This document shows positions 1 to 64,000 of a DNA stretch of 64,000 bases, piece after piece (position 1 is the first letter of the stretch; each line of letters starts with the position of its first letter). The DNA comes from Cellulosimicrobium funkei (GTDB taxonomy: Bacteria > Actinomycetota > Actinomycetes > Actinomycetales > Cellulomonadaceae). The notes under the pieces are model-generated. The model saw nothing but the letters and a program-made list of their open reading frames with translations. It searched no databases and was not told the origin of the DNA. The stretch covers positions 62,001 to 126,000 of the forward strand of contig NZ_JNBQ01000001.1 of assembly GCF_001019615.1 (NCBI RefSeq), read 5' to 3'. Both the position numbers and the translations under genes were made by a program.

Positions 1-948
1 GTGCTCGCGATCGTGCTCAGCCTGGTCGTCGGCTCCAAGCCGGTCCCGCTCGGCACCGTCTGGGACGCGCTCACCGGGTACGACGGCTCGGGCGACCACG
101 TGATCATCCGCGACCTGCGGCTGCCGCGCACGATCGTCGGCCTCCTGGTCGGCGCCGCGCTCGGGGTCTCGGGCGGGCTCATCCAGGCCATGACGCGCAA
201 CCCGCTGGCCGACCCGGGCATCCTCGGCGTCAACGCCGGAGCCGCGTTCGCCGTCGTGCTCGCGGTCGCGTTCCTCGGGTTCACGGACATCCAGTCCTTC
301 ATCTGGTTCGCGTTCGCCGGGGCGGTCGTGGCGACCGTCGCGGTCTACGCCATCGGGTCGCAGGGGCGCGGGGGAGCGACGCCGGTGCGCCTGACCCTCG
401 CGGGCGTCGCGCTCGGGGCGGTCCTGGGCGGCATCTCGCAGGGCATCACGCTGCTCGACCCCGCGGCGTTCGACCGCATGCGCTTCTGGGGTGCCGGCTC
501 GCTCGCCGGGCGCACGATGGAGATGGCCGGCACGATCGCGCCGTTCGTCGTGGTCGGGCTCGTCATCGCGCTCGTCGTCGCCCGCCCGCTCAACACCATC
601 GCGCTCGGCGACGACCTCGCGAGCTCGCTCGGCGCCCACGTCGGGCGCACGCGCATCCTCGTCGGCGTCGCGGTCATGCTGCTGTGCGGCGCCGCGACGG
701 CGGCCGCCGGGCCGATCGCGTTCGTCGGGCTCATGGTGCCGCACGTCGCGCGCTGGACGGTCGGCCCCGACCAGCGCTGGATCCTCCCGTACTCGGCCGT
801 GCTCGCGCCGGTCCTGCTGCTCGTGTCCGACGTCGTCGGCCGCGTCGTCGTCATGCCCGGCGAGCTCCAGGTCGGGATCGTCACCGCGTTCGTCGGCGCC
901 CCCGCCCTCATCGCGCTCGTGCGCCGCTCGAAGGCGAGCGGGCTGTGA
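1..948 (+). CDS. FecCD-family iron-siderophore ABC permease (5' partial)
   Basis: Membrane subunit of a ferric-siderophore importer; it forms half of the transmembrane channel. The visible 315 residues are strongly hydrophobic. They carry the FecCD hallmark of a TRNPLADPGILGVNAG-like segment around residues 65-80 and a C-terminal GPIAFVGLMVPHVAR segment around 237-251, the loop that contacts the ATPase in this family. FecCD proteins usually have about 330-350 residues and a first membrane helix upstream of the first residues seen here, so the true start probably lies outside the window. The stop overlaps the GTG of the next permease by 4 nt, showing translational coupling. Substrate type is family knowledge; which siderophore is unknown. 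Confidence 0.9.
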   Translation: MLAIVLSLVVGSKPVPLGTVWDALTGYDGSGDHVIIRDLRLPRTIVGLLVGAALGVSGGLIQAMTRNPLADPGILGVNAGAAFAVVLAVAFLGFTDIQSFIWFAFAGAVVATVAVYAIGSQGRGGATPVRLTLAGVALGAVLGGISQGITLLDPAAFDRMRFWGAGSLAGRTMEMAGTIAPFVVVGLVIALVVARPLNTIALGDDLASSLGAHVGRTRILVGVAVMLLCGAATAAAGPIAFVGLMVPHVARWTVGPDQRWILPYSAVLAPVLLLVSDVVGRVVVMPGELQVGIVTAFVGAPALIALVRRSKASGL

Positions 949-2051
949 GCGCCCCGGTCCGGGACGACGCGCCCGTAGGCCCGTCCGTGCGCGGCGGCGG
1001 CGTGCACCGCGTCGACTTCGGCCGCCCCACGCGGGTGGTGCGCGCACTCGGCGGCCGCGCGAGCCTCCGGCTCGACCTGCGCACGCTCGGCGTGTGCGCG
1101 GTGCTGCTGCTCGTCGCGCTCGCGATCGGCGTCGTCGCGCTGACCACCGGCGACTACCCGCTCACGGTCCCGCAGGTCCTCCAGGCGCTCGTGGGGGCGG
1201 CCGACGGTCCCGTCCACATGGTCGTCGTGGAGTGGCGCCTGCCGCGCGCGCTCATGGCGCTCGTGCTCGGGGCGGCGCTCGGCGCGAGCGGCGCGATCTT
1301 CCAGTCCCTCACGCGCAACCCGCTCGGCAGCCCCGACGTCATCGGGTTCAACACCGGCGCGTACACGGGCGCGCTCGTCGTCATCATGCTGCTCGGCGGC
1401 GGGTACGTCGGTGTCGCGGCGGGCGCGCTCGTCGGCGGCATCGTCACCGCGGGGGTCGTGTACCTCCTGGCGTACCGGCGCGGGGTCCAGGGGTTCCGGC
1501 TCATCATCGTCGGCATCGCCGTGTCCGCGATGCTCGCGTCCGTCAACCAGTGGCTCATCATCAAGGCGGACCTCGAGACCGCGATGGCGGCCGCCGTGTG
1601 GGGCGCCGGGTCGCTCAACGGCATGACCTGGGCGCAGGCCGTGCCCGCGTGCGTGCTCGCGGCGCTCCTCGCGCTGCCGCTCGTGTGGCTCGCGCCGCGC
1701 ATGGGGCTGCTGGAGCTCGGGGACGACGCCGCGGCCGCCCTCGGCCTGCGCAGCGAGCGGGTGCGCCTCGCCCTCGTCATCGTCGGCGTCGCGCTCACGG
1801 CGCTCGTCACCGCGGCGGCCGGGCCCATCGCGTTCGTCGCGCTCGCCGCCCCGCAGCTCGCGCGCCGCCTCACGGGCGCCGCGGGCGTGCGGATCCTCCC
1901 CGCCGCCGTCATGGGCGCCGTCCTGCTCGCGGCGAGCGACCTCGTCGCCCAGCGCGCGTTCGCGCCCACCCAGCTCCCGGTCGGCGTCGTCACCGTGAGC
2001 GTCGGCGGCGCCTACCTCGTCTGGCTCCTCGTGCGCGAGGCCCGCAAGTGA
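945..2051 (+). CDS. FecCD-family iron-siderophore ABC permease, second subunit
   Basis: Partner permease of the preceding gene, giving the heterodimer typical of FepD/FepG-type importers. The GTG start at 945 is embedded in the stop of the upstream gene (GTGA overlap). An N-terminal arginine-rich cytoplasmic stretch of about 45 residues precedes the first helix. The family segment TRNPLGSPDVIGFNTGAYTG follows around residues 124-143, and the GPIAFVALAAPQLARR coupling segment lies about residues 294-309. At 368 residues it is slightly longer than usual because of the N-terminal extension. The order permease-permease-ATPase-binding protein is a complete importer operon. Confidence 0.9.
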   Translation: MSAPVRDDAPVGPSVRGGGVHRVDFGRPTRVVRALGGRASLRLDLRTLGVCAVLLLVALAIGVVALTTGDYPLTVPQVLQALVGAADGPVHMVVVEWRLPRALMALVLGAALGASGAIFQSLTRNPLGSPDVIGFNTGAYTGALVVIMLLGGGYVGVAAGALVGGIVTAGVVYLLAYRRGVQGFRLIIVGIAVSAMLASVNQWLIIKADLETAMAAAVWGAGSLNGMTWAQAVPACVLAALLALPLVWLAPRMGLLELGDDAAAALGLRSERVRLALVIVGVALTALVTAAAGPIAFVALAAPQLARRLTGAAGVRILPAAVMGAVLLAASDLVAQRAFAPTQLPVGVVTVSVGGAYLVWLLVREARK

Positions 2052-2080
2052 CCACCAACCCGCAGACCGGAAGGACCCCG

Positions 2081-2956
2081 GTGGCTCTCACGAACCTCGC
2101 GGCCGCCCCGAGCGACACCGTCGCCGCCGCGTCGACCGACGCGCGCGCGGCCCGCGTCCCGCCCGCGGACCGCCTGCACGCCGAGGGGATCACGGTCGGC
2201 TACGACGACCGCGTCATCTCCTCCGACCTCGACGTGAGCATCCCCGACGGGTCGTTCACGGTGATCGTCGGGCCGAACGCGTGCGGCAAGTCGACGCTGC
2301 TGCGCGCGCTGTCGCGCCTGCTCAAGCCGTCGCGGGGGCAGGTCGTGCTCGACGGCCGCTCGATCTCCTCGATCCCCGCGAAGGAGGTCGCGCGCCGCCT
2401 CGGACTCCTGCCGCAGTCGTCGATCGCCCCCGAGGGCATCACTGTCGCCGACCTCGTCGCACGCGGGCGCTACCCGCACCAGAAGCTCCTGCGGCAGTGG
2501 TCGCGCGAGGACGAGGCCGCGGTGGTCGGCGCGCTCGCCGCGACCGGGACGACCGAGCTCTCGGGCCGCCTGGTCGACGAGCTCTCCGGCGGGCAGCGCC
2601 AGCGCGTGTGGGTCGCCATGGTCCTCGCGCAGGAGACGCCCATCCTCCTGCTCGACGAGCCGACGACGTTCCTCGACATCGCGCACCAGATCGAGCTGCT
2701 GGAGCTGTGCGCCGACCTCAACCGCGACCGCGGGCACACGCTCGTCGCGGTCCTGCACGACCTCAACCACGCGTGCCGCTACGCGACCCACCTCATCGCC
2801 ATGAAGGACGGCGCGGTCGTCGCCGAGGGCGCGCCGGCCGAGGTCGTGACGGCCGAGCTGGTCGAGGACGTGTTCGGCCTGCCCTGCCGCATCATCGCCG
2901 ACCCCGTGACGGGAACGCCGCTCGTCGTGCCCGAGGGTCGTCCCCGCCGCGCCTGA
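2081..2956 (+). CDS. Iron-siderophore ABC transporter ATP-binding protein
   Basis: ATPase driving the siderophore importer. Seen in sequence: Walker A GPNACGKST, signature LSGGQRQRVWVAM, Walker B PILLLDEPTTFLD and the H-loop VLHDLNHA, all in the order of FepC/FhuC ATPases. Note GPNACGKST rather than the common GPNGCGKST. Two starts are possible: GTG 2048, overlapping the permease stop, and GTG 2081. I chose 2081 because GGAAGG at 2069-2074 is correctly spaced from it and the 11 extra residues look unstructured. Binding protein follows 93 bp downstream. Regulation by iron is likely from family knowledge; I did not identify a clear operator. Confidence 0.9.
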   Translation: MALTNLAAAPSDTVAAASTDARAARVPPADRLHAEGITVGYDDRVISSDLDVSIPDGSFTVIVGPNACGKSTLLRALSRLLKPSRGQVVLDGRSISSIPAKEVARRLGLLPQSSIAPEGITVADLVARGRYPHQKLLRQWSREDEAAVVGALAATGTTELSGRLVDELSGGQRQRVWVAMVLAQETPILLLDEPTTFLDIAHQIELLELCADLNRDRGHTLVAVLHDLNHACRYATHLIAMKDGAVVAEGAPAEVVTAELVEDVFGLPCRIIADPVTGTPLVVPEGRPRRA

Positions 2957-3049
2957 CCGCGGCCCCGTTCCCCGCCGGTCGACCCACCCGCCCGACCGGC
3001 CCCCCACCGTCCTGCGCTCGCCCGCACCGCCTCGTCGGAGGAGCAACGC

Positions 3050-4114
3050 ATGACCCGCAGCACCCGTCCCTCGTCCACCCTGCCCACGCCGGCCCGCGAG
3101 GCCCGGCCCCGGCGCGCGGTGCGTCCCCTCGCCGCCGGCACCATCGCCGTCGGGCTCGCGGCCACGCTCGCGGCGTGCTCGACCGCCACCGACCCGGGCG
3201 CCGACGGCGCGGACGACGGCGCGGCCCCGTCCGCCGCCGCGGAGGGCTGGACCTGGACGTCCTCGGGCTACGGCACGACGTACGCGCTCGACGAGGCGCC
3301 GGACAGCGTGGTCGTCGACGGCTACACCGCCGCAGCGCTGTGGGACTACGGCGTGCGGCCCGCGGGCGTGTTCGGCTACGGCTTCTCCGACGCCGGCGCG
3401 CTGTCGATCGGCAACGCCCGGGTCGACGAGATGGAGGTCGTCGGAGCCGACGCCGAGCTCAACCTCGAGAAGCTGCTCGCGCTCGAGCCCGACCTCGTGA
3501 TCGGGTTCGGCAACGAGGACGGCACGGCCTGGACCTGGTGGGACGACAAGGTCACGACGGAGGCGACGGCGGTCGCGCCGTTCGTCGGCATGAGGTTCTC
3601 GGGGCGCCCGGTGGTCGAGGTGATCGAGGACTACGCGTCGCTCGCGGAGTCGCTCGGCGGCGACGTCGAGTCACCGGAGGTCACGGAGGCGAAGGTCGCG
3701 TTCGACGAGCGGCTCGACACGCTGCGCGGCATCGCGGCCGAGAAGCCGCTGACGATCCTGCCCCTCAACGGCGCGGAGCAGCTGTGGGTCGGTCAGAAGA
3801 ACCTGGGCCAGCTCGCGCTGCTCGAGGAGCTCGGCTTCACGATCGGCGGGCCGCAGGACCAGGAGGGTTGGGCCGAGCTGAGCTGGGAGCGCGTGCCGGA
3901 GCACCCGGCCGACGTCGTGCTGAGCTACACGGGCTCCGACGAGGCGATGGCCGCCAACCCGGTCTACGCCGGGCTCCCCGCCGTGCAGGCGGGCCAGGTC
4001 GTGGGCTGGGACGACAAGCGCCCGTTCACCTACGCGAGCTACGTCGAGTGGTTCGACGAGCTCATCGCGGTGCTCGACGGCGCGGAGGTCGTCTCGGGGC
4101 CGCCCGCATCCTGA
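3050..4114 (+). CDS. Iron-siderophore ABC transporter substrate-binding lipoprotein
   Basis: Extracellular receptor of the importer. The N-terminus has a basic region, a hydrophobic segment and a lipobox ending LAAC with the lipidated cysteine at residue 43. An acidic Asp/Gly/Ala spacer follows, then a periplasmic-binding-protein type 2 (TroA-like) fold recognisable from the Fe-siderophore family pattern (VVVDGYTAAALWDYGV, LEPDLVIGFG). SD-like GGAGGAGC lies at 3036-3043 just before the ATG. The gene is convergent with the next one and their 3' ends overlap by 76 bp. Ligand specificity cannot be read from sequence. Confidence 0.88.
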   Translation: MTRSTRPSSTLPTPAREARPRRAVRPLAAGTIAVGLAATLAACSTATDPGADGADDGAAPSAAAEGWTWTSSGYGTTYALDEAPDSVVVDGYTAAALWDYGVRPAGVFGYGFSDAGALSIGNARVDEMEVVGADAELNLEKLLALEPDLVIGFGNEDGTAWTWWDDKVTTEATAVAPFVGMRFSGRPVVEVIEDYASLAESLGGDVESPEVTEAKVAFDERLDTLRGIAAEKPLTILPLNGAEQLWVGQKNLGQLALLEELGFTIGGPQDQEGWAELSWERVPEHPADVVLSYTGSDEAMAANPVYAGLPAVQAGQVVGWDDKRPFTYASYVEWFDELIAVLDGAEVVSGPPAS

Positions 4115-5130
4115 CCGTCCCACCAGTCGAGCACGACGGTCGCGTGGTAGGTGAGCCAGCGTGACGGCTCGCCCGCGGGAGCGTCGACCTCGAACCACAC
4201 CCGGCCCGGGTGGCGCCGGCCCTGGAGCCAGGTGCCGTCCGGGCGCCGGGCGCGGCGGACGTGCTCGACGGCGTCCGCCGCGCGCGGGTCGGGCGGCGTC
4301 CCGTCGAGCAGCGACGCCTCGCGGAGGTAGACCAGCGCGTTGAGCACGCTGTAGTACCAGCGGAACGGGTACGCGAGCCGGAAGACCCAGTCCCCGACGG
4401 GCTCGCCCGTGCTCAGGCGGCGGAACAGGCCCCGGCGCAGCAGGTACTCCTCGCCGGACCGACGCGCCGCGCGCAGCTCGTGGTCCCCGCCCGCGAGCTC
4501 CTGGTACGCGAGCAGACCCTTGAGCGCGTTGAGCGTCGAGTGGAAGGACGACACCGTGGCGCCCTCCACCCACTCGCAGTTCCACCCGCCGTCGGGCAGC
4601 CGTCCGGCGAGCACCGCGGCGAGCAGCTCCGACACGTCGACCCCGAGCCACGCACCCGCCGCGAGCGTGTACCCGTTGATGCACCAGTCGACCTCGCCGC
4701 CCCAGTAGGGCAGGTCGTCGTACTCCCAGCGGCTGTGCGCCGCGAGCAGCTCGGGCGTGCGGCGCGCGCGCAGCACGCCCGGATCGAGACCCCACTCGCG
4801 CAGCGCGACGAGCGACCACGTCGTCGCGGTCCACGGCTGACCCTCCTCGGGCCTGCCCCCGGCGTCGTACGCGGCGTCGGTCGCAGCGTCGACCGCGCCC
4901 ACGTCTGCGGGGAAGTACGCGCCGCCCGCCCACTGCCCGTCCGGGTCCTGCAGCGCGAGCAGGCGTGCGCCGAAGCCCTCGGTCGCGACGCGCGCCCGCG
5001 TCGCCTCCCACACCTCGGGAGGCGCGCGCACGACGTCCCGCTCGACCCGCCAGCGCAGCGCAGGGTCGGCCTCGAGGAGCCAGTCGACCAGCCCGCCGTC
5101 GGGCGGCCCTCCGGGAGCGGCATCGGCCAT
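4039..5130 (-). CDS. Prenyltransferase/squalene-cyclase-fold protein of unknown substrate
   Basis: A 363-residue soluble protein with alpha-alpha barrel repeats like those of terpene cyclases and prenyltransferases. QW-like pieces are visible (LLALQDPDGQWAGG about residue 56-69, GGWNCEW about 180-186, DGTWLQG near 305). No DXDD protonation motif of true squalene-hopene cyclases was found, so catalysis is doubtful. Similar orphan proteins in actinobacteria are annotated only as squalene cyclase-like. It begins at ATG 5130. Its last 25 codons are antisense to the end of the siderophore-binding lipoprotein gene. No signal peptide or membrane helix is visible. Confidence 0.65.
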   Translation of the reverse strand: MADAAPGGPPDGGLVDWLLEADPALRWRVERDVVRAPPEVWEATRARVATEGFGARLLALQDPDGQWAGGAYFPADVGAVDAATDAAYDAGGRPEEGQPWTATTWSLVALREWGLDPGVLRARRTPELLAAHSRWEYDDLPYWGGEVDWCINGYTLAAGAWLGVDVSELLAAVLAGRLPDGGWNCEWVEGATVSSFHSTLNALKGLLAYQELAGGDHELRAARRSGEEYLLRRGLFRRLSTGEPVGDWVFRLAYPFRWYYSVLNALVYLREASLLDGTPPDPRAADAVEHVRRARRPDGTWLQGRRHPGRVWFEVDAPAGEPSRWLTYHATVVLDWWDGQDAGGPETTSAPSSTAMSSSNHST

Positions 5131-5170
5131 CCCGTCACGCTACGCCCGGGCCGCAGCCGGCGTCAGCCCG

Positions 5171-6547
5171 TCAGACGAATCCGAAGACGGGCGGGAAGAC
5201 GATCGCGACGATCGCGGCCCACACCGCGTACACGGGCAGGAACCGGGTCTGCCAGGCCACGAGGTCGGCGAACGGGCGGCGCCCGCGCAGGAACGCCGTC
5301 GCCAGCACCGCGGACCACACGAGGTGGACGAGGAGGAGCAGGTTGAGCCCCAGCGCCGCGGCCTTGTTCGGGCTCACGCCGAACTCCGCGATGCGCGTGA
5401 GCATCGCGGTGAGGGCGACGGCGTCGACCGCGAGCGCCGCGACGACGAGGACGACCTGGAGCCCGTCGAAGAACGACCGGGGCGCGAGCGGGTCGCGCGC
5501 CGAGACGGAGTACAAGAGCAGGCACAGGACCAGCACGAGGATCGCGTCCATGAGGATGAGCAGCTCGCGGTCGACGGCGGCGAGGTTCCCCGCGGTCGCG
5601 AGGACGACGAACACGGCGAGGAGCATGACGAGCGTCAGGGGCGTGAAGACGCGCGTGAGCACGGGCGCGATGTTCTCGACGACGTTCTGCTTGGCCTCGA
5701 CGAGCCACGCGGCGACGATCAGCGCGGCCGGGACGCACAGCGGCAGGATCCAGTCCTCGAGGTAGGGCTCGAGGTCGACGTCGGCGAGGGAGAAGACGCC
5801 CGCGGTGAGGCCGAGCAGGACCCCGCCGCCGAGCGCGAGGAGCGTGTAGTACACGGCGAGCTCGCCGGTGAAGCGCGCGAAGTCCATGCGGCGCGCGTCC
5901 GAGCGCCAGCGCCCGCCGACGTACGCGAGCCCGACGACCGCCCACAGCGTCGCGGGGGCGGCGAGCGCCGCGAGGACGAGGGTGGAGCCCGTGGGCTCGA
6001 ACGGGTACACGTTGAGGACGACGCCCAGCACCACGAACGGCACGGCCAGCGCCCCGACGACGCGCGCCGTGACCTGGCGCTTCCACGCGAGGTAGGCGGT
6101 GAGGAACGGCAGCACGAGGAGCCCGACGTTGAGGCCGACGGTCTCCGGGTCGAGGACGGCGGTCGCGACCTTGACCGTGATCCCCGTGGCCACGGCGAGC
6201 GCGAGGACGACCGCGAGCTCGCGCCACGACCGCGTGCGGCCCGGCTGCTCGCCGACGAGGACGAGCTGCTTCCACAGCCGCTCGGAGTGCTCCTGCGCGA
6301 ACTCGCGCGACAGGTCGTCGAGCGTGCCCATGCGCTTCACCGCGACGAGGAACGCCTCGTCGTCGTCGAGCCCGGTCGCGCGCAGGTCCTCGACCCGCTC
6401 GCGCAGGTGGTCCTCCATCTCGTCGACGTCCGCCGCGGAGATGGCCTCGCGGCGGCGCACGTACCCGCGCCACTGGTCGATCTGGGCCTCGAGCGCGGCG
6501 TGCGGGCCGGGGTGCGCCCCGTCGGTCGGCGCGGTCGCGGCGCCCAT
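5171..6547 (-). CDS. Permease-prefix-domain membrane protein, PadR-regulated
   Basis: 458-residue integral membrane protein. The first ~75 residues form a soluble helical segment (IDQWRGYVRRREAISAADV, then EMEDHLRERVEDL) typical of the permease prefix domain 1 found fused to membrane proteins that are co-encoded with PadR regulators. About ten or more hydrophobic helices follow. The ATG at 6547 overlaps the padR stop by one base (TGATG), so the two are translationally coupled and the protein is likely the main target of that repressor. No transport motif was recognised. Biological role is unknown; envelope stress or drug response is a guess based on PadR pairs in Gram-positives. Confidence 0.8.
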   Translation of the reverse strand: MGAATAPTDGAHPGPHAALEAQIDQWRGYVRRREAISAADVDEMEDHLRERVEDLRATGLDDDEAFLVAVKRMGTLDDLSREFAQEHSERLWKQLVLVGEQPGRTRSWRELAVVLALAVATGITVKVATAVLDPETVGLNVGLLVLPFLTAYLAWKRQVTARVVGALAVPFVVLGVVLNVYPFEPTGSTLVLAALAAPATLWAVVGLAYVGGRWRSDARRMDFARFTGELAVYYTLLALGGGVLLGLTAGVFSLADVDLEPYLEDWILPLCVPAALIVAAWLVEAKQNVVENIAPVLTRVFTPLTLVMLLAVFVVLATAGNLAAVDRELLILMDAILVLVLCLLLYSVSARDPLAPRSFFDGLQVVLVVAALAVDAVALTAMLTRIAEFGVSPNKAAALGLNLLLLVHLVWSAVLATAFLRGRRPFADLVAWQTRFLPVYAVWAAIVAIVFPPVFGFV

Positions 6548-6921
6548 CAGGCCCACCCCTCCGCGACGCGCGGCGGGGTCGGCAGCCCGTCCTGGGCCGT
6601 GCGCCAGACCTGGTGGAGCGCGTGCGCGACGACGTCCCACTGCGCCTGGCGCTCGACGAGCGCCTCGCGCCCGGCAGCGGTGATCGCGTAGTGCTTGCGG
6701 CGCCGGCCGACGTCGGACGTGCCCCACGACGCCTCGACGAGCCCGAGCCGCTCCAACCGGTGCAGCAGGGGGTACAGCATGCCGTCGGTCCACTGCATGC
6801 GGCCGCCCGAGAGCTCGTCGACGCGCTTGAGGATCGCGTAGCCGTACGACTCGCCGTCGGCGAGGATCCCGAGCACGAGCGGGGTGGCCGACGCGGCCAC
6901 GAGGTCCTTGTCGATACGCAT
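6547..6921 (-). CDS. PadR-family transcriptional repressor
   Basis: 124-residue winged-helix regulator. The PadR pattern is clear: LGILADGESYGYAILKRV at residues 17-34, then MLYPLLHRLERLGLV, and GRRRKHYAITAAGREAL in the wing. The short C-terminal helix is that of subfamily 2. Start ATG 6921 has AGGAG six bases upstream. Directly upstream lies a cluster of four CTAG half-sites in inverted pairs (6934-6973), the probable operator, shared with the divergent gene at 7009. Autoregulation together with the downstream membrane gene is inferred from this layout. Confidence 0.9.
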   Translation of the reverse strand: MRIDKDLVAASATPLVLGILADGESYGYAILKRVDELSGGRMQWTDGMLYPLLHRLERLGLVEASWGTSDVGRRRKHYAITAAGREALVERQAQWDVVAHALHQVWRTAQDGLPTPPRVAEGWA

Positions 6922-6933
6922 GGCACTCCTATG

Positions 6934-6973
6934 CCTAGTTCTTCTAGGGGTATTGACCCTAGCAGATCTAGGG
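6934..6973. promoter_or_regulatory. Probable PadR operator: two CTAG inverted repeats
   Basis: CCTAG-5nt-CTAGG occupies 6934-6948 and CCCTAG-5nt-CTAGGG occupies 6957-6973, with centres 24 bp apart. The inner halves form a third inverted repeat (CTAGGG-7nt-CCCTAG, 6944-6962). Four CTAG tetramers in 38 bp is notable in DNA this GC-rich. It lies 13-52 bp upstream of padR and 36-75 bp upstream of the divergent gene, so it could control both. Confidence 0.7.
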
Positions 6974-7008
6974 TTGGATGCGGTCGGCTGCGAGGGGACG
7001 GGGAGGCG

Positions 7009-7674
7009 ATGGCGCGACGACGGGCCTGGAAGCGGGACTGGGGGACCACGGTCGCCCTCGCGCTGGTCGCGGTGTTCCCGGTCGCCGTCCAGGGAACCGT
7101 GCGGTCCTGGCGGATGCACGACCGGGGGGAGCTCTCCGCGACCGGACTCCTGTGGATGGGCGTCGCGGGCGTCGTCCTGGTCGCCGCCGTGTCGATCGTC
7201 GCCCGGTCGCGGGTCCGACGCGAGCTCGACCGGGCCGTCGCCGCCAACCCCGGCGCGACCGTGGCCCTCGTCCGACCGGTCCGTCGCTCCACGGCCCTGC
7301 TCGACCAGATCCCGCTGAAGCAACGCAAGCGGCAGATGCCGTGCCTGCTCGTCGTCCGACGCGACGAGGTGGACCTCTGGAGCACCGTGGACCCGCCGAC
7401 CTTCCTCCTCCGGGTGGAGCGCGAGGGCCTCTCCGTCGAGCTCGTGGCCCTCGACCTCTTCGAGGTGGAGGAGCTGCTGACGCTCCGGCTCACGCGAGGT
7501 GACACCCGCCTCGAGGTCGCCGTGCAGGGACTCGTCGGCTCGCGCTCGTGGGGCCACCGCGGTGCTCTCGAAGGGCTCGACGAGGTGCTCCGCGCCCTCG
7601 GTTACGCGATCCGGCCCACGGCCGACGCGAAGCGGGGTCGGCCGGGCCGCGTCGCGGAGCAGCCTCAGGGCTAG
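7009..7674 (+). CDS. Uncharacterised membrane protein
   Basis: 221-residue protein I do not recognise. Two hydrophobic segments lie near residues 13-30 and 47-64, followed by a basic turn (RSRVRRELDRAV) and a ~150-residue soluble C-terminal part without cysteines that could be a small alpha/beta domain. Start ATG 7009 was chosen because the upstream frame runs into padR. GGAGG lies only two bases before it and GAGGGG eleven before it, so the start is uncertain by a few codons. It is divergent from padR and faces the CTAG operator, hence possibly part of the same response. Confidence 0.55.
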   Translation: MARRRAWKRDWGTTVALALVAVFPVAVQGTVRSWRMHDRGELSATGLLWMGVAGVVLVAAVSIVARSRVRRELDRAVAANPGATVALVRPVRRSTALLDQIPLKQRKRQMPCLLVVRRDEVDLWSTVDPPTFLLRVEREGLSVELVALDLFEVEELLTLRLTRGDTRLEVAVQGLVGSRSWGHRGALEGLDEVLRALGYAIRPTADAKRGRPGRVAEQPQG

Positions 7675-7731
7675 CGTGGTCCCACGGACGCGCGCCGCCC
7701 GGCCGGCCCGCGGAACGACGGGGGAGGGCTC

Positions 7732-9015
7732 ATGCCTCGCACGTACCTCTTCGCCCTGACCGACGGCGGCGGGACGGTCCCGCCCGAGGTGGGGGCGGTG
7801 CGTCGGCTCGTGGAGCGCGGGCACCGCGTGCGCGTGCTCGCCGAGGACTCGATGGCGCCCGAGGTGCGCGCGACGGGCGCGACGCTCGTCCCGTGGCGCA
7901 CGGCGCCCAACCGCCCCGACCGCGACCCGGCGCACGACCCCCTGAAGGACTGGGAGGCGTCGGGCCTGCTCGCGCAGGCGCGCGACATCGGCGACCACGT
8001 GATCGCCGGGCCCGCGCCGGACTACGCGCGCGACGTCCTCGCGGCCGTCGACGACGAGCGCCCCGACCTCGTCGTGACGTCCGTCTTCGCGTTCGGCGCG
8101 ATGATCGCCGCGCAGTCGCGGGGCGTCCCGTTCGACGTCCTCGTCCCCAACGTCTACGCGCTGCCCACGCCCGGCCGCACGCCGTTCGGTGCGGGGCTCA
8201 AGCCCGCGCGCGGGCCGCTCGGCCGGCTGCGCGACCGCATGATCACCGGCCTCTCGACGCGCGTGTTCGACCGGTACACGCGCGACCGGCTCAACGCCCT
8301 GCGCGCCGACCTGGGCCTCGACCCGCTCGCGCGCTCGTGGGAGCAGATGAGCGCCGCGCGCCGCCAGCTCGTCATGACGAGCCCCGCGTTCGACCTCCCC
8401 GGCCCGCTCCCGGCGAACGCCCGGTACGTGGGGCCCGTGCTCGACGACCCGACGTGGGCCGACGACGTCCCGTGGGCCGCGCCGCCGCGCGACGACCCGC
8501 TCGTCCTCGTCGCGCTGTCGTCCACGTTCCAGGACCAGGCCGCGCTCCTGCGGCGGATCGTCGCGGCGCTCGCGACGCTGCCCGTGCGCGGGGTCGTCAC
8601 GACCGGGCAGGGGCTCGCTCCCCGCGAGGTGCCGGGTGCGGCGAACGTCGCCGTGGTCGCGTCCGCTCCCCACCACGAGGTGCTGCGCGACGCCGCGCTC
8701 GTCGTCACGCACGGCGGGCACGGCACGCTCCTCAAGGCGTTCGCGGCGGGCTGCCCCGTCGTCGTCCTGCCGCACGGGCGCGACCAGGGCGACAACGCCG
8801 TGCGCGTCACGCTGCGCGGCGCGGGCGTCGCGCTCTCACGGAAGGCGTCCGCCGAGCGGGTCGCGCGCGCCGTCCGGCAGGTCCTCGACGACCCCGAGTA
8901 CACGCGCCGGGCCACCACGCTCGGCGACGCGGTCCGGCGCGACGCCCAGCACAGCACGCTCGTCGCCGAGCTCGAGGACCTCGGCCCCCAGCGCTCCGCA
9001 CCGCCGCTACGGTGA
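7732..9015 (+). CDS. MGT/UGT-type glycosyltransferase (GT1, GT-B fold)
   Basis: 427-residue enzyme of the macrolide/erythromycin-type UDP- or TDP-sugar glycosyltransferases. N-terminal acceptor half starts TYLFALTDGGGTVPPEVG. The C-terminal donor half carries the diagnostic signature HGGHGTLLKAFAAGCPVVVLP around residues 326-346, followed by the DQGDNA sugar-binding turn. Such enzymes transfer a sugar to a small hydrophobic acceptor and often inactivate antibiotics or decorate metabolites. No biosynthetic cluster surrounds it, so a detoxifying or lone tailoring role is more likely. A small gene begins 4 nt after its stop. Confidence 0.85.
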   Translation: MPRTYLFALTDGGGTVPPEVGAVRRLVERGHRVRVLAEDSMAPEVRATGATLVPWRTAPNRPDRDPAHDPLKDWEASGLLAQARDIGDHVIAGPAPDYARDVLAAVDDERPDLVVTSVFAFGAMIAAQSRGVPFDVLVPNVYALPTPGRTPFGAGLKPARGPLGRLRDRMITGLSTRVFDRYTRDRLNALRADLGLDPLARSWEQMSAARRQLVMTSPAFDLPGPLPANARYVGPVLDDPTWADDVPWAAPPRDDPLVLVALSSTFQDQAALLRRIVAALATLPVRGVVTTGQGLAPREVPGAANVAVVASAPHHEVLRDAALVVTHGGHGTLLKAFAAGCPVVVLPHGRDQGDNAVRVTLRGAGVALSRKASAERVARAVRQVLDDPEYTRRATTLGDAVRRDAQHSTLVAELEDLGPQRSAPPLR

Positions 9016-9019
9016 CCCG

Positions 9020-9271
9020 ATGGACGCCGAGACCCACGCCCGCCGCCTGCGCGACCACCTCGACGCCGCGACGCCGGACGCGGTCCGTCGCCTGCCGCTC
9101 GTCGCCCCCGGGCGCGCGGCCTACGACGCGCGCGACCTCGTCGTCGACACGGCCGCCGCGTGGGTCGTCGAGGTGTGGGACGCCGCGGCGCGGGGACGCT
9201 CGCGCCTCCCCGGCCGGGTCGAGGGGCACGACGGGTACGGCACCCGCGTCCCGCTCGCCCTGGCGCCCTGA
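9020..9271 (+). CDS. Small hypothetical protein
   Basis: 83 residues starting with ATG four bases after the glycosyltransferase stop, so probably co-transcribed. Composition is acidic N-terminally and rich in Ala, Arg and Asp; no membrane segment, no cysteine, no recognised motif. It ends just before a hairpin terminator at 9349-9381. Codon use matches its neighbours (strong G/C at third positions), which supports real coding, but the evidence is limited. Confidence 0.5.
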   Translation: MDAETHARRLRDHLDAATPDAVRRLPLVAPGRAAYDARDLVVDTAAAWVVEVWDAAARGRSRLPGRVEGHDGYGTRVPLALAP

Positions 9272-9348
9272 CCCGACGGCCCGTCCCTCGCCCTGGGCGA
9301 GGCGCATGAGATCTCCCGCTTGAGGCGCTGGACGACGGGAGGGCCGGC

Positions 9349-9381
9349 GGCGCCGGAGCCGGGTAACCCGGTCCCGGCGCC
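9349..9381. terminator. Bidirectional hairpin terminator
   Basis: A stem of about 15 bp with one A-C mismatch and one G-T wobble pairs 9349-9363 with 9367-9381 around a 3-nt loop. It lies between the convergent ends of the small plus-strand gene and ridA. No long T-tract. Confidence 0.6.
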
Positions 9382-9395
9382 GTTGCTGCGCTCGG

Positions 9396-9797
9396 TCAGG
9401 CGACCGCGGTCGCCTCCAGCTCGACGAGCTGCCCGGTGACCGCCAGGCGGGTCACCCCGAGCATCGTCGTCGCCGGGGCGACGCGCGCGGCCCCGAGCCG
9501 TGCGGCGAGCACCCCGTAGTGCTGGAAGAGCGCGTCGACGTCGGTCGTGTAGACGTTCAGCCGGACGACGTCCGCGAGCGTCATGCGCGCCTCCGCCAGC
9601 ACCGCCTCCAGGTTGTCCAGGCTCAGCGCGAGCTGCGCCGCGAGGTCGCCCTCGTGCTGGGGACGGCCGTCGGGAGACATCGCCGTCTGCCCGGAGCAGA
9701 AGAGCGTCCGGGTGTGCCCGGAGACCAGCTCCGCCTGGTTGAACCCCAGCTCCTGCGACCACGCCACGGGGTTGATCGCCGTTCGTTGCACTGCCAT
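9396..9797 (-). CDS. RidA/YjgF family protein
   Basis: 133-residue member of the RidA superfamily, whose archetype hydrolyses reactive enamine/imine intermediates formed by PLP enzymes. The pattern LFCSGQTAMSPDGRPQHEGDL and the C-terminal VAPATTMLGVTRLAVTGQLVELEATAVA are typical. The canonical arginine that binds the carboxylate in RidA (in an RxxV context near residue 105) is not obvious; here it reads VTRLAVTG. It may therefore belong to a non-deaminase Rid subgroup. Start ATG 9797 removes 21 unconserved upstream residues. It is divergent from the WYL regulator, which may control it. Confidence 0.85.
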   Translation of the reverse strand: MAVQRTAINPVAWSQELGFNQAELVSGHTRTLFCSGQTAMSPDGRPQHEGDLAAQLALSLDNLEAVLAEARMTLADVVRLNVYTTDVDALFQHYGVLAARLGAARVAPATTMLGVTRLAVTGQLVELEATAVA

Positions 9798-9925
9798 GCC
9801 GACTCCGTCCGACTCGTCCTGCCCGGGCGCGCGTCGACCCTCGTGGCCGACGTCCCGCACGCCCGTATCCGAGCCTCTCTGCGATAGACGACACCCTCTG
9901 TCATGTATCCCGGTACGTTTCTCGG

Positions 9926-11029
9926 GTGCGCGCCGACCGGCTGGTCTCCCTGGTGCTGCTGCTCCGGCAGCGGGGCCGGCTGTCCGCGACCACCTTGGCG
10001 CGCGAGCTCGAGGTGTCGACCCGGACGGTCCTGCGCGACGTCGAGGCGCTCTCCGCCGCAGGCGTGCCGATCTACGCCGAGCGCGGCCGGCACGGCGGCT
10101 TCGCGCTCCTGCCCGGCTTTCGCACGGAGCTCACGGGCCTCACCCCGGACGAGGCGCTCGCCGTGCTCGCCGCCACGTCGGGGCGTGGCGAGCAGGCGCT
10201 CGGCCTGGGGACCGCGCTCGCGTCGGCCGTCCGCAAGGTCGTCGACGCGCTGCCCGAGGCCCACCGTGACGCCGCCGACGACGCGGCCCGGCGGATCCTC
10301 GTCGAGCCGGAGATCGACCTGCTCGCTCGCCGGCAGGCCGCCGAGGAGGTCCCCGTGGGAGTCCTGCGCGAGGTCCGGCGCGCCGTGCTCGACGGACGAA
10401 GGCTCCGGATACGCTACGCCGCCGTCGACCGGCCGCCGGCCTCGCACGAGGTCGACCCGCTGGGGATGGTCACCGCCCGTGGCACGGGCTACCTGCTCGC
10501 CACCGTCGGCGGGGCGGACCGCACGTACCGCCTCTCCCGGATCCTTGCTGCCGAGGCGCTCGCCGAGCCGGCGGACCGTCCCGACGTCGTCGACCTCGAG
10601 CAGCTCTGGCGCGAGCGCAGCGCCCGGTTCCGGGCGGGAGACGACCAGGTCGTCGCGCGCGTCCGGCTCGTGCCGGACCGACGGGAGATGCTCGTGGGCA
10701 CCGCGGTCTCCGTCCACGCCGAGTCCGTCGCCGACGACGGCCTGCTGGTGCTCGACGTGAGCTTCCAGGACCTCCGGCACGCCGTCTGGGCCGTGTGGCA
10801 GCTCGGACCGGACGCCGAGGTGCTGGACCCGGCACCGCTGCGCGACCTGCTGCGGGACCGCGCCGTCGCGACCGCGCGGCGCTACGGGGCACCGGAGGAC
10901 GCCCCGGCAGAAGGACGGCCCCGCCGCGGACGGCGCGGCGGGGCCGCCGTCGAGCCCGGGCGGGACCAGGTGGTCCCGCCCAGGGTCGTGCACGGGTCTC
11001 CCGGAGGAGGGTCGGGCTACCCGGCGTAG
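9926..11029 (+). CDS. HTH/WYL-domain transcriptional regulator (YafY-like)
   Basis: 367-residue regulator. N-terminal DeoR-like helix-turn-helix (LSATTLARELEVSTRTVLRD, residues 20-39), then a WYL ligand-sensing domain (about 135-225) and a C-terminal WCX extension to about 320. Start GTG 9926. The last ~45 residues are Gly/Pro/Arg-rich and are encoded across a perfect 11-bp hairpin (10917-10945), so this tail looks like read-through of a former terminator. The gene overlaps the convergent pectate lyase end by 13 nt. Divergent placement suggests control of ridA and itself; the ligand is unknown. Confidence 0.85.
   Translation: MRADRLVSLVLLLRQRGRLSATTLARELEVSTRTVLRDVEALSAAGVPIYAERGRHGGFALLPGFRTELTGLTPDEALAVLAATSGRGEQALGLGTALASAVRKVVDALPEAHRDAADDAARRILVEPEIDLLARRQAAEEVPVGVLREVRRAVLDGRRLRIRYAAVDRPPASHEVDPLGMVTARGTGYLLATVGGADRTYRLSRILAAEALAEPADRPDVVDLEQLWRERSARFRAGDDQVVARVRLVPDRREMLVGTAVSVHAESVADDGLLVLDVSFQDLRHAVWAVWQLGPDAEVLDPAPLRDLLRDRAVATARRYGAPEDAPAEGRPRRGRRGGAAVEPGRDQVVPPRVVHGSPGGGSGYPA
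10917..10945 (+). terminator. GC hairpin inside the regulator's 3' end
   Basis: Left arm 10917-10927 pairs perfectly with right arm 10935-10945 (11 bp, all G/C) around a 7-nt loop. No T-run follows. It lies within the last 40 codons of the WYL regulator and may terminate or stabilise its mRNA, or block transcription entering from the convergent lyase gene. Confidence 0.5.
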
Positions 11030-13764
11030 GTCTCGAGCTCGGCGACGCGGGGAGTGCCCGACGCGCCGGTGATCTCGAGGTTGATCTTCTTGAGCGACGT
11101 CGCGGTGAACGTGATCGTGCCCGCACCGCTGCCCGTCTTGAGGACGGCGCCCGTGTCGTTGTTCACGAGGCGCCACGTCCCGATGCTGCCGCCGCCAGCG
11201 GCCTCCTTGACGACGACCCGGCCCACGGTCGTCGCGGTGCCCCACTTGACGGAGACGGTCCCCGTCGAGCCGCTGGGCGACCACCAGGTGGCGGTGCTGC
11301 CGTCGATCGCGTTGCCGTAGCTCGTCCCGCTGCCCTTGCTCGAGCCGTCCGCGCCGGCGCCGATGCTGAGGTTGGTGCCCGACGGCGGGCCGGTCGGGTC
11401 GGTCGGGTCCGTGGGGTCGGTCGGGTCGGTCGGGTCCGTGGGGTCGGTCGGGTCGGTCGGGTCCGTGGGGTCGGTCGGGTCGGTCGGGTTCGTCGGCTCG
11501 CCGCCGAAGGTGACCCGGAGCGAGCCGTCCGCCGCGAACGACCAGCCGAGCTCGCCGTCGTACGCGGAGCAGGCCGACCCGTTCGAGCCGGACCAGAACG
11601 AGTTGCCGCCCGCGTCCGTGCCGACCGTCTTGTCGTTCGCCCCGGAGTCGCACGACACGTTGCCGCTGAACCGGTGGGTCCCGGCGTCGAAGCTGAAGTT
11701 GCGCTCGGCGTTGCCGACCGCGACGTTGCCGCTCACGGCGATCGAGCCCGGGTTCGAGTTGTACGTGAACCCGTGCTTGCCGTTGTCCACGGCGAACGAG
11801 TTGCGCACGACGTGGTCGACCTTGATGTCCTCGCCGCCGAGCTTGTACCCGTTGCGGTCGCCCGCACCGGCCTGGCCGCCGTCGGAGAGCGTGCCGTTCT
11901 CGTAGGCGAGCGAGCTCTCGATCGTCACGGGCCCGATCGGCCCGGTGTCGGACTTCGTGTACAGGTCCCAGCCGTCGTCGATGTTGTTGTGGGCGACGGT
12001 GTCACGGAACACGTTGCCCGGACCGGACGTGAGCTTCGCGGCGAAGCCGTCCGCGTCCTCGCCGTCGGAGTCCGCGTTGTCGTGCGACTCGCTGCTGACG
12101 ACGAGGTTGTTCGACGGCCACTCGCTCGCCGGGGCGCCCGCCACGAGACGGGAGAGCTGCAGGCCGGTGTCGTGGTTGTAGCGGGTCACGACGCGCTCGA
12201 TGACGTTGTTGCTGCCGCCGAGCAGGATGCCGTTGTCGCCCGCGTGCTCGACCACGATGCCGTAGACGTGCCACCAGTCGCCGCCGATCGCGAGGCCGCG
12301 GTTCGCCGAGTTCTCCGCCTGCGCCGAGAAGTTCAGCACGGGCCGCTCCCCGGGGTACGCGGACAGCAGGGTGCGGTCGCCCGACGTGCCGTCGTTGCCC
12401 GGCTCGATCGTCACGGTCGACGACAGGTCGTACGTGCCGCCGCGCAGGAAGATCTCGCCGCCCGAGGCGACGCGCTCGATCGCGACGGGGAGCGTCGTCG
12501 GCGCCGACAGCGTGCCGGCCGCGCTCGCGCTGCCGTTCGGGGCGACGTAGATCGTCTCGGCGCCCGGCTCCGGCGGGTCCGTCGGGTCGACCGGGCCCGG
12601 GTCCGTCGGGTCGGTCGGGTCCGTCGGGTCGGTGGGGTCGGGGTCCGGCGTCTGCGGCGTGCACGAGCCGTCCGAGACCTTGAGGCCCTTGTTCGCGCCC
12701 GCGGTCTGGTTCACGAGGTTCGGCACGCAGCTCGCGCCGTCGAGCGTGTAGGAGTACGGGATGCTGACCGACGTCGTGGAGGTCAGGTTCGGGCCGGCCG
12801 GCTGGATGTCACCGCTCGGGCTCGACCACGTGACGTTGTCGAGGACGTTCCCGGCGACCTGCCAGGTGCCCTTCTGGTCGGTGTAGAACGTGCCGAGGAC
12901 GTCCTTGGAGTCCTCGAAGTAGTTGTTCTCGACCTTCGCCTTCGCCCCGGCCCGCGAGTTGATCCCAGACTCGTTGAGCTGCACGTAGTGGTTGTTGTAG
13001 ATGTGGGCGATGCCGCCGCGCAGCAGGGGCGTGCGCGAGTCGAGGTTCTCGTACTTGTTGTGGTGGAACGTCACGAACCCGTTGGACGTGTCGCTCTCAC
13101 TCGAGCCGATGAGGCCGCCGCGGCCGGAGTTGCGCAGGATGCTGTAGGACAGCGTCACGTACTGGACGCCCGCCTTCATGTCGAAGAGGCCGTCGTAGCC
13201 CTCGGACTCCCCGCCCGACGCCTCGAGCGTCACGTGGTCCACCCACACGTTGTTGACGCCGCTCTCCATGCCGATGGCGTCGCCGCCGTTCGACGTGGGC
13301 GAGCCCGACTTCTTGACGTTCTTCACGGTGACGTTCTGGATGATGATGTTGCTGGCCTCACGGATGTGGATGCCCAGCTGGTCGAACGTCGCGCCGTTGC
13401 CGACGCCGACGATCGTCACGTTGCTGATCTGCTTGAGCTCGATCACGCCGGCCGCCGTGTTGCAGCTGTCGCCCGAGACCTTCGCCGTGTTGCCGTGGTT
13501 GATGGTGCCCTCGACCTCGATGACGATCGGGGTGTCGTCGCTGGCCCGGTTGCACAGGGCCGCGTGGATCTGGGTGCCGGTCGTGGCGCGGACGGTCTGT
13601 CCGCCGGCGCCACCGGTCGTGCCGCCGTTCTGGGTCGCGTAGCCGGTCGGGCTGCCGGTCACGGCCGCGTTCGCGGTCGTCGTCAGGGCCGTCACGCCCA
13701 TCGTGGCCGCCAGGGCCGTCGCGGCGGTCGCCGCGAGCAGTCGTCGTGCGACGGGTCGTCTCAT
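11017..13764 (-). CDS. Secreted bimodular pectate lyase (PL1 + PL9) with C-terminal carbohydrate-binding domain
   Basis: 915-residue exported polysaccharide lyase. A signal peptide (double Arg, hydrophobic core, cleavage near ANA-AVT) covers residues 1-33. Residues about 40-370 form a PL1 parallel beta-helix with the family pieces NVWVDHVTLEA and GLIGSSESDT. A Pro-Thr-Asp linker follows. Residues about 400-750 form a second beta-helix of PL9 type (WWHVYGIVVEHAGDNGI, DADGFAAKL, NIDDGWDLYTKSD). A second longer (PTD)n linker leads to a 118-residue discoidin-like domain (798-915) with DGSTATWWSPSG, probably binding sugar. The enzyme should cleave polygalacturonate outside the cell by beta-elimination with calcium. 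Two catalytic modules in one chain is uncommon. Possible operators lie upstream at 13973-14003. Confidence 0.9.
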   Translation of the reverse strand: MRRPVARRLLAATAATALAATMGVTALTTTANAAVTGSPTGYATQNGGTTGGAGGQTVRATTGTQIHAALCNRASDDTPIVIEVEGTINHGNTAKVSGDSCNTAAGVIELKQISNVTIVGVGNGATFDQLGIHIREASNIIIQNVTVKNVKKSGSPTSNGGDAIGMESGVNNVWVDHVTLEASGGESEGYDGLFDMKAGVQYVTLSYSILRNSGRGGLIGSSESDTSNGFVTFHHNKYENLDSRTPLLRGGIAHIYNNHYVQLNESGINSRAGAKAKVENNYFEDSKDVLGTFYTDQKGTWQVAGNVLDNVTWSSPSGDIQPAGPNLTSTTSVSIPYSYTLDGASCVPNLVNQTAGANKGLKVSDGSCTPQTPDPDPTDPTDPTDPTDPGPVDPTDPPEPGAETIYVAPNGSASAAGTLSAPTTLPVAIERVASGGEIFLRGGTYDLSSTVTIEPGNDGTSGDRTLLSAYPGERPVLNFSAQAENSANRGLAIGGDWWHVYGIVVEHAGDNGILLGGSNNVIERVVTRYNHDTGLQLSRLVAGAPASEWPSNNLVVSSESHDNADSDGEDADGFAAKLTSGPGNVFRDTVAHNNIDDGWDLYTKSDTGPIGPVTIESSLAYENGTLSDGGQAGAGDRNGYKLGGEDIKVDHVVRNSFAVDNGKHGFTYNSNPGSIAVSGNVAVGNAERNFSFDAGTHRFSGNVSCDSGANDKTVGTDAGGNSFWSGSNGSACSAYDGELGWSFAADGSLRVTFGGEPTNPTDPTDPTDPTDPTDPTDPTDPTDPTDPTDPTGPPSGTNLSIGAGADGSSKGSGTSYGNAIDGSTATWWSPSGSTGTVSVKWGTATTVGRVVVKEAAGGGSIGTWRLVNNDTGAVLKTGSGAGTITFTATSLKKINLEITGASGTPRVAELETYAG
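11391..11490. repeat. Tandem repeats encoding the Pro-Thr-Asp linker
   Basis: Nested 9-bp and 27-bp units built of GGTCGGGTC and GGTCCGTGG, about eleven 9-bp copies in a row, encode (DPT)n between the PL9 module and the binding domain. The higher-order 27-bp period (one variant unit in three) indicates recent expansion by slippage or unequal exchange. A shorter version lies at about 12598-12646 between the PL1 and PL9 modules. Confidence 0.9.
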
Positions 13765-14194
13765 CGTGGTGCCTCACCTTTCGTCATCGAACTGGGGGCA
13801 GTGCGTGGTGACTCACGGCTCCAGGTCCGCGTTCGCATCGGTCGACGCGACGACCTCGTCCTGGTGCGCGGGCGCCGGGTCGTGCGCCCTGCGCGGCCGG
13901 CCGACGACGACGTCGGGCAGCCCGCCTCGGAAGAGCTCGTCGAGGCGTTCAGATGGGGTCGAGATCTGGGTAACCGGTTTCTCGATCGTAGGATACCGGT
14001 TTCCCATTGCGCAAGCCGCAGACACTTGACTAGTTCTTGACTCCTGCCGACCCGATGGCGGGGGAGCGCTCCACGCCCCCTGGCGTGGGGGATCGGATCA
14101 GGAGGAGCCCGGGATGCAAGAAGTCCCGGTCAGGATCACCTGACCGGGACTCTTGCGCGGGCCTTCCGACTGTGACGTCGAAGCCCTCGCCACG
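13765..14194. promoter_or_regulatory. Upstream region of the pectate lyase with two ACCGGTTTC repeats
   Basis: 430 bp without a gene. ACCGGTTTC occurs at 13973-13981 and again at 13995-14003, exactly 22 bp apart (two helical turns). Each contains the palindrome ACCGGT, resembling the AAACCGGTTT-type core bound by actinobacterial LacI-family sugar regulators. This fits control of a pectin-degrading gene, though the sites are about 210-240 bp from the start codon. A small hairpin lies at 14071-14088. Confidence 0.5.
14115..14153 (-). terminator. Terminator of tRNA-Leu
   Basis: A perfect 13-bp stem (14120-14132 with 14137-14149, loop ATCA) extends by four more pairs past a one-base bulge. It lies 42 bp downstream of the tRNA 3' end on the minus strand. 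Confidence 0.75.
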
Positions 14195-14277
14195 TGCGCG
14201 AGGGGGGACTTGAACCCCCACGCCCTTTCGGACACTGGCACCTGAAGCCAGCGCGTCTGCCATTCCGCCACTCGCGC
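14195..14277 (-). tRNA. tRNA-Leu(CAG)
   Basis: Minus-strand cloverleaf of 83 nt. Acceptor arms GCGCGAG and CTCGCGC with discriminator A; anticodon arm CTGGC / GCCAG around loop TTCAGGT gives anticodon CAG. A long variable arm (GTGTCCGAAAGGGCGT) marks a class II tRNA, and the T-arm loop TTCAAGT is intact. The CCA end is not encoded. Followed by a hairpin terminator. Confidence 0.95.
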
Positions 14278-14601
14278 GTGCCGCAGAAGACTAGCACGGC
14301 GCACAAGGACGCCTGGAACCCCGCGGCCCGACGTGACGGCCGCCACGTGCCGGTCGTCGCGCACCGACGAGGTGCCCGACGGCCGCGCGCCCGACGTTCA
14401 CACGCTCCGCCCCGAACGCACCACATCCGTCCGGAGATCGTGCGACGAATCGGGCCTCCGTCGCAGACGTGATCGATACGATCTAGGTAGTCTGCCCGGG
14501 ACGCAGGTGTGCACCAGAGGCCACCGGGAGCAGGTCCGGGAGGCGCAGACGAGGACCGCGGCACGAGCCGCAGCACGAGCGAGCACGAGGGAGGAGGTGG
14601 C
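14278..14601. other. Intergenic region before the fha operon
   Basis: 324 bp between divergently transcribed tRNA-Leu and fhaA. It must hold the promoter of the fhaA-pknB operon. A relatively AT-rich stretch, GATCGATACGATCTAG at 14471-14486, is the most promoter-like part, but I cannot assign boxes with confidence. Strong SD GAGGAGG at 14591-14597 serves fhaA. Confidence 0.4.
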
Positions 14602-15309
14602 ATGGGAGTCCTGGACCGCTTCGAGAAGGGCGTCGAGCGCGTGGTGAACAACGCCTTCGCCAAGGTCGGACGCAGCGAGGTCAAGCCCGTCGAGCTCGCG
14701 AGCGCGTTGCGGCGCGAGGTCGACGACCGCGCCGCCGTCGTGGACCGCGAGCGCACGGTCGTGCCCAACGAGTTCACCATCGAGCTGTCGGTGGACGACT
14801 TCGGCCAGGTCGAGGGGTGGGGCGCGGAGACGCTCGCCGACGAGCTGGCGTCGAACGTCACGCAGTACGCGGCGTCGCAGCACTACGCGTTCGTCGGCCC
14901 GGTGAGCGTGAGCTTCGAGCAGAACGACACGCTCGACGTCGGCCGCTTCCAGCTCCGCTCGGCCAGCGTGCGCGGCAACGTGGCGCCCGCGACGTCCGCG
15001 TCCCCGAGCACGCGGCACCCCCTCGTCGACATCGACGGGCAGCGCTACCTGCTCACAGGCCCGGTCACCGTCATCGGGCGTGGCTCCGAGGCCGACATCG
15101 TCGTCGACGACCCGGGCGTCTCGCGCCGCCACCTGGAGATCCGCGTGACGCCGGAGGGCGTCATCGCGACGGACCTCGGCTCGACCAACGGCCTGTTCGT
15201 CGAGGGCCACCAGGTGCCGGCCGCGACGCTGCTGGACGGCAACTCCCTGACGATCGGCCGTACCCGCATCATGTTCTGGACCGGCGCGTCCGACAACGAG
15301 GAGTGGTGA
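14602..15309 (+). CDS. fhaA: FhaA: DUF3662 and FHA domain protein
   Basis: 235-residue cytosolic scaffold that binds phosphothreonine. Residues 1-115 are DUF3662 (MGVLDRFEKGVERVVNNAF start is typical). The FHA domain covers about 145-230, with the signature GRGSEADIVVDDPGVSRRHLEI split here as Gly-Arg then Ser-Arg-Arg-His, and DLGSTNGLFV. In mycobacteria FhaA binds the pseudokinase of MviN and controls peptidoglycan synthesis; a MurJ-associated pseudokinase is encoded at 61882-63747 in this window. Here the acidic linker between domains is much shorter than in Mycobacterium. First gene of the operon, with SD GAGGAGG. Confidence 0.92.
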   Translation: MGVLDRFEKGVERVVNNAFAKVGRSEVKPVELASALRREVDDRAAVVDRERTVVPNEFTIELSVDDFGQVEGWGAETLADELASNVTQYAASQHYAFVGPVSVSFEQNDTLDVGRFQLRSASVRGNVAPATSASPSTRHPLVDIDGQRYLLTGPVTVIGRGSEADIVVDDPGVSRRHLEIRVTPEGVIATDLGSTNGLFVEGHQVPAATLLDGNSLTIGRTRIMFWTGASDNEEW

Positions 15310-15319
15310 TCCGGCCCGC

Positions 15320-15823
15320 ATGACCGACCTCACGTTCACCCTGCTGCGGCTGGGCTACCTGGTGCTGCTCTGGGTGTTCGTGCTCTCCGCGATCGGGGTG
15401 CTGCGTCGGGACCTGTACGGCACCAAGATCACGCCCCGCCGGGGCCGCAAGGGCGCTGCGCAGGCCGCGCGCCCGACGTCGGGCCCCACGCCTGCCGCGG
15501 CTCCGGAGCCCGCACGCCCCGCCGCACCCGCGGGACCGTCCCGGCTCGTCGTCACCGCCGGCCCGCTCACGGGCACGACGATCCCCCTCACGACGTCGTC
15601 GATCCTCATCGGACGGGCGCCGAGCTGCACGCTCGTGCTCGACGACGACTACTCCTCGTCGCGCCACGCGCGCATCTTCCCGCAGCACGGGTCCTGGTTC
15701 GTCGAGGACCTCGGCTCCACCAACGGCACCTACGTCGAGGACCAGCGCATCGCCCAGGTGACGCCGCTGGGCCCGGGCACGCGGGTGCGGATCGGTCAGT
15801 CCGTCGTCGAGCTGCAGAGGTAG
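15320..15823 (+). CDS. fhaB: FhaB: membrane-anchored FHA domain protein
   Basis: 167 residues. A single N-terminal membrane helix (LLRLGYLVLLWVFVLSAIGV, about 7-26) is followed by a basic and Ala/Pro-rich spacer and an FHA domain at about 75-165, with GRAPSCTLVLDDDYSSSRHA and DLGSTNGTYV. The conserved Arg, Ser and Asn that read phosphothreonine are all present. Known relatives (FipA) link PknA/PknB signalling to division and cell-wall proteins. It starts 10 bp after fhaA and ends 6 bp before pstP. Confidence 0.92.
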   Translation: MTDLTFTLLRLGYLVLLWVFVLSAIGVLRRDLYGTKITPRRGRKGAAQAARPTSGPTPAAAPEPARPAAPAGPSRLVVTAGPLTGTTIPLTTSSILIGRAPSCTLVLDDDYSSSRHARIFPQHGSWFVEDLGSTNGTYVEDQRIAQVTPLGPGTRVRIGQSVVELQR

Positions 15824-15829
15824 CCCGCA

Positions 15830-17245
15830 GTGAACATCGCCCTGCGCTACGCCGCGCGCTCCGACGTCGGGCTCGTGCGCTCCAACAACCAGGACTCCGG
15901 GTACGCCGGGCCGCACCTGCTCGTCGTCGCCGACGGCATGGGCGGCCACGCAGGGGGCGACGTCGCGTCGTCGATCGCCATCGCGGCGCTCGCGCCGCTC
16001 GACGGCGAGTCGCACGGCCCGGACGACGCGCTCGCCGAGCTCGAGCGCTCGATCGACCACGCGCGCCAGGACCTCGTGGACCGCAGCGTGACCGACCCCG
16101 AGCTCGTCGGCATGGGCACGACCGTCACCGCGATCCTGCGGGCGGGCAACAAGCTCGCGATGGCCCACCTCGGCGACTCGCGCGCGTACCTGCTGCGCGA
16201 CGGCGAGCTCACCCAGGTCACGACCGACCACACGTTCGTGCAGCACCTCGTGGACACGGGCCGCATCTCGCCCGACGAGGCGGAGACGCACCCGCAGCGC
16301 AACGTCGTCATGCGCGTGCTCGGCGACTTCGACATCGACCTCACGCCTGACATGTCGGTGCGCGAGGCGAAGCCGGGCGACCGCTGGCTCCTGTGCTCCG
16401 ACGGCCTCTCGGGCTTCGTCAGCCCGGAGACGATCGCCCAGACGCTCGCGGATACCCCCGACGTCGACGAGTGCGCCGACCACCTGCTCCAGCTCGCGCT
16501 GCGCGCCGGCAGCACGGACAACGTGACCGTCGTGGTCGCGGACATCCTCGACCTCGACGTCCTGCCCGACGGCGCGGCTCCCGGCACCGGGGCGCAGATC
16601 GTCGGGTCGGCGGCGATCGACCGCGACGCCCCGACGTCGGCCGCGGACGGCCCCGCCGCGCGGGCGGCAGCCCTCATGGCCAGCGCGAACGCCCCCGCCG
16701 CGACCGAGGAGCCCGCCGCGGACGACGCGCCCGAGGCCGCGGAGGGCGAGGCGACCCCGGGCGACGTCGCGGAGGAGGGCGAGGGCGACGTGCGGCCCGG
16801 CCGTGCGCCGCGCCGCTGGATCACGGTCGTCGCGATCCTCCTCGTCGTCGCCGGCCTCGGCGTGGCCGGGTGGGCGGGGTACCGCTGGACGCAGACGCAG
16901 TACTACGTCGGGGTCGCCGACGGTCAGGTGGCCGTGTTCCGCGGCATCCCGGAGAACGCGGGCCCGGTGACGCTGTCCACGCCGATCGAGCTCACGGGGA
17001 CGCGCGTCGCGGACCTGCCGGGCTACGTCGTCGACCGCCTGGAGACCACGATCCCCGCGGAGTCCCTCGAGGACGCCCGTGCGCGCGCGGAGCGCCTCGT
17101 CGCCGAGGCAGCGGAGGAGTCCACCGACGCGCCGGCGACCGACGGCACCACCCAGACGCCCACCGAGGGCGCGACCGAGACCCCGGAGGCCGGGGCGCCC
17201 GACGTGACCCCGGCACCCACCGACGGCGCCGGCTCGGGGGCCTGA
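15830..17245 (+). CDS. pstP: PstP: membrane PP2C-type serine/threonine phosphatase
   Basis: 471-residue phosphatase opposing PknA and PknB. The PP2C domain (residues 1-240) shows the metal-binding pattern ADGMGGHAGGD at about 34-44, GTTVTAILR, AHLGDSRAYLLRDG and the C-terminal GSTDNVTVVVADI. A Pro/Ala/Glu-rich juxtamembrane stretch precedes one membrane helix (about 325-347). An external domain of about 65 residues and a low-complexity Thr/Pro/Glu tail follow. Start GTG 15830. The stop overlaps rodA by one base. Confidence 0.92.
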   Translation: MNIALRYAARSDVGLVRSNNQDSGYAGPHLLVVADGMGGHAGGDVASSIAIAALAPLDGESHGPDDALAELERSIDHARQDLVDRSVTDPELVGMGTTVTAILRAGNKLAMAHLGDSRAYLLRDGELTQVTTDHTFVQHLVDTGRISPDEAETHPQRNVVMRVLGDFDIDLTPDMSVREAKPGDRWLLCSDGLSGFVSPETIAQTLADTPDVDECADHLLQLALRAGSTDNVTVVVADILDLDVLPDGAAPGTGAQIVGSAAIDRDAPTSAADGPAARAAALMASANAPAATEEPAADDAPEAAEGEATPGDVAEEGEGDVRPGRAPRRWITVVAILLVVAGLGVAGWAGYRWTQTQYYVGVADGQVAVFRGIPENAGPVTLSTPIELTGTRVADLPGYVVDRLETTIPAESLEDARARAERLVAEAAEESTDAPATDGTTQTPTEGATETPEAGAPDVTPAPTDGAGSGA

Positions 17246-18891
17246 TGGCCACGGTGGAGACCACCGAGGTGCGCCCCGGCCGGGGCGCGGAGCTCGGTCT
17301 GCTCGTCCTCGCGCTCGCGCTGGGCATCGGGGCGTACGCGCTCGTGGGCCTGCAGCTCACGGGCGAGCTGCCGGGCCGCTTCTACGTGTACAGCTTCGGC
17401 ACCGTGGTGCTCGCCGGCGCCGCGCACCTGCTGCTGCGCTTCAAGGCGCCGTACGCGGACCCGGTGATCCTGCCGATCGCCGTCGCGCTCAACGGCATCG
17501 GCCTCGCGATGATCTTCCGCCTCGACCTCGGGTCCCAGGTCACGGGCGGCACCCAGGACCTCGCGCCGCGCCAGCTCCAGTGGACCGCTCTCGGCATCCT
17601 CTGCGCGTTCGCGGTGATCTGGTTCCTGCGCGACCACCGGACCCTGCGGCGCTACACGTACACCGCGATGATCGCGGGCATCGTGCTCGTCGCGCTGCCG
17701 CTCGTCCCGGGCCTGGGCACGCGCATCAACGGCGCGCAGATCTGGATCAACGTCTTCGGCTTCTCGCTCCAGCCCGCGGAGTTCGCGAAGATCGCGTTCG
17801 CGATCTTCTTCGCCGGCTACCTCGTGACGAACCGCGACACGCTCGCGCTCGCCGGGCCCAAGGTGCTCGGCCTGCAACTCCCGCGCCTGCGCGACCTCGG
17901 GCCGATCATCATCGTCTGGCTCGTCTCGCTCGCGATCCTCGTGTTCGAGCGCGACCTCGGCACGTCGCTCCTGTTCTTCGGGCTCTTCGTCGCGATGCTG
18001 TACATCGCGACCGAGCGCGTGAGCTGGGTCGTCATCGGTCTGCTGCTCATCGCCGTCGGCGCGGTCCTCGCGGCGTCGACGTTCGGGCACGTGCAGGCGC
18101 GCGTCGACGTGTGGCTCCACCCGTTCGACCCCGAGATCTTCGGTCGCAGTCCCGGCGGCTCGGGCCAGCTCGTGGGTGGCCTGTTCTCGCTCGGCAACGG
18201 CGGCCTGTTCGGCACCGGCTGGGGCGCGGGCTACCCGCGAACGGTCCCGTACGCGTTCTCCGACTTCATCTACGCGTCGCTCGGCGAGGAGCTCGGGCTC
18301 ACCGGTCTGATCGGCATCCTGCTCGCGTACCTCATCCTCGTGGAGCGCGGCCTGCGCACCGCGATCGGGGTCCGTGACGGGTTCGGCAAGCTCCTCGCGG
18401 GCGGGCTCGCGTTCGTCATGGCGTGGCAGCTCTTCGTCGTCGTCGGCGGGATCACCCGGATCATCCCGCTCACGGGCCTCACCATGCCGTTCGTCGCGCA
18501 GGGCGGGTCGTCGCTCCTCGCGAACTGGCTGGTCGTGGGCCTGCTGCTGCGCATCTCCGACGACGCGCGCCGGCCCTCGTCCCTGCCCGTGCGCGGGCAG
18601 GTGGCTCCCGGCGGCACGCGCACGCGCCCCGACTCCGAGCCGGTCGAGGTCGTGGGCAGCGGGGCTCCGGCCGTCGGCGCCCGGCCCGACGACGCACCCA
18701 CCACGGTCGGCGCGCCCGCCGCCGTCGGGCCTCCCACCGGTCCGACGCGCGCGACGACGGGCGTGCAGCCCGCCGTCGGGCAGACGGGCGAGGTCTCCGC
18801 CCACCCCGACGAGCTCCGCACGGAGGTCGTGCGGCGCCCCGGTCCCGACGGCACCCACCCCGAGACCGACCCCTGGGGAGGAGCCCGGTGA
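17245..18891 (+). CDS. rodA: RodA/FtsW-type peptidoglycan glycosyltransferase (SEDS)
   Basis: 548-residue SEDS protein that polymerises lipid II during lateral or polar growth, working with the class B PBP encoded next. About ten helices are visible. Family segments include GTRINGAQIWIN, FSLQPAEFAKIAF (catalytic-region motif SLQPAEFAK), FERDLGTSLLFFG and the C-terminal LTGLTMPFVAQGGSSLLANW. A long cytoplasmic tail of about 110 residues rich in Pro, Thr and Val, with many threonines, could be a substrate of the downstream kinases (inference). ATG 17245 overlaps the pstP stop. Confidence 0.92.
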   Translation: MATVETTEVRPGRGAELGLLVLALALGIGAYALVGLQLTGELPGRFYVYSFGTVVLAGAAHLLLRFKAPYADPVILPIAVALNGIGLAMIFRLDLGSQVTGGTQDLAPRQLQWTALGILCAFAVIWFLRDHRTLRRYTYTAMIAGIVLVALPLVPGLGTRINGAQIWINVFGFSLQPAEFAKIAFAIFFAGYLVTNRDTLALAGPKVLGLQLPRLRDLGPIIIVWLVSLAILVFERDLGTSLLFFGLFVAMLYIATERVSWVVIGLLLIAVGAVLAASTFGHVQARVDVWLHPFDPEIFGRSPGGSGQLVGGLFSLGNGGLFGTGWGAGYPRTVPYAFSDFIYASLGEELGLTGLIGILLAYLILVERGLRTAIGVRDGFGKLLAGGLAFVMAWQLFVVVGGITRIIPLTGLTMPFVAQGGSSLLANWLVVGLLLRISDDARRPSSLPVRGQVAPGGTRTRPDSEPVEVVGSGAPAVGARPDDAPTTVGAPAAVGPPTGPTRATTGVQPAVGQTGEVSAHPDELRTEVVRRPGPDGTHPETDPWGGAR

Positions 18892-20354
18892 ACGTCCCCC
18901 TGCGTCGCGTCGCGACGGTCGTCCTCGTCATGTTCCTCGCGCTCATGGTGTCGACGACGTACATCCAGTTCGTCCAGGCGGACTCGCTCAACAACGACTC
19001 GCGCAACGCCCGCACCATCTACCGCGAGTACAACAAGTTCCGCGGCCCGATCGTCGTCGCGGGCGACGCGATCGCGTCCTCGACCCCGGTGGACGACGCG
19101 TTCGGCTTCCAGCGCCAGTACTCCAACGGCCCGCTCTACGCGCCCGTCTCCGGCTTCCTCTCGCTCACCAACGGGCGCACGGAGATCGAGGACAAGGAGA
19201 ACGACTACCTCAACGGCGAGGCGAGCTCGCTGTGGCTCGACCGCCTCAGCGCGCTGTTCACCGGCAAGCAGCCCCAGGGCGCGTCCGTCGAGCTGACGAT
19301 CGACCCGGCGGCGCAGCAGGCCGCCTGGGACGCGCTGGGCGACCAGCGCGGCGCAGTCGTCGCGATCGAGCCGAAGACGGGGCGCGTCCTCGCGCTCGTG
19401 TCCAAGCCGAGCTACGACCCCAACGAGCTCGCGACGCACGACACCGCCGCCGCGCGCGACCGGTACCAGGAGCTCCTCAACGCCGACGGCAACCCGATGT
19501 CGAACCGGGCGATCCGCGGCAACACGTACCCGCCGGGCTCGACGTTCAAGATCGTCACCTCGGCCGCGGCCCTCGAGAGCGGGCAGTACACGGCCGAGAC
19601 CGTGATCCCGGCACCCGACGAGCTCCCGTACCCCCAGTCGACGCAGACGATGAAGAACTTCGGCGGGTCGCGCTGCTCCCCGACGGGCGAGATGACCCTC
19701 GCGGACGCGCTCCGCATCTCCTGCAACACCGCGTTCGGCGACCTCGCCATGACGCTGGGGGAGGACGCGATGCGGGACCAGGCCGAGGACTTCGGCTTCG
19801 ACGCGCCGCTCGAGATCCCGATGGACGTCACCCCCAGCCAGTTCCCCGCGGAGGGCACCCCGGGCGCGGACCCGGCGGGCATCGCGCGCGCGGGCATCGG
19901 GCAGGGCGAGGTCAAGGTCACGCCCCTCCAGATGGCGATGGTCGCCGCCGCGATCGCGAACGACGGCGTGCAGATGGCCCCGTACACGGTCGAGACGATC
20001 CGCAACCCGGACCTCGACGTCGTCCGCCAGTCCGAGCCGCGCCGCCTGCGCACCTCGGTGTCGCCGTCGACCGCCGACCAGCTCACGCAGATGATGCTCG
20101 GGGTCGTCGAGAACGGCTCCGGGAAGGCCGCGCAGATCCCGGGCGTGCAGGTCGCGGGCAAGACCGGGACCGCCGAGACCGGTGGCGAGGCCGCGCCGCA
20201 CGCGTGGTTCACGAGCTTCGCGCCCGCCGACGACCCGCAGGTCGCCGTCGCGGTCATCGTCGAGAACGGCGGCTCGCTGGGCAACGAGGCGACCGGCGGC
20301 GCGATCGCCGCGCCGATCGCGCGCGCCGTCATGGAGGCGGTGTTGAACGGATGA
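18888..20354 (+). CDS. pbpA: PbpA: class B penicillin-binding protein (transpeptidase)
   Basis: 488-residue transpeptidase that cross-links peptidoglycan together with RodA. One N-terminal membrane anchor lies at residues 8-26. The transpeptidase domain starts near residue 145 and holds the three active-site motifs: STFK (in PPGSTFKIVTS), SCN (ISCNTAFGDLA) and KTGT (VAGKTGTAET). Start GTG 18888 lies in a GTGA overlap with rodA. Length and layout match mycobacterial PbpA/PbpH-like proteins. Its stop overlaps pknA by 4 nt. Confidence 0.93.
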   Translation: MNVPLRRVATVVLVMFLALMVSTTYIQFVQADSLNNDSRNARTIYREYNKFRGPIVVAGDAIASSTPVDDAFGFQRQYSNGPLYAPVSGFLSLTNGRTEIEDKENDYLNGEASSLWLDRLSALFTGKQPQGASVELTIDPAAQQAAWDALGDQRGAVVAIEPKTGRVLALVSKPSYDPNELATHDTAAARDRYQELLNADGNPMSNRAIRGNTYPPGSTFKIVTSAAALESGQYTAETVIPAPDELPYPQSTQTMKNFGGSRCSPTGEMTLADALRISCNTAFGDLAMTLGEDAMRDQAEDFGFDAPLEIPMDVTPSQFPAEGTPGADPAGIARAGIGQGEVKVTPLQMAMVAAAIANDGVQMAPYTVETIRNPDLDVVRQSEPRRLRTSVSPSTADQLTQMMLGVVENGSGKAAQIPGVQVAGKTGTAETGGEAAPHAWFTSFAPADDPQVAVAVIVENGGSLGNEATGGAIAAPIARAVMEAVLNG

Positions 20355-21952
20355 AGCCCGTGAGGGGGCTGACGCTCGGCAACCGCTACCGCCTGGTGCG
20401 GCGCATCGCCGTCGGCGGCATGGGCGAGGTATGGGTCGCGGCCGACGACGCGCTCGGGCGCGAGGTGGCCGTCAAGGTCCTGCGGACCGAGTACGCGGGC
20501 AACGAGGACTTCCTCAACCGCCTGCGGACCGAGGCCCGCAACAGCGCCGCGCTCTCGCACCCCAACATCGCCCAGATGTACGACTACGGCGAGACCGACG
20601 GCTCCGGGTACCTCGTCATGGAGCTCGTCGTGGGCGAGCCCATGGCGGACCTGCTGGAGCGCGAGCCCGTGCTCCCGCCCGCCCGGCTGCTGCCGATCCT
20701 CGCCCAGACGGCGCGTGCCCTCCACGCGGCGCACCTGTCCGGCGTCGTGCACCGCGACGTCAAGCCGGGCAACATCCTCATCGACCGCTCCGGCACGGTG
20801 AAGATCACCGACTTCGGCGTCTCGCTCGCGGCCAACCAGGTACCGATGACCGCGACGGGCATGGTCATGGGCACCGCCCAGTACCTGTCGCCCGAGCAGG
20901 CCGTCGGGCAGGCGGCCACGGGGGCGTCGGACATCTACGCGCTGGGCATCGTCGCGTACGAGTCGATCGTCGGGAACCGGCCGTTCACCGGGTCCACCCC
21001 GGTCGACATCGCGGTCGCGCACGTCAACGAGCCCGTGCCGCCGCTCCCGTCGTCTGTCGACCCGGAGCTCTCCGAGCTCGTCATGGTCATGCTCGCCAAG
21101 GACCCGCTGGCGCGGCCGCACCCGGCCGACGCCCTCGCGCGGGTCTTCGAGGAGATCCAGGCGCGCCTCGCGGCCGACCCCTGGTCCGCCCGTGCCGGCG
21201 CGGCCGCCAACACCCGGCGCGGCCGCCGCGCGCGCGCGGCGGAGGTCGACGCCCCTCCGGCACCCGAGCCGGCCCCCGCTCCCGTCATCACGCCCCTCGT
21301 CATCCCGGCCGCCGTGCGCGACCCGCACCCGGTCGACCCCGCGACGCCGTGGATCGCCCCGGAGGCCCGACCAGGCGCCCACGCCGCCGAACCCGCGGGT
21401 GGCCACCTCGCCGAGAGCGACGCCGAGCCCGTCGGTCAGGCGACCGCACCGCCGTCCGACACGGCGCCCGCCCCCGGTCCCGCGCTGCCCTGGGAGCGCC
21501 CCGTCCCCGCGTCGGCGGGCGAGGACCCGGCCGGTCCCCGCGCCTACCCGCCGCGCCGCGAGATGCACGGCGGCACCCGCTCGTCGCGACGCCCGCAGCC
21601 CGCTCGGGGCGGCACGCGGCCGGGCGCCGGCTCGCCCGCGAGCACCCCGTCGGTGGCGCCGGCCACGCGGGCCGAGGCCCGACGGCAGTCGCAGGCGGCC
21701 CCGTCGCGGTCGTCCTCCGGCCGCCGCACGTCCACGACGACGGGGCGGCGCCTCGGCGGGCTGCCGAACGGCCTCACGTGGCCCCTGGTGGCCCTGCTGG
21801 GCCTGCTCCTCGTGCTGGTCGTCGCGACGATCGCCTCCCTGGGCGACCGCGACCGGGACGACGCGGACGCTGCTCCGACGGCCGTCGTCGAGACAGTCAC
21901 CGACGCCGCCGCGCCGGACTCCCCGACGCTCTCCGGACGGGTGACATCGTGA
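20351..21952 (+). CDS. pknA: PknA-like serine/threonine protein kinase
   Basis: 533-residue membrane kinase regulating growth. The kinase domain (about 10-275) has the glycine loop (IAVGGMGEVWVA), VAVKVL, catalytic VVHRDVKPGNILI, metal-binding ITDFGVSLA and the activation loop TATGMVMGTAQYLSPEQA. A 200-residue Pro/Ala-rich linker follows, then one membrane helix near 475-500 and a short external tail without PASTA domains. Absence of external sensor domains and position before pknB match PknA. ATG 20351 overlaps the pbpA stop. Confidence 0.92.
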   Translation: MKPVRGLTLGNRYRLVRRIAVGGMGEVWVAADDALGREVAVKVLRTEYAGNEDFLNRLRTEARNSAALSHPNIAQMYDYGETDGSGYLVMELVVGEPMADLLEREPVLPPARLLPILAQTARALHAAHLSGVVHRDVKPGNILIDRSGTVKITDFGVSLAANQVPMTATGMVMGTAQYLSPEQAVGQAATGASDIYALGIVAYESIVGNRPFTGSTPVDIAVAHVNEPVPPLPSSVDPELSELVMVMLAKDPLARPHPADALARVFEEIQARLAADPWSARAGAAANTRRGRRARAAEVDAPPAPEPAPAPVITPLVIPAAVRDPHPVDPATPWIAPEARPGAHAAEPAGGHLAESDAEPVGQATAPPSDTAPAPGPALPWERPVPASAGEDPAGPRAYPPRREMHGGTRSSRRPQPARGGTRPGAGSPASTPSVAPATRAEARRQSQAAPSRSSSGRRTSTTTGRRLGGLPNGLTWPLVALLGLLLVLVVATIASLGDRDRDDADAAPTAVVETVTDAAAPDSPTLSGRVTS

Positions 21953-22062
21953 CGACATCGTTGTGTTCCCGGCTTTCCCGGACGCCCTCCAGTGGGATGA
22001 TTGCGCCAGATGTGCCGCGAGCGGACGCGCCCGCGGCTCCGACGACACCGAAGGACGAATGA

Positions 22063-24129
22063 GTGGTGGACAACGCTCCCCGAGTGCTTGCCGGGCGTTA
22101 CCAGGTCGGTGAGCTCATCGGCCGTGGTGGCATGGCCGAGGTGCACATCGGGCACGACAACCGCCTCGGTCGCACCGTCGCGATCAAGATCCTGCGGTCC
22201 GACCTCGCCCGCGACCCCACCTTCCTCGCGCGCTTCCGCCGCGAGGCCCAGGCGGCGGCGTCCCTCAACCACCCGGCCATCGTCGCGGTGTACGACACCG
22301 GCGAGGACGTCCACGCGGACGCCACCGGCAACTCGGTGCACGTCCCGTTCATCGTCATGGAGTACGTCGAGGGCCACACCGTCCGCGACATCCTTCGCGA
22401 CGGCCAGGCCGTCCCCATCGACGAGGCGGTCGAGATCACGGCGGGCGTGCTCGCGGCGCTCGAGTACTCGCACCACGCCGGCATCGTGCACCGCGACATC
22501 AAGCCCGCGAACGTCATGATCACGCCCACGGGCGCCGTCAAGGTCATGGACTTCGGCATCGCCCGCGCCATGGCGGACTCGGCCGCGACCATGACGCAGA
22601 CCCAGGCCGTCATCGGCACCGCCCAGTACCTCTCACCGGAGCAGGCGCGCGGCGAGACGGTCGACGCGCGCTCCGACCTGTACTCCACCGGCTGCCTGCT
22701 CTACGAGCTGCTCACCGGCCGCCCGCCGTTCATCGGCGACTCGCCCGTCGCGGTGGCGTACCAGCACGTGCGCGAGGCCCCGGCGACGCCGAGCGCCGTC
22801 GCGCCCGACGTGCCCGAGGTCCTCGATCGCATCACGCTCAAGGCGCTCGCCAAGGACCGCACGGCCCGGTACTCGAACGCGGCGGAGTTCCGCGCCGACC
22901 TGGAGAACGCCGTGCGCGGCGGGGCGATCACGGCCCCCGCGCTCGGGGTCGCCGCAGCAGCGGCCGGCCTCGGTGCCGCCGCCGCGGCCGCCGACCTCCA
23001 GCCCACGATGGTGGAGTCCGCCACGCAGGTCATGGCCCCCGCGGCCGCCGCCCCGAACCCGTGGGCGACGAGCGTGGCGCCGGCGGTCCCGCCCGGCGAC
23101 GAGGTGCCGGGGGAGGACGAGGAGGAGCCCAAGAGCCGCAAGGGCCTCATGTGGACCCTCATCGCGATCGGTGTGCTCGCCCTCGCCGCGATCATCACGA
23201 TGCTCGTCATCAACGGCCAGGGCGAGGACGAGCCGACGACGGGCACGGTCCCGACGCTCTCGGCAGGCGTGACGCCCGAGGAGGCCGAGCAGAGGATCAC
23301 CGACGCCGGGTTCGCGTACGAGCAGGCCATCGACCAGGAGTCGACGGAGGCCGAGGGGACGTTCACGAAGACCGATCCCGCGGGCGGCACCGAGGCCGAC
23401 CTCGGCTCGACCGTCACGGCCTTCTTCTCCGCCGGACCCGACGCCGTCGTGATCCAGGACGTCAAGGGCAAGTCGCAGGACGAGGCGCGCCAGATCCTCG
23501 AGGCGCAGGGCCTCGAGGTCACGTCCGGAGGCTCTGAGGACTCGAAGGACGTCGCGAAGGACGCGGCGACGCGCACCGACCCCGCGGCCGGTCAGTCCGT
23601 CGCCGGCGGCTCGACCGTCACGCTCTACGTCTCGTCCGGACTCGTCGCCCTTCCCGAGCTCGTGGGCGACCAGCGCCAGAGCGCGGAGCAGAAGATCACC
23701 GACCTCGGTCTCAAGCCGGTCGTGAACGAGGTGGAGTCCGACGAGCCCGAGGGTCAGGTCGTCGCGCAGCGGCCCAACGCCGGCAGCGTGCCGCAGGGCT
23801 CGGAGGTCACCATCGACGTCGCGATCCCGAAGGCCGAGGAGCCGGAGACGACGAACGTCCCGAGGAACCTGGTCGGCATGACCTTGGACCAGGCGAACGA
23901 CGCGCTCGGAGGTGCGGGGCTCAACCCCGGGACGCAGCAGAACCAGGAGTCCGACCAGTGGCCGGCCGGGGTCGTCATCGGCTCCGACCCTGGGGGCGGC
24001 ACCGAGGTCGAGGTCGGCACGGAGGTCTCGCTCATCGTCTCGACCGGTCCCGGCCCGTCGACCGGCGGCGACAACGGCGGCGGAGGCAACAACGGCGGGG
24101 GCAACGGCGGCGGGGGCGGCGAGGGCTGA
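22063..24129 (+). CDS. pknB: PknB: serine/threonine kinase with four PASTA domains
   Basis: 688-residue receptor kinase that senses peptidoglycan fragments or lipid II. Kinase domain about 9-275 with GRGGMAEV, VAIKIL, IVHRDIKPANVMI, VMDFGIARA and activation loop TMTQTQAVIGTAQYLSPEQA. Juxtamembrane linker, then a membrane helix near 362-383. Outside are four tandem PASTA repeats (about 395-665) and a Gly/Asn-rich tail. Two consecutive GTG codons at 22063 and 22066 could start translation. A 110-bp gap separates it from pknA, so an internal promoter is possible. Terminated by the hairpin at 24160-24189. Confidence 0.94.
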   Translation: MVDNAPRVLAGRYQVGELIGRGGMAEVHIGHDNRLGRTVAIKILRSDLARDPTFLARFRREAQAAASLNHPAIVAVYDTGEDVHADATGNSVHVPFIVMEYVEGHTVRDILRDGQAVPIDEAVEITAGVLAALEYSHHAGIVHRDIKPANVMITPTGAVKVMDFGIARAMADSAATMTQTQAVIGTAQYLSPEQARGETVDARSDLYSTGCLLYELLTGRPPFIGDSPVAVAYQHVREAPATPSAVAPDVPEVLDRITLKALAKDRTARYSNAAEFRADLENAVRGGAITAPALGVAAAAAGLGAAAAAADLQPTMVESATQVMAPAAAAPNPWATSVAPAVPPGDEVPGEDEEEPKSRKGLMWTLIAIGVLALAAIITMLVINGQGEDEPTTGTVPTLSAGVTPEEAEQRITDAGFAYEQAIDQESTEAEGTFTKTDPAGGTEADLGSTVTAFFSAGPDAVVIQDVKGKSQDEARQILEAQGLEVTSGGSEDSKDVAKDAATRTDPAAGQSVAGGSTVTLYVSSGLVALPELVGDQRQSAEQKITDLGLKPVVNEVESDEPEGQVVAQRPNAGSVPQGSEVTIDVAIPKAEEPETTNVPRNLVGMTLDQANDALGGAGLNPGTQQNQESDQWPAGVVIGSDPGGGTEVEVGTEVSLIVSTGPGPSTGGDNGGGGNNGGGNGGGGGEG

Positions 24130-24159
24130 CCTGACGCCCACCCGGCGAGCCATGACGAA

Positions 24160-24189
24160 CGGGCCCGCACCTCGAGAGGTGCGGGCCCG
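24160..24189. terminator. Strong hairpin between pknB and pabA
   Basis: Perfect 13-bp stem, 24160-24172 with 24177-24189, loop CGAG, lying between convergent pknB and pabA. No strong T-run, but position and symmetry suit a bidirectional terminator. Confidence 0.8.
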
Positions 24190-24204
24190 TCGTCGTGCGG
24201 TCGG

Positions 24205-24864
24205 CTACTGCCGGACGAGCGGCGCCATGCCCGCCGAACGCTCGACGGCGCCGTCGAGCCCGCAGGCCTCGAGCCAGTTCGCGAGCAGGCGGTGGCCGCC
24301 CTCGGTGAGCACCGACTCGGGGTGGAACTGGACGCCGTGCAGGGGCAGGTCGCGGTGCTGGAGTCCCATGATGACGCCGCCGGAGGTCGACGCGGTCACC
24401 TCGAGCTCGGAGGGCACGGTGTCGCTCACGACGGCGAGCGAGTGGTAGCGCGTCGCGGTGAACGGGGCGGGGAGCCCGGCCAGGACGCCCTCGCCCTCGT
24501 GCTCGACGAGGCTCGTCTTGCCGTGCATGAGCTCGGGTGCGTGCGTGACCGTCGCGCCGTACACCTCGGCGAGCGCCTGGTGGCCCAGGCACACGCCGAG
24601 CATCGGCGTGCGCGAGGCCGCGCACGCGCGGATGACCTGCTCGCTCTGACCGGCCTCCTTCGGGGTGCCAGGCCCCGGGGAGACCAGCACGCCGTCGAAC
24701 ACGGTGCCGTCGGCGTCGTGGAACCGACCCTCGGCGTCGGGCTCGGGCACGGCGTCGTTGCGCACGACGACGGTCCGGGCGCCGAGCTGGTCGAGGTAGC
24801 CGACGATCGTGTAGACGAACGAGTCGTAGTTGTCCACGACGAGGATGCGGGTCTGGTGGGTCAT
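24205..24864 (-). CDS. pabA: Glutamine amidotransferase, aminodeoxychorismate/anthranilate synthase component II
   Basis: 219-residue class I glutamine amidotransferase that supplies ammonia to a PabB or TrpE partner (folate or tryptophan synthesis). The catalytic triad is visible: Cys in MLGVCLGHQALAEVYG and His-Glu in VQFHPESVLTEGG. N-terminal RILVVDNYDSFVYTIVGYL and the oxyanion SPGPGTP are typical. No pabB or trpE is present nearby; the pknB-pabA neighbourhood is common in actinobacteria and the gene there is usually called pabA. Overlaps the small membrane gene upstream by 4 nt. Confidence 0.88.
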   Translation of the reverse strand: MTHQTRILVVDNYDSFVYTIVGYLDQLGARTVVVRNDAVPEPDAEGRFHDADGTVFDGVLVSPGPGTPKEAGQSEQVIRACAASRTPMLGVCLGHQALAEVYGATVTHAPELMHGKTSLVEHEGEGVLAGLPAPFTATRYHSLAVVSDTVPSELEVTASTSGGVIMGLQHRDLPLHGVQFHPESVLTEGGHRLLANWLEACGLDGAVERSAGMAPLVRQ

Positions 24865-25055
24865 CGCGGGGCCTCCACGGACACGGCGCCGGCGGCGTCG
24901 GTCTGGATGTTGGGGTCGTTGAACGGCATGTACTCGGACACGACGGGGAACAGCCACTCGAAGCACGCGAGCACGACGGCGGCCGCGAGGACGAGCAGGA
25001 TCAGCACCCGGACCCATGCCGGGCCGGGCAGCACGCGCCACAGCGCCCCGTACAT
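24861..25055 (-). CDS. Small single-span membrane protein in the sortase operon
   Basis: 64 residues: a short cytoplasmic head, one membrane helix (VRVLILLVLAAAVVLACFEWLF, about 15-36) and a short outer tail containing the polar pattern YMPFNDPNIQ. ATG 25055 overlaps the sortase stop by one base (TGATG) and its own stop overlaps pabA by 4 nt, so it is tightly coupled on both sides. Similar mini-proteins sit between class E sortase and pabA in related genomes, as far as I recall; function unknown. GTG one codon upstream is an alternative start. Confidence 0.75.
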   Translation of the reverse strand: MYGALWRVLPGPAWVRVLILLVLAAAVVLACFEWLFPVVSEYMPFNDPNIQTDAAGAVSVEAPR

Positions 25056-25834
25056 CACGCGCTCCCTTCGGCCGCAGGGGCCGCCTGGCCGACCAGGTCG
25101 GGCGGCGTGCCGTCCTCGACGGGCATCCAGTAGTCCAGCTTCGCGTTGACGATGAACCGCGCCACGAGCGAGTTCAGCCCGATCGGGTGGCATGTCGTCA
25201 GGGTGAGGTACCGCTCCGTCGGCTCGACGCCGGGCTGCCACGGGACGGGCGCCACGGCCTCCACCTGGTCGGGCTTCACGGCCTGCATGTGGTCCACGCG
25301 GTACACGTACCAGACCCCGCCGGCCTCCACGACGATCGGGTCACCGATCTCGAGCTCCTCCACGTCGTGGAAGATCTTGCCGTACGTCTGCCGGTGCCCG
25401 GCGAGGGAGAAGTTGCCGACGGCGCCCGGCATGACGGTCTCGGGGTAGTGCCCCGCCTGGCCCTGGTCGAGGATCGAGCGCTTGTCCGTCCCCTCGGCGA
25501 TCGGCATCATCTTGCCGTCCCAGCGCGGCACGTAGAGCGTGCCCCACACCTCGCCGAGGGCGGGAGCCTCCATGACCGGCGGCTCGTCGCGGCGCACGGC
25601 CGTCGCGACGTCCGCGGCGTCCGGCGTGGGCGCGTCCATCTCCTCCAGGACCTGCGCCTGCACGCGGTCCGCCTGCACGTCCGTCCACCAGAGCTGCCAG
25701 ACGACGTACAGCCCCAGCAGGATCCCGAGCGTGATGAGCAGCTCCCCGACGACGCCGACGACCGTCGAGACCGCGCCGCGCCCCGAGGAACGGCGGCCCG
25801 CGTGCCGCACCGGCGCGGGGGCGGTGGCCGTCAC
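25055..25834 (-). CDS. Class E sortase
   Basis: 259-residue transpeptidase that anchors surface proteins to peptidoglycan. One N-terminal membrane helix at about 25-48. The catalytic domain has His147 (FSLAGHRQTYG), Cys215 (TLTTCHPIG) and Arg226 (LVARFIVNA), the sortase triad. The NFSLAGHR and TLTTCHP versions and the genomic context are those of class E, which recognises LAXTG rather than LPXTG. A protein with a C-terminal LATTG signal is encoded at 39743-41290. Start lies inside the end of the DUF881 gene (4-nt overlap). Confidence 0.9.
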   Translation of the reverse strand: MTATAPAPVRHAGRRSSGRGAVSTVVGVVGELLITLGILLGLYVVWQLWWTDVQADRVQAQVLEEMDAPTPDAADVATAVRRDEPPVMEAPALGEVWGTLYVPRWDGKMMPIAEGTDKRSILDQGQAGHYPETVMPGAVGNFSLAGHRQTYGKIFHDVEELEIGDPIVVEAGGVWYVYRVDHMQAVKPDQVEAVAPVPWQPGVEPTERYLTLTTCHPIGLNSLVARFIVNAKLDYWMPVEDGTPPDLVGQAAPAAEGSA

Positions 25835-26652
25835 GACGCCACCGCGTCGGAGGGCCGGGCGTAGCGGAGCTCGAGCGCGCCCTCGTAGCCGGGGAGCTCG
25901 AGGTCGGACCTGTCCTCGACGGACCAGCCCAGGTTCACGGCGTCGACGTACTCCTGGTACACCTGCACGCCGGGCGAGCGCTCCAGGGCGTCACGCAGCG
26001 CCTCGGGGTCGCCCACGGCCTCCACGACGTAGGGCGGCGAGTACACGCGGCCGTGCAGCAGGAGGATGTTGCCCGCGCAGCGGAACGCCGACGTCGCGGT
26101 GACGCGCTGACCCTGGAGCGTCATCGCCTCCGCGCCACCGGCCCACAGGGCGTTGACGACGGACTGGATGTCCTGCTGGTGCACGACGAGGTCGTCCGGG
26201 CGGATCTGCGGCGGGTAGTTGCCCTCCGGGGGTGCGTCGTCGAGCGAGACGGACAGGCCCGTGCCGCTGACCGGCGTCGTGCCGGCCGCGACCGCGGTGC
26301 GCGACGCGAGGTCGGGATCGACGCCGGCCGGCGCGTCGCCGGTCTGCGACAGTCCTGCGATCTCCTCCGTGAGCGCGTCGACCTGGGCCGAGAGCTCCGC
26401 CACGCGGTCCGACTCGCGGTCGACGAGCTGCGCGAGGTTCTCGGGGTGACGCGAGTCGTCGCCCCGGGCGAGGCGCGCGTTCGCCGTGAACATCACGCCG
26501 GCGAGCGCGAGGACGAGCGCGACGGTCACGGCGGACCGGACCCGGCGGGAGCGCGGCGGCACAGCGGGGGCAGCGGGCGACGGCGCGGGACCGGCCGCGA
26601 CCGCCTCGGCGGGGTCGTCGGGCGTCGCGGAGGCGGGGTCGGTGCTGCTCAC
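25831..26652 (-). CDS. DUF881 family membrane-anchored protein
   Basis: 273 residues: Pro/Ala-rich cytoplasmic head, one membrane helix (about 41-60), a heptad-like coiled coil (about 75-100) and the extracytoplasmic DUF881 domain, with GLSVSLDDAPP, HQQDIQSVVNALWAGGAEAM and the C-terminal YQEYVDAVNLGW. Distant relatives include SpoIIQ/DivIC-region proteins; a role in division or envelope is plausible because crgA is divergent next door. GTG start at 26652. It leads the DUF881-sortase-small membrane protein-pabA cluster. Confidence 0.85.
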   Translation of the reverse strand: MSSTDPASATPDDPAEAVAAGPAPSPAAPAVPPRSRRVRSAVTVALVLALAGVMFTANARLARGDDSRHPENLAQLVDRESDRVAELSAQVDALTEEIAGLSQTGDAPAGVDPDLASRTAVAAGTTPVSGTGLSVSLDDAPPEGNYPPQIRPDDLVVHQQDIQSVVNALWAGGAEAMTLQGQRVTATSAFRCAGNILLLHGRVYSPPYVVEAVGDPEALRDALERSPGVQVYQEYVDAVNLGWSVEDRSDLELPGYEGALELRYARPSDAVAS

Positions 26653-26973
26653 GCGACCGTCTCCTTCCTGGGCGGACGAGGTCGTCGGCCGTCTCTCCGG
26701 TGTGTCTCTGCCGTGCGTCTGTCGTGTCGTCGCCGCCGCGACAGGGCCGTTGCCCGCGCGCGGTGTCCGTGACTATTGTGTGCGCCCACTACGCTAGTCG
26801 ACGAACGTCGTCCACGATCGTGACGGACCCGTGCTCCTACGGAGCCTCCCGGCGCGTCGACGACCTTCGCCCGAGCCATGCACGGTTCCTGCACGACGAC
26901 GGCAGGCGTCCGCTCCCGCGGTGCGTCCCGACGCCGCCGGCAGCGGACCCCACCAGGACAGGAGCCCACCCTC
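26653..26973. other. Divergent promoter region between DUF881 gene and crgA
   Basis: 321 bp with no convincing gene. The less GC-rich core around 26770-26800 (ACTATTGTG, ACTACGCTAG) is the likely promoter zone, but I could not fix -35/-10 boxes. An AGGAG at about 26959-26963 serves crgA. Confidence 0.4.
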
Positions 26974-27225
26974 GTGCCCGAGTCGAAGTCGCGCAAGAAG
27001 CCCAAGCCGCAGCGTCCGCCGAGCGTGCCCAAGCCCGAGTCGGGCAACCCGCGCTGGCTCGTGCCCACGATGCTCGGGCTCATGCTCGTCGGGCTGGCGT
27101 GGATCGTGCTGTTCTACCTCAGCGGGTCCGCGCAGCTCCCGATCCCGGCGCTGGGCGCCTGGAACCTCGGCGTCGGCTTCGCGTTCATCATCGCGGGCTT
27201 CGCGCTCACCACGCGCTGGAAGTAG
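26974..27225 (+). CDS. crgA: CrgA cell division regulator
   Basis: 83 residues. A basic head (ESKSRKKPKPQRPPSVPKPE) and two membrane helices separated by a short loop with the family stretch NPRWLVPTMLGLMLVGLAWIV and later LGAWNLGVGFAFIIAGFALTTRWK. CrgA recruits peptidoglycan synthases to the divisome and modulates FtsZ ring formation in actinobacteria. GTG 26974 chosen from the conserved length (80-90 residues) and the AGGAG upstream; the longer frame has a non-conserved head. Confidence 0.93.
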   Translation: MPESKSRKKPKPQRPPSVPKPESGNPRWLVPTMLGLMLVGLAWIVLFYLSGSAQLPIPALGAWNLGVGFAFIIAGFALTTRWK

Positions 27226-27356
27226 GCGGTCCGACGGCGGCCGCGCGCCTCGGGGCGCGCGGCGAGCCGGGCAAGCCGTGAGGTGCGGAATGACACCGGC
27301 GTAGTTCCACACCTGTGAGTAACCCTGGGGATAACTCACCGGACCGCGACCCGGGA

Positions 27357-28280
27357 TCAGCCGACGATGTGTCCGACCTGGTCCGCCGAGGCATAGGTCA
27401 GCCATGCTGCCGCGACGAGCGCGACCGCGACGACCGCCGTCGCGCCCACCGAGACCACGGTGCGGCGTTCCTTCGGCGCGTACGCGTACGCGGCCCCGAG
27501 GACGAGACCGACGACGAGCCCACCGAGGTGCGCCTGCCACGCGATGCCGGTGAAGAAGAGACCGATCGCGAAGTTGATGCCGATGAGGACGACGATCTGC
27601 ATCGCGTTACGACCGGTGCGCCGCAGCACGAGCAGGATGGCGCCGAAGAGCCCGAACACGGCGCCCGAGGCACCGACCACGGGCTGGTACCACCCCTCCG
27701 ACGTCGGACCGCCGGCGAGGACGAGGTAGCCGACCGAGCCGCCGATCGCCGACAGCAGGTAGAGCGCGACGAAGCGCCAGCGGCCGAGCATCTGCTCGAG
27801 GAACGGCCCCGTGACCCACAGCGCGTACATGTTGAACAGGATGTGGACGGGGCTCGTCGAGTGCAGGAACGCCGACGTGAGGAACCGGTACGGCTCGTCC
27901 TCGCCGATGACCGGTGCGAACCACCACAGCCGCGTCCACTCGCCCCCGGTGACGAGCTGGAGGATCCAGCTCACGACGCAGAGGCCGATGATCGTGAACG
28001 TCACGACCGGCGGGCCACCGCGGACCCTGCCGCCCAGTGCGCTGCGCTGCGACGGCGCCTGCCGGGCCGCCTCGCGCACGCAGTCGACGCACTGGATGCC
28101 GACGGCTGCGGGGCGCTGGCACTCGGGGCACGCGGGGCGGCCGCAGCGCTGGCAGCGCACGTACGACACCCGGTCCGGGTGCCGCGGGCACACGGGCGGG
28201 ACGGCAGGACCGTCGTGCGGTCCGGCCGTCCCGTACGCGGGCGGGCCGGGGGGCCCGGGAGGTGTGGTCGAGATGGTCAG
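27357..28280 (-). CDS. Rhomboid-family intramembrane serine protease with N-terminal zinc ribbon
   Basis: 307 residues if started at CTG 28280. The head is Pro/Gly-rich, followed by a B-box-like zinc ribbon (VSYVRCQRCGRPACPECQRP, then QCVDC). Six or seven membrane helices hold the catalytic serine in VGASGAVFGLFGA and histidine in AWQAHLGGLVVGL, plus HILFNMYALW. No ATG exists in frame before the zinc ribbon. The CTG overlaps the ppiA stop in a CTGA arrangement, analogous to ATGA coupling. The alternative GTG (within PPVCPRHPD) would remove most of the Pro/Gly head. Cleaves membrane substrates; none known here. Confidence 0.85.
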   Translation of the reverse strand: MTISTTPPGPPGPPAYGTAGPHDGPAVPPVCPRHPDRVSYVRCQRCGRPACPECQRPAAVGIQCVDCVREAARQAPSQRSALGGRVRGGPPVVTFTIIGLCVVSWILQLVTGGEWTRLWWFAPVIGEDEPYRFLTSAFLHSTSPVHILFNMYALWVTGPFLEQMLGRWRFVALYLLSAIGGSVGYLVLAGGPTSEGWYQPVVGASGAVFGLFGAILLVLRRTGRNAMQIVVLIGINFAIGLFFTGIAWQAHLGGLVVGLVLGAAYAYAPKERRTVVSVGATAVVAVALVAAAWLTYASADQVGHIVG

Positions 28281-28816
28281 TCCTCGATGGTGACCGAGGT
28301 GATGACGATGTCCTCCTGCGGGCGGTCGCCCGGGCGGGTCGGCGTCGTGTTGATCGCGTCGACCACCGCGCGGGACTCGTCGTCCGCGACCTCGCCGAAG
28401 ATCGTGTGCTTGCCGTTGAGCCAGGTGGTGGGGACCGTCGAGATGAAGAACTGCGACCCGTTGGTGCCCTCGACCTCGCCCGTGACCGGGTTGCGGCGCA
28501 GGCCCGCGTTCGCCATCGCCAGGAGGTAGGGGCGGTCGAACTGGAGCTCGGGGTGGATCTCGTCGTTGAACGTGTAGCCGGGGCCGCCCGTCCCGGTGCC
28601 CAGCGGGCAGCCGCCCTGGATCATGAAGTCCTGGATCACGCGGTGGAAGATCAGGCCGTCGTAGAACGGCTCGGTGCGCTCTGCGCCGGTGCGGGGGTCG
28701 GACCACGTCGTGGTGCCCTTCGCGAGCCCGACGAAGTTCGCCACCGTCTTCGGGGCGTGGTTCGGCAGGAGCTCGATCCGGATGTCACCTGCGGTCGTGT
28801 GGAGGGTTGCGAACAT
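28277..28816 (-). CDS. ppiA: Cyclophilin-type peptidyl-prolyl cis-trans isomerase
   Basis: 179-residue cytosolic cyclophilin catalysing proline isomerisation in folding proteins. Typical segments: TVANFVGLAKG, FYDGLIFHRVIQDFMIQGGCP (catalytic Arg in FHRV), NGSQFFISTVPTTWLNGKHTIFGEV. Start ATG 28816 has GGGAGG nine bases upstream; ATG 28825 would overlap that SD. No signal peptide, so cytoplasmic. Coupled to the rhomboid gene downstream. Confidence 0.93.
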   Translation of the reverse strand: MFATLHTTAGDIRIELLPNHAPKTVANFVGLAKGTTTWSDPRTGAERTEPFYDGLIFHRVIQDFMIQGGCPLGTGTGGPGYTFNDEIHPELQFDRPYLLAMANAGLRRNPVTGEVEGTNGSQFFISTVPTTWLNGKHTIFGEVADDESRAVVDAINTTPTRPGDRPQEDIVITSVTIED

Positions 28817-28958
28817 GGGCACCATCCTCCCACGAGACCCGCGCGCGACCCGTCCGACGCGATGTCTCGCGGGTCGGGCACGGTGGTGGCAGAGTGGTCG
28901 GAAACGCCCATCGCATCCGCCCTTTCGTCCCGTCGGACGACGACCCCGGGGAGCACGC

Positions 28959-30092
28959 ATGACCCGTTCTCGCTCAGCGAGCGACTCCGTCAAGGACACG
29001 CTCGAGTCGATCGACACCGAGAAGCTCAAGGACCAGGCCGCGCAGGCCGCCGCGACCGCTCAGAGCGCCGCGACCCAGCTCGCGGACCAGGCCAAGGACG
29101 CGGCCGTCCACGCCAAGGAGTGGGGCACGCCCAAGGTCGAGGCGTTCCTCGAGTGGCTCCAGCCGCGCGTCGAGAAGGCGTGGCAGGACAGCATCCAGGC
29201 CGCCGCGCCGCGCGTCGAGAAGGCCGCGGGCAAGGCCGCGCCCGCGATCGACACCGCGCACGACAAGCTCGTCGACGACGTGCTGCCGAAGATCGTCGCG
29301 AGCTTCAACGCCGCTGCCGCCAGTGCCGCCGACTCCGCCCAGCGCGCGGCCGACAACGCGGCCGAGGCGACCGCCGCGGCATCCGCCGCCGCGGCGGCGG
29401 CGACCGGCCGGAAGGGGCGCAAGCTCGCCAAGGAGGCGCAGAAGGCCGCCGCCGAGGCCGCGAAGCAGGCGCAGAAGGCCGCGGGCAAGGCCGGCAAGAG
29501 GGCCTCGAAGCACGCGGACAAGGCGGCGGAGAAGGCGGCAGCCAAGCTCGCCGCCGCGGCCGACAAGGCGGCGGCGAAGGCCGCCGAGGCCGACGCCTCG
29601 AAGGGCAAGGGCCGTACCCTCTGGTGGATCGCCGGCGGCGTCACCGCCGCGGGCGTCGGCTACGTCCTCTATCGCCGCGCCCAACCCACGACCGACCCCT
29701 GGGCCGAGCCGTGGGAGCAGGAGGAGCAGCAGGTCCACTTCGACGACGTGGTCGGCGACGCCCGGCACGCCGTCGGGGACGCCGCCGAGTCGCTGGGCGA
29801 GGCCGCGGGCGTCGCCGTGGCGAAGGGCCGCGAGGCGACCGACAAGCTCGCCGAGCGCGCCGCCGAGGTCCGCGACGACGTCAGCGACCGCGTCAGCGAC
29901 GCCGTCTCCGACGCCAAGGACGCCGCCAAGAAGGCCACCAGCCGCGCCCGCAGCACCACCCGCGGCACGGCTTCCTCGGCCAAGGACGCGGCGGAGGACG
30001 CGAAGGACGACCTCGGCGACGCCGGCAAGAAGGCGCGCGAGGCGGCCGAGGCCGCCGCGGAGGACGCCGCCGAGAAGGCCGACGACGTCTGA
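28959..30092 (+). CDS. Ala/Lys-rich coiled protein with one membrane segment
   Basis: 377 residues, nearly a third alanine, with Lys/Asp/Glu at heptad-like spacing. It resembles LEA or apolipoprotein-like amphipathic helices by composition, not by clear homology. N-terminal helical part (about 1-210) with runs such as AEKAAAKLAAAADKAAAKAA, then one membrane helix (LWWIAGGVTAAGVGYVLYR, about 226-244), then a second acidic amphipathic half (about 260-377) rich in DVSDRVSDAV-like repeats. Function unknown; desiccation or membrane stabilisation, or a nucleoid-associated role from the histone-H1-like Ala/Lys tracts, are possibilities. Terminated by the hairpin at 30127-30154. Confidence 0.75.
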   Translation: MTRSRSASDSVKDTLESIDTEKLKDQAAQAAATAQSAATQLADQAKDAAVHAKEWGTPKVEAFLEWLQPRVEKAWQDSIQAAAPRVEKAAGKAAPAIDTAHDKLVDDVLPKIVASFNAAAASAADSAQRAADNAAEATAAASAAAAAATGRKGRKLAKEAQKAAAEAAKQAQKAAGKAGKRASKHADKAAEKAAAKLAAAADKAAAKAAEADASKGKGRTLWWIAGGVTAAGVGYVLYRRAQPTTDPWAEPWEQEEQQVHFDDVVGDARHAVGDAAESLGEAAGVAVAKGREATDKLAERAAEVRDDVSDRVSDAVSDAKDAAKKATSRARSTTRGTASSAKDAAEDAKDDLGDAGKKAREAAEAAAEDAAEKADDV

Positions 30093-30126
30093 CCTCGCAG
30101 GACGGCGCGCCGAGCGCTCGCACGCG

Positions 30127-30154
30127 AAGGGCCCCACCGCGCGGTGGGGCCCTT
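30127..30154. terminator. Hairpin terminator
   Basis: A perfect 28-bp palindrome, 30127-30154, extendable by two pairs to 30125-30156. It lies 35 bp after the Ala/Lys-rich gene and before the convergent membrane gene. Confidence 0.75.
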
Positions 30155-30266
30155 CGTCGTCTCCGCGGACGGCCCGCCGGCCAGGCCGCTGACCAGCCCG
30201 CTGACCAGGCTTCCGGACCGGACGACGAGCGTGCGCCGTCGGTGCGCTTCCTCACGTCTCGCGCAG

Positions 30267-30872
30267 CTACGCCGGTGCGACCGCGGCGAGGCACAGCATC
30301 GCGACGCCGAGGCCGAGGTCGAGCACGAAGCACGCCTCCGCGAGGGAGCGCGGCACGACCCGGTCCCTGACGAAGTGGACGACGTCCCACGCGGCGTGCC
30401 CGACGGCGGCCAGCGCCGCGAGGTAGAGAGCGGGCACGGGGCCCACCATCATGGCCGTGAGCGCGACGGCGCTGAAGCCCAGGAACCCCAGGGCCTGGAT
30501 GCCCAGCTCGCGGCGGTCGACGCCGGCGCCCCGGAGGAGGCCCAGCACCGCGAACGCCGCGCCCAGGACGAGCACCGTCACGGTGGGGTCGAGCCCGGTG
30601 ACGCGCGCGAGGACGACGGCGACGATCGCTCCTCCGACCACGATCCAGCCGCTGCGCCGTGACCCGATCGCGCTGGCCGCGAGGTAGCACGCCGAGGCGA
30701 TGACGATGATCATCGCGGTCACGTGCGCGTCGGCGCCGTTCGTGACGTTGAGGAGGAGAGCGAGCAGTCCCACGAGGGACGGCCACCGCTCCAGCAGATG
30801 GCGGCCCGGTCCGTGGTCACGGTGGGCGTCGTGGTGCTGCGCGGGATCGAGACGGGGCTGCTGTGTGTCCAT
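30267..30872 (-). CDS. Uncharacterised polytopic membrane protein
   Basis: 201 residues: a His/Asp/Arg-rich cytoplasmic head (AQHHDAHRDHGPGRH), then about six hydrophobic segments to the C-terminus. No enzymatic motif recognised. Start ATG 30872 excludes an Arg-rich upstream extension. It follows the response regulator gene by 84 bp on the same strand, so it may be the regulated output of that two-component system, or simply co-transcribed. Confidence 0.7.
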   Translation of the reverse strand: MDTQQPRLDPAQHHDAHRDHGPGRHLLERWPSLVGLLALLLNVTNGADAHVTAMIIVIASACYLAASAIGSRRSGWIVVGGAIVAVVLARVTGLDPTVTVLVLGAAFAVLGLLRGAGVDRRELGIQALGFLGFSAVALTAMMVGPVPALYLAALAAVGHAAWDVVHFVRDRVVPRSLAEACFVLDLGLGVAMLCLAAVAPA

Positions 30873-30956
30873 GGTCGCGAGTCTGGGCCGGGGCCGCGCA
30901 CGACGGACCCGTGAATCACGCACGGGACACCCGTGCGGACGCTGACCGAGGGCGCG

Positions 30957-31571
30957 TCAGACCCAGCCGTTCTCGCGGGCGATGCGGTACGCCTGGGACC
31001 TGTTGTCGGCCCCGAGCTTGCGGCTGACCGACGCCAGGTAGTTGCGCACCGTGGCCGGCGACAGGAACAGCTCTCGAGCCACGTCGCGGACGGCACGGTC
31101 CTGCTGCGCGGCCGCCAGCACGGCCGTCTCCCGGACGGTCAGCGGCGACGGGGCCACGGTCAGGGCGTCCGCGGCCAGGACGGGATCGACGTAGCGCTGC
31201 CCCTCGTGGACCCGCCGGACGACGTCCGCCAGCGCCGCGCCCGGCGCCCCCTTCGCGAGGAACCCCCGTGCCCCCGAGGCGAGGGCCTCGCGCAGCACGT
31301 ACGGGTGACCGTGTCCGGTGAGGATCACGCCCGCGCACCGGGGGAGCGCTCGGGCCAGCTCCGCGATGACGCCGAGCCCGTCCACCTCGGGCATGTGCAG
31401 GTCGACGACGGCGACGTCGGGCGCGTGGCGCAGCGCTCGGTCGATCGCCTCGCGGCCGTCGCGGGCGGTGGCGACGACGTCCACGTCCGGCTCCCGTTCC
31501 AGAAGTCCGACCAGAGCCTCCCGTATCAGCTCGTCGTCCTCGGCGAGGAGCACCCGGATCCGTTCGCTCAT
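30957..31571 (-). CDS. NarL/FixJ-type response regulator
   Basis: 204 residues. Receiver domain 1-120 with acidic pocket ED (11-12), phosphoacceptor Asp57 (VAVVDLHMPEVDG), Thr in VILTGHG and Lys in FLAKGAPG. LuxR-type helix-turn-helix at about 142-200 (PLTVRETAVLAAAQQDRAVRD, split, then ELFLSPATVRNYLASVSRKLGA). ATG 31571 overlaps the kinase stop by one base. Together they form a DesK/NarX-like two-component system; signal unknown. Confidence 0.93.
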   Translation of the reverse strand: MSERIRVLLAEDDELIREALVGLLEREPDVDVVATARDGREAIDRALRHAPDVAVVDLHMPEVDGLGVIAELARALPRCAGVILTGHGHPYVLREALASGARGFLAKGAPGAALADVVRRVHEGQRYVDPVLAADALTVAPSPLTVRETAVLAAAQQDRAVRDVARELFLSPATVRNYLASVSRKLGADNRSQAYRIARENGWV

Positions 31572-32725
31572 CACCACCTCCCCGACGGCGCCGAGCGGCT
31601 CACCCGGACCACGAAGCGGTCGTCCCCGTCCGGGCCCGCGACGAGCTCCGCACCGACGGCACCGGCCCGTGCCGCGAGGGCCGCCAGACCGGTCCCGCCG
31701 GCTGCGTCGTTCCCGACCGCGGGTCGGACGCCGTCGTTCTCCACGCTCAGCGTCGTCACCGGTCCCTGCACCACGACGCGGATCGATGCCGTGCGGGCGT
31801 CGCTGTGCCGCAGGACGTTCGTGACGGCCTCGCGGACGACCGTCGCGAAGAGCCCGGCGAGCGAGGGCGGCACGGCGGCGAGCATCTGGGGATCGGCGGC
31901 GACCGACGGGGTGATCCCCGCCGAGCGGAGCACGAGGTCCGCCGACCGCAGCTGCGACGGGAGGTCCGTCACGGCCTCTCCGTGGATCGTGCGCCGGGCC
32001 TCCTGGAGCGCGCCGGCCGCGAGGTCGCGGATGCTCCGGCTCTCGCCCGCGGCCGCGTCGGGGTCTCGCGCGGCCAGGTCGGCGGCTCGCTCGGCCTTGA
32101 GCGCGATCACGGCGAGGCGCCGTCCGAGCACGTCGTGCAGCTCTCGGCCGACGCGCAGCCGTTCCTCGGCCACCGCGAGGCGTGCCTGTGCCTCCCGTCC
32201 GTCCTGCGCGGACCACCACAGCCGGTGCAACCACACCAGCGCCTGGCACATCGCCCACACGGTGAGGGCGACGCCGAAGGTCGTGACGACGCTGGGAAGG
32301 GGCGCACCGTCGAAGACTGCGCCGCCTGCCGCGGCAGCACCACCCAGGACGACGGCTGCCACGACGCCGCTGCGCCAGCCGGCGAGGCCCGAGGCGGCGA
32401 CGACGAAGCCCGCGAGCCACGGCCAGGGCTCCTCGCCAGGCTCGGCCCACGAGAACGTCGGGGCCCAGAGCGCCAGGGTGAGCGCGATCAGCCCGGCGAC
32501 CTTCCACCTCCGGGACGCCCGGTCCGGGGCGGGAGCGACGGCGTCGAGGAGGACGAGCAGCAGCGCGAGTCCGAGGAGGACCAGAGCGCCGACGAAGACC
32601 ACCGTGCGCAGAGGCGTCGGCGGCTCGGTGAACGACATCGCGATGATCGGCGCCCACGCGAAGCTGGCCAGGAGGAAGCCCAGCACGATCCAGCGCGGAG
32701 TCCGTCGAGGCTGCGCCTGGGTCAC
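31571..32725 (-). CDS. Sensor histidine kinase (HisKA_3/DesK type)
   Basis: 384-residue membrane sensor. Several N-terminal hydrophobic segments (roughly 12-32, 40-62, 76-92, 102-135 and 145-170) lack a large external domain, suggesting sensing in or at the membrane. Dimerisation motif RVGRELHDVLGRRLAV with the phospho-acceptor His197. ATPase domain with VVREAVTNVLRHSDA (N box), an NDG start of the G1 region and GGTGLAALAARAG (G2 box). Start GTG 32725 is preceded by GGCGAGGA. The cognate regulator follows immediately. Confidence 0.9.
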   Translation of the reverse strand: MTQAQPRRTPRWIVLGFLLASFAWAPIIAMSFTEPPTPLRTVVFVGALVLLGLALLLVLLDAVAPAPDRASRRWKVAGLIALTLALWAPTFSWAEPGEEPWPWLAGFVVAASGLAGWRSGVVAAVVLGGAAAAGGAVFDGAPLPSVVTTFGVALTVWAMCQALVWLHRLWWSAQDGREAQARLAVAEERLRVGRELHDVLGRRLAVIALKAERAADLAARDPDAAAGESRSIRDLAAGALQEARRTIHGEAVTDLPSQLRSADLVLRSAGITPSVAADPQMLAAVPPSLAGLFATVVREAVTNVLRHSDARTASIRVVVQGPVTTLSVENDGVRPAVGNDAAGGTGLAALAARAGAVGAELVAGPDGDDRFVVRVSRSAPSGRW

Positions 32726-32847
32726 GTCCTCGCCCCCCTTCCCCACCTCGACCGGCGGAGTAGGAGCGAGCGTAGCCGCACGCTCGACGGGGCACCCTGG
32801 CGCGCAGCGCTCGGGAGAGTGCTGCTTGGCCGTCCTCGGACAGCAAG

Positions 32848-32880
32848 AAGGACCCCCGACGGCAGACGTCGGAGGCCCTT
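32848..32880 (-). terminator. Hairpin downstream of tRNA-Ala
   Basis: 14-bp stem with two mismatches, 32848-32861 with 32867-32880 around a 5-nt loop, immediately after the tRNA on the minus strand. Plausible terminator shared with the start of the kinase gene region. Confidence 0.5.
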
Positions 32881-32883
32881 CGG

Positions 32884-32959
32884 TGGTGGAGCCAGGGGGA
32901 CTCGAACCCCCAACCCCCTGCTTGCAAAGCAGGTGCGCTACCAATTGCGCCATGGCCCC
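32884..32959 (-). tRNA. tRNA-Ala(TGC)
   Basis: 76-nt cloverleaf on the minus strand, starting GGGGCCATGGCGCAATTGG. Anticodon arm CCTGC / GCAGG encloses TTTGCAA, giving anticodon TGC. T-loop TTCGAGT is intact. CCA is encoded at the 3' end (32884-32886), unlike the other two tRNAs in this window. Confidence 0.96.
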
Positions 32960-32997
32960 GGGTGACGCGGCCGGGGCCGGTCAGGAGTGAGACGTGC

Positions 32998-33117
32998 TCA
33001 CTCGAAGGTGTCGGTGACCTCTGCCCAGAGGTCGCGCTCGGCGTTGTCCTCCGTGTACTTGCGCCACAGGAGATATCCGGCGCCGGCGGCGAGGAGCAGG
33101 ACGAGAAGCTTCTTCAT
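32998..33117 (-). CDS. DLW-39 family mini-protein
   Basis: 39-codon gene between two tRNAs. Translation starts MKKLLVLLLAAGAGYLLWRK, a single membrane helix with a positive head, and ends in an acidic tail containing the name-giving Asp-Leu-Trp (NAERDLWAEV) and VTDTFE. The length is exactly the 39 residues of this actinobacterial family, and the location between tRNA-Ala and tRNA-Ile downstream of gyrA and the DUF3566 gene is its usual neighbourhood. Function unknown. GAGGGGGAA lies just upstream of the ATG on the minus strand. Confidence 0.9.
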   Translation of the reverse strand: MKKLLVLLLAAGAGYLLWRKYTEDNAERDLWAEVTDTFE

Positions 33118-33145
33118 GACGTTCCCCCTCGAGTGGGTTCGGCAG

Positions 33146-33219
33146 TGGGCCTAAGAGGACTTGAACCTCTGACCTCTTCCTTATCAGGGAAGCGCTCTAA
33201 CCGTCTGAGCTATAGGCCC
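33146..33219 (-). tRNA. tRNA-Ile(GAT)
   Basis: 74-nt cloverleaf on the minus strand beginning GGGCCTATAGCTCAG. Anticodon arm TTCCC / GGGAA around TGATAA gives anticodon GAT. Acceptor arm GGGCCTA / TAGGCCC with discriminator A. CCA is not encoded. Confidence 0.96.
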
Positions 33220-33345
33220 GTACGCGCCTCGCCGGACAGCCCCTGGGGGCCGCTCCGCTCGCAGGCAGCGATTGAGGTTACCCCACCGGGAGCCGCAGAC
33301 CCAAACCGAGGGGTCCGTGACCCCCGGTCCGGGAGCCGCCCTGGG

Positions 33346-34289
33346 TCAGTCGTCCGTGAGCGTGAGGTGCACGCCGCCCACGAGCGCGGCGACGATGTTG
33401 TACAGGAACGCCATGATCGTCGACAGCGCGGTGATGATCACCACGTTCACGACGCCCAGCAGCGTGGCGATGGAGATCACCCGGCCGAACGCGACGTACT
33501 GCTGGATGTCCACGTCGGTCTCGGTGCCGACGATCTGCGTGAACAGGTCCTCGATCTTCGCGAAGACCATCATCCCGTCGAGGACGTACCAGACCACGGC
33601 CGTCGCGACGACGGTCATGATGCCGATCGCGACCGCCAGCAGGAAGCCGAGCTTCATCGCGGACCAGGGGTCGATGCGCGAGACCGCGAGCCTGACGCGG
33701 CGCGGGCCGCCGTCGTGCCGGACCGTGGGCGTCGCGCCCGTCGCGGTCCCGACGGCGGGCGTGGCACCGGTGAGCGGGGTCGCGGAGCCGGACACGCCGG
33801 CCGCGGAGTAGTGCAGCGAGGCCGCCGCCGGGGCGTTCGTCGCGGCCGAGGCCGCCGAGGTGGTCGTGGGCACGCGCCTCACCGTCTCGTCGTCGATCTC
33901 GTCGTGACCGGTCTGCTGAGGGTCGGACTCCGCCGGTGCGGCCGGGACCGCCGCAGAGACCTTCTTGGCCGCGGTCTTCGCCGCGGCGATGGCCGCAGCG
34001 GCCGCCTTCACGGCACCCGCGCGCGCGACGGCGACGCGGCTCTCGCCCGACGCCCGCTCCATCCCGTCGTCGTCGACCCCGCGCTCCTGGCCGGTCTGGC
34101 TCCCGGACTGGCTCGGAGGCGGCGGCGGGGGCGGCGGCGGGACGGCGCCCGACGCCGAACCGTTCGACGCGCCGTTCGACTCCGCGTGCTTGCTCGCCGT
34201 GGACGCGCCCGCGCGCGAGGTCGTGTCCGTGTCCGGGCGCGGCACGGTCAGCCGGGGCGTGATCGTCGGCGGTGCGTTGTTCTCGCTGC

Positions 34290-34293
<4 letters not shown>
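33346..34293 (-). CDS. DUF3566 membrane protein
   Basis: 315 residues. The first ~190 are low complexity (Ala/Pro/Thr, a run of eight prolines near 72-79). DUF3566 occupies about 190-315: [20 protein letters not shown], a membrane helix, an extracytoplasmic loop with [14 protein letters not shown]-like sequence, and a second helix ending in [14 protein letters not shown]. Almost always found next to gyrA in actinobacteria; function unestablished. The ATG overlaps the gyrA stop by 4 nt. Confidence 0.9.
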
Positions 34294-36989
<2,696 letters not shown>

Positions 36990-37103
36990 GGTCTACCTCG
37001 TTCGTTCGTTCGTGCGTGCTCGCTGTGCTCGTCGCCTGCCGCGGTCCGCGCCGCCGGGGCGCGTTCGCGGGCCGGTCGCCCGCGCGGGGCGGGCGCCGGC
37101 TGG

Positions 37104-39200
37104 TCAGATGTCAAGGAACCGCACGTCCTTCGCGTTCCGCTGGATGAAGCTGCGGCGGGACTCGACGTCCTCGCCCATGAGGACGGAGAAGATCTCGTCC
37201 GCGGCGGCGGCGTCGTCCAGGGTGACCTGGTTGAGCGTGCGGTGCTCGGGGTCCATGGTCGTGTCCCACAGCTCCGAGTAGTCCATCTCGCCCAGACCCT
37301 TGTAGCGCTGGATCCCGTTCTCCTTGGGGATCCGCTTGCCGGCGGCCTGCCCGGACGCGAGGAACGCGTCGCGCTCCTTGTCCGAGTAGACGTAGTCGTG
37401 CGGCGCGTTCGACCACTTGAGCCGGTACAGCGGCGGCTGCGCGAGGTACACGTGCCCGTTCTCGATGAGGGGGCGCATGTACCGGAAGAGCAGCGTGAGC
37501 AGGAGGGTCGCGATGTGCTGGCCGTCGACGTCCGCGTCGGCCATGAGGACGATCTTGTGGTAACGCAGCTTGGTGAGGTCGAAGTCCTCGCCGATGCCCG
37601 TGCCGAACGCCGTGATGATCGACTGGACCTCCTGGTTGGAGAGGGCCCGGTCGAGGCGCGCGCGCTCGACGTTGAGGATCTTGCCGCGGATCGGGAGGAT
37701 CGCCTGCGTCTGCGGGTTGCGACCGCGGACGGCGGAACCGCCGGCCGAGTCACCCTCGACGATGAAGATCTCGCACTCCTCGGCGCGGTTCGACTGGCAG
37801 TCGCGCAGCTTGCCGGGCATGCCGCCCGACTCCAGCAGGCCCTTGCGGCGCGTGGCCTCGCGCGCCTTGCGGGCCGCGATGCGCGCCTGGGACGCCTGGA
37901 TCGCCTTGCGGATGACGTCGCGCCCCTCGTTCGGGTGCGAGTCGAACCAGTCGGTGAGCTGCTCGTGGACGACGCGCTGGACGAACGTCTTCGCCTCGGT
38001 GTTGCCGAGCTTCGTCTTCGTCTGGCCCTCGAACTGGGGCTCGCCGAGCTTGACGGAGACGACGGCGGTCAGGCCTTCGCGGATGTCGTCGCCCGTGAGG
38101 TTGTCGTCCTTCTCCTTGAGGATGCCCTTGTCGCGCGCGTAGCGGTTGACCAGCGAGGTCATCGCCGCGCGGAAGCCCTCCTCGTGCGTGCCGCCCTCGG
38201 TCGTGGAGATGGTGTTCGCGTACGTGTGCACGGACTCGGAGTACGCGCTGGTCCACTGCATCGCGATCTCGACCGAGATCCGCTTCTCGGTGTCCTCCGA
38301 CTCGAAGTCGATGACGTCGGGGTGGACGAGCTCGACCTTCTTCGCCGAGTTGAGGTGCTTGACGTAGTCGACGAGGCCGCCGTCGTACTTGTACGAGACG
38401 GTGCGAGCCGGGGTGGACGCGCCCGACGTCGTGTCGTCCGCCTCGGAGACGCCGTCCGCGTCGGCCGCCCCGTCGCCCCCGGTGACCTCGTCGCCGGTGT
38501 CGAGGTGGGCGGGACGCTCGTCGGTCAGCGTGATGTGCAGACCCTTGTTGAGGAACGCCATCTGCTGGAAGCGGGCGCGCAGGGTCTCGAAGTCGTACTC
38601 GGTCGTCTCGAAGATCCCCGGGTCGGCCCAGAAGGTCTGCGTGGTCCCCGTCTCGTCCGACGGCTCGAGCCGCTCGACGGGCGTCACCGGGTTGCCGCCC
38701 TCGGTGAACTCCTGGCGCCACGAGTACCCGTCACGACGGACCTCGGACACCATGCGCGTCGAGAGCGCGTTGACGACGGACATGCCGACGCCGTGCAGCC
38801 CACCGGAGACCGCGTACCCGCCGCCGCCGAACTTGCCGCCCGCGTGGAGGATCGTCATGACGACCTCGAGCGTCGGCTTGCCCTCGGTCGGGTGGATCGC
38901 GACGGGGATGCCGCGGCCGTTGTCGACGACGCGGACGCCGCCGTCCGCGAGGAGCGTCACGTCGATCGTGTCCGCGTGCCCGGCGAGGGCCTCGTCCACA
39001 GAGTTATCCACAATCTCGTACACAAGATGGTGGAGGCCCCGCTCGCCGGTCGAGCCGATGTACATGCCCGGACGCTTGCGGACCGCCTCGAGGCCCTCGA
39101 GGACGGTGATGTTGCTCGCGTCGTAGCCGCCGCCCGCCGAGGGTGCCGCCTCCGCGGACGCCGTCGGGTCGGAGATGGCGGTGTCGGTGTGGTCTGCCAC
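37104..39200 (-). CDS. gyrB: DNA gyrase subunit B
   Basis: 698-residue ATPase subunit. GHKL ATP site: [10 protein letters not shown] (catalytic Glu and Asn), DNGRGIPV, and [23 protein letters not shown]. Transducer and TOPRIM domains follow with EGDSAGGSA and [10 protein letters not shown] Gly/Asp-rich insertion of about 35 residues before [11 protein letters not shown] is typical of actinobacterial GyrB linkers. Start GTG 39200. Two perfect DnaA boxes fall within the codons of the [10 protein letters not shown] motif (38992-39000 and 39004-39012). Confidence 0.97.
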
Positions 39201-39742
39201 GGGCAGGACTGCTCCTCGTCGTCGTGCAGACTGCGCCCGCGTTCGCGCGGAAGCAGGGCGCTGCTGCTCAAGGGTTCCGGGCCCGCACCACGGTCGGCGT
39301 CGGCTCCTGCGCGAGGATGGACGGTCGGCCGTGGACGGCTGGCCGCGCCTCCTCGGAAGGGCTGCGCGCACGGGTGGTGAACAGACCCGGAATGACCTCC
39401 CCAGTCTACCCGCCACGACCCGAATTCCGCGGATTGTGGCGCCCCTGGGGACATCTCCGAGGGCGTTCCCGACGTGATCCGTGCGGTGCCGTCGTGAGTT
39501 CTCCACATCGTTGTCCACAGGCCGTGCGCACAGGCGGCCCGACGGTCCGGCCACCCGTCGCCGGAACGCGCGCAGACCACCGCGCCGGGGCAGTCGTGGG
39601 AACGCTCCCGGTCCCGACAAGTCGGGAATCGGCATTTCGCCGCGAAGGTGGTCTAATACCACACACCATCCTGATTCGCGCGTCGTCCGCGCACGGAGTG
39701 ATCGGCGCGCGGGCGGCCCGACCCCGAAGGGACCCTCACCCC
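39201..39742. promoter_or_regulatory. Divergent intergenic region with a DnaA box
   Basis: 542 bp between gyrB (minus) and the LAXTG protein gene (plus). A perfect DnaA box TTGTCCACA lies at 39511-39519, with CTCCACA just before it. Promoters for both genes must be here. The AT-richest part is 39600-39665 (AAGTCGGGAATCGGCATTT, TCTAATACC), a likely promoter for the plus-strand gene. No gene seen. Confidence 0.55.
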
Positions 39743-41290
39743 GTGAAGAGACTCCTCGCGAGCGCTGCGGCGACAGCGCTCGCACTCGGCGGCCTGCTGG
39801 TAGCCACCGCGGCCCCCGCCTCCGCCCACAGCGGCGGACCCGTCGCCGACTGCCAGAGCCTGAAGGTCGACCTCTGGGCCTACGCACCCGGGAACGGGCT
39901 CACCGTCGTCGTCGACGGCAAGACGCTCGAGCCCCGCAGCTTCGACGGGCACTTCAAGAAGACCTACGATCTCGACCCGACCCAGGACCACACCTGGAGC
40001 GTCGCCGTCGACGCCTCGGACAACGACAGGTACGACAAGTCCTGGAAGGGCACGACGACGGCCTGCGAGGCTCCCGAGGAGGAGAGCCCGGTCCAGGTCG
40101 GCGTCTACGTCTACCCCAAGCTCGACCCGACGGGGGGTGCTGCCTGGGAGAACTCGGGACCGCAGAAGCTCGTCACGAGCGACGAGGTCGCCCTGCCCGA
40201 GAAGCCCTGGGACAAGACGTGGCTCGTCGCGCCTCTCGACCTCGAGGCGGTTCGCGAGGTCGCCAGGACCATCGAGCCCGACGTGACCACCGAGGAGCTG
40301 TGCACCGCGTGGGCGGTCCAGCAGGACCTCGTCGACCTGCCCGGTGGACTGGCCGAGCTCCCGACGGACATCCGCTACTCGCCCGACGGCAAGCACCTCG
40401 GCGAGTTCCCCGACGGCACCCTCATCTCCTGGGACCACCAGGACCTCGTGAAGCTCTTCCCCGAGGGCGCGTGCGACACGCCCGAGCCGGTCGACGAGGA
40501 GGTCGTCGCCCCCGCGACGCCGGTCGTCCCCTCCGCGGTCGAGGTGTGCGGTACCGAGCTGACGGAGGAGAACGTCCCGGCCGAGTCCGAGGAGTTCCGC
40601 TACACCGTCACGGCCGAGGGCGTCGTCGCGGAGCCGAAGGGCGCCACCGTGGAGTTCTCGGCGGAGACGGCCGAGCTCGGCTACGTCGTCGCCGAGGACG
40701 GCCGCAGCGCGCTCTTCCCGATCGCGGACCTGCTGCCGTCCGAGGAGGCCTGCGCGCTCGTCCCGGGCGCGATCGAGGCGGTCTGCGAGGGTGACGTGCC
40801 CTACCTCGGCTACGAGGTGGCCCTGCCCGAGGGGATCACGGTCGACGACGAGAACCCGCTGACGATCACGTTCCTGCACCCGAACGGTGGCGAGAACTAC
40901 GTCGTGGAGGGCCAGCCGTTGAACGGGACGATCCTGTGGCCCGGCGCCTCGGCGGAGGAGCCGAAGCAGTGGCCCGGCTTCGTCCGCAACGAGGACGGGT
41001 CGTACACCGAGACCGAGGGCAACTACGCCTGGACGCGTGACGGTGTCGAGGTCCTCTTCGAGGTCAACCCGGCGTACTCGACGGTCGTGTCGTACCCGCC
41101 GGCGACGAGCGCGTGCGCCAACCCTCCCGTCGCGCCCGTCGCGGCCGAGGACGTCCCCGCGCCCGCGGGGGCGAGCGGTCCCGAGCTCGCCACGACCGGT
41201 GCGACCGTCGCCGGAGCCGCGGCGTTCGCGGCGCTGCTCGTCGGTGGCGGCGCGCTGGTGTTCTGGCTGCGCCGTCGCGTGCAGTCCTGA
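39743..41290 (+). CDS. Secreted cell-wall-anchored protein with LAXTG sorting signal
   Basis: 515 residues. Signal peptide ([20 protein letters not shown], cut near ASA-HSGG). The mature part starts with about 100 residues carrying a Cys pair and [12 protein letters not shown], then an acidic beta-rich body with no family I recognise. It ends with the sorting signal LATTG at 482-486, a hydrophobic helix and RRRVQS. LATTG fits the LAXTG rule of class E sortases, one of which is encoded at 25055-25834. GTG 39743 with AAGGGA upstream. Transcribed against its replication-gene neighbours and inserted between gyrB and the DUF721 gene. Confidence 0.88.
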
Positions 41291-41328
41291 CCCCATGACG
41301 TGGTGACCAGCGCCCCGGTCACCACCCG

Positions 41329-41363
41329 CGAGGCCCGCCGTGACCCGGTCACGGCGGGCCTCG
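41329..41363. terminator. Long hairpin terminator
   Basis: 17-bp perfect inverted repeat (41329-41345 with 41347-41363) followed by TCGTCTGT. It separates the plus-strand surface protein gene from the convergent DUF721 gene. Confidence 0.85.
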
Positions 41364-41423
41364 TCGTCTGTCGGTACCGCCGCTGGTGCGTCTCTGGTCG
41401 ACGCGGCCCGCGGCGTCGGGCCC

Positions 41424-42092
41424 TCAGCCCCAGGTGTCGCGCGGGCCAGGCCCGCGGACCGACTTCTTGCCGCGCCGGAAGCTCGGCCCCGCCGGCCCGA
41501 GGACCGTGACCGTCTCCACGACGCCCTCGCCGACCTCGCGCGCGAGGCGCTCCAGCAGCTGCGGGGTGAGCAGCCGCACCTGCGTCGCCCACGCGGTCGA
41601 GTCGGCGCGCACGACGAGCACCTTGTCCTCGAAGGTCTCGGGCTCGCAGTGGTCCGCCACCTGGTCCCCGACGACCTCGCGCCACCGCCCGACGACGCCG
41701 CCCACCGACACGTCGGCGACCCAGTCGCGCTCCCGCAGCAGGTGCGCGACGACGTCGCCCAGGAGCTGCGGGTCGCGTCCACCCGGCCGGGCGCCCGACG
41801 TGGGCGGGTCGGCCAGGATCCGGCGGCGAGGCTCCTGCCCCGGCCGCAGTCCCTTCGCCCGGGCCGCCGCCTTCGCGCGGTTGAGCGCCTGCCGTGCCAC
41901 CTCCGCCGGCGGCGTCAGCTCCACGACGTCTCCGACGGGTACCCCGGTCGCCCGAGGCTCCACCTCGTCCCGGTCCTCGACGGTCTCGCGCGCCGACGCG
42001 GGGACGCCTGCCGAGGCCGCCTTCTCCCGCTCCCAGGGCGGCCCACCGGCATCGGACGACGCCACGCCGCGCGATCCGTCACGGTTCGACAC
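41424..42092 (-). CDS. DUF721 / DciA-like protein
   Basis: 222 residues. The C-terminal domain (about 105-200) has the DciA pattern: [61 protein letters not shown]. DciA loads replicative helicase in bacteria lacking DnaC, which suits its place next to recF and dnaN. The N-terminal half is low complexity and probably disordered. GTG start. It overlaps recF by 14 nt. Confidence 0.88.
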
Positions 42093-43389
42093 GGGTCACC
42101 GTCCCGTCGTGGACGGCGAACCGCGCCCCGTCCAGGAGGGCGGGGACGTCGTCGGGCACGGCCGCGGTGATGATGACCTGGCCGGCGTCCGCGACGAGCT
42201 CGGCCAGCCGCTCGCGCCGCCGGACGTCGAGCTCGGCGAACACGTCGTCGAGCACGAGCACGGGCTCACCGTCGGGACCCCACTGGTCCGCCCACAGGAG
42301 GGAGTCGAGCCCCGCCGGCGCCCCGTCCTTGAGGAGGCGGTACGACGCGAGGCGCAGCGCGAGGGCGAACGACCACGACTCGCCGTGGCTCGCGTACCCC
42401 TTCGCCGGCAGGCCGCCGAGGGTGAGCACGACGTCGTCGCGGTGCGGCCCGACGAGGTTCACCCCGCGCTCGACCTCCTTCGCCCGCACCACGCGCATGG
42501 CATCCAGCATGCGCTGCTCGAGCGCCGGCGTGCCGGGGAGGGCCGACGTCGGCCCGTCGCCGCCGGGGACCGTCTCACCCGGCGCCGGACCGGCGCCTCC
42601 GGCCCCGTCCGGGTCGAGCGCCTCGTCGACCGACGAGCGGTACGCGATCCGCGCCTCGCCCTGCCCGGCGCTGACCTGCTCGTACGCCTCGGCGACGTAC
42701 GGCGTGAGTGCCGCCACGAGCTGGAGGCGCAGAGCCGTGATCTCGGCGCCGAGGCTCGCGAGCCGCGCGTCCCAGACCTCGAGCGTCGCGAGGGGGGACG
42801 ACGCGCCCTCGGGCGCGTCGTCGTCCGGCGGCGGCTCCGCGGCCGCGGGACGGCGGGTCCCGCGGCCGCGACCCCGGAGCGCGGTCGCGGACTTGAGGAG
42901 CGCCCCCCGCTGGCGCAGCACCCGCTCGTAGTCCGCGAGGAGCGCGGCCACCCGCGGGACCAGGAGGACGGCGAGCTGGTCGAGGAACCGTCGACGACCG
43001 TCCGGGTCGCCCTTGACCAGGGCGAGGTCCTCCGGCGCGAAGAGGACGGTCCGCACGATGCCGAGGACGTCGCGCGGCCGCTGCGCGGGCGACCGGTTGA
43101 TGCGGGCCCGGTTCGCCCGGCCTGAGGCGATCTCCAGCTCGACCGTGCTCGCCCGGTCGCCCCGGACGACCCGCGTCCGGACGACGGCGCGTGCGGCGCC
43201 CGCGCGGACGAGCGCCGCGTCCCCCGCGACCCGGTGGCTCGCGAGCGTCGCCACGTACCCGATCGCCTCGACGAGGTTCGTCTTGCCCTGGCCGTTCTGC
43301 CCGACGAGGGCGTTCACGCCCGGGACGAGCTCGACGTCGACGGACTCGTAGGACCGGAAGTCGACGAGGGACAGGTGCGAGACGTACAT
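42079..43389 (-). CDS. recF: DNA replication/repair protein RecF
   Basis: 436-residue SMC-like ATPase that helps load RecA at gaps. Walker [14 protein letters not shown] at about 30-42, [17 protein letters not shown], signature region [15 protein letters not shown] and Walker [21 protein letters not shown]. It is longer than the usual 370-400 because of Gly/Arg/Pro-rich inserts near residues 175-205 and 280-300. Start ATG 43389 was chosen because family members start with [14 protein letters not shown]-like sequence. Confidence 0.95.
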
Positions 43390-43432
43390 CGGTTCAACGA
43401 GAGGTCGAGGACGAGGCGGGCGGACGCCCCGG

Positions 43433-44371
43433 TCAGGCCGGGGGCTCGAGCGGTCCGGCCCCCGGGGAGGCCGGGCCGGCGGCCTTGACGGCATGCCCGC
43501 CGAACTGCTGGCGCAGCGCCGCGACGGCCTTGAGCGCCGGGGACTGCTCCTGGCGGGAGGCGAAGCGCGCGAAGAGCGCGGCCGAGATGACGGGCAGCGG
43601 GACGGCGTTGTCGATGGCCTCGTCGACCGTCCAGCGACCCTCGCCGGAGTCGTCGACCCAGTCGTCGATCTCGGCGAGCTGGGGGTCCTCCTCGAGCGCC
43701 TTGACGAACAGGTCGAGGAGCCAGGACCGCACGACCGTGCCGCGCGTCCACGCCTTCATCGTGCCGTGCACGTCCTTGACGAGCTCGCTCTTCGCGGCGA
43801 GGAGCTCGTAGCCCTCCGCATACGCCTGCATGAGGCCGTACTCGATGCCGTTGTGGACCATCTTGGCGAAGTGACCGGCACCGACCTCGCCGGCGTGGAC
43901 GAAGCCCTCCTCGCGGGGGCCGTCGGGCCGCAGGGCGTCGAAGATGGGCATCGCGGCCTCGACGTGGACCGGGTCGCCGCCGACCATGAGGCCGTAGCCG
44001 TTCTCGAGACCCCAGACCCCGCCGGAGACACCGACGTCGAGGTAGCCCACACCCTTCTCGGCCAGCTCGGCGGCGCGCGCCTGGTCCTCCGCGTAGTACG
44101 AGTTGCCGCCCTCGATGACGAAGTCGCCCGCGCCGAGCAGGTCGCCGAGCTCGGTCACCACGCCACGCGTCGGCTCGCCCGCGGGCACCATGACCCACAC
44201 GATGCGCGGACCGTCGTCGGGCAGGTCCGCGACGAGGTCGGCGAGGCTCGCGACGTCGGAGACCTCCGGGCGAGGGTCGTAGCCGACGACCTCGATGCCG
44301 GCCGCGCGGATGCGCGCCCGCATGTTGTTGCCCATCTTGCCGAGGCCGACGAGTCCGATGCGCGTGACCAT
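43433..44371 (-). CDS. gnd: 6-phosphogluconate dehydrogenase (decarboxylating), short form
   Basis: 312 residues. N-terminal Rossmann nucleotide site [16 protein letters not shown], substrate loop [21 protein letters not shown], and catalytic Lys-Asn equivalents in [18 protein letters not shown]. The short length (about 310-330 rather than 470) marks the NAD-preferring type common in actinobacteria. Makes ribulose 5-phosphate in the pentose phosphate pathway. Conserved place between dnaN and recF. Confidence 0.92.
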
Positions 44372-44429
44372 GCGAGTCCTCCGGGGTGCGGTGAGGCGGT
44401 CGAGAGACAGGGCGGAGCCGTCCGCGCGG

Positions 44430-45560
44430 TCAGCCCGCGAAGCGGATCGGCACGAGCAGGTAGCGGTAGTGCGAGGAGTCCTCGCCGTCCAGCGAGTCCT
44501 GCCCGGTGAACTCCACGGGCTTGTTCGGGTGCGTGAAGCTCAGGCGCACGAAGTCCGTCCCGAGAGCCCCGAGACCGTCCAGGAGGAACTGGGGGTTGAA
44601 GGCCACCGAGATGTCCTCGCCCACGAGCACGGCCTCCAGCGCCTCGGACGCCTGCGCGTCGTCGCCCTGCCCCGCGTCGAGCACCACCTGCCCGTCCGTG
44701 AACGACAGCCGGATCGGGGTGTTGCGCTCCGCGACGAGCGACACGCGCTTGGCCGCGTCGATGAGCGGAGCCGTGGGGACGACCGCGTGGATCGGGGTCT
44801 CGTCGGGGAACAGCCGACGCACGGCGGGGTAGTCGCCGTCGACGAGCTGCGACGTGGTGTGGCGGCCGCCCGCCTCGAAGCCGATGAGGTCCACCCCGGC
44901 CCCGGTGTTCAGGCCGACGTTCACGAGGCCCGAGCTGCCGAGCGACTTGGCCACGTCGTTGAGGGTGCGTGCCCGGACGAGCGCCACCGCCGAGTAGCTG
45001 GGGGTGACAGGAGTCCACGTGAGCTCGCGGAGCGCCAGGCGGTAGCGGTCCGTGGCGAGGAGCGTGATCTTCTCGCCCTCGATCTCGACCCGGACCCCGG
45101 TGAGCAGGGGGAGCGTGTCGTCACGGCTCGCCGCCACCGTGACCTGCGCGACGGCGTTCGTCAGCTCGTCGCCGGAGACCGTTCCCGAGAGCTCGGGCAT
45201 GGCGGGCAGCGCGGGGTACTCGTCCACAGGCATGGTGAGGAGCGTGAAGCGGCTCGCGCCACACGTCACGGTGACCTTGCTGCCCTCGAGCACGACGTCG
45301 ACCGGCTTCGCCGGGAGCGCGCGGGAGATCTCGGCGAGCAGACGACCGGACACGAGCACCGTGCCGGGCTCGCTCACCTCCGCGGGGATCTCCGAGCGGG
45401 CCGAGACCTCGTAGTCGAAGCTCGACAGGCCGATCGTCCCGGACGCGTCGGCCTCGAGCCGCACCCCGGCGAGCACCGGAGCAGGCGGGCGGGTCGGCAG
45501 GGTCCGCGCCGTCCAGGTCACCGCGTCGGCCAGGACATCACGCTCAACCCGGAACTTCAT
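44430..45560 (-). CDS. dnaN: DNA polymerase III sliding clamp (beta subunit)
   Basis: 376 residues forming three clamp domains. MKFRVERDVLADAVTWTARTLP at the start, LLTGVRVEIEGEKITLLATDRYRLA in the second domain and the C-terminal HYRYLLVPIRFAG (the pocket-lining VPIR motif) in the third. ATG 45560 chosen because it gives the conserved MKFRVERDV start; the longer frame runs into the origin region. Confidence 0.96.
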   Translation of the reverse strand: MKFRVERDVLADAVTWTARTLPTRPPAPVLAGVRLEADASGTIGLSSFDYEVSARSEIPAEVSEPGTVLVSGRLLAEISRALPAKPVDVVLEGSKVTVTCGASRFTLLTMPVDEYPALPAMPELSGTVSGDELTNAVAQVTVAASRDDTLPLLTGVRVEIEGEKITLLATDRYRLALRELTWTPVTPSYSAVALVRARTLNDVAKSLGSSGLVNVGLNTGAGVDLIGFEAGGRHTTSQLVDGDYPAVRRLFPDETPIHAVVPTAPLIDAAKRVSLVAERNTPIRLSFTDGQVVLDAGQGDDAQASEALEAVLVGEDISVAFNPQFLLDGLGALGTDFVRLSFTHPNKPVEFTGQDSLDGEDSSHYRYLLVPIRFAG

Positions 45561-46824
45561 CCCAAACCCTCTCGTCCCAACGACCTGATCGGACTCGATC
45601 TTCACATGTGCCGTCCGGCTGCGCCTCGGCGCACGGCTCGTCGTCGGGCTGAGTGACGTCCTGACCGCCCGGGCGAAAGCCGTGGCGGGGGACGCGAGGA
45701 GCTCGGGTCGCAGGTCCGCGCACACGTGTCGTGCATGAACCCTACGCGAGGAGCAGGTCGGGAGGAACTGGAACGACGTGCCTGGGGACGGTCCTGTGCA
45801 CCGACGTCGATGTGGTGTCGGCCGGTGCGCCTGCCCCTTCCGTCGGCATGCCGATGGCCGGTCGGCGGCTGGTGCGGGATCGTGGTCGGAGCAGGTCGCG
45901 CGGGTCGGCCGCCGGAGCCTGATGAAGGCGTGTGGAATTCCCCTTGATCAAACCTTCGTCGTCGTCATAGGGGTTGTGGAATGCGTGGAAAACGGGTGTC
46001 AGTGCAGGTCAGGACCCGGAAATGCGTGTGGACGAACCCGTGGTCTCGCTGTGGGAAAGTCGCACGGCCTGTGGGCGAGCGATCTGTCCCCACACGTCGT
46101 CCACCGTGGAGCACCTCGTCGTCCACACCGTAGGGCCGGTCGTCCACAGTTATCCACAGAAGCGTGCACAGCAGCCGCCTCCGAGTGCCGTCCGCAGACT
46201 GTGCACGACGCACCGTTTCCACAGGCCTCCCGGGAAAAACGCTCGGTACTCCGCGGATTGTGGAGAGCCGCTGGGTGCTGTGGGCGAACGCGGGTCCCCA
46301 GATCACGCGGATGTCACAACTCACAGATGCCCTGTGGATGACTGTGGACAACTCGACCCACACGCTGTGTACGAAGCGTTCTTCCGGGGTCGCCAGGCTA
46401 CGTCGGGACGTTCGTGAGGGCTGTATCCACAGGATGATGCACCCCGGTGGGCATCTCTGTGGATCGGTGTGGACGAGGCGGAGGAGGACGTCGCCAGACG
46501 GTGCGGCGGAGGCACCGGTCGTCGCCGACGTGGCCGCACGGGCACCTGGGCGGCCGGGAGAGCCGGTGCGGGAACGTGACACGGTCCTGCTCGCGCGGGA
46601 GCCCGGCATGGACCCATGACGGGAGCGCGCTGCGGACCGAGGATCGGCACGGCTGGAAGCGTCGAGCGCGCCGAGACCCGACGCCGCGGGCGCGTGACGG
46701 GGAGCGTGCGGTCGTGCAGGAACCGAGCAGCCTCCCGTGCGGGGCGTAGGGAGACCACGGTGGATCGACGGACCGGGTCGGACCTTCCCGACGGCGTGCG
46801 CGGGCCGGCCCACGGCGACGCGCC
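45561..46824. other. oriC: Chromosomal replication origin (oriC) between dnaN and dnaA
   Basis: 1264 bp without a convincing gene, flanked by dnaN and dnaA. DnaA boxes seen on the plus strand: TCGTCCACA 46119-46127 and 46140-46148, TTATCCACA 46150-46158, GTATCCACA 46423-46431. On the minus strand: TCGTCCACA 46027-46035 and 46468-46476, TCATCCACA 46333-46341, TTGTCCACA 46343-46351, CGATCCACA 46458-46466. Weaker sites include TCGTCCACC 46097-46105. The least GC-rich part, about 45930-46010 (GGAATTCCCCTTGATCAAAC), flanks the boxes on the dnaN side and is the best unwinding-element candidate. From 46477 to 46824 I see nothing specific. Confidence 0.9.
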
Positions 46825-48243
46825 TCAGCCCCGGTGCTGCTGCTTGATCCTGCTCGTCAGCTCGGTGACCTGGTTGTAGGTGGACCGTCGCTCCGCCATC
46901 TGCTCGGTGATCTTGCGGTTCGCGTGCATGACCGTCGTGTGGTCGCGCCCGCCGAACTGCTGGCCGATCTTCGGCAACGAGAGGTCGGTCAGCTCGCGGC
47001 ACAGGTACATGGCGATCTGCCGCGCGGTGACGAGGACGCGCGAGCGCGAGCTCCCGCAGAGGTCGTCGATCGTCAGGCCGAAGTACGCGGCCGTCTGCGC
47101 GATGATCGCGGCGGGGGTGATCTCCGCGCTGTCCTCGTCGGTGATGAGGTCCTTGAGGACGATCTCGGCGAGCGGGAGGTCGACCTGCTGGCGGTTGAGG
47201 TTCGCGAAGGCCGTCACCCGGATCAGCGCGCCCTCGAGCTCGCGGATGTTCGTCGAGATGCGGGAGCCGATGTAGGAGAGCACGTCGTCCGGAGCCGCGA
47301 GCCGCTCGCTCGATGCCTTCTTGCGGAGGATGGCGATGCGCGTCTCGAGGTCCGGCGGCTGGACGTCGGTGATGAGACCCCACTCGAACCGGGAGCGGAG
47401 TCGGTCCTCGAACCCGTTGAGCTGCTTGGGCGGCAGGTCGGACGTGATGACGACCTGCTTGTTGGCGTTGTGGAGGGCGTTGAAGGTGTGGAAGAACTCC
47501 TCCATCGTCTGTTCCTTGCCCTGGAGGAACTGGATGTCGTCGATGAGGAGGACGTCGACGTCCCGGTAGCGGCGCTGGAACGCGCCCGCCTTGCCCTCAC
47601 CGATCGAGTTGATGAAGTCGTTGGTGAACTCCTCGGAGTTCACGTAGCGCACGCGGACGTTCGGATAGAGGTTGTGCGCGTAGTGACCGATCGCGTGCAG
47701 CAGGTGCGTCTTGCCGAGGCCCGAGTCTCCGTAGATGAAGAGCGGGTTGTAGGCCTTGGCGGGCGCCTCGGCGACGGCGACCGCCGCCGCGTGCGCGAAC
47801 CTGTTCGACGACCCGATGACGAACGTCTCGAAGACGTACTTGGGGTTGAGCCGGCTCGGCTCCGCCTGCGGTCGCGGCGGGGGAGGGGGAGGGAGGTCGG
47901 GAAGACCGTCGTCCGGCTCGATGTACGGGCGTTCCACGGCGGGGCGGGAGGCTGGGGCGACGACGGGGTCCGAGCTGAGCTCCGGGTCGACCGTGATGCC
48001 GAAGCGGACGTCGCGTCCGAGGCACGAGGACATCGCCGTCACCAGGTCGTCGCGCACCCGGGTCTCGAGGTAGGTGCGGGTCTGCTCGTGCGGCACCGCG
48101 ATGAACACCGTGTCGTCGAGGATCGCGAGCGGCTTGGCCAGCCGGATGAAGGCGATCTGCCGCGGTGTGATGTCCGGGCTCGCCTCGAGGATGCTCAGGG
48201 TCTGCGCCCAGACGTCGGCGATGTTCTCGTCCGGGTTGGCCAC
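46825..48243 (-). CDS. dnaA: Chromosomal replication initiator DnaA
   Basis: 472-residue AAA+ initiator. Domain I about 1-85; a short proline-rich domain II (with a run of PPPPPPP near 118-123); domain III with Walker A GDSGLGKT at 172-179, Walker B LLIDDIQFL and sensor ITSDLPPKQL; domain IV with the DNA-binding signature GGRDHTTVMHANRKI. Domain II is short compared with Streptomyces. Start GTG 48243 has GAGGAA upstream. It transcribes toward oriC. Confidence 0.97.
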   Translation of the reverse strand: MANPDENIADVWAQTLSILEASPDITPRQIAFIRLAKPLAILDDTVFIAVPHEQTRTYLETRVRDDLVTAMSSCLGRDVRFGITVDPELSSDPVVAPASRPAVERPYIEPDDGLPDLPPPPPPRPQAEPSRLNPKYVFETFVIGSSNRFAHAAAVAVAEAPAKAYNPLFIYGDSGLGKTHLLHAIGHYAHNLYPNVRVRYVNSEEFTNDFINSIGEGKAGAFQRRYRDVDVLLIDDIQFLQGKEQTMEEFFHTFNALHNANKQVVITSDLPPKQLNGFEDRLRSRFEWGLITDVQPPDLETRIAILRKKASSERLAAPDDVLSYIGSRISTNIRELEGALIRVTAFANLNRQQVDLPLAEIVLKDLITDEDSAEITPAAIIAQTAAYFGLTIDDLCGSSRSRVLVTARQIAMYLCRELTDLSLPKIGQQFGGRDHTTVMHANRKITEQMAERRSTYNQVTELTSRIKQQHRG

Positions 48244-48787
48244 GGGCAGTTCCTCACAGGTCGAGGGTGTGCGCCGGCACGCGGAGCCGACCGTCGAGCG
48301 CGCGCTGACGGGCCGGGCGAGGTGCGCCGACGAAAGAAGGTCACGGGTGTGGTGATGCTGGGGTCGATCGTGCCATGGGAACCCCTCGTCCACATAGTTG
48401 TCCACAGGCTGTGGGTTGTAGGGTGAGGATGCTCTCAGCCCCGATGGGTGTCGTTGGGACCGCGTCGGCGCGGCACTCGCGGCGCGGCGCCTCTCACCTC
48501 TCCTGGTTTGACCCGAAGGGGTCGCGCAGCGTAACGTCAGACAGCCGTTCCAGGTGTTCTTGGCGCGCCCGCGTGGAGGAGACTCGACACGAGGCCTCGC
48601 GTCCTGAGCTGCCTGCAAAGATCCGGTGCCCCCAGCAATGGCCCACTCGATCCGCGTGCCTGGACGGCGACCGTGCGGGTGACCGCGCGGTGCACGACCT
48701 GAACCACCGACAGGCTCCAACCGGGACCTGTCACTGCATCGTCGAGGACATAGACGGTGTACCTCCCCGACGTTCTTGGAGTACCTC
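48244..48787. promoter_or_regulatory. dnaA-rpmH divergent region with two DnaA boxes
   Basis: 544 bp. DnaA boxes TCGTCCACA at 48386-48394 and TTGTCCACA at 48398-48406 lie 143-163 bp upstream of the dnaA start, suiting autoregulation of dnaA. Promoters for dnaA (minus) and rpmH (plus) must be in this interval. No gene is visible. Confidence 0.75.
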
Positions 48788-48925
48788 GTGAGCAAGCGGA
48801 CCTTCCAGCCGAACAACCGGCGCCGGGCGAAGACCCACGGCTTCCGGCTGCGCATGCGGACCCGTGCCGGCCGCGCCATCCTGGCTGCCCGCCGTCGCAA
48901 GGGCCGCACCGAGCTCTCTGCCTGA
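48788..48925 (+). CDS. rpmH: 50S ribosomal protein L34
   Basis: 45 residues, GTG start, very basic: [19 protein letters not shown], then [18 protein letters not shown] and the tail TELSA. This is the full L34 sequence pattern. Co-directional with rnpA, which begins 6 bp later. Confidence 0.97.
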
Positions 48926-48931
48926 TCCCAC

Positions 48932-49300
48932 GTGCTCCCCGCGGCGCACCGACTGCGCCGTTCCGTCGATTTCGAGCGGGCGGTGCGCCGTGGCGTGCGT
49001 GCGGGTAGGTCGACCGTGGTCGTGCACCTCTCCGAGGATCTCGAGGGTGATGCGCGACCACAGGTCGGCTTCGTCGTCTCCAAGGCGGTGGGGAACGCGG
49101 TGCACCGCAACCTCGTGAAGCGTCGGCTGCGCGCCGCCACTGCGGCGCGCCTCGACATGCTGCCCGACCACGGGCGTGCTGTCGTCCGGGCGCTTCCCGC
49201 CTCCGCCGCGGCGACGTTCGGCGACTTGAGCGCCGACCTCGACCGCGGCCTTGATCGCGCCGTACGGCGCCTCCACGAGCGTGCGGGCGTGGATCAATGA
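48932..49300 (+). CDS. rnpA: Ribonuclease P protein component
   Basis: 122-residue basic protein of the tRNA 5'-processing enzyme. It has [18 protein letters not shown] at the start and the RNR-type motif as [14 protein letters not shown], preceded by [14 protein letters not shown] 48932. Overlaps yidD by 4 nt. The RNA partner is not in this window. Confidence 0.95.
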
Positions 49301-49635
49301 CGACCACCCACCCGGTCGACGCTCCCGGCGCGACGTCCCCTGAGGACGCCGCCGACCGCGGAACTCCCGGCTTCGTGCGTCGCGTCGTCGCCGTGCTGCG
49401 TCGCGTCCCGGCGCTCACCCTCATCGGCATGATCCGGGCCTACCAGTCGGTGATCTCCCCGATGACCGGGCCCACGTGCAAGTACTACCCGTCCTGCTCC
49501 CAGTACGCCCTCACGGCGGTGCGTCGTCACGGCGCCCTGCGCGGAACGGGCCTCGCCCTCTGGCGGCTGCTGCGCTGCAACCCCTGGAGCCTCGGTGGGG
49601 TCGACGACGTTCCGCCGGCACGACACACGCACTAG
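49297..49635 (+). CDS. yidD: Membrane protein insertion efficiency factor YidD
   Basis: 112 residues. The family core [28 protein letters not shown] is split here over residues 48-75, with the conserved cysteines, then [36 protein letters not shown] 49297 overlaps the rnpA stop (ATGA). The ~40-residue N-terminal extension is longer than in E. coli. Confidence 0.94.
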
Positions 49636-49695
49636 TCCGCAGCCCGACATCGGGCGATTCACAAGCTTTGTCTGAAGTTGAGGGAGCAGTCACCG

Positions 49696-50799
49696 ATGGA
49701 CTTCTTCGCGTTCCTCGCCCCGATCGAGTGGGTCGTGGCGTGGATCATGTACCTGTGCCACCAGGGTCTGGTGTTCCTCGGGTTCTCCGACGGCCCCGGC
49801 CCGGCGTGGGTCCTGTCGATCGTCGGGCTCGTCATCATCATCCGCATCCTGCTGATCCCGCTGTTCTTCAAGCAGATCAAGGCATCGCGCGGCATGCAGA
49901 TGCTGCAACCGGAGATGCAGGCGATCCAGAAGAAGTACAAGGGCAAGACGGACCCGGCGTCCCGCGAGGCCATGAGCCGCGAGACGATGGACCTGTACCG
50001 CAAGCACGGGACGAACCCCTTCGCGTCGTGCATGCCGATCCTGTTGCAGTCCCCGATCTTCTTCGCGCTCTTCCGCGTGCTCAACGGCCTCGTGCCCATC
50101 TCCAACGGCACGGACGACCCGATCGGTCCGATCAACTCGGCGGTCGCGAGCGACATCGAGAGCTCGTCGGTGTTCGGAGCGCAGCTGTCCGACGTGTTCC
50201 TGCGTACAGACGACCTGCAGACCAAGATCGTCATCGCCGTGCTCATCGTCGCGATGTGCGCCACCACCTTCTTCACGCAGCGCCAGCTCACGATGAAGAA
50301 CATGCCGAAGGCCGCCCTCGAGGGCCCGATGGCGTCGACGCAGAAGATGATGCTCTACGTCTTCCCGTTCATCTTCGCCGTCTCGGGTGTCAACTTCCCG
50401 GTCGGTGTGCTCGTGTACTGGACGACGACGAACCTCTGGTCCATGGGTCAGCAGTTCTACACGATCCGTCGTATGCCGGCGCCGGGCTCCGAGGCGGAGC
50501 GACTCCTCAAGGAGCGCCAGGCGCGCAAGCGCGCGGCGAAGGGGGTCGTCGAGGACGCCACGCCGGTGATCGAGCAGCCGCGCGGGCAGCGTCAGCAGCC
50601 GAAGCGTAAGGACCGACAGAAGGCTGCGCCCCGTCCGGTCGGGACGACCACACCCAACGTCGACGACGTTCCGGTCGAGGACGCTCCCGTCGAGGACGCC
50701 CCCAAGGCGGCAGATGGATCTGGGACGAACGACGGCGCGAAGGGCTCTCCGGCCACCGGGGCGTCCAAGCCCGCGCCCAAGAAGAAGAAGCAGAAGTAG
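49696..50799 (+). CDS. yidC: Membrane protein insertase YidC
   Basis: 367 residues, Gram-positive-like YidC without the large periplasmic domain. Five hydrophobic segments: near 8-28, 34-60, 110-135, 175-195 and 215-250. Conserved NPFASCMPILLQSPIFFALFRVL, and basic C-terminal tail ending PKKKKQK for ribosome contact. Start ATG 49696 has AGGGAG nine bases upstream. Sits in the usual rnpA-yidD-yidC-jag order. Confidence 0.95.
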   Translation: MDFFAFLAPIEWVVAWIMYLCHQGLVFLGFSDGPGPAWVLSIVGLVIIIRILLIPLFFKQIKASRGMQMLQPEMQAIQKKYKGKTDPASREAMSRETMDLYRKHGTNPFASCMPILLQSPIFFALFRVLNGLVPISNGTDDPIGPINSAVASDIESSSVFGAQLSDVFLRTDDLQTKIVIAVLIVAMCATTFFTQRQLTMKNMPKAALEGPMASTQKMMLYVFPFIFAVSGVNFPVGVLVYWTTTNLWSMGQQFYTIRRMPAPGSEAERLLKERQARKRAAKGVVEDATPVIEQPRGQRQQPKRKDRQKAAPRPVGTTTPNVDDVPVEDAPVEDAPKAADGSGTNDGAKGSPATGASKPAPKKKKQK

Positions 50800-50838
50800 A
50801 CCCGCGCGCGTGCGCGCCCCGCCGTGAGGAGCACCGTC

Positions 50839-51366
50839 ATGACGCCTACCGAGACCCCAGCACCTGAAGACGCCGCCACCGAGGAGTCGACGCGCGAGAC
50901 CACCAGCCTGGAGGAGGAGGGTGAGATCGCAGCGGACTACCTCGAGGAGCTGCTCGACATCGCCGACCTCGACGGTGACATCGACATCGACGTCGAGCAC
51001 GACCGCGCGGCCGTCGAGATCGTCGCTGACGATCCCGCCGCGCTGCGTTCCCTCGTCGGTGAGGACGGCGACGTTCTCGACGCGCTCCAGGAGCTGACCC
51101 GCCTCGCTGTCCAGGCGCGGACGGGGGAGCGGAGTCGACTGATGCTGGACGTGGCCGGTTTCCGCGCCGCTCGACGTCGTGAGCTCACCGCTCAGGCTGA
51201 GGAGGCGATCTCTCGTGTTCAGTCCGGTGGGGCGAAGGTCTCGCTGGAACCGCTGAACGCCTTCGAGCGCAAGGTGATCCACGACGCGGTGGCTGCCGCC
51301 GGCCTCCGGAGCGACTCCGAGGGCGTCGAGCCTCAGCGCTACGTGGTGATCTACCCCGCTGACTGA
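50839..51366 (+). CDS. Jag/KhpB-like KH-R3H RNA-binding protein
   Basis: 175 residues. An acidic head (1-35), a KH domain (about 35-105; LRSLVGEDGDVLDALQELTRLAV) and an R3H domain (about 115-175; LNAFERKVIHDAVAA with R and H spaced as expected, and VVIYP end). The N-terminal Jag domain of Firmicutes is absent, as usual in actinobacteria. Binds RNA; linked to cell elongation in relatives. GAGGAG upstream of ATG 50839. Terminated by the palindrome at 51396-51431. Confidence 0.9.
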   Translation: MTPTETPAPEDAATEESTRETTSLEEEGEIAADYLEELLDIADLDGDIDIDVEHDRAAVEIVADDPAALRSLVGEDGDVLDALQELTRLAVQARTGERSRLMLDVAGFRAARRRELTAQAEEAISRVQSGGAKVSLEPLNAFERKVIHDAVAAAGLRSDSEGVEPQRYVVIYPAD

Positions 51367-51395
51367 CACTGCTTCACTGCTTGGTGTCGGATTCC

Positions 51396-51431
51396 GTTCG
51401 CCCCCCGTTTCACGTGAAACGGGGGGCGAAC
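51396..51431 (+). terminator. 36-bp perfect palindrome: terminator with parS at its tip
   Basis: The sequence from 51396 to 51431 is its own reverse complement over all 36 bases. Its centre (51407-51420) is a perfect parS, GTTTCACGTGAAAC, flanked by C6/G6 blocks and GTTCG/CGAAC. It is followed directly by GTCTTTTTC, a T-tract expected of a factor-independent terminator for the yidC-jag transcript. Confidence 0.85.
51407..51420. other. parS: parS site 1
   Basis: Perfect 14-bp parS GTTTCACGTGAAAC, the ParB binding site, inside the terminator palindrome after jag. Confidence 0.93.
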
Positions 51432-51633
51432 GTCTTTTTCTGCCGTCGCAGGACCCGGTAGCGGTCGCTGGCAGTCTTGCGTCGGGCCCGGCGTCACTCC
51501 TGTCTCCTTCAACGGGTGGCCTTCGGCCCGCCTCGAGCTGACGCGGGAGCGGCGGGCGCACGGATGTGGCTCTGGTGCCTGGGAGTCGCACGGGACGACG
51601 CGGATCACGTGGTGGTCGGGCACGCCGTCGGGC

Positions 51634-51647
51634 GTTTCACGTGAAAC
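51634..51647. other. parS: parS site 2
   Basis: Perfect parS, 38 bp upstream of the chosen rsmG start; ParB binding may affect rsmG expression (inference). Confidence 0.93.
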
Positions 51648-51685
51648 GATGTGGCGTGCCCATTGACGAGGAAGCAGAGGAGCCG

Positions 51686-52348
51686 ATGCGCGACCTGGTA
51701 GACGGCAACGCGGAGCCGGAGATCTCCCGGGAGTCGCTGACCGAGTACTTCGGTGCGGCGTACCCGACCATCGAACGGTTTGCGGACCGCCTGCGCGAGG
51801 AAGGCGAGCTGCGGGGACTGATCGGTCCCCGCGAGGTTCCTCGCATCTGGGACCGGCACATCCTGAACTCTGCCGCGGTCGTGCCGTTCCTTCCGGAGAC
51901 AGGGCTCATCGCAGACATCGGATCCGGCGCGGGGCTCCCCGGGGTCGTGATCGCAGCGATGCGGCCAGGGGCCTCCGTGTACCTGGTCGAGCCGATGGAG
52001 CGGCGCTGCGCGTGGTTGTCGGAGATCGCCACGGATCTGAACCTCGCGAACATCGAGGTGAAGCGGGGCCGTGCGGAGGAGTACCACGGCGCGTTCGAGT
52101 GCGACGCGGTGACGTCTCGCGCCGTGGCCGCCCTGGACAAGCTGGTCCGGCTCTCGCTGCCGCTCGTTCGACCGGGCGGCGAGATGATCGTGCTGAAGGG
52201 GCGCAACGTGGCGCGCGAGGTGGAGCCCGCCCGCAAGGTGCTGCGACGGCTCAAGGGGGGCGAACCCGAGATCGTTGACGCGCCGACGATCCCCGGTGTA
52301 GAGACCACCACTGTGGTGCGCATCGTGCGGCAGACTGGGGCACGCTGA
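51686..52348 (+). CDS. rsmG: 16S rRNA (guanine527-N7)-methyltransferase RsmG
   Basis: 220 residues. SAM-binding motif IADIGSGAGLPGVVIA, then VYLVEPMERRCAWL and TSRAVAALDKLVRLSLPL, typical of GidB/RsmG. Methylates G527 of 16S rRNA; loss gives low-level streptomycin resistance in relatives. I chose ATG 51686 with GAGG five bases upstream; GTG 51656 is possible but lacks an SD and lies just after parS 2. Standard position before parA. Confidence 0.93.
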   Translation: MRDLVDGNAEPEISRESLTEYFGAAYPTIERFADRLREEGELRGLIGPREVPRIWDRHILNSAAVVPFLPETGLIADIGSGAGLPGVVIAAMRPGASVYLVEPMERRCAWLSEIATDLNLANIEVKRGRAEEYHGAFECDAVTSRAVAALDKLVRLSLPLVRPGGEMIVLKGRNVAREVEPARKVLRRLKGGEPEIVDAPTIPGVETTTVVRIVRQTGAR

Positions 52349-52468
52349 ACCCAACCCTCGACGTCGGCACCGCTGTGTGACGACACGGGGGCGACGAGCG
52401 CTCGACATCCACCGATGGGTGGGCTGGACGGCGCATGCTGGGACGCGACGACGGAGAGGATGAGACGC

Positions 52469-53647
52469 GTGACGGAAAGCCCTGTCGACCCTGGAGGACC
52501 TCAGGATCGGTCGGCGACGTCGCTCTCCCGGGACGGGGGAGGGGCTCGGAACTCCGGGAGTGAGGACGACCGGAGAGCAGCCCTGATGGCGAGCCTGCCG
52601 GTCACGGACGAGTCGACACCGCTCGCCGCTCAGCTCGCCGAGGACGCCAGGCGCCGCATCGACCTCCAAGGCCGCCGCTTCCCACGTCCGGCGTCGACGC
52701 GCATCATCACGGTGGCGAACCAGAAGGGCGGCGTGGGGAAGACCACGACGACGGTGAATCTCGCTGCCGGTCTCGCCCTGGCGGGGCTCAACGTGCTCGT
52801 GATCGACAACGATCCTCAGGGCAACGCATCGACCGCGCTCGGCGTCGAGCACCGCGCCGGGACCCCGTCGGTCTACGAGGTCCTGGTCGACGGCGATCCG
52901 CTCGCCAGCGCGGTTCAGCAGTGCCCTGACATCCCGACGCTGTGGTGTGTACCGGCGACGATCGACCTCTCGGGCGCGGAGATCGAACTGGTCTCCCTCG
53001 TTTCACGTGAAACACGGCTCCGCCGCGCTCTGGACGAGTACCTGGCAGCGCGGGAGCGTGAGGGCCTGGCACCTATCGACTATGTCCTGGTCGACTGCCC
53101 GCCCAGCCTGGGCCTTCTCACCGTGAATGCCTTCGTCGTCGGTCGGGAGGTGCTCATCCCGATCCAGTGCGAGTACTACGCGCTCGAGGGACTGAGCCAG
53201 CTCCTGAAGACGATCGAGCTCATCAAGTCGCACCTCAACCCCGGCCTGCATGTCTCGACGATCCTGCTGACGATGTACGACGGGCGAACCAATCTCGCGC
53301 AGCAGGTGGCGGCAGAGGTGCGCGAGCACTTCCCTGACCAGACCTTGCGGACGACCGTGCCGCGCTCGGTGCGCATCTCAGAGGCCCCGAGCCACGGGCA
53401 GACGGTGATGACCTACGATCCGGGCTCGACGGGTGCGCTCGCGTATCTCGAGGCAGCACGTGAACTGACGCACCGCGGAGCGAACAGGCCTGCCGATCGC
53501 GAGCTGGGTGCGCCCGCAGGGCAGGATGCGGCTCTCGAGCACGGCGACGATCCCGAGACTGCCCCTGTGCCCGAGGCGGTCCGAACCGAACATGAGTTTG
53601 CCGGCACCATCGGTGGTCCCGGCCTGCGGCAGGAGGAACTGCGATGA
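52469..53647 (+). CDS. parA: Chromosome partitioning ATPase ParA
   Basis: 392 residues. Deviant Walker A KGGVGKT at 86-92 (in [20 protein letters not shown]), DNDPQGN, and Walker [15 protein letters not shown]. An ~75-residue disordered head and ~50-residue tail lengthen it beyond the 260-residue core. GTG 52469 with GGAGAGGA upstream was chosen over ATG 52460, which abuts that SD. The codons for about residues 178-182 (VSRET) form a perfect parS. parB follows with a 4-nt overlap. Confidence 0.94.
53000..53013. other. parS: parS site 3, inside parA
   Basis: Perfect parS read in frame within LVSRETR of ParA. Confidence 0.93.
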
Positions 53648-55044
53648 GCGAGAAGCGTCGAGGGCTCGGCCGGGGGCTCGGGGCTCTCATTCCGACCAGC
53701 TCAGAGGGGAAGCGACCGGTAGACGTCTTCTTTCCGAGCCCGACGACTGAGGAGCCCGCGACCGACGCGCTGAACGAGGGCGCTTCCGCAGGTGACGGGG
53801 GCGGGAAGGGGTCGGCCGAGAGCGGGACGCAGGGCACTCCTGTCGTCACCCTTGTCGCGGAGGCCGGCTCAGGTCCTGCGGACCTGGACTCTCTGACATC
53901 GCTCTCGGCTCATGACCTCGCCGAGCTGGAAGCCGTGAGCGCGGGAGACGATGGTGCGCTCGGCCGGAGTGACGACGAGCCGGCGCGGCCCAGGGAGCAC
54001 GACAGCGCGGAGGGGACCGAGCAGAGCACCGAGGGTGCGCCTTCGATCCGTGACGATGCCGCGAGCGTCGTTTCACGTGAAACGACGAGCGCCACGACGG
54101 ATGGCGTGGACACGCCGGGCGAGGGGATCGCGAAGTCGCCTCGGGCGGATCCCCGCGGCGAGCCCACCCCCAGCACCGAGGAGTGGATGGGGAGCGCGGC
54201 TGAGGACCTCGTACCGGTCCCCGGCGCACGATTCGCCGAGGTGCCGACCGCGTCCATCCGTCCGAATCCACGCCAGCCACGCACGGTCTTCGACGAGGGG
54301 GATCTCGACGAGCTCGTCGGTTCGATCCGTGAGATCGGCGTTCTTCAACCCATCGTCGTTCGACCCGTCCCCGGGGAGGACGGTTCCTTCGAGCTGATCA
54401 TGGGGGAGCGGAGGTGGCGCGCGACGCAGGCCGCCGGACTCGACGTGATTCCCGCGATCATCCGCGAGACAGATGACGCTGACCTGCTGCGCGACGCACT
54501 GCTCGAGAACCTGCACCGGAGCGCCCTCAATCCCTTGGAGGAGGCGGCAGCGTACCGCCAGCTCCTCGACGACTTCGGATGCACGCACGAGGAGCTCGCT
54601 GAACGCATCTCTCGGAGTCGCCCGCAGATCTCCAACACTTTGAGGCTTCTGCGACTCCCACCCCTGGTCCAGCGGCGGGTCGCGGCGGGCGTTCTCTCCG
54701 CTGGTCATGCGCGCGCGCTCCTGGGTCTCACCGACGGTGCGGAGATCGAGCGCCTCGCCCAGAGGATCGTGGCTGAGGGGCTCTCGGTCCGTGCAACCGA
54801 GGAGATCGTCGCGATGGGCGGTCTGGACGGCGAAAGGCGTGCGCCGCGCGCGCCGCGCGCGGGTCAGCGCTCCGCTGCGATCGACGAGCTCGCTCATCGC
54901 CTCTCCGACCGCTTCGAGACGCGCGTGAAGGTCGACCTCGGCAAGAACAAGGGGCGCTTGACCGTCGAGTTCGCCTCGGTCGAGGACCTGAACAGGATCC
55001 TCGACGTGATGGCGCCCGACGACCCGGGCCTTCTCCGCAAGTAG
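53644..55044 (+). CDS. parB: Chromosome partitioning protein ParB
   Basis: 466 residues; CTP-dependent clamp that binds parS. Start motif [14 protein letters not shown] for ParA contact. A long acidic low-complexity spacer (about 20-190) makes it longer than most ParB proteins. Core: [20 protein letters not shown], the CTP-binding [20 protein letters not shown] at about 315-335 ([20 protein letters not shown]), and C-terminal dimerisation [21 protein letters not shown] parS site is read within its spacer codons. Confidence 0.95.
54070..54083. other. parS: parS site 4, inside parB
   Basis: Perfect parS read in frame as VVSRETT within the non-conserved spacer of ParB. Confidence 0.93.
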
Positions 55045-55415
55045 CGATCCCAGTCGGGCGCTCTTAGCGCAGCGCACGTCCGAAGCCGATACCGGGACTG
55101 TCGTGAGGTGCTCGCCCGCACCCGCGGCAGTCCCGGTCGCATGTTCGCCGCTCTCGCCGGGGGAGGGTGTGCACTTCTTCCTTCGAGCGCGAGCGGTGCG
55201 GCCGACGAAGTCTTCCACGTGAAGCGGCGACTGGGGGCGGCCGCCGCGTCCCGCTCGCGTGTGCTCGAAACCGACATTGCCTGGGCCGGCCCGACGCCCC
55301 GGGCACGTACCGACGCCGTTCGTGCCGGTGGGTCATCGCTTTCAGCCAGCCCTGCGCTCCACGCGACCTACCGCTCGGTCTGCGGGCACATGATGGCGAG
55401 GCCGCCCCCCGCAAC

Positions 55416-55429
55416 GTTTCACGTGAAAC
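55416..55429. other. parS: parS site 5
   Basis: Perfect parS in the gene-poor region after parB. Confidence 0.93.
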
Positions 55430-55642
55430 GCGCTCCTACCGCTGGACGGGGCCTGTGCGCCGGCGAGGACTCCAGGGGCAACGCACTCGCGGAGTCGTCG
55501 TCACCCACGGAGTGAGGAGGGAGGCCGCAGAAGCTCGAAACGGCGCGTGGGCCTCACGGCATGATTCGAGCCGGAGTACGTCGCGCGACCCGCACCGTAG
55601 TTGATTCCGCGCTGGGTACTTCGCGGAGGGCCGCGCATCCGG

Positions 55643-55735
55643 TGACGGTCTCGCGGCGCATGACGATCTCGATACCGCATGACGATCTCGACATCACGTG
55701 ACGATCTGGACAACACGTGACGGTCTCGCGTCGCT
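55643..55735. repeat. Five-copy tandem repeat, period 18-19 bp
   Basis: TGACGRTCTSG starts at 55643, 55661, 55680, 55699 and 55718. The spacers vary, and in copies 3-5 the junction reads CACGTGAC, the central hexamer of parS. An iteron-like array near oriC. Confidence 0.8.
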
Positions 55736-55839
55736 GAGTCAGGCTGTATCCGTGATGGCGCGCCGTTCGCCAGATGTCAGGACAGTGTGAACTGCGGGCG
55801 GCGGAGAGCACGGTGTCGGAGACCACAAACCCGTCCGCT

Positions 55840-55853
55840 GTTTCACGTGGAAC
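55840..55853. other. parS-like site with one mismatch
   Basis: GTTTCACGTGGAAC matches parS at 13 of 14 positions and lies 31 bp before parS 6. Confidence 0.75.
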
Positions 55854-55884
55854 TACGTGGCGGAGAGCCGCGCGCGGAGGGGCC

Positions 55885-55898
55885 GTTTCACGTGAAAC
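55885..55898. other. parS: parS site 6
   Basis: Perfect parS, paired with the 13/14 site 45 bp upstream. Confidence 0.93.
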
Positions 55899-56246
55899 AG
55901 TCCGGCGGTGCCCGCTGACCGATGACGAGGCGTCCCGCGGCACGGGGCCTTCCGACGCACTCGGGTTCCCTGGCTCTCTGCGGGGGGAGGGGTACACGCA
56001 AGCGCTGGCGCCCGGTCTCTACGGGGCGGGGACTTCGGCGCGCGGGCCCCGCTCGGTCCGTGCTCATCGCTAACGGCATCAGCGCTCAGGGCAGCGACCG
56101 ACGGCAGCCGCCACACGGCCCCCAAGCTCTGGTCCACGTCCGTACAAGTGCCCGAGAGAGCGCCAGAGCACGCACTAGTGCCGGAGCTTAAGCCGGGGTC
56201 TGCCATCGGGCCGGTGTCTGAACCTGAGCCTGCGCCCCCAAACTGG

Positions 56247-56300
56247 GCCGCGTCTGGACTAGTGCTGCGCCTGAAAACTGAGCCGCGTCTGAACTGGTGC
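56247..56300. repeat. Degenerate direct repeat, 35-bp period
   Basis: A 19-bp motif beginning GCCGCGTCTG occurs at 56247-56265 and 56282-56300 with two differences. Surrounding DNA (56150-56480) is full of shorter GTCTGAAC and GCCTGAGCC echoes. Confidence 0.6.
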
Positions 56301-57479
56301 CTCGACCGAACTACCGCCCGAGAGCGAAACCAGGCCTGAAGTCACGTCACCCTCCCCTATCTAAGCCCCAGTCCGAGGGAGGCCGCGTCCGGGCCTGAGC
56401 CGGGTGTCCGAGCCCAAGCCGGACCTCGTGTCCGAACGAGCGCCTGCGTTCGAGCCCATGCCTGATCCGGTCGAACCAACCCGGTCCCGCGCGGCGCACT
56501 GTCGCGCCGTGCGCCGTCCCGCTTCGACCACAGGGAGCTCATCGAACCGTGGAAGCGCGTGACGGGTGAGCAACCTCTGCGGTGACGTTCGTGTGGAATC
56601 TGGCAGACGAGTTCGCCCCGGACGAGCGATCCGCAGCACGACGCGGCGCGGCGGACGGATGAGTGGTGTTCATCCGGGACGGTGGGGGCGCCTGATGAGG
56701 AAGTCCTCTCGGCGAATCGGCTCGCGCCACGGCACGGGACGCTCGCGCCACAGCACGGGACAGAGTGGCATCGGGCCGCCGGGTGGCGTCGCCACCGGAA
56801 GAACGGGTCATGTCCCGGGAACCCTGGGGCTCTGGGCGAGGCCATGGTGCGTCGTCATGTGGTCGGCATGTTCACCGAGGCTCCGCGGATGAGATGCGGC
56901 TCACCGTCCGGATCGTCTGCAAGAGCCACGCTGACGCGAGCACGTCCGCGGTCGATCGCGCGACCGATGACCGCCCCCAGGTTTTCTGGACCGACGCGAT
57001 GCGTGTCCCTTCTTCCTCCCCACGGACCGTGGTCGCCTGGTGTGCGGTACGAGATCAGGGGAGAGGGCGTCGGCAAGGATCGATGAGGCCTGAGGTCAGG
57101 AGCATGCGCCGGACCGTGGGGGCGATGGACCCGCGGCCCGGTTGACCGGACGGTGAGCTGTCGTGACCACGACGTGTGTGGGCGTCGGCGGGGACGATCC
57201 TGTCGGCCGGGTCGAGCACCGTCGGCCCGAGGAGCGTGACGTGGGGCGGGATCGACCATGCGTCGGGGGAGGCGTGTCTCCGGATGTCCGCGGCGAGGAC
57301 CAGCCGGGAGCCGAGTCCTTCACGACGCTCCGGCGACGGCGGAGCCCCGCAGAGACCCGAACGACCGAAGAAGACGACCGACGAGCACCACCAGGCAAGA
57401 AAGACCGATCGATCAATGCCAGTGATCAAGAGCCGTGACCGAGACCAGGCGATGACCACGAGAAGGCCAGCACCGAGCA

Positions 57480-57535
57480 GGCAGCACCAGGCGGGCAGCA
57501 CCAGGCGGGCAGCACGAGGTGGGCAGCACCAGGCG
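57480..57535. repeat. Four-copy 14-bp tandem repeat
   Basis: GGCAGCACCAGGCG is repeated at 57480, 57494, 57508 (two changes) and 57522, in the gene-poor region, 138 bp before parS 7. Confidence 0.85.
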
Positions 57536-57672
57536 AGCACGACGAGCGAGCAAGACCCAGCGAGGCGTACCAGGTAAGCAGGGCCACGACACGGCAGTAC
57601 GAAACGACGGAGATCAGGAACCGCGGCGTGGGAGCGAGGACCGCCGACCCGTCGAGCCTTCGCTAGTTCGAC

Positions 57673-57686
57673 GTTTCACGTGAAAC
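57673..57686. other. parS: parS site 7
   Basis: Perfect parS at the edge of the gene-poor region, 36 bp from the ddl-like gene stop. Confidence 0.93.
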
Positions 57687-57721
57687 GGCGACCGGCAGCA
57701 CGGAAATCCCACCGTAGCCGC

Positions 57722-58777
57722 TCAATGTCGCACGTGGGCGTTGACGAGTGATCGGTAGAGGTGACCGAGGTCGAGCCCAGCGGCACGTGCCGCCTGGGGG
57801 AGGAGCGACGTCTCGGTCATGCCGGGTGCGACGTTGACCTCGAGGAACTGCACAACGCCGTCCTGGTCGAGGATCACGTCGGTACGTGACAGGTCGCGCA
57901 GGCCGAGCGCGACGTGAGCGCGGACGGCGACCTCGCGGACGATGCCGAGCACGTCGCCGTCCAGGCGGGCGGGAGCGAAGTACTCGGTTCGTCCGGGGTT
58001 GTATCGCGCGTCGAAGTCGTACGGACCGGCGGTGACGATCTCGACAGGCGGCAGCGCCTCAGGACCGTGGCCGAGGTCGACGACGCTGACCGCGAGCTCC
58101 ACGCCGCGCACGGCGCGCTCGATCAGGGCGACGTCGCCGTACGCGAAGCAGTCGACCATGGCTCGGGGGAGCTGGTCGGCACGCTCGACGAGGGTCACGC
58201 CAAGTGCCGATCCGCCATGGGTCGGCTTGACGACGAGGGGGAGACCGAGGCGCGCGACGACGGCGTCCAGGACGGGCTGGGCGCCGAGCTCCCTGAACAG
58301 GCTCTGCGGCAGGGTCACGTACTCGGGTGAGCACAGGCCGGCTCCGAGCACCACGCTCTTCGCGACGGGCTTGCTCCAGGCTGCACGACTCTCCCGCGGC
58401 CCGGTGCCCACGTAGGGAACCCCGACCAGCTCGAGCACGTCGCGGATCGAGCCGTCCTCGCCGCTCGCGCCGTGCAGGAGCGGCCACACGACGTCGGGGC
58501 GCGTCGCGGCGAGGAACGGGAGGAGGTCGGCGTCGACGTCGTGGATCGTCACCTCGAGACCGGCGGCACGCAGGCTCTCGGCGACGCGGCGCCCGGACCG
58601 CAAGGAGACCTCGCGCTCGTGGGAGAGGCCACCGGCGAGGATCGTGACGTGCCCGCCCGGGGGGACGGCGTCGTCGGGCCGGAGAAGGTGAAGGTGCTGG
58701 TCAGGGCGCTGCGCGTCGGTCCGGGCTGTGGTGGCAGCCTCACCCGTGGCCGCCGGGGTACCCGTGGTCGTGTCCAC
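57722..58777 (-). CDS. D-alanine-D-alanine ligase-like ATP-grasp protein
   Basis: 351 residues. N-terminal ILAGGLSHEREVSLRSGRRV, nucleotide loop LPLVVKPTHGGSALGVTLV, and the C-terminal metal-binding VVQFLEVNVAPGMTETSLLPQAA, as in Ddl (which has EVNTxPGMT). Family role is joining D-Ala to D-Ala or a related ligand for peptidoglycan. The replacement EVNVAPG for EVNTLPG and its location far from mur genes suggest a second, specialised ligase. GTG start at 58777. Confidence 0.85.
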   Translation of the reverse strand: MDTTTGTPAATGEAATTARTDAQRPDQHLHLLRPDDAVPPGGHVTILAGGLSHEREVSLRSGRRVAESLRAAGLEVTIHDVDADLLPFLAATRPDVVWPLLHGASGEDGSIRDVLELVGVPYVGTGPRESRAAWSKPVAKSVVLGAGLCSPEYVTLPQSLFRELGAQPVLDAVVARLGLPLVVKPTHGGSALGVTLVERADQLPRAMVDCFAYGDVALIERAVRGVELAVSVVDLGHGPEALPPVEIVTAGPYDFDARYNPGRTEYFAPARLDGDVLGIVREVAVRAHVALGLRDLSRTDVILDQDGVVQFLEVNVAPGMTETSLLPQAARAAGLDLGHLYRSLVNAHVRH

Positions 58778-58846
58778 TGTTGACGGACTCCTGTTCGGTG
58801 CCGGCGTCGCCCGGTGAGGGCCGGCTCGGCGTCGTGGTGAGGTGCT

Positions 58847-60175
58847 TCAGGCCAGGTTGGGCGAGGGGTTCTCGACGTCCGTGAGGTCAGGGTCGAGCTC
58901 GGCGTTGGTCCCGAAGATCTCGACGAGCTCCTGCTCGGCGTTGACGACCCCGGCGAGGCGTCGGACTCCCTCTCGGATCCGCTCGGGGGTCGGGAAGCAG
59001 TAGGACAGGCGAACGTGGCTCGAGCCGGTGCCGTCGGCGTAGAAGGCGGTACCCGGCACGTAGGCCACGCGTGCCGTGACGGCGCGCGGAAGCATCGACC
59101 GTGCGTCGAGGCCCTCCGGGAGCTGGACCCAGGTGTAGAAGCCGCCGTCGGGCACGGTCCAGCGGGCCGAGGGGAGATGCTCGGAGAGCGCACCGATCAT
59201 GGCGTCCCGGCGTTCCCGGTAGAGCTCGCGGAACTGCTTGATCTGCCCCTTCCAGTCGCACGTGTCGAGGTACGCGGCGATCGCGAGCTGCGAGGCGTTC
59301 GACGGGCAGAGGATGGCGGACTCGCTCGCGAGGACGAGCTTCTCGCGGACCGCGTGGGGTGCGACGACCCAGCCGACGCGGTATCCCGGGGCGAAGGTCT
59401 TGGAGAACGACCCGAGGTACAGGACGCCGTCCTCGTCGAGCGAGCGCAGCGCAGGGAGTGTCTGTCCGTCGAAGCCGAGGAGGCCGTAGGGGTTGTCCTC
59501 GATGACCAGGACGCCGTAGCGCTGCGCGATCTCCAGGATGCGCGGTCGGCGCTCCGCGGTGAGGGTGACCCCGGCGGGGTTGTGGAAGTTCGGCACGGTG
59601 TAGAGCAGCTTGACGCGGCGACCGTCCGCGGCGAGGCGGGCAAGCGTCTCCTCCAGCGCCTCAGGGACGAGGCCGTGCTCGTCGAGGGGCACGTGCACGA
59701 CGTCCGCCTGATACGAGCGGAACACGCCGAGCGCCCCGACGTAGCTCGGCGCCTCGGCCACGACGACGTCGCCGGGGTCGACGAAGATCCTCGTCACGAG
59801 GTCGAGCGCCTGCTGCGACCCCGTCGTGACGACGACGTCGTCGGGGTGGCACTCGATCCCCTCGAGCCGGACGACGTCGAGGATCCGCTCGCGCAGCGTC
59901 TCGTCACCCTGCCCGGAGCCGTACTGGAGGACCGTGGCACCACGCGTCGCGACGAGGCGCTGCATCGTGTCGGCGATCTGGTCGAGGGGGAGTCCTTCGA
60001 GGTACGGCATGCCGCCGGCGAGCGAGACGACCTCGGGTCGGTTCGCCACGGCGAACAGCGCTCGGATCTCCGACGCTCGCATCCCGTGCGCTCGCTCTGC
60101 GTAGGCACCGAACCACGGGTCGAGGCGGGTGCCGCTGGGAGCGGGCTGCTGCGGGGGAGTCGTCGGTCCAGTCAC
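58847..60175 (-). CDS. PLP-dependent aminotransferase, class I/II (LysN/MocR-type catalytic fold)
   Basis: 442 residues from GTG 60175 (ATG 60199 is an alternative, eight codons longer). No HTH domain precedes the fold. Seen: VVSLAGGMPYLEGLP, LQYGSGQGDETLRERI, VTTGSQQALDLVTRIF, VPNFHNPAGVTL, VIEDNPYGLL and the PLP lysine in YLGSFSKTFAPGYRVGWVV. Resembles 2-aminoadipate or valine-pyruvate-type transaminases; the amino acid cannot be decided from sequence. Same strand as the ddl-like gene, 69 bp downstream. Confidence 0.88.
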   Translation of the reverse strand: MTGPTTPPQQPAPSGTRLDPWFGAYAERAHGMRASEIRALFAVANRPEVVSLAGGMPYLEGLPLDQIADTMQRLVATRGATVLQYGSGQGDETLRERILDVVRLEGIECHPDDVVVTTGSQQALDLVTRIFVDPGDVVVAEAPSYVGALGVFRSYQADVVHVPLDEHGLVPEALEETLARLAADGRRVKLLYTVPNFHNPAGVTLTAERRPRILEIAQRYGVLVIEDNPYGLLGFDGQTLPALRSLDEDGVLYLGSFSKTFAPGYRVGWVVAPHAVREKLVLASESAILCPSNASQLAIAAYLDTCDWKGQIKQFRELYRERRDAMIGALSEHLPSARWTVPDGGFYTWVQLPEGLDARSMLPRAVTARVAYVPGTAFYADGTGSSHVRLSYCFPTPERIREGVRRLAGVVNAEQELVEIFGTNAELDPDLTDVENPSPNLA

Positions 60176-60217
60176 GACCCCCAGTGTCGCACGGGGCATC
60201 GGGGGATCCCGTGAAGA

Positions 60218-60260
60218 CGCCGGAGGGCGGACCGCGGTGCTCGCGGTCCGCCCTCCGGCG
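60218..60260 (-). terminator. Strong hairpin after trxA
   Basis: 19-bp perfect stem (60218-60236 with 60242-60260), loop GTGCT, between the trxA stop and the aminotransferase start, both on the minus strand. Separates the two transcripts. Confidence 0.85.
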
Positions 60261-60278
60261 GCGTGGTGGTGGCGCGGG

Positions 60279-60611
60279 TCAGACGCTCGTGGCGAGCACG
60301 GCGTCGATCTCCTCGGTGAGCGCCCGCTTGGGGCGCGCCCCGATGATCGACTTCTGGAGCTCGCCGCCCACGTAGACGTTCAGCGTGGGGATGGAGACGA
60401 TGCCGTAGGCGCCGGTCGTCTCGGGGTTCGCGTCCGTGTCGAGCTTGGCGATCTTGATCTTGCCGTCGTACTCCTCGGCGAGCTCTTCGAGGATCGGCGC
60501 GACCTGGCGGCACGGGCCGCACCACGTCGCCCAGAAGTCGACGAGGACGGGGACCTCGGACTCGAGGACCTCGGCACGGAAGGTGTCGTCGGTGACCGGA
60601 ACGGTCGGCAT
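60279..60611 (-). CDS. trxA: Thioredoxin
   Basis: 110 residues, single thioredoxin domain with WCGPC at 30-34 (VLVDFWATWCGPCRQ), the buried Asp region, cis-Pro in GIVSIPTLNVYVGG. Cytosolic disulfide reductase, recharged by TrxB encoded 46 bp upstream. ATG 60611 with GGAGG (on the minus strand) nearby. Confidence 0.95.
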   Translation of the reverse strand: MPTVPVTDDTFRAEVLESEVPVLVDFWATWCGPCRQVAPILEELAEEYDGKIKIAKLDTDANPETTGAYGIVSIPTLNVYVGGELQKSIIGARPKRALTEEIDAVLATSV

Positions 60612-60657
60612 GGTTGACCTCCTGCAGTAGGACTCGGTGGGAGTGAGGGACGCTGGT

Positions 60658-61686
60658 TCAGGCCTGGAGCTCGGCGAGCGCCTCGGGCAGCTCGTCCGGG
60701 TTCGGCGTGCTCGGCGTGCCGGCGAGGTCCGCCAGGCCGGCGGCGTCGGCCAGCTCGGTGAGGTAGCGCTGCGCGTCGAGCGCGGCGGCGCACCCCGAGC
60801 CGGCCGCGGTGATGGCCTGGCGGTAGGTGTGGTCGACGGCGTCGCCGCACGCGAACACGCCCTCGAGGTTGGTCGCGGTGGTGCGCCCGACGACCTGGAT
60901 GTAGCCCTCGTCGTCCAGGTCGATCTGACCCCTGACGAGCTCGGTGCGGGGCTCGTGACCGATCGCGACGAACAGGCCGGTCGCGGGCAGCTCGCGCTCC
61001 TCGCCCGTCACGGTGTCGCGCAGCGTGAGCGCCTCGACCTTGTTCTCGCCGCCGATGCCGGCGACCTCGCTGTTCCAGGCGAAGTCGATCTTGGGGTCGT
61101 TGAGCGCGCGGTCGGCCATGATCTTCGACGCGCGCAGCTCGTCGCGGCGGTGGACGAGGGTGACCTTCTCGGCGAACCGGGTGAGGAACGTCGCCTCCTC
61201 CATCGCGGAGTCGCCGCCGCCGACGACGGCGATGTGCTGGTCACGGAAGAAGAACCCGTCGCACGTCGCGCACCAGGACACCCCGCGCCCGGACAGGCGC
61301 TTCTCGTCGTCCAGGCCGAGCTCGCGGTAGGCGGACCCGGTCGCGAGGATGACCGCGCGGGCGCGGTACGTCTCGCCGTTGCCCGTCACGACGGTCTTGA
61401 TCGGCCCCTCGAGGTCGAGCAGCGTGGCGTCGTCCCACTCGATGCGCGCGCCGAACCGCTCGGCCTGCTTGCGCATGTTCTCCATGAGGTCCGGGCCCAT
61501 GATCCCGTCGGGGAAGCCGGGGAAGTTCTCGACGTCCGTCGTGTTCATGAGCGCACCGCCGGCGGTCACGGAGCCCGCGAGCACGAGCGGGGCGAGCCCC
61601 GCGCGCGCCGCGTAGATCGCCGCGGTGTACCCCGCGGGACCGGACCCGACGACGATCAGGTTCTGGACGGCAGACTGCTCGGTCAC
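60658..61686 (-). CDS. trxB: Thioredoxin-disulfide reductase
   Basis: 342 residues. FAD site [19 protein letters not shown], redox-active Cys139 and Cys142 ([10 protein letters not shown]), NADPH site [17 protein letters not shown] and the C-terminal [21 protein letters not shown]. Reduces thioredoxin with NADPH. GTG start at 61686. Forms an operon with trxA. Confidence 0.96.
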
Positions 61687-61881
61687 GTGCTCTCCTCGAT
61701 GCTCGGTGCGTGGCGGCCGACCACGCGAGAGTGTGAACGCCGCCGAGGCGGCTTCTGTTCCACGGTACGGGTGTTCGCCACGCTACGGGGCACCGGCGCA
61801 CGGCGCGTGTGCCGTCCATGCACCGTGGGTCGGCGACGGTAGGACCGGACGGGACCGACGGTCACCCGTCCCCGGGGAGCG

Positions 61882-63747
61882 TCAGGAGACGAGGATCTCG
61901 TTGATCTCCGCGCGGAACTCACCGGCCGGGTTCTGCGGCAGCTCGGTGAACCACAGCACGATCGACTCCGCCTCGACCGGCTGGTCGAACGTGAACTCCG
62001 CGCCGGGCGACAGCGGTCCCTTCGCGAGGACGGTGCCCTCGGTGGGGGCGTCCGGGCTCGTCGCCCGGATCTCGACGTTGCCGCCGGTCGTCGCCGTGTC
62101 GATAACGACCGTCGAGACGGGCGCCTTCTCCTCGAGCGTGACGGCGAACCCGATCCCCGAGCGCAGGCCCGCGAAGTCCGCCGCGTTGTACCGGCGCGAG
62201 ATCCAGGTCGTGTCGGGCTGCTGGTCGTAGGCGAGCGGCGCGAGCTCGGGGTGCTCGCCGTCGTTGTTGCCCGAGGCGTCGCCCTCGGGGTCCAGGGCCT
62301 GGCCCGACGCGATCACGGGCCGGACCTCCGTCGGCGGAGCGGCCTGCTCGCCGTCCGCGGTGCCCTCTCCGCCCTCGGACGGAGCCTCCGACCCCTCGCC
62401 CGTCGGTTCCTCGCTCGTCTGGAGCGCGGGTCCGAACCCGTCGAACGCGGTGTTCACCGCCCACACGACGCCCCACACGACGAGGCCCAGGACGAGGACG
62501 AGGACGATCGGGGTGGCGTTGAACCGGCGCGGTCCGCGCCGGCGTGGCGCGGGCTCGCTCCAGGCCTGCGGCGCCTCGGTGGTCGGGGGCACGGGCGGCG
62601 GTGCGGCCGCGTACTGGACGGGCGCGGTCCCGGTGTCGTAGCCCACGGGGGGCGGGGGCACCGCGTAGGCCGCGGTCGCCGGGTCCGGCGCAGGCGGCGG
62701 GACCGCTGCCGTGGCGCCCGTGGCGACCCCGGCGGCGTACGCGACGCCCGGACCGGCGGAGCCCGGCACGTCCCCCACGCGGTGGATGCGCCCCGTCGTC
62801 GGGCGTCGGACCGGTGGTGCGGGCGGCGGCGTCCCCGGAGGCGCGCTCGTCGCACCGTCGAACGCCGTGCGGACGGACTGGCGGCTCACGCCAGCTGTCG
62901 CGGGCTGCACGAACGACGGCAGTGCCGCGACGACCGAGACCTCGCCCCAGGGCTCGACCGCGCCGACGACGTCGGCGGGGGAGCGGGGCGCGTCGCCCGC
63001 GGGCGGAGCCGTCCACTCCTCGACCGTGCCGTGGGTGCCCGCGAAAGCCTCGGCGCAGAGCGTGTCCAGCTCCGCGGGGACGTCCGGGCGGACGGCGGAG
63101 AGCGGGAGGACCCCGTCGCCCGCGCGCTGCGCGGGAAGGGGGTGGATGGCGTCGGGGGCGATCCACGGGACGTCCAGGGACGGCCCGGCCCAGCGCGCCG
63201 TCATCGCGTAGTAGAGGAGCGCGACGAGCCCGACGGCGTCCGTGCGCGACGTCAGGTCGGCGTCGTGCTGGTCGTGGCCCGCGACGCCGGCGTCGAGCCC
63301 GAGGCCCGTGACGAGGACCCGGCTGCCGTCGACGCGGAGCGCGTCGGGCCGGAGCGCGAGGTGGTGGACCCCCCGCCGCCGGGCGACCTCGAGCGCGGCC
63401 GCGGCCTCGCCGACGATCGCGCGTGCCTGCTGCGGGTCGACGATGCCGCCCGCGACGACCTCGCTCAGCGTGATGCCCGTGTACCGCTCGGTCACGACGT
63501 ACGCGCCGCCGTCCTCCGTCCCGACGTCGAGGACGCGCGTCAGGCGCGGGTCGACGACGAGCGCGGCGCGCCGCGCGGAGTCGAGGGCGTCGGCGACGTG
63601 CGGACCGGAGACCAGCGAGATCCGGACGGGACGGTCGAGGATCTGGTCGTGCGCCGACCATGCGGTGACGTCCGACAGGTCGGACGTGAGCTGCTCGTCG
63701 AGCCGGTAGCGCGCGACGAGCAGTGTTCCTGGGGCCACGCCGTTCAC
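61882..63747 (-). CDS. Membrane-anchored pseudokinase with extracytoplasmic beta-sandwich domain
   Basis: 621 residues. Residues 1-270 have a protein-kinase fold, but the catalytic HRDLKPxN is HLALRPDAL, DFG is replaced by TGLGLD and the glycine loop is absent, so it should be inactive. A Pro/Ala-rich linker, one membrane helix (about 414-435) and an acidic linker lead to a discoidin-like external domain (about 480-621; TTWISRRYNAADFAGLRSGI). In Mycobacterium the same arrangement is the C-terminal part of MviN and binds FhaA; here it is a separate gene right after murJ. fhaA is in this window. Confidence 0.88.
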   Translation of the reverse strand: MNGVAPGTLLVARYRLDEQLTSDLSDVTAWSAHDQILDRPVRISLVSGPHVADALDSARRAALVVDPRLTRVLDVGTEDGGAYVVTERYTGITLSEVVAGGIVDPQQARAIVGEAAAALEVARRRGVHHLALRPDALRVDGSRVLVTGLGLDAGVAGHDQHDADLTSRTDAVGLVALLYYAMTARWAGPSLDVPWIAPDAIHPLPAQRAGDGVLPLSAVRPDVPAELDTLCAEAFAGTHGTVEEWTAPPAGDAPRSPADVVGAVEPWGEVSVVAALPSFVQPATAGVSRQSVRTAFDGATSAPPGTPPPAPPVRRPTTGRIHRVGDVPGSAGPGVAYAAGVATGATAAVPPPAPDPATAAYAVPPPPVGYDTGTAPVQYAAAPPPVPPTTEAPQAWSEPAPRRRGPRRFNATPIVLVLVLGLVVWGVVWAVNTAFDGFGPALQTSEEPTGEGSEAPSEGGEGTADGEQAAPPTEVRPVIASGQALDPEGDASGNNDGEHPELAPLAYDQQPDTTWISRRYNAADFAGLRSGIGFAVTLEEKAPVSTVVIDTATTGGNVEIRATSPDAPTEGTVLAKGPLSPGAEFTFDQPVEAESIVLWFTELPQNPAGEFRAEINEILVS

Positions 63748-63844
63748 CGGACCTCCTCCGTGGGACTCGTGGTCGACACACCATGGTACGCGGGCCCTGA
63801 TTGCCCGCGTATCACCCGATTGCGGCCCGGCGGCCGCGCGCCGC

Positions 63845-64000
63845 TCACCGTCGCACGAGCCGTCGGACGCGTCCCACGATCGGACCGGCGAGCTGGTCGA
63901 GCTCGCGCACGCGCATGAGCTTGAGCCCGCCCGCGTAGACGGCCGTCATCACGGCCCCGGCGACGGACACCACGACGACGGCCTGCCACCACGAGAGCCC
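63845..64000 (-). CDS. murJ: MurJ lipid II flippase, C-terminal fragment
   Basis: The last 51 codons before a TGA stop at 63845-63847, running off the window. Translation reads GLSWWQAVVVVSVAGAVM, one membrane helix, then GGLKLMRVRELDQLAGPIVG and a basic tail RVRRLVRR. This tail and the position directly upstream of the pseudokinase gene match the C-terminus of actinobacterial MurJ/MviN. Only the end is visible, so the call rests on context as much as sequence. Confidence 0.75.
   Translation of the reverse strand, partial: GLSWWQAVVVVSVAGAVMTAVYAGGLKLMRVRELDQLAGPIVGRVRRLVRR

Follow-up and report, generated by a model that had tools for sequence, protein, structure and literature searches.

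We found a perfect 38-bp palindrome behind the jag gene of Cellulosimicrobium funkei, the center of which is an exact copy of the parS centromere site and the transcript of which is predicted to fold into a long hairpin with parS as its tip. The element lies between yidC-jag and the rsmG-parA-parB group in the window, by which we mean the whole 64,000-nucleotide stretch of DNA that was analyzed (Table 1). Very probably, this one stretch of DNA is read in two ways: the center of the double-stranded DNA would be a parS site that loads ParB, and the RNA would be a hairpin that ends the yidC-jag transcript, with no need for active coupling between the two.

The palindrome behind jag and its counterparts in close relatives

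The palindrome consists of CGTTCGCCCCCC-GTTTCACGTGAAAC-GGGGGGCGAACG, a perfect inverted repeat that is followed by TCTTTTTCTG. A sequence-only reading of the window had described a perfect palindrome of 36 bp; the self-complementarity was indeed perfect, but the element was found to be 2 bp longer. The same reading had correctly identified the central 14 bp as a perfect parS, with 0 mismatches to the consensus, and the tract TCTTTTTC that follows the stem on the plus strand. The distance from the jag stop codon to the palindrome is 29 nt, and that from the palindrome to rsmG is about 220-250 nt. Its RNA is predicted to form a stable, GC-rich hairpin close behind a stop codon, with a 17-bp stem and a loop of ACGU; the folding energy of the 101-nt region was -54.4 kcal/mol (z = -6.5). 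A search of Rfam with the hairpin revealed no family near the gathering score.

Table 1. Features around the parS-centered palindrome (positions in the window).
Feature	Position	Strand	Basis
yidC, membrane insertase, upstream in the transcript of jag	49678..50799	+	NCBIfam NF002350
jag (Jag/EloR RNA-binding protein), last gene ahead of the hairpin	50824..51366	+	NCBIfam NF041568, E=6e-28, below curated cut-off
38-bp perfect palindrome, predicted jag-operon terminator hairpin with parS tip	51395..51432	+	sequence, fold, compensatory arm changes in relatives
parS core GTTTCACGTGAAAC, predicted ParB site	51407..51420		exact consensus
T tract TCTTTTTC, directly 3' of the stem	51433..51440	+	varies within genus
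Second parS, without arms, between the hairpin and rsmG	51634..51647		consensus match
rsmG (16S rRNA methyltransferase), first gene past the hairpin, opens the rsmG-parA-parB group	51686..52348	+	TIGR00138
parA	52460..53647	+	ParA-type ATPase matches
parB, protein reading parS	53644..55044	+	TIGR00180 above cut-off

A pattern search of the whole genome revealed eight perfect parS sites and a ninth that deviates at one base. Of the eight perfect sites, seven were located inside 6.3 kb around parAB (51.4-57.7 kb of the window), and the hairpin parS shared this clustering near oriC and parAB; the genome encodes a chromosomal ParB (TIGR00180). The remaining parS sites in the window all had arms of at most 4 bp. 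The parS-centered palindrome is not due to chance, given that its parS stands alone among these sites in having longer arms and that long arms were in excess in unselected jag loci (see below).

We also observed several features of the other sites. The parS at 52999-53014 is positioned inside the parA coding frame, where it is read as VSRET, and is conserved across the genus. A site with one mismatch, GTTTCACGTGGAAC at 55840-55853, lies 45 bp ahead of a perfect parS at 55885, and the region from parB to a ddl-like gene (55045-57721), about 2.7 kb without a convincing gene call, contains four parS sites. The sole perfect parS far from the cluster (L198 2067-2080; C1:361566 of this genome) is inside a coding frame, which we take, by eye only, to resemble sbcD, a subunit of the SbcCD nuclease; congeners retain this parS, in some cases with one mismatch.

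In the congeners and close relatives, which were taken as Cellulosimicrobium from named loci, the position of parS after jag was kept, and the arms varied jointly on both sides (CGTTCGCCCCCC, CGTTCGCCCCTC, GTCGCCCCGC and TTCGCCCCGC, each matched by an exactly complementary arm). The variant arms include CCCCTC/GAGGGG and CCCCGC/GCGGGG. Relatives that carry parS without the C6/G6 arms, which the sequence-only reading had named as grounds against a dual use, were thus literally present, yet the changed arms still pair and therefore do not refute it. The arms of two loci (L006 and L007) were non-complementary as DNA and pair as RNA via G-U, and in another (L009) parS formed one side of a longer stem. 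Two further loci (L011 and L028) contained a hairpin at the same spot after jag with basal stems of the same kind (GCGCCCCC...GGGGGCGC and GCGCCTCC...GGAGGCGT) and an ordinary non-parS tetraloop as the tip. A hairpin is therefore present at the jag 3' end both with and without parS as the tip, and this swap shows the tip of the predicted jag hairpin to be exchangeable. The U tract after the stem, TCTTTTTC in the window, was absent in L002, L003, L004 and L005 and was not conserved in the genus.

We observed a different arrangement in Aeromicrobium (L066 3522-3560; L042, L043, L051, L064 and L080), where parS abuts, rather than tips, a separate terminator-like hairpin after jag. The hairpin adjoining parS is a strong stem, ACCCCCGCCGC...GCGGCGGGGGTGTT.

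Recurrence of parS hairpins in actinobacteria

Long arms were examined in an unselected set of 254 parS sites in jag loci, which were chosen regardless of hairpins. Perfect arms of at least 8 bp were found at 13 of the 254 sites, compared with 0.012 expected from base composition, and those of at least 10 bp at 11 sites, compared with 0.001 expected; the arms of 229 sites measured 0-2 bp. When all perfect palindromes of at least 22 bp were collected from 569 kb of jag loci and the window (n = 28), 20 were centered on parS. Additionally, seven genomes from a single genus in family f32 were read unselected, and arms of at least 7 bp were present at 21 of their 60 parS sites, compared with 0.01 expected. 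One locus (L106) was left out, as its apparent 54-bp arms reach the contig end and represent an assembly fold-back.

An alignment of 18 diverse parS hairpins revealed that 95.8% of the pair cells were paired, with two-sided changes at all 12 arm pairs, and the covariation score was 0.72, compared with 0.17 for the shuffled and up to 0.18 for the slid alignment. Compensatory changes kept the arms paired, and in the larger site set (see below) the imperfect pairs on the transcript strand were mostly G-U. The arms were unrelated in sequence between genera. A mobile or REP-like repeat was ruled out, as no arm sequence was common between genera.

A covariance model was built from the 18 hairpins, and matches were counted at E up to 0.001. 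In the order, the model matched 87 of 396 genomes, from 44 of 108 genera; the counts were 90 of 394 genomes in the class and 51 of 386 in the phylum, in samples that overlap partly, and the matches in the phylum sample included other classes. The co-occurrence of stem and parS, which the sequence-only reading had suggested looking for in homologous loci, thus recurs widely. The parS core alone was found in 329 of the 394 class genomes; the reversed core, used as a control, occurred in one. In a family with genomes of 6-11 Mb and 6-43 parS sites each (f34, probably Streptomycetaceae), 40 of the 43 class-sample genomes had at least one parS hairpin, and about 84 of 756 perfect parS sites were within a hairpin. 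As judged from these sequences, parS hairpins have arisen repeatedly in unrelated lineages of actinobacteria.

Some loci contained paired parS hairpins with differing arms between convergent genes (positions 1457 and 1513 in L157, 1429 and 1513 in L159, 1470 and 1513 in L169, 1513 and 1558 in L171, and 1472 and 1513 in L172). The paired hairpins of large genomes were 41-84 bp apart, as if there were one per direction. The site at 1513 in L158 had 19-bp arms, the outer part of which belongs to a neighboring parS, resulting in a nested palindrome of several parS sites.

Position, wobble pairs and tails of the extended parS sites

The 138 extended parS sites came from a model that demands pairing; their position, G-U bias and T tract are independent of this demand. 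Gene ends were taken from a home-made caller with separate models per GC class, as the first calls were poor in GC-poor loci. As evident from the results, 117 of the 138 extended sites were located within 100 nt past a stop codon, compared with 89 of 419 unextended sites (Fisher p about 3e-41), and the median distance of the extended sites from the stop codon was 31 nt. Imperfect pairs were counted at sites flanked by genes of the same direction, with the upstream gene defining the transcript strand; on this strand, 19 were G-U and 4 were A-C (p 0.003). The 8 nt past the stem contained 3.04 T on the transcript strand versus 1.59 on the opposite strand (p 4e-6; 55 vs 16 sites), whereas the tails of the unextended sites did not differ (1.39 vs 1.31). 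Although related genomes are not fully independent, these signals held after collapse to 51 arm clusters with one representative each (G-U 14 vs A-C 2; T 3.43 vs 1.73). Of the 138 sites, 54 were between convergent genes; between such genes, the tails on the two sides were equal in T (2.17 and 2.20), which is what a terminator shared by two genes should show. Covariation by itself would be equally expected of a DNA palindrome; it is the position, the G-U bias and the one-strand T tract that mark a putative RNA hairpin rather than a palindrome acting only as DNA.

To place the predicted hairpin among other gene ends, we compared it with further hairpins. Four other long, perfect intergenic hairpins in the window (24159-24190, 30125-30156, 41329-41363 and 60218-60260) were found 18-39 nt past stop codons, also without strong T tracts, and are probably ordinary terminators of this genome; given the similar place and the weak T tract, the parS hairpin therefore resembles the other presumed terminators. 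The GC-poor members (L107, L120, L139, L173 and L181) had the textbook terminator form with T runs, which reached T8 in L173. Streptomyces terminators mapped by Term-seq have 3-4 U in the first 10 nt and the longest and most stable hairpins, with transcript ends 66-76 nt past the stop codon (PMC12207403), and the parS hairpins, as predicted, fit these published features. The hairpin thus appears, on its sequence features, to end the transcript of the neighboring gene. The use of the same DNA as a ParB site and as the jag-operon terminator, as the sequence-only reading had proposed, is supported by the compensatory arms, the position past the stop codon, the G-U bias, the T tract and the congeners with non-parS tips.

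The hairpin might instead shield the mRNA 3' end from exonucleases or mark a Rho-dependent end, without being an intrinsic terminator itself. Several congeners have no T tract; in view of its absence in L002-L005, some of the hairpins may shield a 3' end that is produced by another route (Rho) and may not terminate alone. In Streptomyces, too, a U tract is missing from most structured 3' ends, which may represent either I-shaped terminators or Rho ends after trimming (PMC8269248). We nevertheless regard this explanation as unlikely, as the T tract is present in the window and is enriched overall on the transcript strand.

A coupled switch, in which ParB on or spreading from parS alters yidC-jag termination and the segregation state feeds into the expression of jag or of rsmG-parAB, is improbable. 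The same 14 bp would be contested by ParB and RNA polymerase, the hairpin separates yidC-jag from rsmG-parA-parB, and ParB of P. aeruginosa can repress parS-adjacent genes, but the loss of Spo0J in B. subtilis left such genes unchanged (PMC7022226). Moreover, the recurring sites follow unrelated genes, and many are between convergent genes, which leaves no common regulated gene; the majority of parS sites in the same genomes are outside hairpins. Nothing in the analysis supported the coupling of segregation to termination by ParB spreading that the sequence-only reading had envisaged, and a dual use does not require it.

It is very unlikely that the arms serve ParB or a cruciform at the DNA level, as an extended centromere in which the RNA has no role. 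Perfect inverted repeats and covarying arms would agree with such an element, and a few sites (L100 and L102, with arms of 26-28 bp) exceed by far what a terminator needs. In contrast, a DNA element would be symmetric, which is at odds with the excess of G-U over A-C pairs and the strand-specific T tract, and nearly all extended sites were just past stop codons, unlike the unextended parS sites of the same genomes. The lack of a common arm sequence also speaks against it; an extended ParB recognition motif was ruled out, as the arms share no sequence between genera.

Least probable of all is a mutational drive, in which the parS palindrome nucleates template switching, an established mutation route at quasi-palindromes, and so grows longer without selection: many arms are perfect beyond mere pairing, but such a process would affect all parS sites alike, whereas the extended ones follow stop codons and show a strand-specific T tract. 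Template switching may contribute to the perfection of arms that are under selection for other reasons.

Two proposed readings of one DNA element and comparison with known systems

The favored explanation, a parS site and a terminator hairpin in one DNA element, rests on the observed sequence, pairing, covariation, place, strand asymmetry and recurrence. As double-stranded DNA, the center of the element would be a functional parS that loads ParB. RNA polymerase leaving jag would transcribe parS, and the 38 nt would fold into a long GC-rich hairpin with the transcribed parS, GUUUC-ACGU-GAAAC, as its tip. The hairpin and the short U tract would end the yidC-jag RNA ahead of rsmG-parA-parB, and the DNA would stay an intact parS for ParB while the RNA folds. 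We infer the stopping of RNA polymerase at the hairpin and the loading of ParB, neither of which would need active coupling to the other. In vitro, a DNA stem-loop oligonucleotide that carries parS is used as a ligand for ParB (PMC10770331); recognition is therefore not necessarily blocked by complementary arms. As parS is palindromic, it would provide a ready-made hairpin tip, a 5-bp stem and loop for free. If parS closely follows a stop codon, complementary arms may be built around it by selection for a terminator; alternatively, an existing terminator may gain parS as its tip.

A more far-reaching proposal, which we consider possible but doubtful, is that the arrangement is a selected device throughout Actinomycetota. 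Placing parS inside an often bidirectional terminator would keep the points of ParB loading at the boundaries of transcription and thereby prevent polymerase from continuing past parS into the DNA along which ParB clamps slide; alternatively, it would allow ParB and polymerase to affect one another there.

The recurrence in unrelated lineages suggests that the same base pairs can be used both as a centromere sequence and as a transcription stop signal, and that this has come about repeatedly. The parS hairpins may serve as ready-made natural test sites for the coexistence of ParB clamps and RNA polymerase near the origin. In practical terms, parS mutants may disturb transcription ends, and the deletion of such a terminator may disturb segregation.

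The sequence-only reading had seen no description of the dual use, and we also found no description of parS inside terminators in the literature searched, although most subscription papers were outside its scope and absence is no proof. A review of parS treats promoters, not terminators (PMC7022226). The hairpin parS resembles the chromosomal ParABS sites of actinobacteria in its exact 14-bp consensus GTTTCACGTGAAAC and in the cluster near oriC and parAB; ordinary actinobacterial parS sites differ in having no complementary arms. In M. bovis BCG, a parS in the same jag-gidB region also overlaps a transcription signal, the promoter of gidB (rsmG) (PMC2346475); there, it is a -10 element at a gene start, whereas here it is a putative terminator at a gene end. 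The intrinsic or I-shaped terminators of GC-rich actinobacteria share the long GC-rich hairpin about 20-60 nt from the stop codon and the short or weak U tract, but the sequence of their tip is free, in contrast to the conserved protein-binding DNA site at the tip of the parS hairpins.

The nearest analogue that we found is the DUS/USS terminators of Neisseria and Pasteurellaceae, in which a functional DNA motif doubles as a terminator stem and recurs at gene ends; in Neisseria, rho-independent terminators are formed by inverted pairs of uptake sequences (PMC2397512, which cites Ambur 2007 and Kingsford 2007). The DUS stems comprise two inverted copies of a non-palindromic motif and number hundreds per genome, whereas each parS hairpin has one palindromic centromere site as its tip and free arms. 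Recurrence of the motif in predicted terminators across genomes was found for parS as well, and two inverted copies were not; by this analogy, the parS hairpins would work like the DUS/USS terminators but are not members of that type. A functional DNA motif that doubles as a terminator is thus a known principle, and what appears to be new here is its extension to a centromere.
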